This document shows, in pieces, positions 1-46,730 of a DNA stretch of 46,730 bases. Made by a program: the position numbers and the translations under genes. Numbering within the stretch: position 1 is the first letter of the stretch; each line of letters begins with the position of its first letter. The stretch comes from Acidobacteriota bacterium (lineage in GTDB: Bacteria > Acidobacteriota > Blastocatellia > HR10). The notes under the pieces were generated by a model. The model made no database searches. It saw only the letters and a list, made by a program, of their open reading frames with translations, and was not told the DNA's origin. The stretch is from positions 1-46,730 of the forward strand of contig JAUQQC010000017.1 in NCBI GenBank assembly GCA_030550025.1. Reading direction: 5' to 3'.

Positions 1-346
1 TTTTGTATCGGTTGAGCGCGTGCCGTTCGGACGATGATTTGGCCTCAGCGCTATCGTCACCCCTTGAAGTTACCCAAAGAGGGCGTCTAGAGTTGGATCA
101 GGTTCGATCCCAAGAGGCGGGCGATCGGGTTCCGGGAGGTTAAGAGAGAAGGGGGGATTCGCCCTTCCAAGGACCTTTCTTGCAGATGCTTCGGCGGGCG
201 GCTTTCAACCTAAGCGCGGCATCGAGCGAGCATCAGGCGTGTGAACCGGGAACAGGTGAGGGCGCTCTCGCCGAGAGAGGGTGGAGCTGGTCAGAGCGTA
301 GAACTTGCGCCCTCAGGTGGGGCGTCGTACACTGAGCGACGCGGTG
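1..346. other. Non-coding leader region with inverted repeats
   Basis: No gene can be supported here. A reading frame open from the left edge (frame 3) stops at about 142, but it has an uninformative composition and could be chance. An 8-bp inverted repeat, GAGGGCGC at 258-265 and GCGCCCTC at 307-314, encloses a small hairpin (CTCTC 265-269, GAGAG 273-277). The RNA just upstream of the BtpA-family gene may therefore fold. I could not match it to a known riboswitch or small RNA. Confidence 0.4.
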
Positions 347-1156
347 ATGCTGAGCCGTATCTTCGGAGTCGAGAAGCCCGTCATCGGCATGCTGCATGCG
401 CCGGCCTTGCCGGGGGCTCCGGGGTTCGAAGGAGATTGGGCACACGTGCGCGCGCGCGTTTTGGCCGATGCGGAAGCGCTGGCCGAAGGGGGCGTGGATG
501 GCTTTCTGCTTGAGAACTTCGGTGACACACCGTACTATCCCCGCCGCGTCCCTCCTCATACGGTGGCCTTTTTGACCGTGCTCGGCTCTGAAGTGAAGCG
601 GTCTTTCGCTAAGCCGCTTGGCATAAACGTCCTGCGCAATGACGCGCGCAGCGCGCTGGCCATCGCGACGGCCATCGGCGCGGAGTTCATTCGGGTCAAC
701 GTCTACACGGGTGTGCGTGTGACCGATCAAGGGGTGATTGCAGGAGTGGCGCATCTTCTGCTCCGCGATCGGCAGATGCTCGGAAGCTCGGTGAAGGTCT
801 TCGCCGATGTCGCCGTGAAACATTCGGTGCCGCTTGTCCCGCGCGATCTCTCGCAAGAAATCATGGAGGCGATCGAGCGCGGGCGGGCGGATGCGATCAT
901 CCTCTCCGGAGCGATGACGGGATGGGAGACGCCGCTCGAACTCATCCGGGAGGCGAAGGCCTTCGCTCGCGATACGCCGGTGCTCGTCGGCAGTGGAGTG
1001 ACGGTGGAGAACGTGGCGCGCGTGCTCGAAGAGGCCGATGGGGTGATCGTGGGCACATTTTTCAAGCAAGACGGAGTTGTGCATCGCCCCGTGGACAGGG
1101 AGCGCGTGAAGGCGTTCATGCATCTTGTTCGCCATCTGCGGCAGGAACCGGCATGA
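347..1156 (+). CDS. BtpA/SgcQ-family TIM-barrel protein
   Basis: A 269-residue protein of the BtpA family, named after a cyanobacterial protein needed for photosystem I accumulation. The family is widespread in non-phototrophs and its reaction is not settled. The N-terminus has the family signature KPVIGMLHAPALPGAPG. Further in, DGFLLENFGDTPY and the C-terminal VLVGSGVTVENV and DGVIVGTFFK segments look like the phosphate-binding end of a TIM barrel. The ATG at 347 is preferred over the upstream TTG at 305 because the family homology begins there; no strong ribosome site is visible. It is convergent with the next gene, with 3 bases between the stops. Family assignment is fairly safe; the substrate is unknown. 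Confidence 0.8.
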   Translation: MLSRIFGVEKPVIGMLHAPALPGAPGFEGDWAHVRARVLADAEALAEGGVDGFLLENFGDTPYYPRRVPPHTVAFLTVLGSEVKRSFAKPLGINVLRNDARSALAIATAIGAEFIRVNVYTGVRVTDQGVIAGVAHLLLRDRQMLGSSVKVFADVAVKHSVPLVPRDLSQEIMEAIERGRADAIILSGAMTGWETPLELIREAKAFARDTPVLVGSGVTVENVARVLEEADGVIVGTFFKQDGVVHRPVDRERVKAFMHLVRHLRQEPA

Positions 1157-1159
1157 GCA

Positions 1160-1564
1160 CTACCGGAGCTGCTGGTTCCACTCCTGGCGTAGGACGTCGC
1201 GGATCTCCTCGTAAGTCTTTCCCTCCTGCCAAGCTCGCGTGATAGCGGGCTGGAAGACGCGCTCATAGAAATCGCGCCCCATGCGCTGGATGATCTTCTT
1301 CTCGAACTCCTCCGCCGAGGCGAGCTTATGCCACCACGGGATCGTGATCTGTTCGGGACGCGTCAGCATTCGCGCCTGGCGCTTGAACTCGGCCAGCTCC
1401 CTGGGCCTGTAGCCATGCAGCTTGCGTGCGGCGACGACCTTCGCAACGGCCAACCCATAAGTACGCGCTTCCGGCTCCGGCAGCCGCAGCAGCGTCCTGG
1501 CCTTCAGCCGATTCCATTCGGCGAAGACATCGAAGCGTCGAATCTCCGCTTTCGGCGCGATCAT
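1160..1564 (-). CDS. Hypothetical protein (134 aa), charged, alpha-helical
   Basis: I do not recognise this protein. It is Arg-, Glu- and Lys-rich, with no signal peptide or membrane segment. Several segments look amphipathic-helical, including a conspicuous EEFEKKIIQRMGRDFYERVF stretch. The ATG at 1564 is chosen because GGGAGGA lies 8 bases upstream; the frame continues further up but without such a site. It is divergent from the cystathionine beta-synthase gene and convergent with the BtpA-family gene. Strong codon bias and the good ribosome site support a real gene. No function is proposed. Confidence 0.6.
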   Translation of the reverse strand: MIAPKAEIRRFDVFAEWNRLKARTLLRLPEPEARTYGLAVAKVVAARKLHGYRPRELAEFKRQARMLTRPEQITIPWWHKLASAEEFEKKIIQRMGRDFYERVFQPAITRAWQEGKTYEEIRDVLRQEWNQQLR

Positions 1565-1630
1565 GGCTTTTCCTCCCGAATCCGTATTGTAGACCCGCGC
1601 GCTCATCTTGAGAACGATCCACACGCGCGC

Positions 1631-1659
1631 GTGAAAGCAGGGCGGAATCCGGGTAAAAT
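1631..1659 (+). promoter_or_regulatory. Candidate promoter of the cystathionine beta-synthase gene
   Basis: GTGAAA (1631-1636), 17 bases, then TAAAAT (1654-1659). The -10 is good and the -35 matches at 4 of 6 positions. A CACGCGCGCGTG palindrome (1622-1633) touches the -35. The start codon is 40 bases downstream. Confidence 0.5.
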
Positions 1660-1698
1660 AACGCGGCGGATTCTGCGAACTCGGAGGGGACGAGCGCT

Positions 1699-3060
1699 AT
1701 GGAGTACAAAGAGAATATCCTGCAACTCATCGGTCGAACGCCGTTGGTGAAGCTCAGCAAGGTGACGCGGGGGATTGAGGCGACCGTCCTGGCCAAGCTC
1801 GAATCCATGAACCCTGGAGGGAGCGTGAAGGACCGCATTGGGATCGCCATGATTGAACAGGCCGAACGGGAGGGTCGGTTGAAGCCGGGAGGGATCATCG
1901 TCGAACCGACAAGCGGCAATACGGGGATCGGCTTGGCCTTGGCTTGCGCCGTGAAGGGCTACAAGGCGATCTTCGTGATGACCGACAAAGCGAGTCAGGA
2001 GAAGGTGCGATATCTGAAGGCCTTGGGGGCCGAAGTCGTTATCGTTCCGGTCACGGCCAAGCCAGACTCGCCTGATCATTATGTGAACACCGCCAAGCGG
2101 ATCGCGCGAGAGACTCCCGGAGCCATCATGCTCAATCAGTATGAGAATCCGGCGAATCCCGAGGCTCATTATCGCACGACGGGGCCGGAGATCTGGGAAC
2201 AAACCGAAGGGCGGATCACGCACTTCGTCGCGGGGATCGGGACGGGCGGGACGATCAGCGGCGTCGGGCGGTACCTCAAGGAGAAGAACCCTAAGATCAA
2301 GGTCATCGGGGCTGACCCTTATGGGTCGGTCTTCAAGACGTATAAGGAGACGGGGCAGCTCATGGAAGCGACGCCCTATCTGGTGGAGGGGATCGGCCAG
2401 GAGACGATCCCGGCCAACGTCCACATGAAGTACATTGACGAGATCATCAACGTCACCGACCGCGATTCGTTCAACATGGCACGGCGGCTGGCGCGGGAGG
2501 AAGGGATCTTCGCCGGGGGGAGCACAGGGACGATCGCCTATGCGGCGCTCAAAGTCGCCGAACGGCTGACGCGCGAACATGTCGTCGTCTTCATCGTCTG
2601 TGACACGGGCGAGCGCTACTTGTCTAAGTTCTATTCGGATGAGTGGATGAAGGAGAAACGGTTGCTCGGCTTCGAACGGTTGACGCTGGGGACGCTCCTG
2701 CAAATGAAGGACACGAGCATGGTGCCGCCGCTGGTTGCAGTTGCGCCCCAGGATCGTGTGGCTGAGGCCTTGCACAAGATGAATCACTACGGGCTCTCGC
2801 AGTTGCCTGTGCTGGAAGAAGGACGCTCGGTCGGAAGTGTGCGGGAGGGGCGGCTTATGGCCAAGCTACTCAAAAATCGCGACTTGCTTCAGGCGCCCGT
2901 GAGCGAAGTCATGGACGCACCATTCCCGGTCGTGAGCGAGAGCGTCGAAGTCGAAACGGCTGTGAAATATCTCAAGCACTCCCCGGCCATCCTCGTTGAG
3001 GAGTACGGGCGAATCGTCGGTATTGTGACCCGATACGATGTGCTCGATCTCCCGTCCTGA
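1699..3060 (+). CDS. cbs: Cystathionine beta-synthase with C-terminal CBS pair
   Basis: A PLP enzyme of about 453 residues that joins serine (or an activated serine) to homocysteine in transsulfuration. The fold-type II core spans roughly residues 1-320. It carries the PLP lysine in NPGGSVKDR (about residue 44), the substrate loop TSGNTGIG (71-78) and the phosphate loop [10 protein letters not shown] (179-188). [10 protein letters not shown] and its surroundings resemble cystathionine beta-synthase more than plain CysK. Residues about 330-453 form two CBS domains, the usual adenosyl-ligand sensor. GGAGG at 1683-1687 sits well before ATG 1699. A cysteine synthase with CBS domains is the alternative. 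Confidence 0.85.
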
Positions 3061-3083
3061 GGTGGACCTTCTCGGGCGCTTCC

Positions 3084-3111
3084 TTGACAATGGGAGAGCG
3101 CGCCGTGTACC
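3084..3111 (+). promoter_or_regulatory. Candidate promoter of rpmE
   Basis: A perfect TTGACA (3084-3089) is followed after 16 bases by TGTACC (3106-3111), a poor -10. The predicted start lies about 30 bases before the GTG of rpmE. Confidence 0.45.
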
Positions 3112-3147
3112 CTTCTTTTGCTGAAAAACGCCAAAGAGGGGGAAGCG

Positions 3148-3369
3148 GTGAAGAAAGGCATCCATCCGGAATATGTGGAAGCGATCGTCACGTGCGCTTG
3201 TGGCGAGACCTGGCGCACGCGCTCGACCAAGCGGGAGATCCATCTGGAAGTTTGCTCGGCGTGCCATCCCTTCTTCACGGGGAAGCAGAAGTACGTGGAC
3301 ACGGCTGGCCGGGTCGAGCGCTTCCAAAAGAAGTACGGGTCGCGACAGGGTGGCGAGAGTAAAGGGTAA
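3148..3369 (+). CDS. rpmE: 50S ribosomal protein L31 (bL31), zinc form
   Basis: A 73-residue bL31 protein of the large ribosomal subunit at the intersubunit bridge. It has the family opening KKGIHPEY and the zinc ligands CAC and CSAC (C+ paralogue). [15 protein letters not shown] is the classic C-terminal signature. The start is taken as GTG 3148, preceded by an AGAGGGGGAAG ribosome site. An in-frame upstream CTG would add residues not seen in the family. A hairpin and then prfA follow on the same strand, a common bacterial neighbour pair. Confidence 0.93.
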
Positions 3370-3386
3370 GGTCGGTGCCGCCAGTG

Positions 3387-3431
3387 GGGCCACAACGCAC
3401 GCTCCGGCTAGGGAGCGGGTTGTTGTGGCCC
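3387..3431 (+). terminator. Strong hairpin between rpmE and prfA
   Basis: Ten-base arms GGGCCACAAC (3387-3396) and GTTGTGGCCC (3422-3431) pair perfectly. They enclose a second stem, CGCTCC (3400-3405) with GGAGCG (3412-3417). A pyrimidine-rich stretch with a short T run follows (3438-3447), not a clean T tract. It may be a partial terminator, an RNA processing site or a leader structure for prfA. Confidence 0.6.
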
Positions 3432-3459
3432 TCGATGTTTCTCTCTCGGGAGGGCATCC

Positions 3460-4545
3460 GTGGTGGAGATGCTGGGGAAACTCAGAGAGATCGCCGCACG
3501 ATACGAGGAGCTGGGGCGGCAGCTCGCGGAGCCGGAGGTACTCTCGGATTCGGAGCGATATGTGAAGCTTCTCAAGCAGCGGCGGGAGCTAGAGCCGATC
3601 GTCGAGAAGTATCGGGAGTACGAGCGGCTGCGGCGAGAGTTGGAGCAAGCGCGTGCGCTGCTGGAGGAAGAGACCGAGGGGGAGTTACGCGAGCTGGCGC
3701 GCGCCGAGGTGCGAGTGCTGGAGGAGAAGCTGCCGCAGTGCGAGCAGGAGTTGAAACTCCTTCTTCTGCCCAAGGACCCGAACGATGAGCGGAACGTCAT
3801 CTTGGAGATTCGTGCCGGGACCGGAGGCGCGGAAGCGACGCTCTTCGCCGCCGACCTCTTGCGGATGTACACGCGCTATGCTGAGCGCCAGGGATGGCGC
3901 GTGCAGCTGCTCGATGTCTCCGAATCGGACATCGGCGGGATCAAAGAGGCGATCCTCATGATCGAAGGAAAAGGGGCGTATTCCCGCCTGAAGTTCGAGT
4001 CCGGCGTGCATCGCGTGCAACGCGTCCCCATCACGGAAGCAAGTGGCCGCATCCACACGTCGGCGGCCACAGTGGCCGTCCTGCCCGAGGCCGAGGAGGT
4101 GGAAGTGCGGATTGATCCGAAGGACATTCGGATCGATACCTTCTGCTCCTCAGGGCACGGGGGACAATCGGTCAACACGACTTATTCGGCCGTGCGGATC
4201 ACGCATCTGCCGACGGGTTTGGTCGTGACGTGTCAGGACGAGCGCTCGCAGATCAAGAACCGCGAGCGCGCCTTGCGCGTGCTCCGCTCGCGGCTGCTGG
4301 AGCTGGAGCGGCGGAAGCAGCACGAAGTGGTCTCGGCCGAGCGTCGCCAGCAAGTCAAAAGCGGAGATCGGAGCGAGAAGATTCGCACGTACAACTTCAA
4401 GGAGAATCGGGTGACGGATCACCGCATCGGCCTCACCCTCTATAAGCTCGACCTCATCCTGGATGGGGAGCTGGATGAGCTGATCGAGGCCCTTATCACC
4501 CATCATCAGGCCGAGAGGTTGAAAGAACAGGTCGCCGCCGTATAA
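3460..4545 (+). CDS. prfA: Peptide chain release factor 1
   Basis: A 361-residue class I release factor that reads UAA and UAG and triggers peptide release in the ribosomal A site. The GGQ motif is in [18 protein letters not shown], and the region before it ([14 protein letters not shown]) is typical of RF1. The N-terminal 100 residues form the Glu/Arg-rich helical domain; [16 protein letters not shown] opens domain 2. The anticodon-like PxT motif of RF1 appears as [12 protein letters not shown] at 3460 follows AGGG within a GGGAGGG site; GTG 3463 and ATG 3469 are alternatives. No prmC methyltransferase gene follows, although the two are often paired. Confidence 0.95.
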
Positions 4546-4569
4546 GCGGCGAACGGCTCCTCTTCTTCC

Positions 4570-6095
<1,526 letters not shown>

Positions 6096-6136
6096 AGGCG
6101 CGAACTCTCAGGGGGCTGTGACCGACGAGTTTTCTG

Positions 6137-7042
6137 GTGTCCTCTCCGAGGCGCGCGGTTCTCATCACGAATCCGGCAGCTGGACGTCAGAAGACGGCGA
6201 GCGCGCAGATTGCGCGTTTTCGGCAGATGCTCGCCGAGCGGGGCATTCATTTGGATATCTTTGCGACATCCGGCCCCGGCGAGGCTGCGCGCTTGGCTCG
6301 TCAAGCCGTCGAAGCGGGAGCGGACTGCCTCATCGTCCGAGGCGGCGATGGGACCGTGAATGAGGTCTTGCAGGGGATTGTCGGCTCCTCCATCCCCTTA
6401 GCCGTCTGGCCAGCAGGGACGGCCAACGTTCTGGCCCATGTGCTCGGCATTCCCCGTCGCGTGCCCGATCTCGTCCGCATGATCGCTGAGCCGCACGCCT
6501 ACGAGGTGAGCCTCGGTCGGGCCAATGGCCGATACTTCGTGCTGATGGTCGGGATCGGGCTTGATGCCTCGATCGTGCGCGAAGTGAATCCCGGTCTCAA
6601 ACGGCACCTCGGTCTTCTCGCTTATTGGCTCGCCGGATTGAAGCATCTCTTCACCTGGCGGGCGCCTGTGTTCACGCTGGAGCTGGACGGTCGGCGGATT
6701 CGCGCGACCTTTGCCGCCATCGCCAATGTGCCGAGCTATGGCGGAGGGATTCGCATGGCTCCGGATGCGCGCCCCGAGACCGAGGAGTTTCGCGTTTGTG
6801 CGATCACGAGCCGATGCAAGCTGCTCTATCTGCTCTTCTATCTCCCGCTGACGTTCCTCGGATGGCACGTTCATCAACCTGGCGTCCTCTATGTGAGCGC
6901 GCGACGTGGGCGCGCGTATTCCGATTCGGGGGAGGAGATCCCCTTCCAGGTGGACGGTGAAGTAGCCGGGAGGCTGCCGGTGGAATTCGAGATCATCCCG
7001 CGGGCGCTCCGTATTCTCGTTCCCCCAACGTCGCGACGGTGA
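6137..7042 (+). CDS. Diacylglycerol/lipid kinase family protein (YegS-like)
   Basis: A 301-residue member of the DAGK catalytic family, which phosphorylates diacylglycerol, sphingoid bases or similar lipids at the membrane face. The nucleotide-binding region shows ITNPAAGR at the N-terminus, VRGGDGTVNEVLQG (the GGDGT motif) and WPAGTANVLAH. The C-terminal half is the beta-rich lipid domain with GYGGGIRM-like sequence at VPSYGGGIRMAPDA. The GTG at 6137 is the furthest start that keeps the N-terminal strand; no clear ribosome site is visible. It follows guaB by 41 bases and precedes the TPR gene. The true lipid substrate cannot be read from sequence. Confidence 0.85.
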   Translation: MSSPRRAVLITNPAAGRQKTASAQIARFRQMLAERGIHLDIFATSGPGEAARLARQAVEAGADCLIVRGGDGTVNEVLQGIVGSSIPLAVWPAGTANVLAHVLGIPRRVPDLVRMIAEPHAYEVSLGRANGRYFVLMVGIGLDASIVREVNPGLKRHLGLLAYWLAGLKHLFTWRAPVFTLELDGRRIRATFAAIANVPSYGGGIRMAPDARPETEEFRVCAITSRCKLLYLLFYLPLTFLGWHVHQPGVLYVSARRGRAYSDSGEEIPFQVDGEVAGRLPVEFEIIPRALRILVPPTSRR

Positions 7043-7060
7043 TACAATACTTTTGCTGTG

Positions 7061-8311
7061 ATGAGCGGTATGAATGCTCGGTTCATCGGCCTCTCGCTCT
7101 TGAGCGCGCTCCTGTGTTCCGGAGCACCTGCAGTGGCCATGGTGCGGGCGAGCGCGCCCGCCTCCCCCTGGGGCCGATCCGTCGGTCAAGCGGCACAGCA
7201 CCCCGAACCTTTTGAGGGGCTGCGTCGAGCTGGATTCGAGGCTTTCTACAATCTCGATTATGAAGGAGCGCGGAGGTGCTTCGAGCGTTTGGCTGCGGAT
7301 TTCCCTGAGCATCCGGCAGGCCCGCTCTATCTGGCCACGCACGCGTGGATCGAGTGGCTCAATCGCACACGGCGACTGCAGGCGGGCATCTACATCAATC
7401 CGGCGTTCTACGCGCAATCGGAGGCGCGCGTGAGCGAGGAGGAACAGCAGCGGTTTCGCGCGCATATCGAGCGGGCGATCGAGCGAGCCGAAGCGCGCCT
7501 TCGTGCCCGTGAAGATGACGTCGAGGCCCGATATTTCCTCGGCGCGGCGTATGCCGTGCTGGCCGGATATGAAGCGACGGTCTTACGAAAATTCTTCTCG
7601 GCCTTGCGCAATGGCTTCCGTGCTGTGAAGGAGCATCGGGAGGTCTTGCGCCTCGATCCGCAGTTCGCCGATGCCAAGCTCACCGTCGGCCTCTACGAAT
7701 ACATCGTCGGGAGCTTGCCCCTCGCCGTCAGGATCCTCGTCGCCCTCGGAGGGATTCGCGGCAGTCGGGAGCGAGGCATCGAGCTATTAGAGGAAGCGGC
7801 GCGATCGGGCCGATATGTGGCCGATGACGCGCGCACCCTCTTGATCGCCGTGTACTATCGCGAGGGGCGATTCCCGGAGGCCCTCCATTTGCTCGAGGAG
7901 TTGATCACGCGATACCCCCGCAATTATCTCTTCGGGCTGGAGCGGGCGAATCTCCTCATGCGGATCGGCGAGCGAGCCGAAGCTGTCCGGGCCTTCGAGG
8001 ACTTGCTCGCGCAACCGACGCATCAGGAGACGCGGGATTTGATCCGCTATCAGTACGCCGAAGCGCTCTTTCAGAGCGGATACAAACAGGCCGCGCTGCA
8101 TCATTTTCGTCGCCTGGTGGCCATGGACGACGCGCACGCGGACTTGAAGACGCTAGCCCATCTGCGCATCGGTCAGATCCTCGATCTGCGCGGGGAACGC
8201 CGCGCCGCGCAAGCCCAGTATCAGCTCGTCCTCCAGCGAGAGGACGTGCTCGATGCGCATGAGCAAGCTCGCCGCTATCTCCGCAAGCCGTATGCCGAAT
8301 CGTCGCGGTGA
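7061..8311 (+). CDS. Exported TPR-repeat protein
   Basis: About 416 residues with an N-terminal signal-like segment (FIGLSLLSALLCSGAPAVA), then alpha-helical repeats. TPR-like pairs are visible, such as GFEAFYNLDYEGARRCFERL, then DDVEARYFLGAAYAVLAGYE, GRFPEALHLLEELITRYP and ERAEAVRAFEDLL. It probably acts as a periplasmic scaffold or envelope protein. Start candidates are GTG 7058, ATG 7061 and ATG 7070. A TACAAT box at 7043-7048 just after the previous stop would make the message nearly leaderless, but no convincing -35 is seen. No enzymatic motif is present and the specific role is unknown. Confidence 0.75.
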   Translation: MSGMNARFIGLSLLSALLCSGAPAVAMVRASAPASPWGRSVGQAAQHPEPFEGLRRAGFEAFYNLDYEGARRCFERLAADFPEHPAGPLYLATHAWIEWLNRTRRLQAGIYINPAFYAQSEARVSEEEQQRFRAHIERAIERAEARLRAREDDVEARYFLGAAYAVLAGYEATVLRKFFSALRNGFRAVKEHREVLRLDPQFADAKLTVGLYEYIVGSLPLAVRILVALGGIRGSRERGIELLEEAARSGRYVADDARTLLIAVYYREGRFPEALHLLEELITRYPRNYLFGLERANLLMRIGERAEAVRAFEDLLAQPTHQETRDLIRYQYAEALFQSGYKQAALHHFRRLVAMDDAHADLKTLAHLRIGQILDLRGERRAAQAQYQLVLQREDVLDAHEQARRYLRKPYAESSR

Positions 8312-8375
8312 GTGAACGCTCCGTCGGTCGTCTCGACGCCGCGGATGCGCTTCTGTCCCCCCTCCGAAAAGGGCT

Positions 8376-8403
8376 TTTGCGCTGGCGGCGGATCGTGTAT
8401 ATT
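8376..8403 (+). promoter_or_regulatory. Possible promoter before the AlbA_2/GHKL gene
   Basis: TATATT at 8398-8403 is a good -10. The -35 is weak (TTTGCG, 8376-8381, with 16 bases). The predicted leader is about 80 bases. Confidence 0.35.
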
Positions 8404-8492
8404 CTCCCTGTGCGAACGGCTCGGACATCCCATTGGGGGCTCCCTCGCGCGCAGGGCGCGCAAGAGCGAGTCTCCCGACGTGAGGGCGGCTC

Positions 8493-9779
8493 ATGGGCAG
8501 GAAGCGATTCCGCAACCGGCATGTCCCGAGTTCCACCCGATCCTTCTTCGCGCAGCAGTATTTTGAAGAGCATGTCTTGCTCGATCGGACGGAGTTGCTC
8601 AATCTCATTCAAGGCGGCGAGGATAGCTACGTCGAGTTCAAGGTCCGCTTGAACAATCCGGAGAAGCTCGCGGCCGAGATCGTCGCGCTCGCCAATTCAG
8701 GAGGTGGGTTCATCATCATCGGCGTCAACGACAATCGGCGCGTCGAAGGCGTGGACGATCCCGAGTGGGTGGAGCAGCAGCTCATTGACGTTTGCCGGCG
8801 GCTCGTCATCCCGCCGATTCGCCCACAGATCAACAAGATCGCTTTTGACAATGGCAAGCGCATCGTCGCCTTGGAGGTCACCGGAGTGCATCGGCCCTAT
8901 CGGACATTCGATCATCGGTGCTACGTGCGCGTCGGTTCGACGAAACGGGAAGCGACGGCCGAAGAGATCGCCGAGATGTACGATCCCCGTCATTCGCATG
9001 GGTTCGAGCTGCTCCCCATCATGACGGCGACGCTGGACGATATTGATGAGGCGGTCTTTTGGAGCTACGTGCGCGAATTGCGCGGAGGCGATTTGAGCGA
9101 GTTCGAGGAGCACGGGTATCCCGTAGATGAGGTCATGATCCATTACCTACAACTGGCCGTCGAGGTGGATCAGGAGAGCGTCCCGACGCTGGCGGGGCTT
9201 CTGCTCTTCGGCAAGGACGAGAAGGTGGCCGAGCACTTGCCGCGCAGCGGCCTGGTGGCGACGCGCTTCAGCGGGGTGGAGATCACCGACCCCATCATCG
9301 AGCGAGAGGAGATCGTGGGGAATCTTGCGAGCGTCTACGAGCGGGCGCTGCGATTCCTGGCCCGTTATACGGACCTGCTCGCGGAGCGCCCGTCGCGCCG
9401 ATGGTCGGGAGCATCGCCCGTTGCTCCTCGGGCGAGCTATCCGCGCGCGGCCGTGCTCGAAGCGCTCACCAACGCCCTCGTGCATCGCGATTACAGCGCG
9501 CGCGATCAGGTGACGCGACTGCTCGTCTTCGACGACCGCATCGAGCTGATCAATCCCATGCGCACTAGCGGTGTAGCGCTCGATCCCATCTGCTATGGCG
9601 TCGTCAACGCCCCATATCCCCGATTGAAGGCGATCTTCAAAAGCCCGTACTACGGCATGGAGACGGTGGTCGGCGGCGTCCCCATGCTGCTCTCTGTTGC
9701 CCAGCGGTTCTCGGGGATTCGCCCCGAGATCAAGCTGGTCAGTGATGAGTTTCGATTAAAGCTTTACGGCCTTCGGTGA
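8493..9779 (+). CDS. AlbA_2 (Schlafen-like) domain protein with GHKL ATPase-like C-terminus
   Basis: 428 residues. After about 45 poorly conserved residues comes an AlbA_2 domain: EDSYVEFKVRLNNPEKLAAE and ALANSGGGFIIIGVNDN, with YVRVGSTKREAT near its end. The C-terminal part resembles the ATP-binding region found in so-called RecG-like transcriptional regulators: AVLEALTNALVHRDY is an N-box and VFDDRIELINP follows. There is no helicase motor, so it should not be annotated as RecG. Such proteins are usually called putative DNA-binding regulators, with unproven function. GAGGG lies 6 bases before ATG 8493. The following exported-protein gene starts 61 bases downstream. Confidence 0.75.
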   Translation: MGRKRFRNRHVPSSTRSFFAQQYFEEHVLLDRTELLNLIQGGEDSYVEFKVRLNNPEKLAAEIVALANSGGGFIIIGVNDNRRVEGVDDPEWVEQQLIDVCRRLVIPPIRPQINKIAFDNGKRIVALEVTGVHRPYRTFDHRCYVRVGSTKREATAEEIAEMYDPRHSHGFELLPIMTATLDDIDEAVFWSYVRELRGGDLSEFEEHGYPVDEVMIHYLQLAVEVDQESVPTLAGLLLFGKDEKVAEHLPRSGLVATRFSGVEITDPIIEREEIVGNLASVYERALRFLARYTDLLAERPSRRWSGASPVAPRASYPRAAVLEALTNALVHRDYSARDQVTRLLVFDDRIELINPMRTSGVALDPICYGVVNAPYPRLKAIFKSPYYGMETVVGGVPMLLSVAQRFSGIRPEIKLVSDEFRLKLYGLR

Positions 9780-9840
9780 GCGAGAACGGGAGCCATCCCG
9801 AAGGAGAGAAGTTTTGCGAGGTGCTCGAAAGGAGGGCGGG

Positions 9841-10485
9841 ATGAGTTGGAGAATCGTCCGGAGCATCGCTCCGAGCGCCCTTCTGGCTCTACTAGTGACG
9901 GTGGTGAGCTTCGGCGGCCAGCGCGCGGTCATCCCCTCGGGGACCGAGCTGGTGGCGGAGCTGGAGGAAGACTTGGATACGCGCTTGATCGGAGAGGAGG
10001 GGCGCTTTGCGCTTCGTCTGACACATGCGCTCGTCGTCGGGGGGCGGGAAGTCCTCCCTCGCGGGGCGCGCATCCTCGGCCTGGCGCGGGCCGAACAAGA
10101 TGAGGAGGGGAATTTCTCGACGCTCGTCGTGCAGTTCCAGGAAGTCTCCTTAGGCGTGCGCGCGCTCCCGATCGCCCTGCGGGTGAAGGCGCTGGAGCCG
10201 CCTCCGCCTCCAAAGGAGCTGGTGCCCGAGGAGACGACGGGGGAGCCGCGTCGCGGGCCACGCATCGAGATCTCCGGTGGGATCAGCATTCGCCGAATCC
10301 CGGACCCTGGAATTCCCGAAGGCAAGCCGTCCAAGCGTGGGCTGCGGCGCGAGAGCGTCGAGCTGATGAAGGTCTCGGCGCGGGAATCCGGGGCGACGGA
10401 GATCACACTTCCGGGGGAGGACATCTCGCTGCGTCCGGGGACGCGCTTCCGCCTCGTCGTGAGTCAGGACGTGGAGCTCCGCTAA
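9841..10485 (+). CDS. Small exported protein of unknown function
   Basis: 214 residues with a signal peptide (about 1-27, SIAPSALLALLVTVVSFGG). A domain opens with IPSGTELVAELEEDLDTRLI and includes REVLPRGARILGLA. This GTxL...LPxGAxL pattern recurs in exported proteins of this kind and hints at a beta-rich fold, but I cannot name a function. A Pro/Glu/Arg-rich linker (about 120-165) follows, then a second GTRFRLVVSQDVEL strand at the C-terminus. ATG 9841 is preceded by AAAGGAGGGC; the GTG-type upstream start adds only nine residues. It ends 15 bases before the nitrilase gene and probably shares its transcript. Confidence 0.65.
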   Translation: MSWRIVRSIAPSALLALLVTVVSFGGQRAVIPSGTELVAELEEDLDTRLIGEEGRFALRLTHALVVGGREVLPRGARILGLARAEQDEEGNFSTLVVQFQEVSLGVRALPIALRVKALEPPPPPKELVPEETTGEPRRGPRIEISGGISIRRIPDPGIPEGKPSKRGLRRESVELMKVSARESGATEITLPGEDISLRPGTRFRLVVSQDVELR

Positions 10486-10500
10486 AGGAGGGACGGGCGC

Positions 10501-11385
10501 ATGCGGTTCACGATCGCGCTGGCGCAGATTCGGTCCGTTTTGGGGGATGTCTTGCGAAATCTCGCACAGCACCTGGAGGTGATCGCACGGGCGGCCAAGC
10601 AGGGGGCGGATCTCGTCGTCTTCCCGGAACTCTCTCTCACCGGGTACTATCTGGAGGATTTGGTCCCCGATGTCGCGCTTGAGCTGGCGCGCTCGGAGGT
10701 TGTGGCCGCGCTGCGAGAGGCGAGCGCGACGCACCACGTGGACCTTGCGTTCGGCGGGGTCGAAGTCTCGGAGGATTTTCGGTTCTTCAACTCCGCCATA
10801 TACGTGAGCCAGGGAGAGATCATCCACGTCCATCGCAAGCTCTATCTGCCGACCTATGGGATGTTCGATGAGGGGCGCTATTTGGCGCCCGGCGATATCT
10901 TGCGGGCCTTCGACACGCGGCTCGGGCGCATGGGGATGCTCATCTGCGAGGACATGTGGCATCCTTCGTCGGTGTATCTGCTGGCGCAGGATGGCGCGCA
11001 GATCCTCCTCTGTCTCTCGGCCGGTCCCGGACGCGGCGTGCGCGGCGAGACGAAACTCGGCAGCGTCGAAGCCTGGGAGACGATCACGCGTGCGGCGGCG
11101 CAGGCGTATATGCTCTACGTCGTCTACGTGAACCGCGTGGGATTCGAGGACGGCGCCGTGTTCTCCGGAGGATCGGTGATCGTGGATCCGTTCGGGCGTC
11201 CGGTGGTGAGCGCCCCCATGTTGGATGAAGCCGTGCTCGTGGGCGAAGTGGATCTGCAGGAGATTCGACGGGCGCGCACCTTCTACCCCCTCTTGCGCGA
11301 TGAACGATTGGATCTGGTCTTGCGCGAGCTGCGGCGCATTTATGCCCAGCGCTACCATCTCTCCCCCTATGATGGAGGCTTCTGA
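10501..11385 (+). CDS. Nitrilase-family amidase, probable glutaminase subunit of NAD synthetase
   Basis: 294 residues forming one complete carbon-nitrogen hydrolase domain. The catalytic triad is visible: Glu43 in VVFPELSLTGYY, Lys113 in VHRKLYLPTYG and Cys149 in MLICEDMWHPS. This is the pattern of the glutaminase domain of glutamine-dependent NAD synthetase, where it releases ammonia from glutamine. Its last codons overlap the start of nadE by 17 bases, which supports a two-gene form of an enzyme that is usually one fused chain. AAAGGAGGGAC lies before ATG 10501. It could act as an independent amidase, but the overlap argues for partnership. Confidence 0.82.
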   Translation: MRFTIALAQIRSVLGDVLRNLAQHLEVIARAAKQGADLVVFPELSLTGYYLEDLVPDVALELARSEVVAALREASATHHVDLAFGGVEVSEDFRFFNSAIYVSQGEIIHVHRKLYLPTYGMFDEGRYLAPGDILRAFDTRLGRMGMLICEDMWHPSSVYLLAQDGAQILLCLSAGPGRGVRGETKLGSVEAWETITRAAAQAYMLYVVYVNRVGFEDGAVFSGGSVIVDPFGRPVVSAPMLDEAVLVGEVDLQEIRRARTFYPLLRDERLDLVLRELRRIYAQRYHLSPYDGGF

Positions 11386-12220
11386 TATCAGATCGAGGCA
11401 GGCATTGGGGGCGTTCAATCCCGCGCTGGCGGTGGAGCTGCTCGTTCGCTTCATTCGCGAAGAGGTGACGAAAGTCGGGTTCCAACGCGGTGTGCTCGGC
11501 CTCTCCGGAGGCTTGGATTCGGCGGTCGTTGCCCATCTGACGGCGCGCGCGCTCGGGCCGGAGAATACCTACGGAGTGCTCATGCCCTATCGGACGAGCG
11601 ATCCGGCGAGCATATCCGATGCACAGTTGGTCGCCGATCAGTTGGGAATTCGGACGATCTTGGTCGAGATCACGCCGATGGTGGATGCGTATTTCGAGCG
11701 CTTCCCGGACGCCGATCGCGTTCGACGCGGGAACGTCATGGCGCGCATGCGCATGCTGGTCCTGTATGATCTCTCGGCGGCGCTGCGCGCGCTCGTTATC
11801 GGCACGAGCAATAAGACGGAGCTATTGGTCGGCTATGGGACGATCTACGGAGATATGGCGGCAGCGATGTGGCCGCTTGGCGATCTCTATAAGACCGAAG
11901 TGCGACAGCTCGCCGAATACTTGGGCGTTCCGGAGCGCATTCGGCAGAAGCCCCCGACGGCCGATCTCTGGGTCGGACAGTCGGATGAAGAAGAGTTGGG
12001 GATCACCTACGAGGTGCTCGATGCCATTCTCGTCGAACTCGTGGATCGGCGCCTGACTGTAGAGGCGCTCGTGCGCAATGGCTATGAGGAAGCGCTCGTG
12101 CGGCGCGTCGCCGAGATGGTCCGCCGCTCGCACTTCAAGCGGCGAACGCCCCTCTGCCCGAAGATCTCCTCGCGTTCCATCGGGCATGATTTCCGATATA
12201 AGCGCGATTGGGGGAGTTGA
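11369..12220 (+). CDS. nadE: NAD synthetase, ammonia-ligase subunit
   Basis: 283 residues of the N-type ATP pyrophosphatase family. It adenylates deamido-NAD and amidates it to NAD, the last step of NAD synthesis. The PP-loop SGGLDSAVV lies at about 46-54. GTSNKTELLVGYGTIYGDMA and the Asp/Glu-rich TADLWVGQSDEEELG loop are diagnostic. The RRSHFKRRTPLCPKI C-terminus is typical of NadE. The starts at ATG 11369 or 11372 lie inside the end of the nitrilase gene, so translation is probably coupled. The open frame extends upstream to 11225, but that part has no NadE similarity. A hairpin overlaps the stop. Confidence 0.93.
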   Translation: MMEASDIRSRQALGAFNPALAVELLVRFIREEVTKVGFQRGVLGLSGGLDSAVVAHLTARALGPENTYGVLMPYRTSDPASISDAQLVADQLGIRTILVEITPMVDAYFERFPDADRVRRGNVMARMRMLVLYDLSAALRALVIGTSNKTELLVGYGTIYGDMAAAMWPLGDLYKTEVRQLAEYLGVPERIRQKPPTADLWVGQSDEEELGITYEVLDAILVELVDRRLTVEALVRNGYEEALVRRVAEMVRRSHFKRRTPLCPKISSRSIGHDFRYKRDWGS

Positions 12221-12250
12221 ACGCGGGCGCGATGGCTTTCCTTCAACCCC
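12211..12250. terminator. Hairpin between convergent nadE and rdgB
   Basis: GGGG-A-GTTGAA (12211-12221) pairs with TTCAACCCC (12242-12250), leaving one bulged A. It overlaps the nadE stop and lies just past the rdgB stop, so it could terminate both genes. There is no long T tract. Confidence 0.45.
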
Positions 12251-12255
12251 TTCCG

Positions 12256-12867
12256 TTATTCGGTTCCCCGAGCGCCGGAGCGGCTGAGCCACTGTAGGAG
12301 GAAATCGCGGAGTTGTCGGAAGGCCCGGCCGCGATGGCTCACAGCGGATTTCTCGACGCGGGTCAGTTCGGCGAAGGTCTTCCCTAGGGGAGGATACTCG
12401 AAGACGGGATCGAAGCCGAAGCCGTTTGATCCGGAAGGTTCCAAGCGGATTTTCCCGCGCACTTCTCCGACGAACGTGCGCTCCAGCCCTGGACCGACAA
12501 GCGCCGCCACGCAGACGAAGCGCGCCGTGCGCCGCTTCGCCGGAACATCGCGCAACTCCGCCAGCAATCGGGCGATGCGCTCGGCATCGCTTCGCCCATA
12601 TCGGGCGGAGAGGAGACCGGGAGCCCCTCCCAAAGCCTCGACTTCGAGCCCGGAATCTTCGGCCACCGTGAGCAGCCCCGTCCGCTCGTGAAAGAACCGA
12701 GCTTTCAAGAGGGCGTTCTCCTCAAACGTCGTGCCCGATTCGGCGACCTCGGGAAGCTGCGGGAAATCGTCCAATCCGACCAATTCCAGCGGGAGATCAG
12801 CGAGCAGCTCTCGAATCTCCGCCCACTTCCCGCGATTCCGCGTCGCGATGAGCAACTTCTGGCGCAT
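12256..12867 (-). CDS. rdgB: XTP/dITP pyrophosphatase (RdgB/HAM1 family)
   Basis: 203 residues. It hydrolyses non-canonical purine triphosphates (dITP, XTP) to monophosphates and so keeps them out of DNA and RNA. Family landmarks are in order: LLIATRNRGKWAEI at the N-terminus, TTFEENALLKA, VAEDSGLEVEALGGAPGL, then SGSNGFGFDPVF and SAVSHRGRAF near the C-terminus. The ATG at 12867 fits the family start exactly, whereas the frame stays open far upstream without homology. It lies 65 bases downstream of the EF-G-like gene on the same strand and may be co-transcribed with it. Confidence 0.94.
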   Translation of the reverse strand: MRQKLLIATRNRGKWAEIRELLADLPLELVGLDDFPQLPEVAESGTTFEENALLKARFFHERTGLLTVAEDSGLEVEALGGAPGLLSARYGRSDAERIARLLAELRDVPAKRRTARFVCVAALVGPGLERTFVGEVRGKIRLEPSGSNGFGFDPVFEYPPLGKTFAELTRVEKSAVSHRGRAFRQLRDFLLQWLSRSGARGTE

Positions 12868-12932
12868 TGCCGATCCCGCAACCAAAGCGGGAGACACCGG
12901 GCCGAACTTCGACGTGCCCCTGTGCCCGCCTG

Positions 12933-15038
12933 TTATTCTTCCTCCGCCTTGACACGGCCTTCGGCGCGCGCTTCGGCGATGATCTTTTGGGCGATGTGAG
13001 GCGGCACTTCGTCGTAGTGCGACAGCTCCATCGTATACGTGCCGCGCGCTCCCGTGAGCGAGTTGAGCGTGGATTGATACGTGAGCATCTCGGCCAGCGG
13101 GACTTGCGCCCGGATGACCTGCTGCTTGCCGCGCGCTTCCATCCCGAGGATACGACCGCGACGCGCGTTCAAGTCGCCGATGACATCGCCGGCGCATTCC
13201 TGTGGGACGACGACCTCCACGTGCATGATGGGCTCCAGCAGCACGGGATTGGCCTTCTCCATGGCGATACGAAAGGCCTTGATCCCTGCCAACTTGAAGG
13301 ACAATTCGTCGGAATCCACCGGGTGCGTCTGCCCGTCAATCAACTCGACGCGGAAATCCACGACAGGATAACCGGCCAGAGGCCCGTTCTGTGCGGCTTC
13401 GAGGATGCCCTTTTCGACGGCCGGGCGAAATTGCTGCGGGATCACGCCGCCGAAGATCTTATCCACGAACTCGAAGCCTGCGCCGCGCGGCAGTGGCTCG
13501 AAGATGCAGACACAATCGCCGAACTGGCCGCGTCCGCCCGTCTGCTTCTTATGCCGACCGTGCGCTTCGACGCGGTTTTTGAACGTCTCGCGATAGGGGA
13601 CTTTCGGGAGCTTCAGCGTCACATCCACGCCGTAGCGTTTCTTGAGTCGGGCGACCACGGTCTCGATGTGGAGCTGTCCGGTCCCTGAAAGGAGGAAGTC
13701 CTTCGTCTGCGGATCTCGCTCAAAGCGCAGCGCGAGGTCTTCTTCAAGCAGCCGATGCAACGCCGCCGAGAGCTTATCCTCGTCCGCTCGTGACTTCGGC
13801 TCAATGGCGAAGGCGATGGCCGGTTGCGGGAACGCGATCGGCTCATAGACGATCGGCGCCGCTTTGTCGGCGAACGTGTCATTGGTCTGCGTCTCGCGCA
13901 GTTTCGTGACGGCCCCGATGTCGCCGGCGTGCAGCTCCGGGACCTTCTCGAGCTGCTTGCCCTGAACGACGTGCAGTGGGCCGAGCCGCTCCTGAATGCC
14001 CTTGGTCATGTTGTAGGCCGTCATGTCCGAGCGCATGACGCCCGAATAGACCTTGAAGAGCGTGATGCGTCCGGCGAAGGGATCGGCGATCGTCTTGAAG
14101 ACGAAAGCGGAATACGGCGCCTCATCCGAGATCGGGCGTTCGATCACCGGCGCCTCGGCCTCGATGCCGGCGCGCCCGCGGACCGTGTGAAAATCCGTCG
14201 GCGCCGGCGCATATCGCACGAGGGCATCCAGAAGGGGCTGAATGCCGATGTTCCAATAGGCCGAAGCAGCGAAGACCGGGAAGAGCCGCTTCTCCAAGAT
14301 GGCTCTTCGGATGCCTGTGAGCAAGTCTTCCTCCGAGAGCGTTCCTTCGGCGAAGAATTTCTCCAACAGTTCGTCCGAACTCTCGGCCACCATCTCGATG
14401 ATGGCCTCGCGGCGCGCTTCGATCTCATCGCTCAGCTCAGCCGGAGGATCCGTCTCCACGAATTTCCCGCTCCCATCGTTCTGGAAGCGATAAGCGCGGC
14501 GCGCGATCACATCCACCACGCCGGAGAAGTCACGCTCCTTGCCGATCGGGATTTGGAAGGGAATAGCCGCGCGACCAAACGCTTCCACGATCGCCTTTAA
14601 GGCGGCGTCGAAGTCCGCGCGCTCGCGATCCAGCTTATTGATGAGGAGGATACGGGGCGTGCCGAACTCCTCCGCATAGCTCCAGGCTTTCTCGGTCTGC
14701 ACCTGTACGCCCTCGACGGCATCCACAACGACCACTGCCACATCGGCCACGCGCATGGCGCCGCGCGCATCATGGATGAAGGCTTGATAGCCGGGCGTAT
14801 CGAGGAGGTTGATTTTCGTCCCCTTCCACTCCAAGTGGGCGAGCGCCGTGTGCATGGTGATCTTGCGCTCGATCTCATCCTCATCGTAATCGGTCACCGT
14901 CGTGCCCTCGTCCACGCGCCCCAGTCGTGGGGTGACGCCCGCATCGAAGAGCATGGCGGAGACGAGCGAGGTCTTCCCAGCATCTCCATGTCCGACGACG
15001 GCGACGTTTCGGATCTCCGCTCCCATGTAGATCTTCAT
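12933..15038 (-). CDS. fusA2: Elongation factor G paralogue (EF-G-like GTPase)
   Basis: 701 residues with the full EF-G layout: G domain (P-loop GHGDAGKTS at 16-24, NKLDRERADF), domain II, then domains III-V with a GRGQFGDC-type segment in domain IV (KKQTGGRGQFGD). The switch II motif reads DTPGYQAF (80-87), so the catalytic histidine of DTPGHVDF is replaced by Tyr84. LepA in this window keeps the histidine. Tyr at this site marks the EF-G-like/EF-G2 group, whose role is not settled and which is generally additional to the main EF-G. ATG 15038 follows a GAGAGGGGC site. Confidence 0.88.
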   Translation of the reverse strand: MKIYMGAEIRNVAVVGHGDAGKTSLVSAMLFDAGVTPRLGRVDEGTTVTDYDEDEIERKITMHTALAHLEWKGTKINLLDTPGYQAFIHDARGAMRVADVAVVVVDAVEGVQVQTEKAWSYAEEFGTPRILLINKLDRERADFDAALKAIVEAFGRAAIPFQIPIGKERDFSGVVDVIARRAYRFQNDGSGKFVETDPPAELSDEIEARREAIIEMVAESSDELLEKFFAEGTLSEEDLLTGIRRAILEKRLFPVFAASAYWNIGIQPLLDALVRYAPAPTDFHTVRGRAGIEAEAPVIERPISDEAPYSAFVFKTIADPFAGRITLFKVYSGVMRSDMTAYNMTKGIQERLGPLHVVQGKQLEKVPELHAGDIGAVTKLRETQTNDTFADKAAPIVYEPIAFPQPAIAFAIEPKSRADEDKLSAALHRLLEEDLALRFERDPQTKDFLLSGTGQLHIETVVARLKKRYGVDVTLKLPKVPYRETFKNRVEAHGRHKKQTGGRGQFGDCVCIFEPLPRGAGFEFVDKIFGGVIPQQFRPAVEKGILEAAQNGPLAGYPVVDFRVELIDGQTHPVDSDELSFKLAGIKAFRIAMEKANPVLLEPIMHVEVVVPQECAGDVIGDLNARRGRILGMEARGKQQVIRAQVPLAEMLTYQSTLNSLTGARGTYTMELSHYDEVPPHIAQKIIAEARAEGRVKAEEE

Positions 15039-15077
15039 CGGTTGCCCCTCTCCCTCGATGCGAGATTCCGTGCGAAG

Positions 15078-15091
15078 TGCTAAATTTAGCA
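15078..15091. promoter_or_regulatory. Perfect palindrome at the EF-G-like promoter
   Basis: TGCTAAATTTAGCA reads the same on both strands and is strikingly AT-rich for this genome. It overlaps the -10 box of the minus-strand promoter, the expected place for a repressor operator. Confidence 0.5.
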
Positions 15092-15116
15092 TACTCGACG
15101 ATTCGCGCAAGATCAA
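15088..15116 (-). promoter_or_regulatory. Candidate promoter of the EF-G-like gene
   Basis: On the minus strand TTGATC (15111-15116), 17 bases, then TATGCT (15088-15093). Initiation would be near 15081, giving a leader of about 43 bases. Confidence 0.65.
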
Positions 15117-15156
15117 AAGCGCGGTGGCGGGTGGGGAGGTCCGAAAGGGGGAAGTT

Positions 15157-15185
15157 TTGACGCTCCCCGCTTGATCTGCTATAGT
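15157..15185 (+). promoter_or_regulatory. Promoter of the ROK kinase-lepA pair
   Basis: TTGACG (15157-15162), 17 bases, then TATAGT (15180-15185), close to consensus. A ribosome site AGGAAGG (15201-15207) follows before ATG 15212. Confidence 0.85.
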
Positions 15186-15211
15186 GGTGAAAATCGGCGT
15201 AGGAAGGCGTT

Positions 15212-16177
15212 ATGGACCAGGGAACCATCTACATGGGGGTCGACGTCAGCGCGACGACCGTCAAAGCGGCGCTCGTGAATGCTGAGGGGGAGATTTACGA
15301 GATCACGCAGGAAGCCGTCGGCGAGGATCCGGCCGCCGTCTTGGACAGCATCTGCCGATCTGTCGAGCGCTTGCAAGGGCGGGCGAGCGAGCGCCACTGG
15401 CCCATTCGGGGCGTCGGCGTGGGCGTCCCCGGATTGGTGAATGCGCGCACGCAGCGCGTGGAGGCGGCGCCGAATCTCCCCTCGCTCGTGAAGGTGAACG
15501 TCGCCGAGGCGGTCGCTGAGCGGGTGAGCTGCCCGGTGCTCATCGAGAACGACGCGAACATGGCCGCCTACGGTGAGTTCGTCTGCGGAGCCGCTCGCGG
15601 TCGCGCCAATGTGATCTATATCGCCTTGGGGACGGGGATCGGCGCTGGGCTCATCTGCGAGGGGCGACTCTATCGCGGCGCGCTCGGATTCGCCGGAGAA
15701 TTCGGGCACACGACCGTCGATCCGGATGGCTTGCCCTGCCGCTGCGGAAATCGCGGTTGTTTGGAGACGATCGCCTCCGGCCCCAATATCGTGCGGCGCG
15801 CGCGCGAGCGGCTCTTTCGCGATCGCAGCTCCTCGCTCTCGCGATTGGCCGCGCCGGGCAAAGGGGAGTTGACGCCCGAACGCATCGCCGCTGAAGCGCT
15901 CAGTGGCGATGACTTCTCGCTCATGATCCTGGAACAGACGGGGAAGTGGATCGGAATCGCTGTAGCCAACGTCCTCAACCTCCTCAATCTCGATATGGTC
16001 GTGCTGGGAGGCGGCGTCATGGTCGCGGGGGAATTGCTCTTGAATCCCATCATCGCCGAGGTCAAACGGCGCGCGTTCTCGGCCATGGTCGCGCATTGTG
16101 AGATCGTCGCGTCGCTGCTCGGCGGACAGGCGGGTGTCATTGGCAGCGCCATGCTCGCGCGCGATACGTTCCAGTAG
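15212..16177 (+). CDS. ROK-family sugar kinase, probable glucokinase
   Basis: 321 residues. ROK kinases phosphorylate glucose or related hexoses with ATP at the start of glycolysis. The N-terminal phosphate loop is GVDVSATTVKAAL. ENDANMAAYGE holds the catalytic Asp114. GTGIGAGLI is the second phosphate motif, and EFGHTTVDPDG with CRCGNRGCLE gives the ROK zinc site. There is no N-terminal helix-turn-helix, so it is an enzyme rather than a NagC-type repressor. LepA starts six bases after its stop, suggesting one transcript. Glucose is the likeliest substrate but N-acetylmannosamine or fructose cannot be excluded. Confidence 0.88.
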   Translation: MDQGTIYMGVDVSATTVKAALVNAEGEIYEITQEAVGEDPAAVLDSICRSVERLQGRASERHWPIRGVGVGVPGLVNARTQRVEAAPNLPSLVKVNVAEAVAERVSCPVLIENDANMAAYGEFVCGAARGRANVIYIALGTGIGAGLICEGRLYRGALGFAGEFGHTTVDPDGLPCRCGNRGCLETIASGPNIVRRARERLFRDRSSSLSRLAAPGKGELTPERIAAEALSGDDFSLMILEQTGKWIGIAVANVLNLLNLDMVVLGGGVMVAGELLLNPIIAEVKRRAFSAMVAHCEIVASLLGGQAGVIGSAMLARDTFQ

Positions 16178-16183
16178 TCGGAG

Positions 16184-18001
<1,818 letters not shown>

Positions 18002-18004
18002 CCG

Positions 18005-20569
18005 TCACTCTGTGCGCGCTTCGAGGGCGCGTTTCAGTTCGTAGAGGGTCGTCAGCGCTTCGATTGGGGTGAGGGCATCCAGGTCCAGGCGCTTCAGGCG
18101 CTCGGCAATCTCTCGAAGGGGGGAAGAGGAATAGTCAGCCGGCGACTCGGCCACGTGGCGTCGCTCGTGCGCCTCGTATTCGGCGAGCAGTTCCTCGGCG
18201 CGATGCACGACCGGGCGCGGCAATCCCGCCAGCCGAGCGACCTGCACGCCATAGCTGCGCGTCGCGCGTCCGGGCACGACGCGGTGCAGGAATCGCAGTT
18301 GCCCATCCTCTTCGGCCACGAGGACGTGCAGGTTCTTCACCCGAGGCAGAATCCCCTCCAGCTCCGTCAGTTCGTGAAAGTGCGTGGCGAAGAGCGTCCG
18401 CGCGCGCGCCCGCGGATGATTGTGGAGATATTCGATCACGGCGCGCGCCAGGGCCAGGCCATCGTAGGTGCTCGTCCCTCGCCCGATCTCATCGAAGAGG
18501 ATGAGTGAGCGTGGCGTCGCCTGATGCAAGATCGTCGCCGTCTCCATCATCTCGACGAAGAAGCTCGAGCGACCCTGAGCGATATAATCCTCTGAACCGA
18601 AGCGATAGAAGAGGCGATCGGTCACGCCGATGAGGGCCTCCTCGGCCGGGACGAAGCTGCCGATTTGAGCGAGCAGCACGATGAGGGCGACTTGGCGGAG
18701 ATACGTGGATTTGCCGGAGAGATTCGGGCCGGTGAGGATGAGGATCTGCGCCTCTTCGGTCGAGAGGATCGTATCATTCGGGACGAAGTGCCCGGCAGGC
18801 AGGGCGCGCTCGACGACCGGATGCCGTCCCCCGCGAATGGCGATTCGCGGTTCGGCGACAAGCTGCGGACGCATGTAGCCATAGGCGGCGGCGACTTCCG
18901 CCAACGTCGCCAACACATCCAGCTCGCCGAGCGCGCGCGCCGTCCGCAGGATGTCCGTGCGCCGCTCTGCCACTCGTGCGCAGAGCTGTCGGAAGAGGCC
19001 CGCTTCGAGTTCCCGAATCCGTTCCTCCGCGTGGGCGACGACCGTCTCGTGCTCCTTCAACTCGAGCGTGAAGAACCGTTCGGCGCCGACCAGCGTCTGC
19101 TTGCGAATGTAATCGGGCGGGACCAGATGCAGGTTGGGCTTGGTGACCTCGATGTAGTAACCGAAGACCTTGTTATATCCGACCTTGAGCGAGCGGATTC
19201 CCGTGCGGGCGCGTTCGCGAGCTTCGAGATCGGCCAGATACGCCCTTCCGTTTTTGAGGAGCGCGCGCAGGTCATCCAGCTCCTTGGAGAACCCTGCCTT
19301 AATGACACCTCCCTGTTCAACGGCGGGCGGCGGATCTTCGACGAGCGTCTCGGCGATGAGCTGCGCGATCTCCTCAAGAGGGGCGATCTCCTCAAGCCAA
19401 GGGCGCAGCGGCGGCGGAGATTCGGCGAAGAGCGCGCCGATGGTGGAGATCGCGCGCGCGCTGCGGCCCAGAGCGACGACCTCGCGCGGCGTGGCCGATC
19501 CGCTTTTCACCCGTCCGATCACTCGTTCCACGTCGGCGAGCTGCCCAAGCTGTGCCCGAAATTCCCGGCGAAGGCCATCCCGTTCGAAGAACCATTGGAC
19601 TGCTTCCTGACGTGCGCGCAAGGCCGTGAGGTCCACCAGTGGATGCCGCAGCCACTGCTTCAGCCGGCGACTCCCCATCGGCGTGATCGTGCGATCCAAG
19701 ACGGACACGAGCGACCCTTCCGTCGTCCCCGCGCGACTCTGAAAGATCTCCAAGTGAGCGATCGTATGCGGATCGAGGGCCATGAAGGCCTCGAGCGCAT
19801 ATGTGCTCAAGCGATCGAGTTGCTCGACCAGACGGGGTTGCGTCCGTCGAAGATAGTGCAGGATGGCCCCAGCGGCGCGGATCGCCAGCGGAGGCATCCC
19901 CAGTGGGATCGCGCCCAAGTGCTCGCCGAGCGCGCGGTGGCTGACGTCCGTTGCGAACGCCTCATCCTCCAGCGGCGTGACCGTGGCCGCGCGCCCCAAG
20001 GTGAAGGCGAGGATTTTCGCTCCTTCCGTCTCCGCGACGCTGCGGGGGACGAGGACCTCGGCCGGCCCCAAGCGCGTCAACTCTTCCCAGGCCTGTTCGC
20101 GCGCGGCTTCGGTCGCCGCGAATTCCCCGGTTGTGATCTCCACAACGGCTAATCCGGCGCGCGTGCCTTCAGCGAGGAAGCTCGCCAGGTAATTGCTGGC
20201 GCGCTCCTCTAGCAGCGCCGGCTCGGTGAGCGTCCCCGGCGTCACCACGCGCGTGACGTCGCGATGGATGAGCCGCCGGCCCGGAGGCGTCAGTTGCTCG
20301 CAGATGGCGACCTTGTACCCCTTCTGGATCAGCTTGCTCAAATGATGCGTGAGCGAGGCGATGGGGATCCCGGCCAGCGGCACGCGCAGGGTCTTGCCCA
20401 TGTATTTCGTCGTCAGCACTAACCCCAACTCGCGCGAGAGCGTGACGGCGTCTTCATCGAAGGCTTCGAAGAAATCCCCCACCTGAAAGAGGACGAGCAT
20501 GTCCGGATAGCGGCGCTTGATCTCCAGATACTGTCGGCGCAGCGGTGGCGTCAGGTGAGGATCCCGCAT
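18005..20569 (-). CDS. mutS: DNA mismatch repair protein MutS
   Basis: 854 residues, the normal MutS1 length. The mismatch-binding N-terminal domain has VGDFFEAF, retaining the Phe-x-Glu motif that stacks on the mispair. The connector, lever and clamp domains follow. The ATPase domain has Walker A GPNLSGKSTYLRQ, a Walker B in LILFDEIGRGTSTYDG and the ATHFHELTEL segment. The C-terminus ends in a short helix-turn-helix region with LDLDALTPIEAL, which is common in MutS1. Its start overlaps the upstream Mrr_N-like gene by 19 bases, so translation is probably coupled. No mutL lies in the window. Confidence 0.96.
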   Translation of the reverse strand: MRDPHLTPPLRRQYLEIKRRYPDMLVLFQVGDFFEAFDEDAVTLSRELGLVLTTKYMGKTLRVPLAGIPIASLTHHLSKLIQKGYKVAICEQLTPPGRRLIHRDVTRVVTPGTLTEPALLEERASNYLASFLAEGTRAGLAVVEITTGEFAATEAAREQAWEELTRLGPAEVLVPRSVAETEGAKILAFTLGRAATVTPLEDEAFATDVSHRALGEHLGAIPLGMPPLAIRAAGAILHYLRRTQPRLVEQLDRLSTYALEAFMALDPHTIAHLEIFQSRAGTTEGSLVSVLDRTITPMGSRRLKQWLRHPLVDLTALRARQEAVQWFFERDGLRREFRAQLGQLADVERVIGRVKSGSATPREVVALGRSARAISTIGALFAESPPPLRPWLEEIAPLEEIAQLIAETLVEDPPPAVEQGGVIKAGFSKELDDLRALLKNGRAYLADLEARERARTGIRSLKVGYNKVFGYYIEVTKPNLHLVPPDYIRKQTLVGAERFFTLELKEHETVVAHAEERIRELEAGLFRQLCARVAERRTDILRTARALGELDVLATLAEVAAAYGYMRPQLVAEPRIAIRGGRHPVVERALPAGHFVPNDTILSTEEAQILILTGPNLSGKSTYLRQVALIVLLAQIGSFVPAEEALIGVTDRLFYRFGSEDYIAQGRSSFFVEMMETATILHQATPRSLILFDEIGRGTSTYDGLALARAVIEYLHNHPRARARTLFATHFHELTELEGILPRVKNLHVLVAEEDGQLRFLHRVVPGRATRSYGVQVARLAGLPRPVVHRAEELLAEYEAHERRHVAESPADYSSSPLREIAERLKRLDLDALTPIEALTTLYELKRALEARTE

Positions 20570-21255
20570 AGCACGTCGTGAACGGAGGTGAGCGCGCGAT
20601 GCAAGCGCCGGACATCCTCAGCGCCCAGCACGACCGTCACATCGCCGATCTCGTGAAAGGAGCCGGAGAGATACGGCCGCAACCACTCGCGCGCGCGGCG
20701 CTCATCTCGCGCATCCGAGACGACGAGCACGGGCTTGGAGCGCTGCGTGTCATAAGCGTGTTTGAGCTTAGCGAGGGCACTCTCCAACTTCCCGTGCACT
20801 TGAACCTCGAACACATGGCTCAAGCGCGGCGACAATGGGCTGTCCTTCCACACCACGTCATAGCGCTCGTGCTCTCGCTCGGCATGCTTGCCGAGCAGTC
20901 GCCCGATCTCCACGAGCATCGTCTGCAATGCCTCGTGCGAGAGCGCGCGTCGAGGGGATTCCGCTGGTGGCGGCTCCACGAGCATCTTCTCGGCCTCGGC
21001 GCGTTGGCGGCCGCGCTCGGTGAGCGTCCATCGTCCCGCTTCCCGCCGAAGTTCGCCCTTCTTCACCAAGCGAGCCCCCGCCCGTTGCACCAATGCTCGC
21101 CATCGCGCCGAAGCATGATCCCGCTCTTTCTCGTCCAGGTGAGGAAAATACGCCAGGAGTCGCCGATAGAGGACGCGAAGGCGCTCTTGGCCACCAAGCG
21201 CCAACAGCTCTTGCAGGATCGGTCCCTCTAATCGAACGCTCTCCGGCAACGCCAT
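20551..21255 (-). CDS. Mrr_N-like winged-helix protein with possible nuclease-fold C-terminus
   Basis: 234 residues. The N-terminal 90 resemble the winged helix of Mrr-type restriction proteins: a PESVRLEGPILQELLALGG opening, then RWTLTERGRQRAE at the wing. The C-terminal half has DVVWK (Asp133) and FEVQVHGKLESALAKLKHAYD (Glu150, Gln152), then KPVLVVSD. The D...E-x-Q spacing and following helix resemble the PD-(D/E)xK nuclease fold, but this is inference and the catalytic Lys is not certain. ATG 21255 is preferred over TTG 21270. It overlaps mutS by 19 bases and has its own promoter, hinting at a DNA-repair-linked role. Confidence 0.65.
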   Translation of the reverse strand: MALPESVRLEGPILQELLALGGQERLRVLYRRLLAYFPHLDEKERDHASARWRALVQRAGARLVKKGELRREAGRWTLTERGRQRAEAEKMLVEPPPAESPRRALSHEALQTMLVEIGRLLGKHAEREHERYDVVWKDSPLSPRLSHVFEVQVHGKLESALAKLKHAYDTQRSKPVLVVSDARDERRAREWLRPYLSGSFHEIGDVTVVLGAEDVRRLHRALTSVHDVLCGILT

Positions 21256-21281
21256 AGCTTGCGGCCTCAAAACGTGGGAAT

Positions 21282-21310
21282 GTTATATCACACGTCGCCT
21301 CGATCCTCAA
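21282..21310 (-). promoter_or_regulatory. Promoter of the Mrr_N-like gene and mutS
   Basis: TTGAGG (21305-21310 on the minus strand), 17 bases, then TATAAC (21282-21287). The -35 sits on the lgt stop codon, so mutS need not depend on the ileS-lspA-lgt transcript. Confidence 0.65.
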
Positions 21311-22134
21311 TTCCCGCGTGGGAGGGACGAGCGTTCGCCTTTTGCCGAGATCGCCGCTTCCGGCCGATGCCTCGAGAGCCGAACGTAGAAGAAGAGGGCG
21401 GCCAGCATCAGGCCGATGGAGAGAAATTGCGAAGTCGAGAGCGGACCGACCCATCCGCGCCAATCATCTCGCCAGAATTCGATGACCAGCCGCAGCGCGC
21501 CGTAGAGGAACATGTAAGCGAGGATCACCTGGCCGGGGAAGGCGCGCCGCTTTCGCACTCGAAGGAGGAACAGAAAGAGGACGAATGCCGCCGCCGCTTC
21601 ATAGAGCTGCGTCGGATGCAGGCGCACGCCCGTGGGAGTGCCGACGAATTGGCGAGCGATTTCCGGGAACTCCACCCCCCACCAGGCTGCGGTCGGCTTC
21701 CCCCAACAGCAGCCAGCGGAGAAACAACCGAGCCGTCCGAGCCCAAGCCCCAACGCGGCGCTTGGTGCGAACGCATCGGCCGTCCGCCACCACGGGAGTT
21801 GATACCGTCGGGCGAGCCAAAGGGCCACGGCCAATCCGCCGAGGAATCCGCCCAGGTACACGCCACCCGAGCGCAGGAGATCGAAGGAGAGAAGCAATCG
21901 CCACTTGTCCTCGTGGAGGTTCCACTCGGTGATGACCATCAACGCGCGCGCGCCGATCAAGCCGCCCAGTAGCGCGCCGATCCCGAAGTTGAACAGATGC
22001 GCGCGATCCAATCCATCGGCTTCGCCCAACCGCAGCGCCAGCCACAACCCGAGGACGAAAGCGAGCGCTTGGAGAGCGCCATAGGTGTAGATTGGGATGT
22101 TCAGATACGGCAGGCGGAAGAGTTCCGGGTGCAT
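21307..22134 (-). CDS. lgt: Prolipoprotein diacylglyceryl transferase
   Basis: 275 residues with about seven membrane segments. It transfers diacylglycerol from phosphatidylglycerol to the lipobox cysteine of prolipoproteins, the first step of lipoprotein maturation. Motifs are IGARALMVI, RSGGVYLGGFLGG, then LGLGLGRLGCFSAGCCWGKP and HPTQLYEA. The HGG histidine of the E. coli enzyme is Ser here (RSGG), as I recall for many Lgt outside Proteobacteria. ATG 22134 is preferred over GTG 22140 because GGAG is better spaced to it. It starts 12 bases after lspA, so two consecutive lipoprotein-processing enzymes are co-expressed. A predicted client lies at 41532-43133. Confidence 0.93.
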   Translation of the reverse strand: MHPELFRLPYLNIPIYTYGALQALAFVLGLWLALRLGEADGLDRAHLFNFGIGALLGGLIGARALMVITEWNLHEDKWRLLLSFDLLRSGGVYLGGFLGGLAVALWLARRYQLPWWRTADAFAPSAALGLGLGRLGCFSAGCCWGKPTAAWWGVEFPEIARQFVGTPTGVRLHPTQLYEAAAAFVLFLFLLRVRKRRAFPGQVILAYMFLYGALRLVIEFWRDDWRGWVGPLSTSQFLSIGLMLAALFFYVRLSRHRPEAAISAKGERSSLPRGN

Positions 22135-22146
22135 CGTCACGCGCTC

Positions 22147-22650
22147 CTAGGGGAGCCCTTCATCGGCCTGACGGCGCCAGCGCGTCTCCGAGGAGGGACG
22201 CAGCGCATCGGCCAACAGCAGCAGCGCGCCCGTCGTGATGACCACATCAGCGAGATTAAACGTCGGCCATCGGTAGTGGCCGATGAAGAGGTCCAGGAAG
22301 TCCACGACGGCACCACGAAAGAGCCGATCCGTGAGATTCCCAAGCACCCCTCCGAGCACCAGCGCCAGTCCCCACTGCATCAGCCGTTCCTGAACGGGCG
22401 TGCGTATGGCGTAAAGCGCAATGCCCAAGGCCGCGATCAGCGAGATGAGTGAGAGGATCCATCGTCCATCCTCTCCAGCATCGGCGAAGAGGCCCCAGGC
22501 GATCCCGGCGTTCTCGACATAGGTCAGATGGAGCAAACCGGGAATGATGGGAAGACTCGGCTCATGCTTGAGCCCCGCCGCCAGATGCTTCGTGTATTGG
22601 TCGGCCGCGTAGATCGCCAAGGCCAGGGCGAAGTAATGCGGCTTTCTCAT
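22147..22650 (-). CDS. lspA: Lipoprotein signal peptidase (signal peptidase II)
   Basis: 167 residues with four membrane helices. It removes the signal peptide of diacylglyceryl-modified prolipoproteins. Landmarks are AADQYTKHL in helix 1, LTYVENAGIAWGLF, then the catalytic aspartates in GNLTDRLFRGAVVDFLD and FNLADVVITTG. The ATG at 22650 overlaps the ileS stop as ATGA, the classical ileS-lspA arrangement. The open frame extends further upstream inside ileS and should be ignored. lgt follows directly. Confidence 0.94.
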   Translation of the reverse strand: MRKPHYFALALAIYAADQYTKHLAAGLKHEPSLPIIPGLLHLTYVENAGIAWGLFADAGEDGRWILSLISLIAALGIALYAIRTPVQERLMQWGLALVLGGVLGNLTDRLFRGAVVDFLDLFIGHYRWPTFNLADVVITTGALLLLADALRPSSETRWRRQADEGLP

Positions 22651-25457
22651 TGTACGCGCGCTTCGCTCCATTCGGCTTCCAACTCCTCCAGCACGGCCAT
22701 GCATCGCGCGCACACGGTCGGATAGCGAGCGTTCGCGCCGACGGTCGGCGAGTAGTTCCAGCATCGCTCGCACTTCTGGCCATCGGCGCGCGTGACCGCG
22801 ATGGTGAGTCCATCCCCCGCGCCCTTGTGCAACTCGACTTGCGAGACGATGAAGATGGCGCGCAACTGATCGCCGAAGCTCGCGAGGAAGTCGTAGAGGG
22901 CGTCGCCGGCCATGAGCGTCACTTTCGCTTCCAGCGACGCGCCGATGAGCTTCTCAGCGCGCTTCTCCTCGAGCGCTTTCAACACGTGGTCGCGCACATC
23001 CAGGAGCCGATGCCAGCGCGCCAGTAGCTCCGCCTCACCAGGCCGCTCTTCGACCGTCGGGAATTCGGCCATGTGCACCGACGGCAGCTCGCGGTTCGCC
23101 GATCCCGGCATCACCTCCCAAATCTCATCGGCGGTGAAGACGAGGATCGGCGCGAGCAGGCGCGTGAGGGCATCCAGCAGGCGAAACAGCGCCGTCTGCG
23201 CACTGCGCCGCCCGCGCGATTTCGGCGCGAAGGTGTAGAGCCGATCCTTCAGGATGTCGAAGTAGATCGCCGACAGTTCCGATGCGCAGAAGGTGTAGAG
23301 GGCGTGATAGGCCAGGTGGAATTCATACGCCTCATATGCGGCGAGGACCTTGCGGATGAGCTGGTTCAACTCCGCCAGAATCCACCGATCCAACTCCTCC
23401 ATCTCCTCGTAGGGGATGGCATCTGCTGCCGGATCGAAGTCGTAGAGGTTGTTCACCAGGTAGCAGGCCGTGTTGCGAATCTTCCGATACGCCTCGATGA
23501 GGCGCGTGAGGATCTCCTCCGAGATGCGGACGTCCTCATGATAATCGGATGAGGCGACCCAAAGGCGCAGGATTTCGGCGCCACTTCGGGCGATGACCTC
23601 CTGCGGCTCGATCACGTTCCCCTTGGATTTGGACATCTTCTGTCCTTCGGCGTCCACCGTCCATCCCGAAGTGATGACCGTGCGGTAGGGGGGGGCGCCC
23701 TTCACTTCCAAGGCGACAAGGAGCGAGGAGTTGAACCAGCCGCGAAATTGGTCCCCGCCTTCCAGATAGACATCGGCTGGCCATGGCAGCCCTCGTCGGT
23801 CGAGGACGGCCAGATGGCTCGTCCCCGAATCGAGCCAGACATCGAGGATATCGGTCTCCTTTCGGAACGCCGTTCCCCCGCACTGCGGGCAGCGCGTGCC
23901 CTCCGGGAGGAAATATTCGGGCTCGCGCTCGTACCAGACGTCAGCGCCTTCGCGCTCGAAGATGCGAGCGACACGCTCGATGAGATTCGGATCGGCCAGG
24001 ATGGCTTCGCACGTCTGGCAGTAGAAGACCGTGATCGGCACTCCCCAGGCGCGCTGCCGCGAGATGCACCAATCCGGGCGCGTGCGAATGGCATTGCGCA
24101 TGCGCTCCAGGCCCCAACGGGGGATCCAGTGGACGCGTTCGATGGCTTCCAGCGCGCGCTGCCGCAGCCCCGTCTTCTCCATCGAGATGAACCATTGCGG
24201 CGTCGCGCGGAAGATGACGGGATTATGGCATCGCCAGCAGTGCGGATACATGTGCACGATCTCCTCGGCAGCCAGCAGCATCCCGACCTCGCGCAGGTGC
24301 CCGATGATCGGCCCGTTCGCCTCGAAGACCTGCATCCCGGCGAAGTGTTCGACCTCGGGCGTGAATCGGCCCTGTGCGTCCACGGGCGAGTAGACCGGAA
24401 GCCCGTACCGCTGGCCGAGCACATAGTCTTCGTAGCCGTGCCCGGGCGCCGTGTGCACGCATCCGGTCCCTGCCTCCAGCGTGACGTGTTCGCCGAGCAT
24501 GAGCAGCGATTGGCGCGCCAAGAACGGATGGCGCGCCTGAAGCCGATCCAACTTCCACCCCTTCACGACGGCGAGCGGACGCGGATCGCGCCACCCGAGC
24601 TTCTCCGCCACGCGCGGGAGCAGTTCCGTCGCGACGATGTAGACCTCGTCGCCCACTTCAACGGCGCTGTAGTCGAAGCCCGGATTGAAGGCGATCCCCA
24701 AATTCGCCGGCAAGGTCCACGGCGTCGTCGTCCAGATGACGATCGAGACGCGTCGGCCCGCGAGCGCCGGATCGATCTCGGTCGGGTCCGAATCCAGGGG
24801 AAACTTCACATAGATCGAGGGGCTGGTGTGCTCCTCGTACTCGATCTCCGCTTCGGCCAGGGCCGTCTGACAATGAATGCACCAATGGACGGCGCGCAGG
24901 CCCTTGTAGACGCTCCCCCGCTCGAGGAATTTCCCGAGCACGCGCACGATGTCGGCCTGATAGCGCGGGTCCATGGTGTAGTAGGGATGCTCGAAGTCGC
25001 CGAAGACGCCCAAGCGTTGAAATTCCTCCGACTGCGCCCGCATGTAGTACTCCGCCAAGTGCCGCGCTTCGCGTCGAATCTCCAGGATGGACAACTCGGC
25101 TTTGCGCCGTCCGAGCTTCTCATCCACCTGGATCTCGATCGGCAGACCGTGGCAATCCCATCCCGGGATGAAGGGGCATTGATACCCCATCATCGTGCGC
25201 GTCTTCACGATCAAATCCTTCAGGATCTTGTTCAGCGCGTGCCCGATGTGAATGTGGCCATTGGCGTAGGGCGGACCATCGTGCAAGATGAAGAGCGGGC
25301 GATCGCGCCGCGCTTCCAAGATGCGCTCGTACAGGCGCATCTCTTTCCACCGACGCAGGCGCGCCGGTTCTGATTCTATGAGGTTCGCCTTCATCGGCAG
25401 GATCTTCTTCGGGAGATTGATCGTCTGCTTGAGATCGAGTGGGGCTCGTGTCGTCAT
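22647..25457 (-). CDS. ileS: Isoleucyl-tRNA synthetase
   Basis: 936 residues of a class Ia synthetase that charges tRNA-Ile. The HIGH motif is in DGPPYANGHIHIGHALNK (about 60-77), followed by FIPGWDCHGLPIE. A long CP1 editing domain includes WTTTPWTLPANLGIAF and HTAPGHGYED. KMSKS lies in DAEGQKMSKSKGN. The C-terminus carries the zinc cluster CERCW and CARC, typical of the bacterial type. Its 5' end overlaps the DUF948-like gene by four bases and its 3' end overlaps lspA by four, so the order is DUF948-like, ileS, lspA, lgt. Confidence 0.96.
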   Translation of the reverse strand: MTTRAPLDLKQTINLPKKILPMKANLIESEPARLRRWKEMRLYERILEARRDRPLFILHDGPPYANGHIHIGHALNKILKDLIVKTRTMMGYQCPFIPGWDCHGLPIEIQVDEKLGRRKAELSILEIRREARHLAEYYMRAQSEEFQRLGVFGDFEHPYYTMDPRYQADIVRVLGKFLERGSVYKGLRAVHWCIHCQTALAEAEIEYEEHTSPSIYVKFPLDSDPTEIDPALAGRRVSIVIWTTTPWTLPANLGIAFNPGFDYSAVEVGDEVYIVATELLPRVAEKLGWRDPRPLAVVKGWKLDRLQARHPFLARQSLLMLGEHVTLEAGTGCVHTAPGHGYEDYVLGQRYGLPVYSPVDAQGRFTPEVEHFAGMQVFEANGPIIGHLREVGMLLAAEEIVHMYPHCWRCHNPVIFRATPQWFISMEKTGLRQRALEAIERVHWIPRWGLERMRNAIRTRPDWCISRQRAWGVPITVFYCQTCEAILADPNLIERVARIFEREGADVWYEREPEYFLPEGTRCPQCGGTAFRKETDILDVWLDSGTSHLAVLDRRGLPWPADVYLEGGDQFRGWFNSSLLVALEVKGAPPYRTVITSGWTVDAEGQKMSKSKGNVIEPQEVIARSGAEILRLWVASSDYHEDVRISEEILTRLIEAYRKIRNTACYLVNNLYDFDPAADAIPYEEMEELDRWILAELNQLIRKVLAAYEAYEFHLAYHALYTFCASELSAIYFDILKDRLYTFAPKSRGRRSAQTALFRLLDALTRLLAPILVFTADEIWEVMPGSANRELPSVHMAEFPTVEERPGEAELLARWHRLLDVRDHVLKALEEKRAEKLIGASLEAKVTLMAGDALYDFLASFGDQLRAIFIVSQVELHKGAGDGLTIAVTRADGQKCERCWNYSPTVGANARYPTVCARCMAVLEELEAEWSEARVQ

Positions 25458-25987
25458 CCGATGAACAACTCCTCGTCGTGATAAGCCCGATCCACGGATT
25501 TCCGGCGACCGGCGAAGAGCACGCCGGCAGCGCGCCGGATGGCCGTCGTCAGATAGTGAATCTCTCGAACGGGCTCCAGGATCTGTCGCTGGATGATGGC
25601 CGTCGTCTCATCCACGCGCTCGGTCGTGCGCGTGACCAGGTCATCGAGCTGCTCGACCTTGTTACGGAGGACGAGGACCGTGTCGCGCAGCAGTCCGCGC
25701 ACTTCGAGCGCCTGCCGATGGACCATATCCGTCAACTCGTTGGCCGTCGTCGCAATGGCGCGCACGACGGGGCGTGCCTCTCCAACGAGCGCAGCGATGG
25801 CGCCGCGCGCATCGCTCAAGACGCCGTGCGCTTCGTTGAGCATGGCGTTCAAGCGTTCGTTCATCTGTTGGGAATTCACCATCAGGGCCTTGAGCGTCTC
25901 GTTGATGCGCCAGAGGAAGATGATGTTGGAGGCGAAGACGACGAGGACGGCAATCGCGATCACCCATTCAAAGACGGCATGTCCCAC
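25454..25987 (-). CDS. DUF948-like membrane-anchored coiled-coil protein
   Basis: 177 residues. One N-terminal membrane helix (about 7-27, WVIAIAVLVVFASNIIFLW) is followed by a long predicted coiled coil with heptad-like residues (NEAHGVLSDARGAIAALVGE, then NKVEQLDDLVTRTTERVDET). This resembles DUF948 proteins, often found beside YtxH genes, and both are present here in order. Its stop overlaps the ileS start (ATGA). A structural or envelope-stress role is likely, but the function is unknown. Confidence 0.7.
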   Translation of the reverse strand: MGHAVFEWVIAIAVLVVFASNIIFLWRINETLKALMVNSQQMNERLNAMLNEAHGVLSDARGAIAALVGEARPVVRAIATTANELTDMVHRQALEVRGLLRDTVLVLRNKVEQLDDLVTRTTERVDETTAIIQRQILEPVREIHYLTTAIRRAAGVLFAGRRKSVDRAYHDEELFIG

Positions 25988-26011
25988 GGTCCGCTTCTCC
26001 TTGGCGGGGGC

Positions 26012-26350
26012 TCATCCTTCGGCTTCCGCTTTGCGCTTCTCCTCGCGATAGGCTTGTCGGCCCGCTTCGATGGCCGCCGAGAGGCGCTCTCGGGTTTCGA
26101 CCACACGCTCCTTAGCTTCTTCCGCGAGCGCGGCCGCTTTCTCGCGCCCGGTCTCCACCAGCTCCTTCGCGCGCTCGCGCGCCGTCTCATAGGCCTCGCT
26201 CGCCTTCTCCAAGCCCCGCCGCGTCTTCTCGGCGATGTCCTCTCGCAGCTCGCGCCCGGACTTTGGAGCGAAGAGCAGGGCAACGACCGCCCCCAGACCG
26301 AATCCGATCAGAAAATAGGTCAATCGGCTGGCCCCATTATTCTCCGCCAT
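26012..26350 (-). CDS. YtxH domain-containing protein
   Basis: 112 residues. The N-terminal segment LTYFLIGFGLGAVVALLFAP is a glycine-rich membrane helix, followed at once by KSGRELREDIAEKTRRGLEK, the YtxH signature. The rest is a highly charged Glu/Ala/Arg coiled coil. GAGGAGGGC precedes ATG 26350. Such proteins in Gram-positives are linked to general stress; here the role is unproven. It is the first gene of the run YtxH, DUF948-like, ileS, lspA, lgt, preceded by its own promoter. Confidence 0.85.
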   Translation of the reverse strand: MAENNGASRLTYFLIGFGLGAVVALLFAPKSGRELREDIAEKTRRGLEKASEAYETARERAKELVETGREKAAALAEEAKERVVETRERLSAAIEAGRQAYREEKRKAEAEG

Positions 26351-26385
26351 AATGCCCTCCTCGCATGTTGGACATTCACCCGTTC

Positions 26386-26415
26386 AGTTTACCTGGCTTT
26401 CTGGAGATCCGTCAA
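26386..26415 (-). promoter_or_regulatory. Promoter of the YtxH-DUF948-ileS-lspA-lgt operon
   Basis: On the minus strand TTGACG (26410-26415), 18 bases, then TAAACT (26386-26391), the same boxes as at guaB. Initiation is predicted about 30 bases before the YtxH start codon. Confidence 0.75.
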
Positions 26416-26443
26416 TGAAGCGTCGCATCCTCGCTGACGCGGC

Positions 26444-27133
26444 TCACTCCTCGTCCGATCGGGCGCGGAAGAGCACCACGGCAGCCAAGATGAAGGCGAA
26501 GGCCGGAAAGCTCGTGACCGGCGAGAGATCGATGGGCCCGTCCGCCGAAGCCATCACCTGCGCGAGGATCAGCAGCACGGCACTCAGCAGGAAGAGATAG
26601 CCGACGATGACTTCCAAAAGGTGCCGGCTCTTCTGGAAGAGGAATCCGTAGAGGGCATAGGCGACAATGCTCGCTCGATTGACCAAGAGCCCATGCAACA
26701 GGTGCAGGTCCAGAAGCCGACGCGCTTCCTGGATCAACTCTAATCGCGCCGTGTACTCGGTCGTCGCGACGAAGCGAAGCGCTACCGAGGTCAGCTGATG
26801 CCCAGACGTTTGCCGGATCAGGAGGATTCCGCTCAGGAGAATCCCCGAGAGCAAGGCCAGCAGCGAGAGATACCGCGCTCGATGATGAAGGTAGAGGTAG
26901 AAGGCGAACATCAACGAGATCATGAGCAGAACAGGCAGATAACTCACCAGTACAAGCAGGTGCGGGCCACCTCCGGCGAGCCGCCGCAAGAGGTGTTCCA
27001 GGTCCTCTTCTGACAAGCGTTCCAAGGCGCGCGCGCTCAAGAGCCCAGCGCTCCAAAAGAAGTTCGCCGCCACTCCCAAACAAAAGAGCGCGTTCATTCG
27101 GTAGAAGAGCCGTTCGGTATCCATCATCGGCAT
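26444..27133 (-). CDS. Multi-pass membrane protein of unknown function
   Basis: 229 residues. Hydrophobic segments suggest about six membrane helices: NALFCLGVAANFFWSAGLL, LVLVSYLPVLLMISLMFAFY, LSLLALLSGILLSGILLI, LEVIVGYLFLLSAVLLILA and FPAFAFILAAVVLF among them. Charged loops are Arg-rich. It shows no motif I recognise. The start is taken as the ATG at 27133, which overlaps the gltX stop as TGATG; ATG 27127 is also possible. Overlap with gltX implies co-transcription rather than shared function. Confidence 0.7.
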   Translation of the reverse strand: MPMMDTERLFYRMNALFCLGVAANFFWSAGLLSARALERLSEEDLEHLLRRLAGGGPHLLVLVSYLPVLLMISLMFAFYLYLHHRARYLSLLALLSGILLSGILLIRQTSGHQLTSVALRFVATTEYTARLELIQEARRLLDLHLLHGLLVNRASIVAYALYGFLFQKSRHLLEVIVGYLFLLSAVLLILAQVMASADGPIDLSPVTSFPAFAFILAAVVLFRARSDEE

Positions 27134-28659
27134 CAGCGCGACGGCGATTCTGCTCGCACGCGCTCGGCCCACGTCAGGAACGTCCGAAGCCGTTCGCGCA
27201 CTGAGGGGATCGGTTGGGGGAGAGGGAGCGTCGAACCGATCTCGTAGATCGGGACGAGTTTGTCCAACTCCGGCCCGGAGGGACGGCCGGTGAGCGCGAC
27301 CCGAATCGGGTGAAAGAGGGCGCGTCCTTTGCGTCCCGTCTGTTCGCGGACACGAGCGGCCGCCGCGCGAAAAGTCTCGGTCGTGACCTCGGGGACATCG
27401 GCCAGTTCCTGTCCCAATCGAGCGAGGACATCGAGGGCGCCCGGATCCTCCACGACTTCCTGAACCTCCGGGTACGCGAGCGCGGTCGAGAGCTCGTACT
27501 CGAAGATGATCCGCGTCTCCTCGACGATCTGCGAGAGATGCTCCAGATGGGTGAGCACGGCGTCTACGACGCGGCGGAGCCATTCTCGGGTCGCTGTATC
27601 CACGGGTGTGGGGAGGCGTCCCGCCCGTTGCAGATAGGGCAGGACGGCCGTCACCAGCTCATCAAGCGGTTTCGCCTTCAGATAGGTGCGATTCATCCAC
27701 TTGAGCTTCTGTTGATCGAAGATCGCCGGCGCCTTGGAGACGTTCTCCAAAGCGAACAGCTGCAAAAGTTGCTCGCGCGAGAGGATCTCGCCGACCTCTT
27801 GCGGCGGCGCCCAGCCGAGCAGGGCGAGGAAGTTGAAGAGGGCTTCGGGCACGTATCCCTGTTCGCGGAATTCGCGAAGCGCCGTCGCGCCGTGTCGCTT
27901 GGAGAGCTTCGTCCCGTCGGCCCCGAGGATCGTCGAGAGATGGGCGAAGACCGGCGGCGTAGCCCCCAAGGCCTCATAGAGCAGGAGCTGCCGTGGGGTA
28001 TTCGGCAGATGCCCATCGCCGCGGATCACGTGCGTGATGCGCATGAGCAGATCGTCTACGACGACGGCGAAATTGTAGACGGGCCAACCGTCGGATTTCA
28101 GGATGACGAAATCCCCGATGACCTCAGCATCCCATCGCACGGGACCGCGCACGACGTCCTCCCAGACGATGGACCCCGAGCGCACGCGAAAACGCAGCAC
28201 GTGGGGCTCTCCCGCTTCCGCTCGCTCGCGCGCCTCCGAGTCGGGGAGGCGCCGACACCGTCCCCCGTAGCGATACGGACGGTTCTCCGCTCGCGCGCGT
28301 TCGCGTTCCCGTTCTAACTCCTCTTCCGTGCAGAAGCACCGATACGCCCAGCCCGCGTCGAGCAACCGCTCGGCATATTCCCGATAGAGGGTCAGGCGTT
28401 CGCTCTGCCGATACGGGCCGAAGTCTCCGCCAACATCCGGGCCTTCATCCCAATCCAGGCCGAGCCAGCGCAAGTCTTCCAGAATGTGCTCCTCGTACTC
28501 TCGGCGCGAGCGCTCCACGTCCGTGTCCTCAATGCGCAGGATGAAGCTGCCACCGCGCTGTCGCGCGAAGAGCCAGTTATAGAGCGCCGTCCGCACGTTT
28601 CCAACGTGAAGCTCTCCCGTTGGACTTGGCGCGAAGCGTACCCGCACGGTCATGGCCAT
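27133..28659 (-). CDS. gltX: Glutamyl-tRNA synthetase
   Basis: 508 residues of a class Ib synthetase charging tRNA-Glu. The nucleotide-binding motif is FAPSPTGELHVGNVRTALYN and the KMSKS-equivalent is TKLSKRHGATA. LRIEDTDVERSR holds the glutamate-recognition arginines. The C-terminal helical anticodon-binding domain contains HLEHLSQIVEETRI and GRKGRALFHPIRVALTG, as in bacterial GluRS. ATG 28659 and ATG 28653 are both possible; AGAGG is spaced for the first. A membrane-protein gene overlaps the stop. Confidence 0.95.
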   Translation of the reverse strand: MAMTVRVRFAPSPTGELHVGNVRTALYNWLFARQRGGSFILRIEDTDVERSRREYEEHILEDLRWLGLDWDEGPDVGGDFGPYRQSERLTLYREYAERLLDAGWAYRCFCTEEELERERERARAENRPYRYGGRCRRLPDSEARERAEAGEPHVLRFRVRSGSIVWEDVVRGPVRWDAEVIGDFVILKSDGWPVYNFAVVVDDLLMRITHVIRGDGHLPNTPRQLLLYEALGATPPVFAHLSTILGADGTKLSKRHGATALREFREQGYVPEALFNFLALLGWAPPQEVGEILSREQLLQLFALENVSKAPAIFDQQKLKWMNRTYLKAKPLDELVTAVLPYLQRAGRLPTPVDTATREWLRRVVDAVLTHLEHLSQIVEETRIIFEYELSTALAYPEVQEVVEDPGALDVLARLGQELADVPEVTTETFRAAAARVREQTGRKGRALFHPIRVALTGRPSGPELDKLVPIYEIGSTLPLPQPIPSVRERLRTFLTWAERVRAESPSR

Positions 28660-28727
28660 ATTCTCCGCCTCTTGCGATTCTCGCTCTCGCGAGCAGAACT
28701 CGAAGGTCGCCTTCGTCCTTCGGGCTT

Positions 28728-28733
28728 ATTATA
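28728..28733 (-). promoter_or_regulatory. -10 box of the gltX promoter
   Basis: TATAAT on the minus strand, 69 bases before the gltX start. The -35 is poor (TCGATT near 28751-28756 for 17 bases). It lies back to back with the plus-strand promoter at 28748. A hairpin, CTCGC-GAGA-GCGAG, lies in the predicted leader. Confidence 0.5.
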
Positions 28734-28747
28734 GTCGGGGGGGAGCC

Positions 28748-28776
28748 TTGAATCGAAGGGGATTTTGGGATAGCAT
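28748..28776 (+). promoter_or_regulatory. Promoter of the NrdD-like gene
   Basis: TTGAAT (28748-28753), 17 bases, then TAGCAT (28771-28776). It overlaps the presumed -35 region of the divergent gltX promoter, so one bound protein could affect both genes. Confidence 0.65.
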
Positions 28777-28857
28777 GAACGGCCAAACGGAGGAGGGGAT
28801 TGAGGCCATCGTCCGCTGGTGGTCGGGGATATGGAGAGGGAGGAGGCACAAGAAGCA

Positions 28858-30906
28858 ATGGGCTCGGAACCGGAACTGTACGTCCGCCGCTCGGATGAGC
28901 AAGTCGTGCGCTTTGACCCGCAGCACATCGTGGAGGCGCTGGTTCGGGAAGCGCGCGTGGATGTCGAGTTGGCGACGAAGATTAGCCTGGAGGTCAAGGA
29001 GGCGATCGCGCGCGCGGGCGTGCGCACGCTCAGTTCCTCTCTCATCCGCGAGTTGGTGAACGTGAAGCTTCTGGAGCACAACCTGGAGGCGGCGCATCGC
29101 GCGCATTCGCGTTTGGGGGTTCCACTCTACGACGCCGATCGGATCATTCGACAGAGCGCGCGAGAGCACGAGGCGCCGCCGCACGGGCCGGAAGGGACGA
29201 GCCTCCTTTTGGCCGAAGCCATCAAGCGGGAATATGCGATTCGAGAAGTCTTCTCCGACGTGGTCGCGGACGCGCATCTAACTGGGCGGTTCCATCTCCA
29301 GAGCATCGGCGCGGTGGATCGTCCCGCTTTGCTCGCCAGCTCGGTGGACTATCTCAAGCGCTATGGGGTCGCGCTCCCACATGGGTTCGCCAGCGCGCGT
29401 CCGGCGCGACACCCCGAAGTCCTGCTCGCGCATCTGGTGAAGTTCTCGGCCGCGCTTCACGGCTATTTAGCGGGGCCCGTCGTCTGGGATAGCCTCAACG
29501 TGGCGCTCGCGCCGTATGTGAGAGACGCCGAGGAACGCGATCTGCGCCAATTGGCGCAAGCGCTCATGTTCGAGCTGTCCGCACCGGCCGTCGCGCGAGG
29601 GGGGCAAGTCATCGCGTGCGAAGTGCATCTGGATTGGGACGTGCCGGCATATCTGGCGGCGCGTCCGGCGCTGGGGCCGCAGGGCGAGGAGACCGGCCAG
29701 CCGTACGCGGCCTATGGGGAGATCGCACGTCGGTTCCTGCGCCAGCTCTTGGAAGTTTATCGGGAGGGAGATGCCGAGGGTCGTCCCTTTCTCACGCCGC
29801 GTCTGGTCTTGCATCTGACGGATCGCTTCGCGACGATCGAGGGCTATCGCGAGTTCCTCGATCTCTTGTGTGACGTCCTTGTGCAGCGCGGAGGCGTGCG
29901 CATCGTCTTCGATCGGGATGAGACGCGGAGCTTCTTCTCGCGATTCGGCGTCCCGTTCGAGGCCGGCCATGAGCGCGCTGAGACCTGGCGATGGCGCACG
30001 GCCGTGCTGCAGGCGATCGCTGTGAATCTCCCCCGTATCGGGTATCAGGCCCAGGGCGATGTGCTCGCCTTCTTCGAGCAGCTCACCGACGTGATGGAAT
30101 TGGTGGCCCAAGCGCATTTGGAGAAGCGCATCTTCCTGGAGAAGCTGATGGCTCTGGGCGAGGCGGGACCGCTTGCTCTTTTGGCCCTGCGTCGTGAGGA
30201 CCTGACGTTCCTCAAACTCACCTGGACGACGCATCTCATCTGCCCCTTCGGGTTGGACGAAGCGGTGTGGTTGCTCACGGGGCGGCATCTGCATGAGTCC
30301 GATCAGGCCGTAGAGATGGCCTTGCGCATCACGGCGCACTTGGTGCGAGAGGCTGAGCGCTTGAGCGCTAAGCATAAAGTTCGGTTCGTCGTGGCGGATT
30401 CGACGGATGAGGTGGCCGCCGCTCGGTTGGCGCGCCTGGATTTGCGGTCTCCGTTCGCCGCGCGTGCCGCCGAGACGGTCTCTGGGGATGCGGAGCGAGG
30501 CGAAGTATACTACAGTCGGCCCTTCAAGGTGCTCCCGCAAGCTGCTGTGCGCGCCCTCGAGCGCGTGCGCATCGAAGGATTGCTTCACGACTTCGGATTG
30601 TTCGGCGTCATAACCCCCATCTGGTTGGGAGAGAAAGTGACGGCGGCAGAGCCACTGGCGGCGCTCATCTCCCGCGGATTCTTCCAAACGCATTCGGCGG
30701 GCATTCTACCCGCGCCGGAATTCACGCTCTGCATGGAGTGCGGACGCTGCGCGCGGGGTCTGTATCGGCAATGTCCGCATTGTCACGGCGTGCGGCTTGA
30801 TGGTCTGGCGCTAGGCGCGCAGACCTTCAGTCGCCTCTCGACATGGAATCGGGGTCTTCTGGCCGAATGGCGAAATCGCTATCGTGTGGATGAAGACCTG
30901 GGGTGA
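28858..30906 (+). CDS. ATP-cone protein of the anaerobic ribonucleotide reductase (NrdD) family, probably inactive
   Basis: 682 residues. An N-terminal ATP-cone (YVRRSDEQVVRFDPQHIVEA onward) senses dATP/ATP in reductases. NrdD landmarks follow: RGGQVIACEVHLDWDVP, EGDAEGRPFLTPRLVLHLTD, VNLPRIGYQAQGD, EVYYSRPFKV and LYRQCPHCHG with CMECGRC (the zinc site). Two essential parts are altered. The MCCRL-like active-site cysteine stretch reads SFFSRF (about 358-363; codons 29929-29946). The glycyl-radical motif RVxGY is not recognisable; only LALGAQTF precedes LSTWNRG. No nrdG activase gene is adjacent. The start is ATG 28858, with GGAGG 11 bases upstream. It looks intact and expressed, so a regulatory pseudoenzyme is more likely than a decaying gene. 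Confidence 0.72.
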   Translation: MGSEPELYVRRSDEQVVRFDPQHIVEALVREARVDVELATKISLEVKEAIARAGVRTLSSSLIRELVNVKLLEHNLEAAHRAHSRLGVPLYDADRIIRQSAREHEAPPHGPEGTSLLLAEAIKREYAIREVFSDVVADAHLTGRFHLQSIGAVDRPALLASSVDYLKRYGVALPHGFASARPARHPEVLLAHLVKFSAALHGYLAGPVVWDSLNVALAPYVRDAEERDLRQLAQALMFELSAPAVARGGQVIACEVHLDWDVPAYLAARPALGPQGEETGQPYAAYGEIARRFLRQLLEVYREGDAEGRPFLTPRLVLHLTDRFATIEGYREFLDLLCDVLVQRGGVRIVFDRDETRSFFSRFGVPFEAGHERAETWRWRTAVLQAIAVNLPRIGYQAQGDVLAFFEQLTDVMELVAQAHLEKRIFLEKLMALGEAGPLALLALRREDLTFLKLTWTTHLICPFGLDEAVWLLTGRHLHESDQAVEMALRITAHLVREAERLSAKHKVRFVVADSTDEVAAARLARLDLRSPFAARAAETVSGDAERGEVYYSRPFKVLPQAAVRALERVRIEGLLHDFGLFGVITPIWLGEKVTAAEPLAALISRGFFQTHSAGILPAPEFTLCMECGRCARGLYRQCPHCHGVRLDGLALGAQTFSRLSTWNRGLLAEWRNRYRVDEDLG

Positions 30907-30918
30907 TCGGACCTCGCC

Positions 30919-31419
30919 TCATGGGCCGGAGGTGGACGATTTCCGCCCCCATTGGAGGACGCGCACCTTCACGCGCCGCACGCCGAAGGCGCGCGCTTCT
31001 TCGACTGTCGGCATCCAGATGTCGAGCATGCGCCCGCGAATCTTCAATCCCGTGTCCAGCACCGTGTAGATCCCCGAATAACGGCCGGCCGAGAGATGAA
31101 TGATCGAGCCGATCGGGAGGATCGCTGGATCGGCGGCAACGATCCCCACACGAACGGTCTCTCCTGAGGCCGTCTGCCCCGGCAGCGAATACGCCGTCGC
31201 GAGGAACGTGAGCACCGGAAGCCGTTCGATCTCTTGCGAGAGCGCCGCCTCCTCCGGTGGAAGCGCCGACGCGACCTCCGGAGCCGCTTTCTCCGTCTCC
31301 TCCTGCAACGTCAGCGCGGAAAAGTAGGCGTGCGCCGAGATCGCAGCCAGAAGCACCCAGAAAAGCAGCGGCGCACTCGCCAGGCCACGTGCTGCTCCGC
31401 GAGCGCGACCTCGGCTCAT
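30919..31419 (-). CDS. Exported 3D-domain protein (MltA/RlpA-like barrel)
   Basis: 166 residues. A membrane/signal segment ([20 protein letters not shown]) is followed by a Glu-rich linker and a 3D domain, named for three conserved aspartates. These appear in [27 protein letters not shown] and [27 protein letters not shown] precedes. The fold is shared with lytic transglycosylases, so peptidoglycan cleavage or binding outside the membrane is likely. ATG 31419 follows AAAGGAGGCGG. It lies downstream of hppA on the same strand, 73 bases away, and is convergent with the NrdD-like gene. Confidence 0.82.
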
Positions 31420-31492
31420 CGGTCCGCCTCCTTTTGCCCGTTCCGCATACGCGAACTCCTCCTCGTCCACTTCGGTCGCGCGTGCCGCTCCT

Positions 31493-33541
31493 TTATCGCG
31501 AGAAGATCCCGGAGCCCAGGACAGGAGCGATGACGAGGCTGACGACCGACATGAGCTTAATGAGGATGTTCATTGAGGGACCGGCCGTGTCCTTGAAGGG
31601 ATCGCCGACAGTATCGCCTACGACGGCCGCTTTATGCGCGTCGCTCCCTTTCCCGCCGAATTCGCCCTTCTCGATGTGCTTCTTGGCATTGTCCCACGCG
31701 CCTCCGGCATTCGCCATCAAAAGGGCGAGCATCACTCCACTCACCATCGCTCCGGCCAACATCCCTCCAAGCGCCTCCTTGCCGAAGATGAACCCCACAA
31801 GGACAGGAGTCAAAACGGCCACCACGCCCGGCGTGATCATCTCCCTCAAGGCAGCGAGCGTGGAGATATCAATACAGCGGGCCGTATCGGGTTTGGCTCG
31901 TCCTTCCATGAGCCCTTTGATCTCGCGGAATTGGCGACGCACTTCTTCCACCATCTTGAAGGCCGCGCGCCCGACCGAGGCCATCGTCGAAGCAGCGATG
32001 AAGAAGGGCACGATCCCCCCGATGAAGAGGCCGATGACGACGTAGGCGTTCGTCAGATCAATGGTGGGGATTCTCGCCGCGCTCTTATAGGCCGAAAAGA
32101 GCGCCAGCGCCGTTAGCGCTGCCGATCCAATGGCAAAGCCCTTTCCAACCGCCGCCGTCGTATTGCCCAGCGCATCCAATCCATCGGTGATCCGGCGCAC
32201 TTCCGCGCCCAGGCGGCTCATCTCCGAAATCCCCCCCGCATTATCGGCGATCGGCCCATATGCGTCCACGGACATCACCAAGCCGATGGTCGCCAACATG
32301 CCAACGGCCGAGATGCCGATCCCATACAGCCCCGCGACCGTATAGGAGAGCAAAACGGCGAGGCAGATTCCCAGGACGGGCAACACCGTGGATTTCATCC
32401 CGACGGCCAGGCCCGTGATGATGTTCGTCGCCGCGCCGGTCGTCGCCGCGCGCGCGATTTCCAGAATTGGCTTCTTCGCCGTGTAATATTCGGTGATGTA
32501 TCCGATGAGCAAGCCGGCGAATGTCCCACTGGCGAGGGCCCAGAAGGGACCGTAGTAAACGGGGCTCTCCGGCAAGTCCAGATCGAGCAGCACGACAACG
32601 GTCAGCGATCCCGCGAGCATCAACAGTGCCGCCAAAGCCGTCGCCGTCCTGAGCACGGTCGCCGGATCGGCTTTCTTGAGAAGACGAACGAGCAATAGGC
32701 TGAGCAACGAACTCGCCGTTCCGATCGCTGCCACAAGAAGCGGCAAGACCATCCACGGCAACCGATCTCCTGGCAGCGACGACGTCGCTGCGATCGTGAT
32801 CGTCGCGATGATCGAACCGACGTACGATTCAAAGAGATCAGCGCCCATGCCGGCGACATCGCCCACATTATCCCCCACATTATCGGCGATCGTCGCCGGG
32901 TTGCGCGGATCGTCTTCGGGAATGCCGGCCTCGACTTTCCCGACCAGATCCGCCCCGACGTCGGCCGTCTTCGTGTAGATGCCCCCGCCAACACGGGCAA
33001 AGAGCGCAATGGAGCTAGCGCCCATGGCGAAGCCGCTGATGATCATCGCCGTTTTCTCCGGAGAGAAGCCGAGAAGCTGCGTGTAGATGTAGAGCAGAAG
33101 GCCCGTTCCCACCAACCCGAGGCTCGCCACGGACATGCCCATGACGGCGCCCCCGCTGAAGGCCACCATGAGTGCGGCGCGCTGTCCAGCTCGACGAGCA
33201 GCTTCGGCCGTGCGCACGTTCGCCCGCGTGGCTGCCTTCATACCAAAGAATCCCGCCAGAAGCGAACAGAGCGCTCCGAAAATGAACGAGAGCGCCGTCT
33301 TGTTCCCCTCCGGGAGCCCAAAGAAGATGGCCGTTGCCACCACGAGGATGAAGAGCGAGAGGATTTTGTACTCCCGCTTCAGGAAGACCATCGCTCCCTC
33401 GTGGATGGCGTTGGAGATCTCGATCATCACCCCCTCTCCGGCTGGTTGCCGGACGACCTGTACGTACGTGAGGGCGGCAAAGCCCAGTCCCATCAGGCCT
33501 AAAAGAGCTACAACGATCATGACGCTCGTCGGCTCGAACAT
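31493..33541 (-). CDS. hppA: Membrane-bound ion-pumping pyrophosphatase
   Basis: 682 residues with about 15-16 membrane helices. It couples pyrophosphate hydrolysis to outward pumping of H+ or Na+. The substrate site is [20 protein letters not shown], with further Asp clusters in [20 protein letters not shown] and [17 protein letters not shown]. The [11 protein letters not shown] segment (Ala rather than Lys) is the mark of K+-dependent enzymes. H+ and Na+ pumps of this class cannot be told apart safely by eye. ATG 33541 is preceded by TTAGGAGGTTGG. It is divergent from the TonB receptor gene. Confidence 0.95.
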
Positions 33542-33579
33542 ACGATCGCCCAACCTCCTAACTGTTGATAGGGCGTGAA

Positions 33580-33608
33580 AGGCTAGCACATACGCCCCCT
33601 CTTTTCAA
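33580..33608 (-). promoter_or_regulatory. Possible promoter of hppA
   Basis: On the minus strand TTGAAA (33603-33608), 17 bases, then TAGCCT (33580-33585). The -35 is inside the hairpin at 33596-33614. The -10 is weak. Confidence 0.4.
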
Positions 33609-33614
33609 GAGGGG
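33596..33614. repeat. Inverted repeat between hppA and the TonB receptor gene
   Basis: CCCCTCTT (33596-33603), loop TTC, AAGAGGGG (33607-33614): a perfect 8-bp stem. It overlaps the presumed hppA -35 and lies 10 bases upstream of the receptor gene -35, so an operator is possible. Confidence 0.45.
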
Positions 33615-33624
33615 CATGGCGCCG

Positions 33625-33653
33625 TTGACAGGGGCAAACTGCTTGGATAATAT
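33625..33653 (+). promoter_or_regulatory. Promoter of the TonB-dependent receptor gene
   Basis: TTGACA (33625-33630), 17 bases, then TAATAT (33648-33653): near consensus. GGAGG at 33676-33680 is 10 bases before ATG 33691. Confidence 0.85.
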
Positions 33654-33690
33654 GGGGCCGAAAAATCTCTCAACAGGAGGTATCGTGGCT

Positions 33691-36600
33691 ATGTGGGTGA
33701 GTGGCCTGAGAGGCTGCTTTCTGCTTGCTTTCGTTAGTCTGTTTCTGAGCATCCCCTCAGGAGCTTCTCAAACGACCGGCACGGCGACCGTGCTTGGTAC
33801 GGTGATGGATCCGGCGGGAGCCGTCATCCCGGGGGCAACGATCGAATTGACCGATTTGGCGACCAATCAGAGCCGAAGCCAGATGACGAACGTGAGCGGA
33901 CAATATATCTTCGTCAATGTCCTCCCTGGCACGTACAAGATCACCGCCTCGGCACCGGGGTTTCGGCAAGCGGTCGTGTCGGCCCTTAAGATCGAGGTCG
34001 CTAAGGCATACACAGTAGATTTCACTTTGGAGGTCGGGGCGGTCGCCGAAGTGGTCGAGGTCACCCCAGGAGCCGGCGTGGAGCTGCAGACGGTCAACGC
34101 TACTGTCGGCAACGTGATCCGAAGCGACTATCTGCTCCGTCTCCCGTTGATTGACCGGCAGGCGAATTCTCTCTTTCAACTCCAACCCATGGTCTCCCCG
34201 CTCGGATATGGGTTCAATGCGTCTGGAGCCGTGGCCGGGGCGCGCGGCGATCAAGCGACGTGGCTCGTTGATGGTGTGGACGTGACGCAGGGGAAATTCC
34301 CCGATACGGGCGATGCGACCAGTTTCCCGCTTCCGGCTGAGAGCATTGAAGAGTTCCGGGCCGGCGTCACCAACGTGGATGCCTTCTTTGGGCGGTCTGC
34401 TGGTGGCCAATTCGTGGCTGTGCGGAAGCGAGGGGGGAATACCTTCCACGGATCCGCGTACTGGTACCATCAGAATGACAACTTGAACGCCAACACGTGG
34501 ACGCGCAACCGATTAGGACAGCCCGATCCCGAGCTCAAGGATCACCGCTTCGGCTTCACGATCGGAGGCCCCATCCGCCGGGATCAGACCTTCTTCTTCT
34601 TTCACTACGAAGGGCGGCGTTTCCCGAGCCAGCAGGACATCGTTCGAATTGTCCCGACGGAGACGATGCGGCGGGGCATCCTGCGCTTTCGGGATGGGAC
34701 GGGTCAAATCGTCGAATATCCTTTGGCGACATCCACGCTCTGCGGGCCAAGCAACAACTCCCCTTGTGATCCACGAGGCATCGGCTTGAACCCAGTCATC
34801 AAGGCCCTCTTCGCCTTCTATCCTCCGGGGAATGATCCGAGCACCGGCGATGGGTTGAACACGATCGGATTTCGCGCTCCGGCGAGCGCGGCCGAACGGA
34901 CCGAATACGCGTGGCTGCGGTTGGATCACCACTTCACGGCAAATTGGCGCTTCGAGGGGAGCTTCGGTTGGCATCGGAATCTGGCCGATACGCCCCTTCA
35001 GGTCGACATCGGGGGGCTATTGCGTGGGAATGTCTTGGGCCAAGCCAAGAGCGTTCGCTCCAATCGCCAATTCCCGCGAAACATCGTGGCGGCTCTGACC
35101 GGGAATATCCGTCCCAATTTGACGAACGACCTCCGCTTCGGATTCACGCGCTTTTATTTCTGGCGCCAAGCCATCCCCCCCTTCCCTCAAGTCGCCGGCA
35201 CGAACGTAGCGCTTGATCTGGCGGCCACCTTGTTGGATGAGCCCGTGGATGTCTTCGTGCAACGCTCCCGCAGCCAGGGCGATAACCAGAACCTCTATCA
35301 ACTGAGTGATCAGCTGACCTGGATCAAGGGGTCCCATACGCTACAATTCGGCGCGACGGCGCGGATCGTCAATCACTATCACATGCGCGAGGACAAGGTC
35401 GTCGGCGGGATGTCGGCGCTCATCGGTCTGCTCGATGCGGGGGCTTTCTTCACCGTCCCCGCCGAATGGCGTCCCCCTACTTGTGGCGGGGCCATCCAGA
35501 CGAATTGCTTGCGATCGGCGGACATCTCGCGCTGGAACCGGTTCTATGCGGCTTTGCTGGGGATCATCGACAATGTCTCCATCATGATGACCCGCGATGC
35601 CGACTTCACGCCTCTGCCATTTGGTACGCCTCTGATGAATAAGTTCCGGTATCAAGCGTGGGACTTCTATGCCAGCGATGTGTGGCGTGTGCGCCCCTCG
35701 CTGACGCTGAGCTATGGAGTGAATTACCAGGTTCAGGTTCCCACCAAGAGCTTGGATGGTCGAATCGCCCTCGCCGTGGATGCGGCGACCGGGAGGATCA
35801 TCACTCCCAAAGCATATCTCGAAGCCAAGCGGCGAGCTGCTCTGCAGGGAGCCCTTTTCAACCCGACGATCGGATATGCGCCCATTCGGATGCTCGGTCG
35901 GGAGAAGACGGTGGATACGGATTGGAACAACCTCGGTCCGCGCGTTGCTGTGGCTTGGCACCCCCGCTTTGAGAGCGGTTTCTTCGGGCGATTGTTCGGC
36001 GCTCGCAAGACCGTCTTCCGTGGCGGATATTCGCTCACGTTCGACCGGCTCAACCTCGTGCAGTTGGTCTCGATCCCCATGCTGGCCGCCGGCTTCGGTC
36101 AGACGATCTCCGTTCAAGGTCCGAAGAACGCGCGAGGGGAGCCCTTCCGAATTGGTATTGACGGTCCAGCTCCACTTCCGGTCGCCGAGCGCGTGACTCC
36201 GCCTTTGATCCCTCCGGTGCCTTTTGGGGAGCTGCTCTCCTTCCAAGCGGATCCGACACTGCGTCCGGGGATGATGCACAGCATCAACTTCACGATCCAG
36301 CGGGAGCTGCCCGGGAATACGCTTTTGGAGATCGGATATGTCGGGCGCCTGGGGCGGAATCTCCCTCAATCGGTCAACCTCAATTCCATCCCCTTCTTCA
36401 TGAAGGATCCCGTATCCGGCCAGACGTTCGCCCATGCTTACGATGCTCTGGCCGCTCAGTTGCGCGCCGGTGTGGCCGCCAGTGCCGTCACCCCTCAACC
36501 TTGGTTCGAGAACCAGTTGCCACCGATCACGACGCTTCAACAACTTGGAGTGTGCCCGGCGACGTCCGCGACGGCGACAAGTTGTCTGGCCTCCCGGTTC

Positions 36601-37533
36601 ACGAGCGAGATCGTGACGGGGCTGTTGAGCACCTTCTGGTTGAACGGCATCGATCGGTTCCGCCGCTTGGCTGGTCTTCCCCCCTTTATGAACGCACAAG
36701 TGCAGGAACTCTTCTTCCGCACCGATGGCGGCATCTCGAACTATCACGCCTTCATGCTCATCTTCCGCAAGCGACCGTCGCATGGCTTGCAGTTCGATTT
36801 CAACTACACGCTCTCGAAATCGCTCGACCAAGTGGGCTCGGTTCAAGACTCAGCGAGCTTCTTCCCCTCCAGCTTCTTCCCTAACCTCGATTACGGACCT
36901 TCTTTCTTCGATCACACGCACATCGCCAACCTGACCTGGTACTACGAGCTGCCCTTTGGACCCGGCCGGCGTTTCAGCGTGGGGAATTGGGTGGATAAGC
37001 TCATCGGCGGATGGTTCGCAGGCGGTATTCTGAGGGCCTTCAGTGGTGCGCCACTGACTGTCATCCAAAGCACCCAGGTCTTCGGCGGTGGGACGACCTT
37101 CGCCTTTGGCACCGGAGCGATCCCAGTTAAGAAACCGAAGTTCGGGAACGAAGTGCATCGGAACGTGAAGGGGTCCGGTGGTGTAGGGACGGCCGGAGAT
37201 CCGGCCCGAGGCGGCACCGGATTGAACCTGTTCGCCGATCCGGAAGCCGTGTTCAAGAGCTTCCGACCCATCCTGCTCAGCCAGGATACGCGCAGCGGGC
37301 GGGGGGTGCTTCGCGGTTTGCCGCATTGGAACGTGGACTTCTCAGCAGGCAAGGCGATTGGTGTGACGGAGGCGATCAAGCTTCGATTCAGCTTTGACTT
37401 CTTCAATATCCTGAACCGCGTGGAGTTCGCCGACCCACCTCTGGATCTGCGGAATCCGGCGGACTTCGGCGTTCTCAGCAGCCAGTTCAATCAACCGCGC
37501 CGCATCCAGTTCGGCCTGCGAGTGGAATTTTAG
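33691..37533 (+). CDS. Oar-like TonB-dependent receptor with carboxypeptidase-regulatory domain
   Basis: 1,280 residues of outer-membrane protein. A signal peptide (GCFLLAFVSLFLSIPSGASQ) precedes a carboxypeptidase-regulatory-like beta sandwich (about 25-110, VLGTVMDPAGAVIPGATIEL, PGTYKITASAPGF). A plug domain (about 120-230) includes WLVDGVDVTQG and GRSAGGQFVAVRKRGGN. The rest is a large beta-barrel ending in LRVEF; a terminal Phe is the usual signal for barrel assembly. This architecture is abundant in Acidobacteriota and is thought to import large or oligomeric substrates; the ligand is unknown. ATG 33691 is well spaced from GGAGG; GTG 33685 is too close. A hairpin follows and then a secreted amidohydrolase. 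Confidence 0.9.
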   Translation: MWVSGLRGCFLLAFVSLFLSIPSGASQTTGTATVLGTVMDPAGAVIPGATIELTDLATNQSRSQMTNVSGQYIFVNVLPGTYKITASAPGFRQAVVSALKIEVAKAYTVDFTLEVGAVAEVVEVTPGAGVELQTVNATVGNVIRSDYLLRLPLIDRQANSLFQLQPMVSPLGYGFNASGAVAGARGDQATWLVDGVDVTQGKFPDTGDATSFPLPAESIEEFRAGVTNVDAFFGRSAGGQFVAVRKRGGNTFHGSAYWYHQNDNLNANTWTRNRLGQPDPELKDHRFGFTIGGPIRRDQTFFFFHYEGRRFPSQQDIVRIVPTETMRRGILRFRDGTGQIVEYPLATSTLCGPSNNSPCDPRGIGLNPVIKALFAFYPPGNDPSTGDGLNTIGFRAPASAAERTEYAWLRLDHHFTANWRFEGSFGWHRNLADTPLQVDIGGLLRGNVLGQAKSVRSNRQFPRNIVAALTGNIRPNLTNDLRFGFTRFYFWRQAIPPFPQVAGTNVALDLAATLLDEPVDVFVQRSRSQGDNQNLYQLSDQLTWIKGSHTLQFGATARIVNHYHMREDKVVGGMSALIGLLDAGAFFTVPAEWRPPTCGGAIQTNCLRSADISRWNRFYAALLGIIDNVSIMMTRDADFTPLPFGTPLMNKFRYQAWDFYASDVWRVRPSLTLSYGVNYQVQVPTKSLDGRIALAVDAATGRIITPKAYLEAKRRAALQGALFNPTIGYAPIRMLGREKTVDTDWNNLGPRVAVAWHPRFESGFFGRLFGARKTVFRGGYSLTFDRLNLVQLVSIPMLAAGFGQTISVQGPKNARGEPFRIGIDGPAPLPVAERVTPPLIPPVPFGELLSFQADPTLRPGMMHSINFTIQRELPGNTLLEIGYVGRLGRNLPQSVNLNSIPFFMKDPVSGQTFAHAYDALAAQLRAGVAASAVTPQPWFENQLPPITTLQQLGVCPATSATATSCLASRFTSEIVTGLLSTFWLNGIDRFRRLAGLPPFMNAQVQELFFRTDGGISNYHAFMLIFRKRPSHGLQFDFNYTLSKSLDQVGSVQDSASFFPSSFFPNLDYGPSFFDHTHIANLTWYYELPFGPGRRFSVGNWVDKLIGGWFAGGILRAFSGAPLTVIQSTQVFGGGTTFAFGTGAIPVKKPKFGNEVHRNVKGSGGVGTAGDPARGGTGLNLFADPEAVFKSFRPILLSQDTRSGRGVLRGLPHWNVDFSAGKAIGVTEAIKLRFSFDFFNILNRVEFADPPLDLRNPADFGVLSSQFNQPRRIQFGLRVEF

Positions 37534-37540
37534 ACGCTGA

Positions 37541-37572
37541 AGGGGCCTCCGCGGCCTTCTGTGGAGGCCCCT
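37541..37572 (+). terminator. GC-rich hairpin after the receptor gene
   Basis: AGGGGCCTCC (37541-37550) and GGAGGCCCCT (37563-37572) pair perfectly over 10 bases with a 12-base loop, eight bases after the stop. No T tract follows, so termination may be partial and allow read-through to the amidohydrolase. Confidence 0.55.
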
Positions 37573-37648
37573 GGAGTCCGTTCAAGGGGGGATTAGCCGT
37601 TGATGGTTTCGCGCGCTGAATGAAATCCACCCTGAGGGGGGAGAGCGT

Positions 37649-39193
37649 ATGTGGGTGGGCGTTTGGCTCATCGTTATTTTCGCTCTCGGCGGAGGATGGC
37701 TTCCGGCCCAGGAGCGCGTCCCATTGGTCGAGGGGCCATACAATCGGCTCGTCATTCGCGGGGCGATGGTGATTGATGGAACGGGCGCGCCGCCGTCGGG
37801 GCCGGTGGACATCGTCATCGAGAAGAACGTGATCACCGAGATCATCCCCGTTGATCCCGTCTCCCTAGCACGTCGAGGTCCGGGCTTTCAACGCCCGACT
37901 GGAGATCGGGTCATCGAGGGGGAAAATCTCTACGTGATGCCGGGGATCGTGGATCTACACACGCACATCTCCGATCGCGTGCCGATGGAATACGTCTTCA
38001 AGCTCTGGCTCGGCCATGGGGTGACCAGCGTGCGCGTCTTCTCAATCGGTTCTCAGAGCCCTGAGGAGATGGCTGCCGAAAAACGGCGCCTCGCCGCGCC
38101 TCAGGCGATTGCTCCGCGCCTGTACATCTATCCCTTCTGGCGAGGGAGCGATCCGCGCCTCGCCGATTCGGAAGGAGCGCGCGCGCTCGTACGAGAATGG
38201 AAGGCCAAGGGCATTGACGGCATTAAGATCTCCGGCAAGCCGGGGCTTTATCCGGACGTGCTGAAGGCCATCTGCGACGAAGCTCGAAAACAGGGCATGG
38301 GGGTGGCTGTGCATATTGGGCAAGATGGCGTCGTGCCGATGAACGCTCTGGAAGTCGCGCGCGCCGGAGCGACGACGATCGAGCACCATTACGGCTATGC
38401 CGAAGCCGCGTTCTCTAATCAAACGGTGCAGGACCTCCCGGCGCAATACAACTATCTCGATGAGCCGGCTCGCTTTCGCTACACAGCCAAGGTCTGGTTG
38501 GAGACGGACCTGGAGAAGCTCATGACGTGGGTCGTCCCGGAGCTCTTGAAGATCGCCCAAGAGACGGGCTTCGTCATGGATCCGACGTTCGCCGTCTACG
38601 AGGCGAATCGGGACCTCATGCGGGTACAGACCTTATCTTGGCACGAGCGGTTCACATTGCCCGTGTTGATGGATTACTGGCGGCCCAATCCTCGCCATCA
38701 CGGAGCGTATCATTACGCATGGACGAGCGGGGACGAAGCCGTGTGGGATCGCATGTACCGCCGCTGGCTCGAATTCGTCAACATGTACAAGAATCGAGGT
38801 GGGCGTGTCGCCGTTGGTTCGGATGCGGGTTCGGCTTATCACCTATACGGATTCGGCACGATTCGTGAGCTCGAGATGCTGGAGCGGGCTGGCTTTCATC
38901 CTCTGGAGGTCATTCGGTCGGCGACGCTAGAAGGGGCGCGGGCCTTGGGCGAGGCTCGGCTGGGCATCATTCGACCGGGATACTTGGCCGACGTGCTCGT
39001 CTTGGAGGAAAATCCGCTGGCGGATTTTAAGGTCCTCTATGGCACTGGTGTCACCCGCTTCACCTCCGACGGTCGGGCATTTCAGAGACACGGTTTGAAG
39101 TATACGATCCGGGATGGCGTGGTCTTCGATGCGCGCGCCTTACTGCGAGAAGTGGAGGAGATGGTCCGTCAGGCCAAGGCCCGGAAGCCGTAG
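37649..39193 (+). CDS. Exported amidohydrolase (imidazolonepropionase/dipeptidase-like)
   Basis: 514 residues. A signal peptide (about 1-20, WVGVWLIVIFALGGGWLPAQ) directs it out of the cytoplasm. The amidohydrolase fold shows the strand-1 metal site DLHTHISD, then HIGQDG and TIEHHYGYAE for strands 5 and 6, and SDAGSAYHLYG with the strand-8 Asp. The C-terminal GIIRPGYLADVLVLEENPLAD is the classic closing of imidazolonepropionase-like members. The carbamylated lysine is probably IKISGKPG. GGGGGGAGAG precedes ATG 37649. It is 115 bases downstream of the TonB receptor and may act on what that receptor brings in. Substrate unknown; a cyclic amide or dipeptide is typical. Confidence 0.87.
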   Translation: MWVGVWLIVIFALGGGWLPAQERVPLVEGPYNRLVIRGAMVIDGTGAPPSGPVDIVIEKNVITEIIPVDPVSLARRGPGFQRPTGDRVIEGENLYVMPGIVDLHTHISDRVPMEYVFKLWLGHGVTSVRVFSIGSQSPEEMAAEKRRLAAPQAIAPRLYIYPFWRGSDPRLADSEGARALVREWKAKGIDGIKISGKPGLYPDVLKAICDEARKQGMGVAVHIGQDGVVPMNALEVARAGATTIEHHYGYAEAAFSNQTVQDLPAQYNYLDEPARFRYTAKVWLETDLEKLMTWVVPELLKIAQETGFVMDPTFAVYEANRDLMRVQTLSWHERFTLPVLMDYWRPNPRHHGAYHYAWTSGDEAVWDRMYRRWLEFVNMYKNRGGRVAVGSDAGSAYHLYGFGTIRELEMLERAGFHPLEVIRSATLEGARALGEARLGIIRPGYLADVLVLEENPLADFKVLYGTGVTRFTSDGRAFQRHGLKYTIRDGVVFDARALLREVEEMVRQAKARKP

Positions 39194-39277
39194 CGGGCAT
39201 TCCTTGCGGAAGCAGTGAGCGGGAGGAAGCGGGCTTCCCGGGAGACTCCGCTTGACCGAAGGGCGGTGCTTCCGGCA

Positions 39278-39306
39278 TTGACTTTTCGTGAGCCTTCGAC
39301 TAAATT
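39278..39306 (+). promoter_or_regulatory. Promoter of tRNA-Gly
   Basis: TTGACT (39278-39283), 17 bases, then TAAATT (39301-39306). The start is predicted about 40 bases before the mature tRNA. A second TTGACA at 39331 is too close to serve. Confidence 0.8.
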
Positions 39307-39351
39307 CTACACTCGCCAAGTGGGCTTTCTTTGACAATGGAGAGACGACGA

Positions 39352-39426
39352 GCGGGCGTGGCGCAACGGTAGCGCATCAGCTTCCCAAGCTGAGTGTTGC
39401 GGGTTCGAATCCCGTCGCCCGCTCCA
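39352..39426 (+). tRNA. tRNA-Gly (anticodon CCC)
   Basis: The acceptor stem GCGGGCG (39352-39358) pairs with CGCCCGC (39416-39422). The anticodon arm TCAGC-TTCCCAA-GCTGA places CCC at 39384-39386. The T arm is GCGGG-TTCGAAT-CCCGT. The encoded CCA ends at 39426, followed by seven T (39427-39433), a probable transcription stop. Confidence 0.95.
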
Positions 39427-39641
39427 TTTTTTTCTGGCGAGATGAGAGGCACTGATCGAGGCGAGCGCGCCTGGGGCGCTTCGCCATGAGCTCCGAATTG
39501 GGAGTATGAGTTCTTCCAGCACCTGAGGGCGATCGTCGTCTGGCCTCGTATCCGGCTCTCAGCGGGGAGGGCCCATTGTGCGTGTATTGCCGTCGTATCG
39601 GAGGGAGTAGTGATGGGGTCGGCTCTGATCTGTAGAGGCTG

Positions 39642-39733
39642 TGGTGCCGGAGGTCGGAGTCGAACCGACACGGCCGTCTCAAGCGGCCACCAGATTTTGA
39701 GTCTGGCGCGTCTGCCAATTCCGCCACTCCGGC
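39642..39733 (-). tRNA. tRNA-Leu (anticodon CAA)
   Basis: The minus-strand acceptor GCCGGAG (39727-39733) pairs with CTCCGGC (39646-39652), then A and an encoded CCA at 39642. The anticodon arm CCAGA-CTCAAAA-TCTGG gives CAA. A long variable arm (TGGCCGCTTGAGACGGCC) is typical of class II leucine tRNAs. The T arm contains GGTTCGACTCC. Confidence 0.94.
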
Positions 39734-39744
39734 CCGCAGGCGGC

Positions 39745-39774
39745 ATTCTAGCGAGAAGGTGCGCGCCGCGTCAA
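39745..39774 (-). promoter_or_regulatory. Promoter of tRNA-Leu
   Basis: On the minus strand TTGACG (39769-39774), 18 bases, then TAGAAT (39745-39750). Initiation is predicted a few bases before the mature tRNA. Confidence 0.7.
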
Positions 39775-39884
39775 GCGACGCAGCTGCTGTCACCCCTACT
39801 TTCAAAGCCATTCCCTCGGGAGACGCTTTCGGTGCCCCCCTCTTCTGATGTCCACTAAGGCAAGGACCCACGTGTTGAGGTCGC

Positions 39885-41495
39885 TCACACGGATTCGCAG
39901 TATTCACCGAAGACGCGGCGGAGACAGTCGCTGATCTCCCCGAGCGTCGCGTACGCTTCGACGGCGCGGATGATGAAGGGCATGAGGTTCTCAGTTGAAC
40001 GAGCGGCCTCCTCTAGCTCGGCGAGCGCCCTGTGCACAGCCATCGGATCGCGCTCGGCCTTGATCCGATGTAGGGCCTCAATCTGCGCGCGTTCGATCTC
40101 CGGATCAATGCGAAGGACGGGGATCGGGCGTTCTTCCGGGAGGACGAATCGGTTCACGCCGACGACGATCTGCTCGCCCGATTCGACAGCGCGCTGATAC
40201 GCATACGCGGACTCGTGAATCTCCTTCTGCACCCATCCGATTTCGATGGCGCGCAGCATCCCGCCCAGCGCTTCGATGCGCTCCAGATACTCGAAGACGC
40301 GCCGCTCGATCTCATTGGTGAGACTCTCGATGGCATAGGCGCCGCCGAGTGGATCCACCGTATCGGCGACACCCGATTCGTAGGCGATGACCTGCTGTGT
40401 GCGGAGCGCCAGCAGGGCCGATTCTTCCGTCGGTAAGCCCAAAGCTTCATCCCGTGCGTTGCAATGGAGCGATTGCGCGCCGCCCAACACGGCGGCTAGC
40501 GCTTGCAGCGTGACGCGGATCACGTTGACCTCGGGCTGCTGCGCCGTGAGCGTCGAGCCAGCCGTCTGTGCGTGGAATCGAAGCATCATCGAGCGCGGAT
40601 CTTGCGCTCGGAAGCGCTCTCGCATCAGGCGCGCCCAGATCCGTCGGGCCGCGCGAAACTTCGCCACCTCTTCGAGAAAGTGATTGTGCACGTTGAAGAA
40701 GAAGCTGAGGCGAGGGGCGAACTCATCGACGGCGAGGCCGCGCTCCAAGGCTGCCCGTACATAGGTGATGGCGTTGCCAAAGGTGAAGGCCAGCTCCTGC
40801 ACGGCCGTCGCTCCAGCCTCGCGAATGTGATAGCCGGAGATAGAGATCACATTCCACTTCGGGACCAAGCGCGAGCAGAACTCGAAGATGTCCGTGCAGA
40901 GGCGCAAGCTCGGCCCGGGCGGATAGATGTAGGTCCCGCGCGCGATGTACTCCTTCAGGATGTCATTTTGAACCGTCCCGCTCACCTGATCCCAGGCGAC
41001 GCCTTGCTTGCGCGCGACGACCAAGTACATGGCCAGGAGAATCGGTGCCGTCGCATTGATCGTCATCGAGGTCGAGACGCGGTCCAAGGGGATGCCGTCA
41101 AAGAGCATCTCCATATCGGCGAGCGTATCAATGGCTACGCCGACTTTCCCGACCTCGCCATGCGCGAGCGGGTGATCCGAATCGTAGCCCATCTGCGTGG
41201 GGAGGTCGAACGCCACGCTGAGTCCTGTTTGCCCTTGTTCCAGAAGGTACCGATAGCGGCGGTTGGACTCGCGAGCCGTCGCGTATCCGGCGTATTGGCG
41301 CATCGTCCACAAGCGCCCTCGGTACATGCTCGGGTAGACACCGCGCGTGAAGGGGTAAGCTCCCGGCTCGCCTAAGTCGCGCTCGGGATCGAACCCGGCG
41401 AGGTCGCTCGCCCGATAGACGGCCTTCAGCTCAATATGCGAGGGAGTTTCAAATCGCGCTTTTCGCTCCGTGCTCTTCGTGCTCGTTGGTTCCAT
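39885..41495 (-). CDS. Methylmalonyl-CoA mutase, large (catalytic) subunit
   Basis: 536 residues: the substrate-binding barrel of a B12 mutase without the cobalamin-binding tail, so it needs a separate small subunit not in this window. It interconverts methylmalonyl- and succinyl-CoA in propionate metabolism. Landmarks are [60 protein letters not shown] and [18 protein letters not shown], with NALTH-like [15 protein letters not shown]. The SMY tyrosine and the arginine after PPGPSL fit methylmalonyl rather than isobutyryl mutases, which have Phe and Gln there. ATG 41495 follows GAGGGAGAGCG. It lies 36 bases after the lipoprotein gene. Confidence 0.88.
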
Positions 41496-41531
41496 CGTCG
41501 CTCTCCCTCACGATCTTCGGAGCTTTCGATT

Positions 41532-43133
41532 TTACGGCACGTCCACCTCTTTCAGGAAGTGGAAGTCGCCGGATGTGGGGATCGCCAGGACGCGCACGCG
41601 CGGGTTCATCAACGCGACGTTGGCTGGGTACCAGAGGAAGATCCATGGCGCGTCCTCGGCCAGAATCTCCTGAATGCGCGCGTAGAGCGCGTGCTGCTCG
41701 GCGCGATCGCTCGTGGCCTCGGCGCGCTCGATCAGGGCGTCCAGTTGCGGATTCCGATAGCGGGCGCGGTTGAGAAAACCCGTTCGTTCGGATTCCCGGA
41801 TCGTCGGATCATTTGGAATCGAGCGGGAACCGAAGGCCGCTTTGAAGATATCCGTGAACTGGTTCGCTCCGATTTGGCGAAGGAAGAAGAGTTGGAAGTT
41901 TCCTGTGTTGATGTCGTTCAAAAACGTCTGGAACTCGAAGGACTGGATGTGGAGCTCGATGCCAATAGCGCGCAGTTGTTCTTGCAGGGCTGTGGCGATC
42001 TTTCGGGGGTGTTCGGCCGAGGACGTCTTCAGCGTGAGGCGGAAGCGCGGCTGCGGACCTTCGCCATCGGGATCGCGATATCCGGCTTCGTCCAGGAGGC
42101 GACGGGCGCGCGCCGGATCATACTCGTAGGTCCTCACGGTCTCATGGTAAGCCCAATGCGTCGGGGGGAGGACGCTCTTGGCCAGTCGGGCTTGTCCGCG
42201 CAACAAATTCGTGATGATCGCTTGGCGATCGATCCCGTAGGCGAGCGCCTGCCGTACGCGGCGGTCTCGAAGCACAGGATCGGTCGTGTTGATCCCGATA
42301 TATTCGAGCGCCGCGCCATCGGAGATCACGACCCGAAGCCGTCGGCTCGCTTGTTGCTCCGCCACGAAGTCGGGCGAGAGTTGCGCATTCACGGCGAGAT
42401 GGACCGTTCCTCCCAGAAGCTCCAAAGCGAGCGTCGTCGGATCGCGCACGATCTTCACCCGCAGTCGCCGGATGCGCGGCGCACCCCGGAAATGCTCCGG
42501 AAAGGCGAGCAGTTCCACCTCTTGGTTCTCCACATATCGCACGAACCGAAAGGGGCCGGTTCCGATCGGCTGCCGCGCGACCGTCTCCCCCGAATTCTCG
42601 GGAATGATGCCGATGGCGATCAGGTCCACGAGCAATCCGCGATACGGCTCACGACAGCGAAAGACGACCGTATGCGCATCCACCGGCTCGACGCGTTCGA
42701 GTTTACTGAGCGCCGCCCGCTTCGGAGAATCGAACGTGGGGGCGATCAGGGTATTGAACGTGTAGGCGACATCGCGTGCCGTCAGCTCTCGGCCATTGTG
42801 GAATCGCACGCCGCGGCGGAGGCGGAACGTGTAGAGAGTGAAGTCCTCCGAGATCTCCCATGATTCGGCCAGCTCCGGGACGATCTCGAATCGCTCATCC
42901 TTCTGCGTGAGCGTGTTGAAAAGGAGCTGTTGCAGGCGCGCGGTCACGGCATTGGTGGGGCCGCGCGGATCGAAGGTCAATGGAGGCGCTTCGAGGGCGA
43001 GGACGAGCGTGTGTGCGTCTTCCTGGCGGCGGCATCCCGGCAGGGGGAGAAATCCGAGGAGGACGAGCATCGCGCTCATCCCACATCGCCACCGGCGCCG
43101 CACACCGGTCCTCACCTCGCGTTCGGCTCTCAT
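41532..43133 (-). CDS. Solute-binding lipoprotein (ABC family 5, peptide/nickel type)
   Basis: 533 residues. An Arg-rich N-terminus and hydrophobic segment end in a lipobox, LPLPGC (Cys34), so it should be lipid-anchored. LVLALEAPPLTFDPRGPTNA and TLTQKDERFEIVPELAESW are typical of SBP_bac_5, as are YTFRLRRGVRFHNGRELTA and PIGTGPFRFV. Family members bind peptides, nickel-chelates or other solutes for ABC import. No permease or ATPase gene is in the window. The ATG at 43133 overlaps the previous stop as ATGA. ATG at GMSAML is an alternative but would lose the charged N-terminus. Confidence 0.85.
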   Translation of the reverse strand: MRAEREVRTGVRRRWRCGMSAMLVLLGFLPLPGCRRQEDAHTLVLALEAPPLTFDPRGPTNAVTARLQQLLFNTLTQKDERFEIVPELAESWEISEDFTLYTFRLRRGVRFHNGRELTARDVAYTFNTLIAPTFDSPKRAALSKLERVEPVDAHTVVFRCREPYRGLLVDLIAIGIIPENSGETVARQPIGTGPFRFVRYVENQEVELLAFPEHFRGAPRIRRLRVKIVRDPTTLALELLGGTVHLAVNAQLSPDFVAEQQASRRLRVVISDGAALEYIGINTTDPVLRDRRVRQALAYGIDRQAIITNLLRGQARLAKSVLPPTHWAYHETVRTYEYDPARARRLLDEAGYRDPDGEGPQPRFRLTLKTSSAEHPRKIATALQEQLRAIGIELHIQSFEFQTFLNDINTGNFQLFFLRQIGANQFTDIFKAAFGSRSIPNDPTIRESERTGFLNRARYRNPQLDALIERAEATSDRAEQHALYARIQEILAEDAPWIFLWYPANVALMNPRVRVLAIPTSGDFHFLKEVDVP

Positions 43134-44812
43134 TGGGAAGCTTCCGCCAAGATGCGTGTGAATCGTGTGAGCGCGCCGAAAAGGGAAGATTCCGGAGTCC
43201 CCGAGCGAATCGTCAGAAGCGCGTCCAGAAGGATGAGGGAGCCGAGCGCTGCCGTGAGCGTCCCTTTCAGGCCGAAGGGATCGCGGACGCCGAATCCGGC
43301 CAGCAGTTGAGGAGGGAAGCCTTCGACCGCAGGCGCGTCGGCGACAAGCGGCCGCAGCCACGGCAGGCGAAAGGCCGCGCGCGTCGCATAGATGCCGAGC
43401 GCCGCCTGCGGCGCTCGCTCGCGCATCCAGCGCGCGAATTCCGGCGTGCGCCCGAGGACTCGACCGCGTTCGCGCTCCTCCAGAAGCCGCTTCGCGCGTT
43501 CGGTACGAGCGACAATGGCTTCTGCATTGGTGACCGCGACCGAAGCCTCATCCGTGAGGGGGTAAATCGTGTGCGACTTGTAGGCGATGGGAGATTGCCC
43601 TTGCCGCGCCGCGACTTTCTCCAAAACGGTGCGCAGAAGATCCGGATTTCGCACCGAGAGAACGAGGTCGCGCTCCGGATCAGCCGATGGAGACCACGCG
43701 ATGGCCAACTCAGTTCCGAGCGCGGCCAACAATTCGTCTTTAATGCGGAACCCAAGCTGCGTCTCCAATAGCGCGATAGCGGCTTCCGGCGATTGCCCGC
43801 CGAGTTGAGCCGTGAGCAGCGGTCCGAGCGTCGCCAAGGTGGCCTCGTAGAGGCGCATGAGATCCAGTCCCGCGAAGATCACGAGCGCGGCGTCTTCAGG
43901 GATCGCGTGCGCCGTCGTGAATTCGATGGCCGGCAACTCCGTCAACGCCGCGATCATCGCGTTGTGTCCCCGATCGATGATCACGCATTGTTCTTCGCGA
44001 GCCATGCTCCCATCGAACGCGAGCGAAGAGCCGGCAGCCTTGAAGGCTGAGAGACCGAGGAATTGGAGGATTGGGACTAAAAGCGAGATCGAGCCACCTG
44101 CTGGGCGCGTCGTCAATCGGCCGATCAAATACGGCACGATCCGCTCGAGATTGAGGAAGGCGAAGGCCGTTCCTCCGGCGCATCGCTCGCGAAGGAGGCG
44201 AAAGCCGGACGATTCCGCGAGCTTCGGTCTTGTCGCCTGATCCTCCGTCAGGCGTTCGATGCTCGTCGTTGGTCCGAAAAGGAGCACGCGGCCGAGCCGA
44301 GCGAATCCGATGGGCTCGCCTTGAAGAGCTTGGCTTGCCTGAAGAATCGAAACGGATCGTCCTTCGCGCGGGCGCACCGGACCGAGGCGTTCAAAAGCCG
44401 CGCGCAGACGTTCGACCGCGCGCGTGGCTCTCTCGCTCGAAGCGGCTTCTGCGAGCACGACGGCGCGAAGCGGGTCGGAAGCTTCCGGGACGACGAGCGC
44501 ATATCGAGCGCCCACACCGAGAGCGGCTGCGCCGGAGAGGTCGAGCTGCTCCGCGATCTCGCGAAGATAGTGAGCCAGAGGGAGCGAGGTCCCGACGACG
44601 GCACGCGTCAGCGCACTCTGCCGTATGTCTTCTCGGAATGCCGAGAGATCACGAATGAAGATGGCAGCGACCATGTCTTGTGGGATGAGCGATTCGAGCG
44701 TCGCCGCTTGCCGATGAACGGTTTGCGCGCTTGCCCAACGCCCGACATCGGCTACCGGACCGAACGCGAAAAGTCCGATCAAAAACCTGCTCCAGAAGGC
44801 CCGCACCTTCAT
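43130..44812 (-). CDS. Exported DUF3352-like protein
   Basis: 560 residues with an N-terminal signal sequence (FWSRFLIGLFAFGPVADVG, then WASAQ). The mature part opens with LIPQDMVAAIFIRDLSAFRE, the typical opening of DUF3352 proteins, where a residue pair near DLSAF is conserved. Later segments TAHAIPEDAALVIFAGLDL and NPDLLRTVLEKVAARQGQSP, and the LTDEASVAVTNAEAIVARTE strand, repeat the same domain pattern. The function is unknown; such proteins are often abundant in Acidobacteriota and Planctomycetota. AAAGGGAACGG precedes ATG 44812. It overlaps the lipoprotein gene. Confidence 0.7.
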   Translation of the reverse strand: MKVRAFWSRFLIGLFAFGPVADVGRWASAQTVHRQAATLESLIPQDMVAAIFIRDLSAFREDIRQSALTRAVVGTSLPLAHYLREIAEQLDLSGAAALGVGARYALVVPEASDPLRAVVLAEAASSERATRAVERLRAAFERLGPVRPREGRSVSILQASQALQGEPIGFARLGRVLLFGPTTSIERLTEDQATRPKLAESSGFRLLRERCAGGTAFAFLNLERIVPYLIGRLTTRPAGGSISLLVPILQFLGLSAFKAAGSSLAFDGSMAREEQCVIIDRGHNAMIAALTELPAIEFTTAHAIPEDAALVIFAGLDLMRLYEATLATLGPLLTAQLGGQSPEAAIALLETQLGFRIKDELLAALGTELAIAWSPSADPERDLVLSVRNPDLLRTVLEKVAARQGQSPIAYKSHTIYPLTDEASVAVTNAEAIVARTERAKRLLEERERGRVLGRTPEFARWMRERAPQAALGIYATRAAFRLPWLRPLVADAPAVEGFPPQLLAGFGVRDPFGLKGTLTAALGSLILLDALLTIRSGTPESSLFGALTRFTRILAEASQ

Positions 44813-44823
44813 GTCCGTTCCCT

Positions 44824-45066
44824 TTAATGCTCCCGCCGAATTATATCATGCCATCGGTCGAGGGCCCATTCGCCGCGCGTCCCCAGCTGGAGGAAAGATT
44901 GCGGTAGGTTCATCGGGCGGAGCAGAAGCACGAACGAGCTTCGATGGAAGACCGACTCTCGTTCCACGGGCGTGCCCATAGGCCGCTCTAGCCGATGGGC
45001 AGCGATGGCGCTCTTTGACGCGTGAGAGGCCAGGCCGCGGAAATAGACTGGTGTCCCAAAGTTCAC
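44824..45066 (-). CDS. Small ORF of unknown function (80 aa)
   Basis: I do not recognise this protein. The frame has G/C-biased third positions like its neighbours. Its TAA stop lies 11 bases before the DUF3352-like gene, inside the likely ribosome-binding region, as expected of an operon. GTG 45066 is a guess; the open frame continues to 45198 but would then overlap the regulator. TTG 45093 is another option. The composition is Arg/Leu/Ser-rich with no membrane helix. A TATAAT-like string at 44840-44845 lies inside it and could drive the downstream genes. Confidence 0.4.
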   Translation of the reverse strand: MNFGTPVYFRGLASHASKSAIAAHRLERPMGTPVERESVFHRSSFVLLLRPMNLPQSFLQLGTRGEWALDRWHDIIRREH

Positions 45067-45101
45067 CTTCGGCTCGCCCAGAGCGAGATTCAAATACTCG
45101 C

Positions 45102-46421
45102 TCAGGGACGGCGAATCCCGTAGCGTTTCATCTTCCGCCAGAGGGTCGTGCGATTCATGCCGAGCAATTCTGCGCAGCGCGTGATCTCCCAGTTGCAAGC
45201 TTCCAAAGCAGCACGCAATCGGAGCGGTTCGTTAGTGATCTCAGCAGGCAGTGGTTGTTCGGGCCAGGGTTCGCGAAGGGCAGGTGGCAGGTCGGTGGCA
45301 TGGATCGTCGTCCCTTCGCAGACAATAGCGGCATATTCGAGAGCATTCTTCAGTTCGCGCACATTGCCGGGCCATCGGTAGCGCATCATCGCGCGCAGCG
45401 CATCATGCCCAAGGCGCAGCTCCCGACCCATGGTGCGCTGCAGCTTCTCCAGAAAATGTTCGGCCAGAAGCGGGAGATCTTCCATACGCTCCCGCAGAGG
45501 GGGCAAAAAGATCGGGACGACGTTGAGCCGGAAGAAGAGGTCCTCTCGAAATTGGCGTTCGGCGACGGCAGCGCGCAAATCCGTGTTAGTCGCGGCGATG
45601 ATTCGAACGTCCACGCGGCGCGTTCGCGGATCGCCCAGGCGTTCAAATTCCCCAGTCTCCAAGACGCGCAAGAGCTTGGCTTGCACAGCCGGACCCAACT
45701 CCCCAACTTCGTCCAAAAAGAGCGTCCCCCCATGAGCCAACTCGATGCGCCCTGGTTTATCGGAGGTAGCATCGGTGAACGCCCCGCGCACATGCCCGAA
45801 GAGCTCATCCTCCACTAAAGGATCGGGCAAAGCCGCGCAATTCACTTTGATGAGCGGGCCCTCGGCTCGCGGGCTGTTGAAATGAAGGGCTTCGGCGACC
45901 AGCTCTTTTCCAGTGCCGGTCTCGCCTTGGATCAGGACCGTAGCCGTTGAGTCTTTGAGCAACTCGATGAGCCGATAGACCTGTTGCAGGGCGCGACTTT
46001 TGCCGACGAGGCGGCCAAAGCGTTCCGGCTCGCGGAGCCTCCGCTCCAGCTCGCGCACCTCGGTCACATCGCGGAGGATGCGCAGGGCACCCGTGATCGC
46101 TCCCTTCGGATCGCGCAGGGCGACCGTATGGATGCGGACAATGCGCGTGCGCCCGTCTTTGGTCCGGATCACCGTCTCGAACTCCTCGCAGGGACGCCCG
46201 CTCGTGAAAAGCGCCATCACATCGCAATCCTCCTTACAGTACCGACCGGCGCAGATCTCGAAGCATCGGGCGTTAAGGGCTTCTTCTTTCCGGTATCCGG
46301 TGATGCGGGCAGCCGCTTCATTGAAGCCGACGATCCAGAAGTCCCGATCAATGATCATCACGCCATCCTCCATGGCGTCGAGGATGGCCTGGAGCCGATC
46401 CTCTTGGTGCTGCCCGAACAT
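45102..46421 (-). CDS. Sigma-54-dependent PAS-domain transcriptional activator
   Basis: 439 residues in three parts. A PAS domain (about 10-125) includes ARCFEICAGRYCKEDCDVMA (Cys53, 57, 62, 66; Cys78 follows). The AAA+ domain has Walker A GETGTGKELVAEA, GTLFLDEVGEL as Walker B and the sigma-54 contact loop GAFTDA in place of GAFTGA. YRWPGNVRELKNALEYA is the R-finger/sensor II region. A Fis-type helix-turn-helix ends in ELLGMNRTTLWRKMKRYGI. It should activate sigma-54 promoters in response to a signal sensed by the PAS domain. ATG 46421 follows GGGGAGG. I found no convincing -24/-12 promoter in the window, so the targets are unknown. Confidence 0.92.
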   Translation of the reverse strand: MFGQHQEDRLQAILDAMEDGVMIIDRDFWIVGFNEAAARITGYRKEEALNARCFEICAGRYCKEDCDVMALFTSGRPCEEFETVIRTKDGRTRIVRIHTVALRDPKGAITGALRILRDVTEVRELERRLREPERFGRLVGKSRALQQVYRLIELLKDSTATVLIQGETGTGKELVAEALHFNSPRAEGPLIKVNCAALPDPLVEDELFGHVRGAFTDATSDKPGRIELAHGGTLFLDEVGELGPAVQAKLLRVLETGEFERLGDPRTRRVDVRIIAATNTDLRAAVAERQFREDLFFRLNVVPIFLPPLRERMEDLPLLAEHFLEKLQRTMGRELRLGHDALRAMMRYRWPGNVRELKNALEYAAIVCEGTTIHATDLPPALREPWPEQPLPAEITNEPLRLRAALEACNWEITRCAELLGMNRTTLWRKMKRYGIRRP

Positions 46422-46447
46422 TCCGCGCCTCCCCGCGCGCACGGTCA

Positions 46448-46477
46448 ATTTTAGGTCGGATGCATATGGCGCGACAA
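46448..46477 (-). promoter_or_regulatory. Promoter of the sigma-54 regulator gene
   Basis: On the minus strand TTGTCG (46472-46477), 18 bases, then TAAAAT (46448-46453). A GGGGAGG ribosome site lies shortly downstream. Confidence 0.6.
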
Positions 46478-46550
46478 GGTGTCGTTCCGTAATTCATCGG
46501 CTCTCCCTCGCGCAGCACTGGATCGGGCCGCTCGACTTCGCACGTGAGGC

Positions 46551-46730
46551 TCACGGACTAGCGGTCGGCTTCACGCAAGACCGTCGCCAAGAGGAGCGCT
46601 CCTTGCGCAGGCTTCGCGCGGCGATCTGCCCACGCGCGCGAAGAGCGCTCAGAGCTTCTTCAAGGGCGAAGTTTGGCCAGAGCGACGTGTCGAGCGAGAG
46701 GCCGCGCGCGCGATAGAGCGTCGAACGACG
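46551..46730 (-). CDS. C-terminal end of a gene cut by the window edge
   Basis: A minus-strand frame is open from the right edge to a TGA at 46551, 59 codons. It is Arg- and Ala-rich (LYRARGLSLDTSLWP, then SALRARGQIAARSLRKE) and ends in SCVKPTASP. I cannot name the family. Strong G/C third-position bias and co-orientation with the regulator favour a real gene, but chance is possible. Confidence 0.35.
   Translation of the reverse strand, partial: RRSTLYRARGLSLDTSLWPNFALEEALSALRARGQIAARSLRKERSSWRRSCVKPTASP

Follow-up and report, generated by a model that had tools for sequence, protein, structure and literature searches.

A conserved NrdD-like protein of Blastocatellia that has lost the catalytic residues of ribonucleotide reduction

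The window, a 46,730-nucleotide stretch of DNA from an Acidobacteriota bacterium of the class Blastocatellia (contig JAUQQC010000017.1), encodes a protein that is related, by sequence and by predicted fold, to the class III ribonucleotide reductases (NrdD) alone. Because the residues that carry out their chemistry have been lost, yet the gene has been kept intact across the class, a group of bacteria from soils and hot springs, the protein has almost certainly acquired a different job, one that is hitherto undescribed. The explanation that we consider probable, if far from assured, is that of an ancient NrdD-derived pseudoenzyme, long kept, that acts as a binding or scaffold protein.

The gene and its divergent neighbor lie as follows.
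28831..30906, plus strand: coding sequence of the pseudo-NrdD, 691 amino acids from an ATG at 28831, open reading frame intact
27133..28659, minus strand: gltX, the divergent neighbor, not conserved across the family and given for context only

A preliminary description of this DNA had regarded the gene as intact, started it at 28858 and called it promoter-driven. The frame is indeed unbroken over 691 amino acids, with a match to the Pfam family NRDD (PF13597, 3e-66) over residues 116–652; the alignment of homologues and the ATG of close relatives, however, favor the start at 28831, and no sigma-70-like promoter was found upstream, in a spacer that close relatives conserve in part. (Residues are numbered throughout from the Glu codon at 28834.) The NCBIfam equivalog model for NrdD, TIGR02487, gives 194.4 bits, below its cut-off of 326 bits, and canonical Acidobacteriota NrdDs run alongside have NRDD scores of 623–643 bits.

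The AF2 model of the protein (pLDDT 82.6, pTM 0.78) has class III NrdDs as its top structural matches, namely 4u3e_B (Z 35.8, rmsd 3.1 over 520) and 8p2s_B (Z 34.8, rmsd 2.7 over 523), and other glycyl radical enzymes reach a Z of at most 22.3, which bears out the NrdD barrel proposed earlier. The zinc site proposed with it also holds, as the four cysteines of the putative zinc ribbon are the only invariant cysteines in the family.
30730..30783, plus strand: retained zinc-ribbon cysteines 633, 636, 647 and 650, where local canonical relatives have C-x2-H

Losses were called by aligning the family, with 26 Blastocatellia homologues, to 13 canonical NrdDs. The altered sites read as follows in that alignment.
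29188..29202, plus strand: PEGTS (residues 119–123), which hardly varies in the family and falls in the area that holds the NxN flap in canonical NrdD
29293..29331, plus strand: HLQS (residues 154–157) where the HxHD triphosphate motif has been lost, a new DRP (162–164) and Leu166
29929..29946, plus strand: SFFSRF (residues 366–371), in which Phe368-Ser369 occupy the columns of the canonical cysteine pair
30820..30825, plus strand: Gln663-Thr664 at the site of the former radical glycine, where most other members of the family have Asn-Arg

Where the window protein reads SFFSRF, canonical Acidobacteriota NrdDs carry MCCRL, as the preliminary description had recognized, and the alignment shows the loss of cysteine to be family-wide: neither column of the SCCR/MCCR pair has a cysteine in any of the 26 homologues. 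Both cysteines of SCCR are essential in Thermotoga maritima NrdD, as judged by mutagenesis (PMC4493059). Near the C-terminus, where RVxGY had been reported missing, GLALGAQTFSRLSTW aligns opposite the canonical YSR[IV]VGYLRPVxxW, and the family as a whole shows no conserved glycine at that site. The preliminary description had overlooked three further losses. The second conserved active-site cysteine (Cys125 in T. maritima) is Leu166 here and A, S, T, L or N in the family, with cysteine in none of the 26 homologues; PEGTS stands in place of the NxN flap; and the HxHD motif is gone (canonical roles of the HxHD and second-cysteine region from PMC4493059). It had allowed for another cysteine and glycine at the catalytic sites, and neither is conserved there among the 26 homologues.

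That the protein is still a radical enzyme, either an aminoacyl radical enzyme (AARE) with Thr, Ala or Ser in place of glycine or a ribonucleotide reductase with displaced catalytic residues, is very improbable. Thr664 does precede an aromatic residue, and close relatives have Thr or Ala there, as in AAREs (PMC11528403), but Arg or His stands at that position in most family members. Moreover, AAREs keep a catalytic cysteine and an adjacent activase, both of which this family lacks, and their authors, in whose survey all class III reductases encode glycine, report no non-glycine class III enzyme (PMC11528403). The preliminary description had noted that no nrdG adjoins the gene; the same is true of the whole genome, in which the best match to NrdG, nearby or elsewhere, reaches 26 bits where the cut-off is 126. 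Many Blastocatellia genomes of family f4 have one to six NrdG-like radical-SAM genes at about 100–121 bits, below that 126-bit cut-off, and no NRDD gene, and one f7 genome has such a gene at 124 bits. Three of these loci are L078 (G321, f7), L079 (G354, f4) and L080 (G251, f4); in L078 and L079 the NrdG-like genes adjoin a DnaN-like (sliding clamp) paralogue.

Relatives at 44–93% identity occur across Blastocatellia. An NRDD gene is present in 34 of the 162 Blastocatellia genomes searched, exactly one in each, and all matches fall at 190–275 bits; thus no canonical NrdD (about 600–640 bits) was found in the class. Each of the six f1 genomes carries the pseudo-nrdD, which also occurs in f2, f5, f6 and f7 and in part of f3; it was found in none of the f4 or f8 genomes among the 162. 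Distant homologues (about 30% identity) are found in two other lineages of the Acidobacteriota, the phylum that the survey covered: in f71 the pseudo-NrdD is the sole NRDD gene, and f20 has it alongside a canonical NrdD that scores about 600 bits. In a maximum-likelihood tree a very long branch (length 2.69, support 100/100) separates all pseudoenzymes from the canonical NrdDs, with a warning from the program that long branches join f71 and f20. An origin from viruses, plasmids or phages was considered and rejected, as sequences from these sources include no close relative and only canonical NrdDs at 22–30% identity. Two database records in this survey are irregular. A metagenome-assembled genome labelled Actinomycetota (L008), whose contig is named WN_Acidobacteria, carries a typical Blastocatellia pseudo-NrdD, and its label is probably wrong. 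In the f20 genome G276 the canonical nrdD (L092, 2493–4756) is split over two frames, by a sequencing error or a frameshift; the gene is whole in the relative G013, and the adjacent nrdG-like gene in G276 is intact.

Pairwise dN/dS values of 0.07–0.13 (12 pairs) indicate that the gene is kept by selection. With this strong purifying selection and the family-wide loss of catalytic residues, the earlier reading of the protein as a pseudoenzyme stands. The lost catalytic motifs might be those of a decaying pseudogene that is still open by chance; the dN/dS values refute this, the gene is intact in nearly all carrier genomes from six families, and family-specific motifs are invariant, so we give decay almost no credence.

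The N-terminal region proved different from what had been described, a complete ATP-cone with a nucleotide-sensing role.
28879..29103, plus strand: degenerate ATP-cone (residues 16–90), with KRDG changed to [RQHS]-S-D-E and the C-terminal helix missing
29104..29124, plus strand: HSRLGVP (residues 91–97), aligned in place of the canonical cone helix YILYRxxHxxxRE

The match to the ATP-cone profile PF03477 is weak (31.7 bits, profile positions 2–78 of 88; canonical Acidobacteriota NrdDs score 76–88 bits for the cone), and in 26/26 homologues the KR of KRDG has become a variable residue followed by an invariant Ser and the last helix is absent. In Prevotella copri NrdD, Lys7, Arg8, Tyr83, Arg87 and Arg91 contact or neighbor the nucleotides (PMC11226230), and when this numbering is transferred to the family through the alignment the ATP/dATP ligands are found without counterparts, a result that leaves some room for the binding of another nucleotide. 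Because the KR motif is replaced and the Tyr/Arg/Arg helix is missing, the cone sequence makes it unlikely that the protein senses ATP or dATP in the established manner. The cone part of the AF2 model is of low confidence, and distant f71 homologues have lost the cone roof entirely.

A sensor whose cone binds ATP or dATP and regulates the cell's ribonucleotide reductase must nevertheless be weighed, since a recognizable remnant persists under purifying selection (dN/dS 0.02–0.18 for the cone, about 0.1 for the barrel), and since it is the sole ATP-cone in its own genome besides that of NrdR. Neither a class I R2 nor a canonical NrdD was found in that genome, which has two class II NrdJ genes, both without an ATP-cone; this gene complement indicates that its dNTPs are made via class II NrdJ. 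The second NrdJ is short (G000:C22, L082, 2878–4659; 593 aa, TIGR02504 742 bits, no ATP-cone), the other having 922 aa. One further ATP-cone match lies in a 175-aa frame, taken to be NrdR. The main nrdJ has tandem NrdR boxes upstream (14/16 and 11/16, 31 bp apart), scored against the general NrdR-box consensus; in L081 (G000:C29) they read CCACAATATCTTGTGA and AGCCAGCATATTGTGC, and the nrdJ of G132 (L084) has the same arrangement. Upstream of the pseudo-nrdD no NrdR box was found (best 8/16, background 9), and membership in the NrdR regulon was rejected for the gene.

Other carriers differ in their reductases, and no single class accompanies the pseudo-nrdD. A Chloracidobacterium-type genome has class Ia NrdA with its own ATP-cone, and in Chloracidobacterium nrdAB occurs in all species and nrdJ in some only (PMC12816986). 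A cone supplied in trans to a cone-less reductase would suit the window's own genome, but it fails in the Chloracidobacterium-type genome and was set aside. A nrdJ lies 2.5–4 kb from the pseudo-nrdD in one genus (f71), which favors the sensor, and there is no other conserved reductase neighbor. Taken with the family-wide loss of the KRDG Lys/Arg and the Tyr/Arg/Arg helix (roles from PMC11226230), the missing cone roof of f71, the lack of an NrdR box and the NrdA cone of Chloracidobacterium-type relatives, these data lead us to regard the ATP/dATP sensor as improbable. They also tell against the suggestion in the preliminary description of a regulatory partner for an aerobic reductase, given that the reductase classes are mixed (class II only, or class Ia with a cone) and that a reductase is a neighbor in one genus only.

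All-against-all comparison of the flanks of 19 loci, and then of 26, gave neighbors specific to subclades, and the search for a conserved genomic or operon partner across these loci came back negative. The neighbors are thiD, with a 4-bp overlap in some members, and carB downstream in f7; divergent purN in f3; gltX/mPPase in f1; dnaK-dnaJ in f20; and nrdJ in f71. In four f20 genomes (L132, L133, L134 and L091) the distant pseudo-nrdD ends a cluster that we take, from inspection by eye, to be hrcA-grpE-dnaK-dnaJ, and its overlap of a few bases with dnaJ suggests translational coupling to the heat-shock operon.

Several residues unlike those of canonical NrdD are conserved in the family, some of them in the following features.
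29224..29238, plus strand: KREYA (residues 131–135), a family-specific invariant partly common to the distant f20 and f71 homologues
29626..29634, plus strand: His265-Leu-Asp267 on the loop-2 strand, with His265 invariant in the family and Thr in its place in canonical NrdD
29812..29814, plus strand: His327, family-invariant where canonical NrdD has Asn

The family-specific invariants include K131-R132-E133, D162-R163, W218-D219, N222, H265 and H327, and D267 is retained from canonical NrdD; DRP, KR[EQ][YF]A and P[EA][GA]T are partly common to the f20 and f71 homologues. These residues underlie the main rival explanation, that of a repurposed enzyme in which the NrdD barrel has come to house a new active site that uses no radical, lying for instance around His265/Asp267 and His327, with Cys262/Cys470 in most members. 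Invariance of several such polar residues in the 26 Blastocatellia sequences and the long-term retention of a single copy speak for it, as does the near-conservation of Cys262 (23/26) and Cys470 (21/26), neither of them a zinc ligand. The distant f20 homologues, however, lack the whole loop-2 segment that bears His265, f71 has Asp there, and the two cysteines are not universal (the AF2 model of a distant f20 homologue, at pLDDT 48, was too poor for use). We judge a repurposed enzyme possible, though rather unlikely. Loss of the two cysteines coincides in the f3 clade, as though they formed a pair; frequent as they are, they do not occur in all members and were rejected as alternative catalytic cysteines. 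A broader proposal, which we offer tentatively and rate slightly lower still, is that an NrdD barrel shed its radical chemistry early in the history of the Acidobacteriota and then gained a new, conserved site for non-radical catalysis or for ligand binding (His265/Asp267, His327, KREYA, DRP). The outcome would be a new family of enzymes or sensors, spread over six or more families of Blastocatellia and two distant lineages within the phylum.

We favor a scaffold or regulator pseudoenzyme over both the repurposed enzyme and the ATP/dATP sensor. Sequence and model together suggest that the protein retains the barrel, zinc ribbon and C-terminal loop domain of NrdD and has lost the radical glycine, active-site cysteines, triphosphate motif, substrate flap and nucleotide ligands of the cone. 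Ribonucleotide reduction would be impossible for such a protein, which would presumably work by binding, most likely as a scaffold or regulator whose remodelled cone and vacated barrel hold a protein partner or else a non-canonical ligand. Counted against the scaffold reading are the polar invariants His265, Asp267, His327, Lys131, Arg132, Glu133, Asp162 and Arg163, which could form a new active site, and the variation of neighbors by subclade, which points to no partner.

Ribonucleotide reductases are, to our knowledge, regarded as strictly conserved at the radical cysteine, and a literature search for NrdD pseudoenzymes found no paper describing any. A long-lived bacterial pseudoenzyme family of this kind would show that the reductase barrel is separable from nucleotide reduction. 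The annotation 'anaerobic ribonucleoside-triphosphate reductase' is probably wrong in Blastocatellia, and anaerobic dNTP synthesis should therefore not be inferred from it.

Among known systems, the class III NrdDs (T. maritima NrdDh and P. copri NrdD) have the same barrel fold and motif order as the pseudo-NrdD and share with it GDxxGxxF and INLxR as well as the zinc ribbon and the C-terminal loop domain; the pseudo-NrdD differs in lacking SCCR/MCCR, the second cysteine, the radical glycine, the NxN flap, HxHD and NrdG, and its cone looks non-functional. Like AAREs, in which Ala, Ser or Thr takes the place of the radical glycine (PMC11528403), it belongs to a family of glycyl radical enzyme fold with that glycine replaced, but AAREs, which are of the PFL branch, have a thiyl cysteine with an activase next to them, whereas the pseudo-NrdD family, of the NrdD branch, lacks both. 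The repressor NrdR likewise combines a zinc ribbon with an ATP-cone; it is small and DNA-binding with an intact cone, in contrast to the large barrel and degenerate cone described here. The NrdB-borne ATP-cone of L. blandensis is a precedent for a cone that regulates a reductase from another polypeptide, although it keeps all dATP-binding residues, which the pseudo-NrdD cone does not (PMC5794259). The class I R1 homologues of betaherpesviruses are viral proteins that target host signalling and are not homologous at the level of the pseudo-NrdD family; having lost reductase activity and come to bind host proteins, they offer a precedent for the large subunit of a reductase that persists, without catalysis, as a binding protein (PMC11772975).
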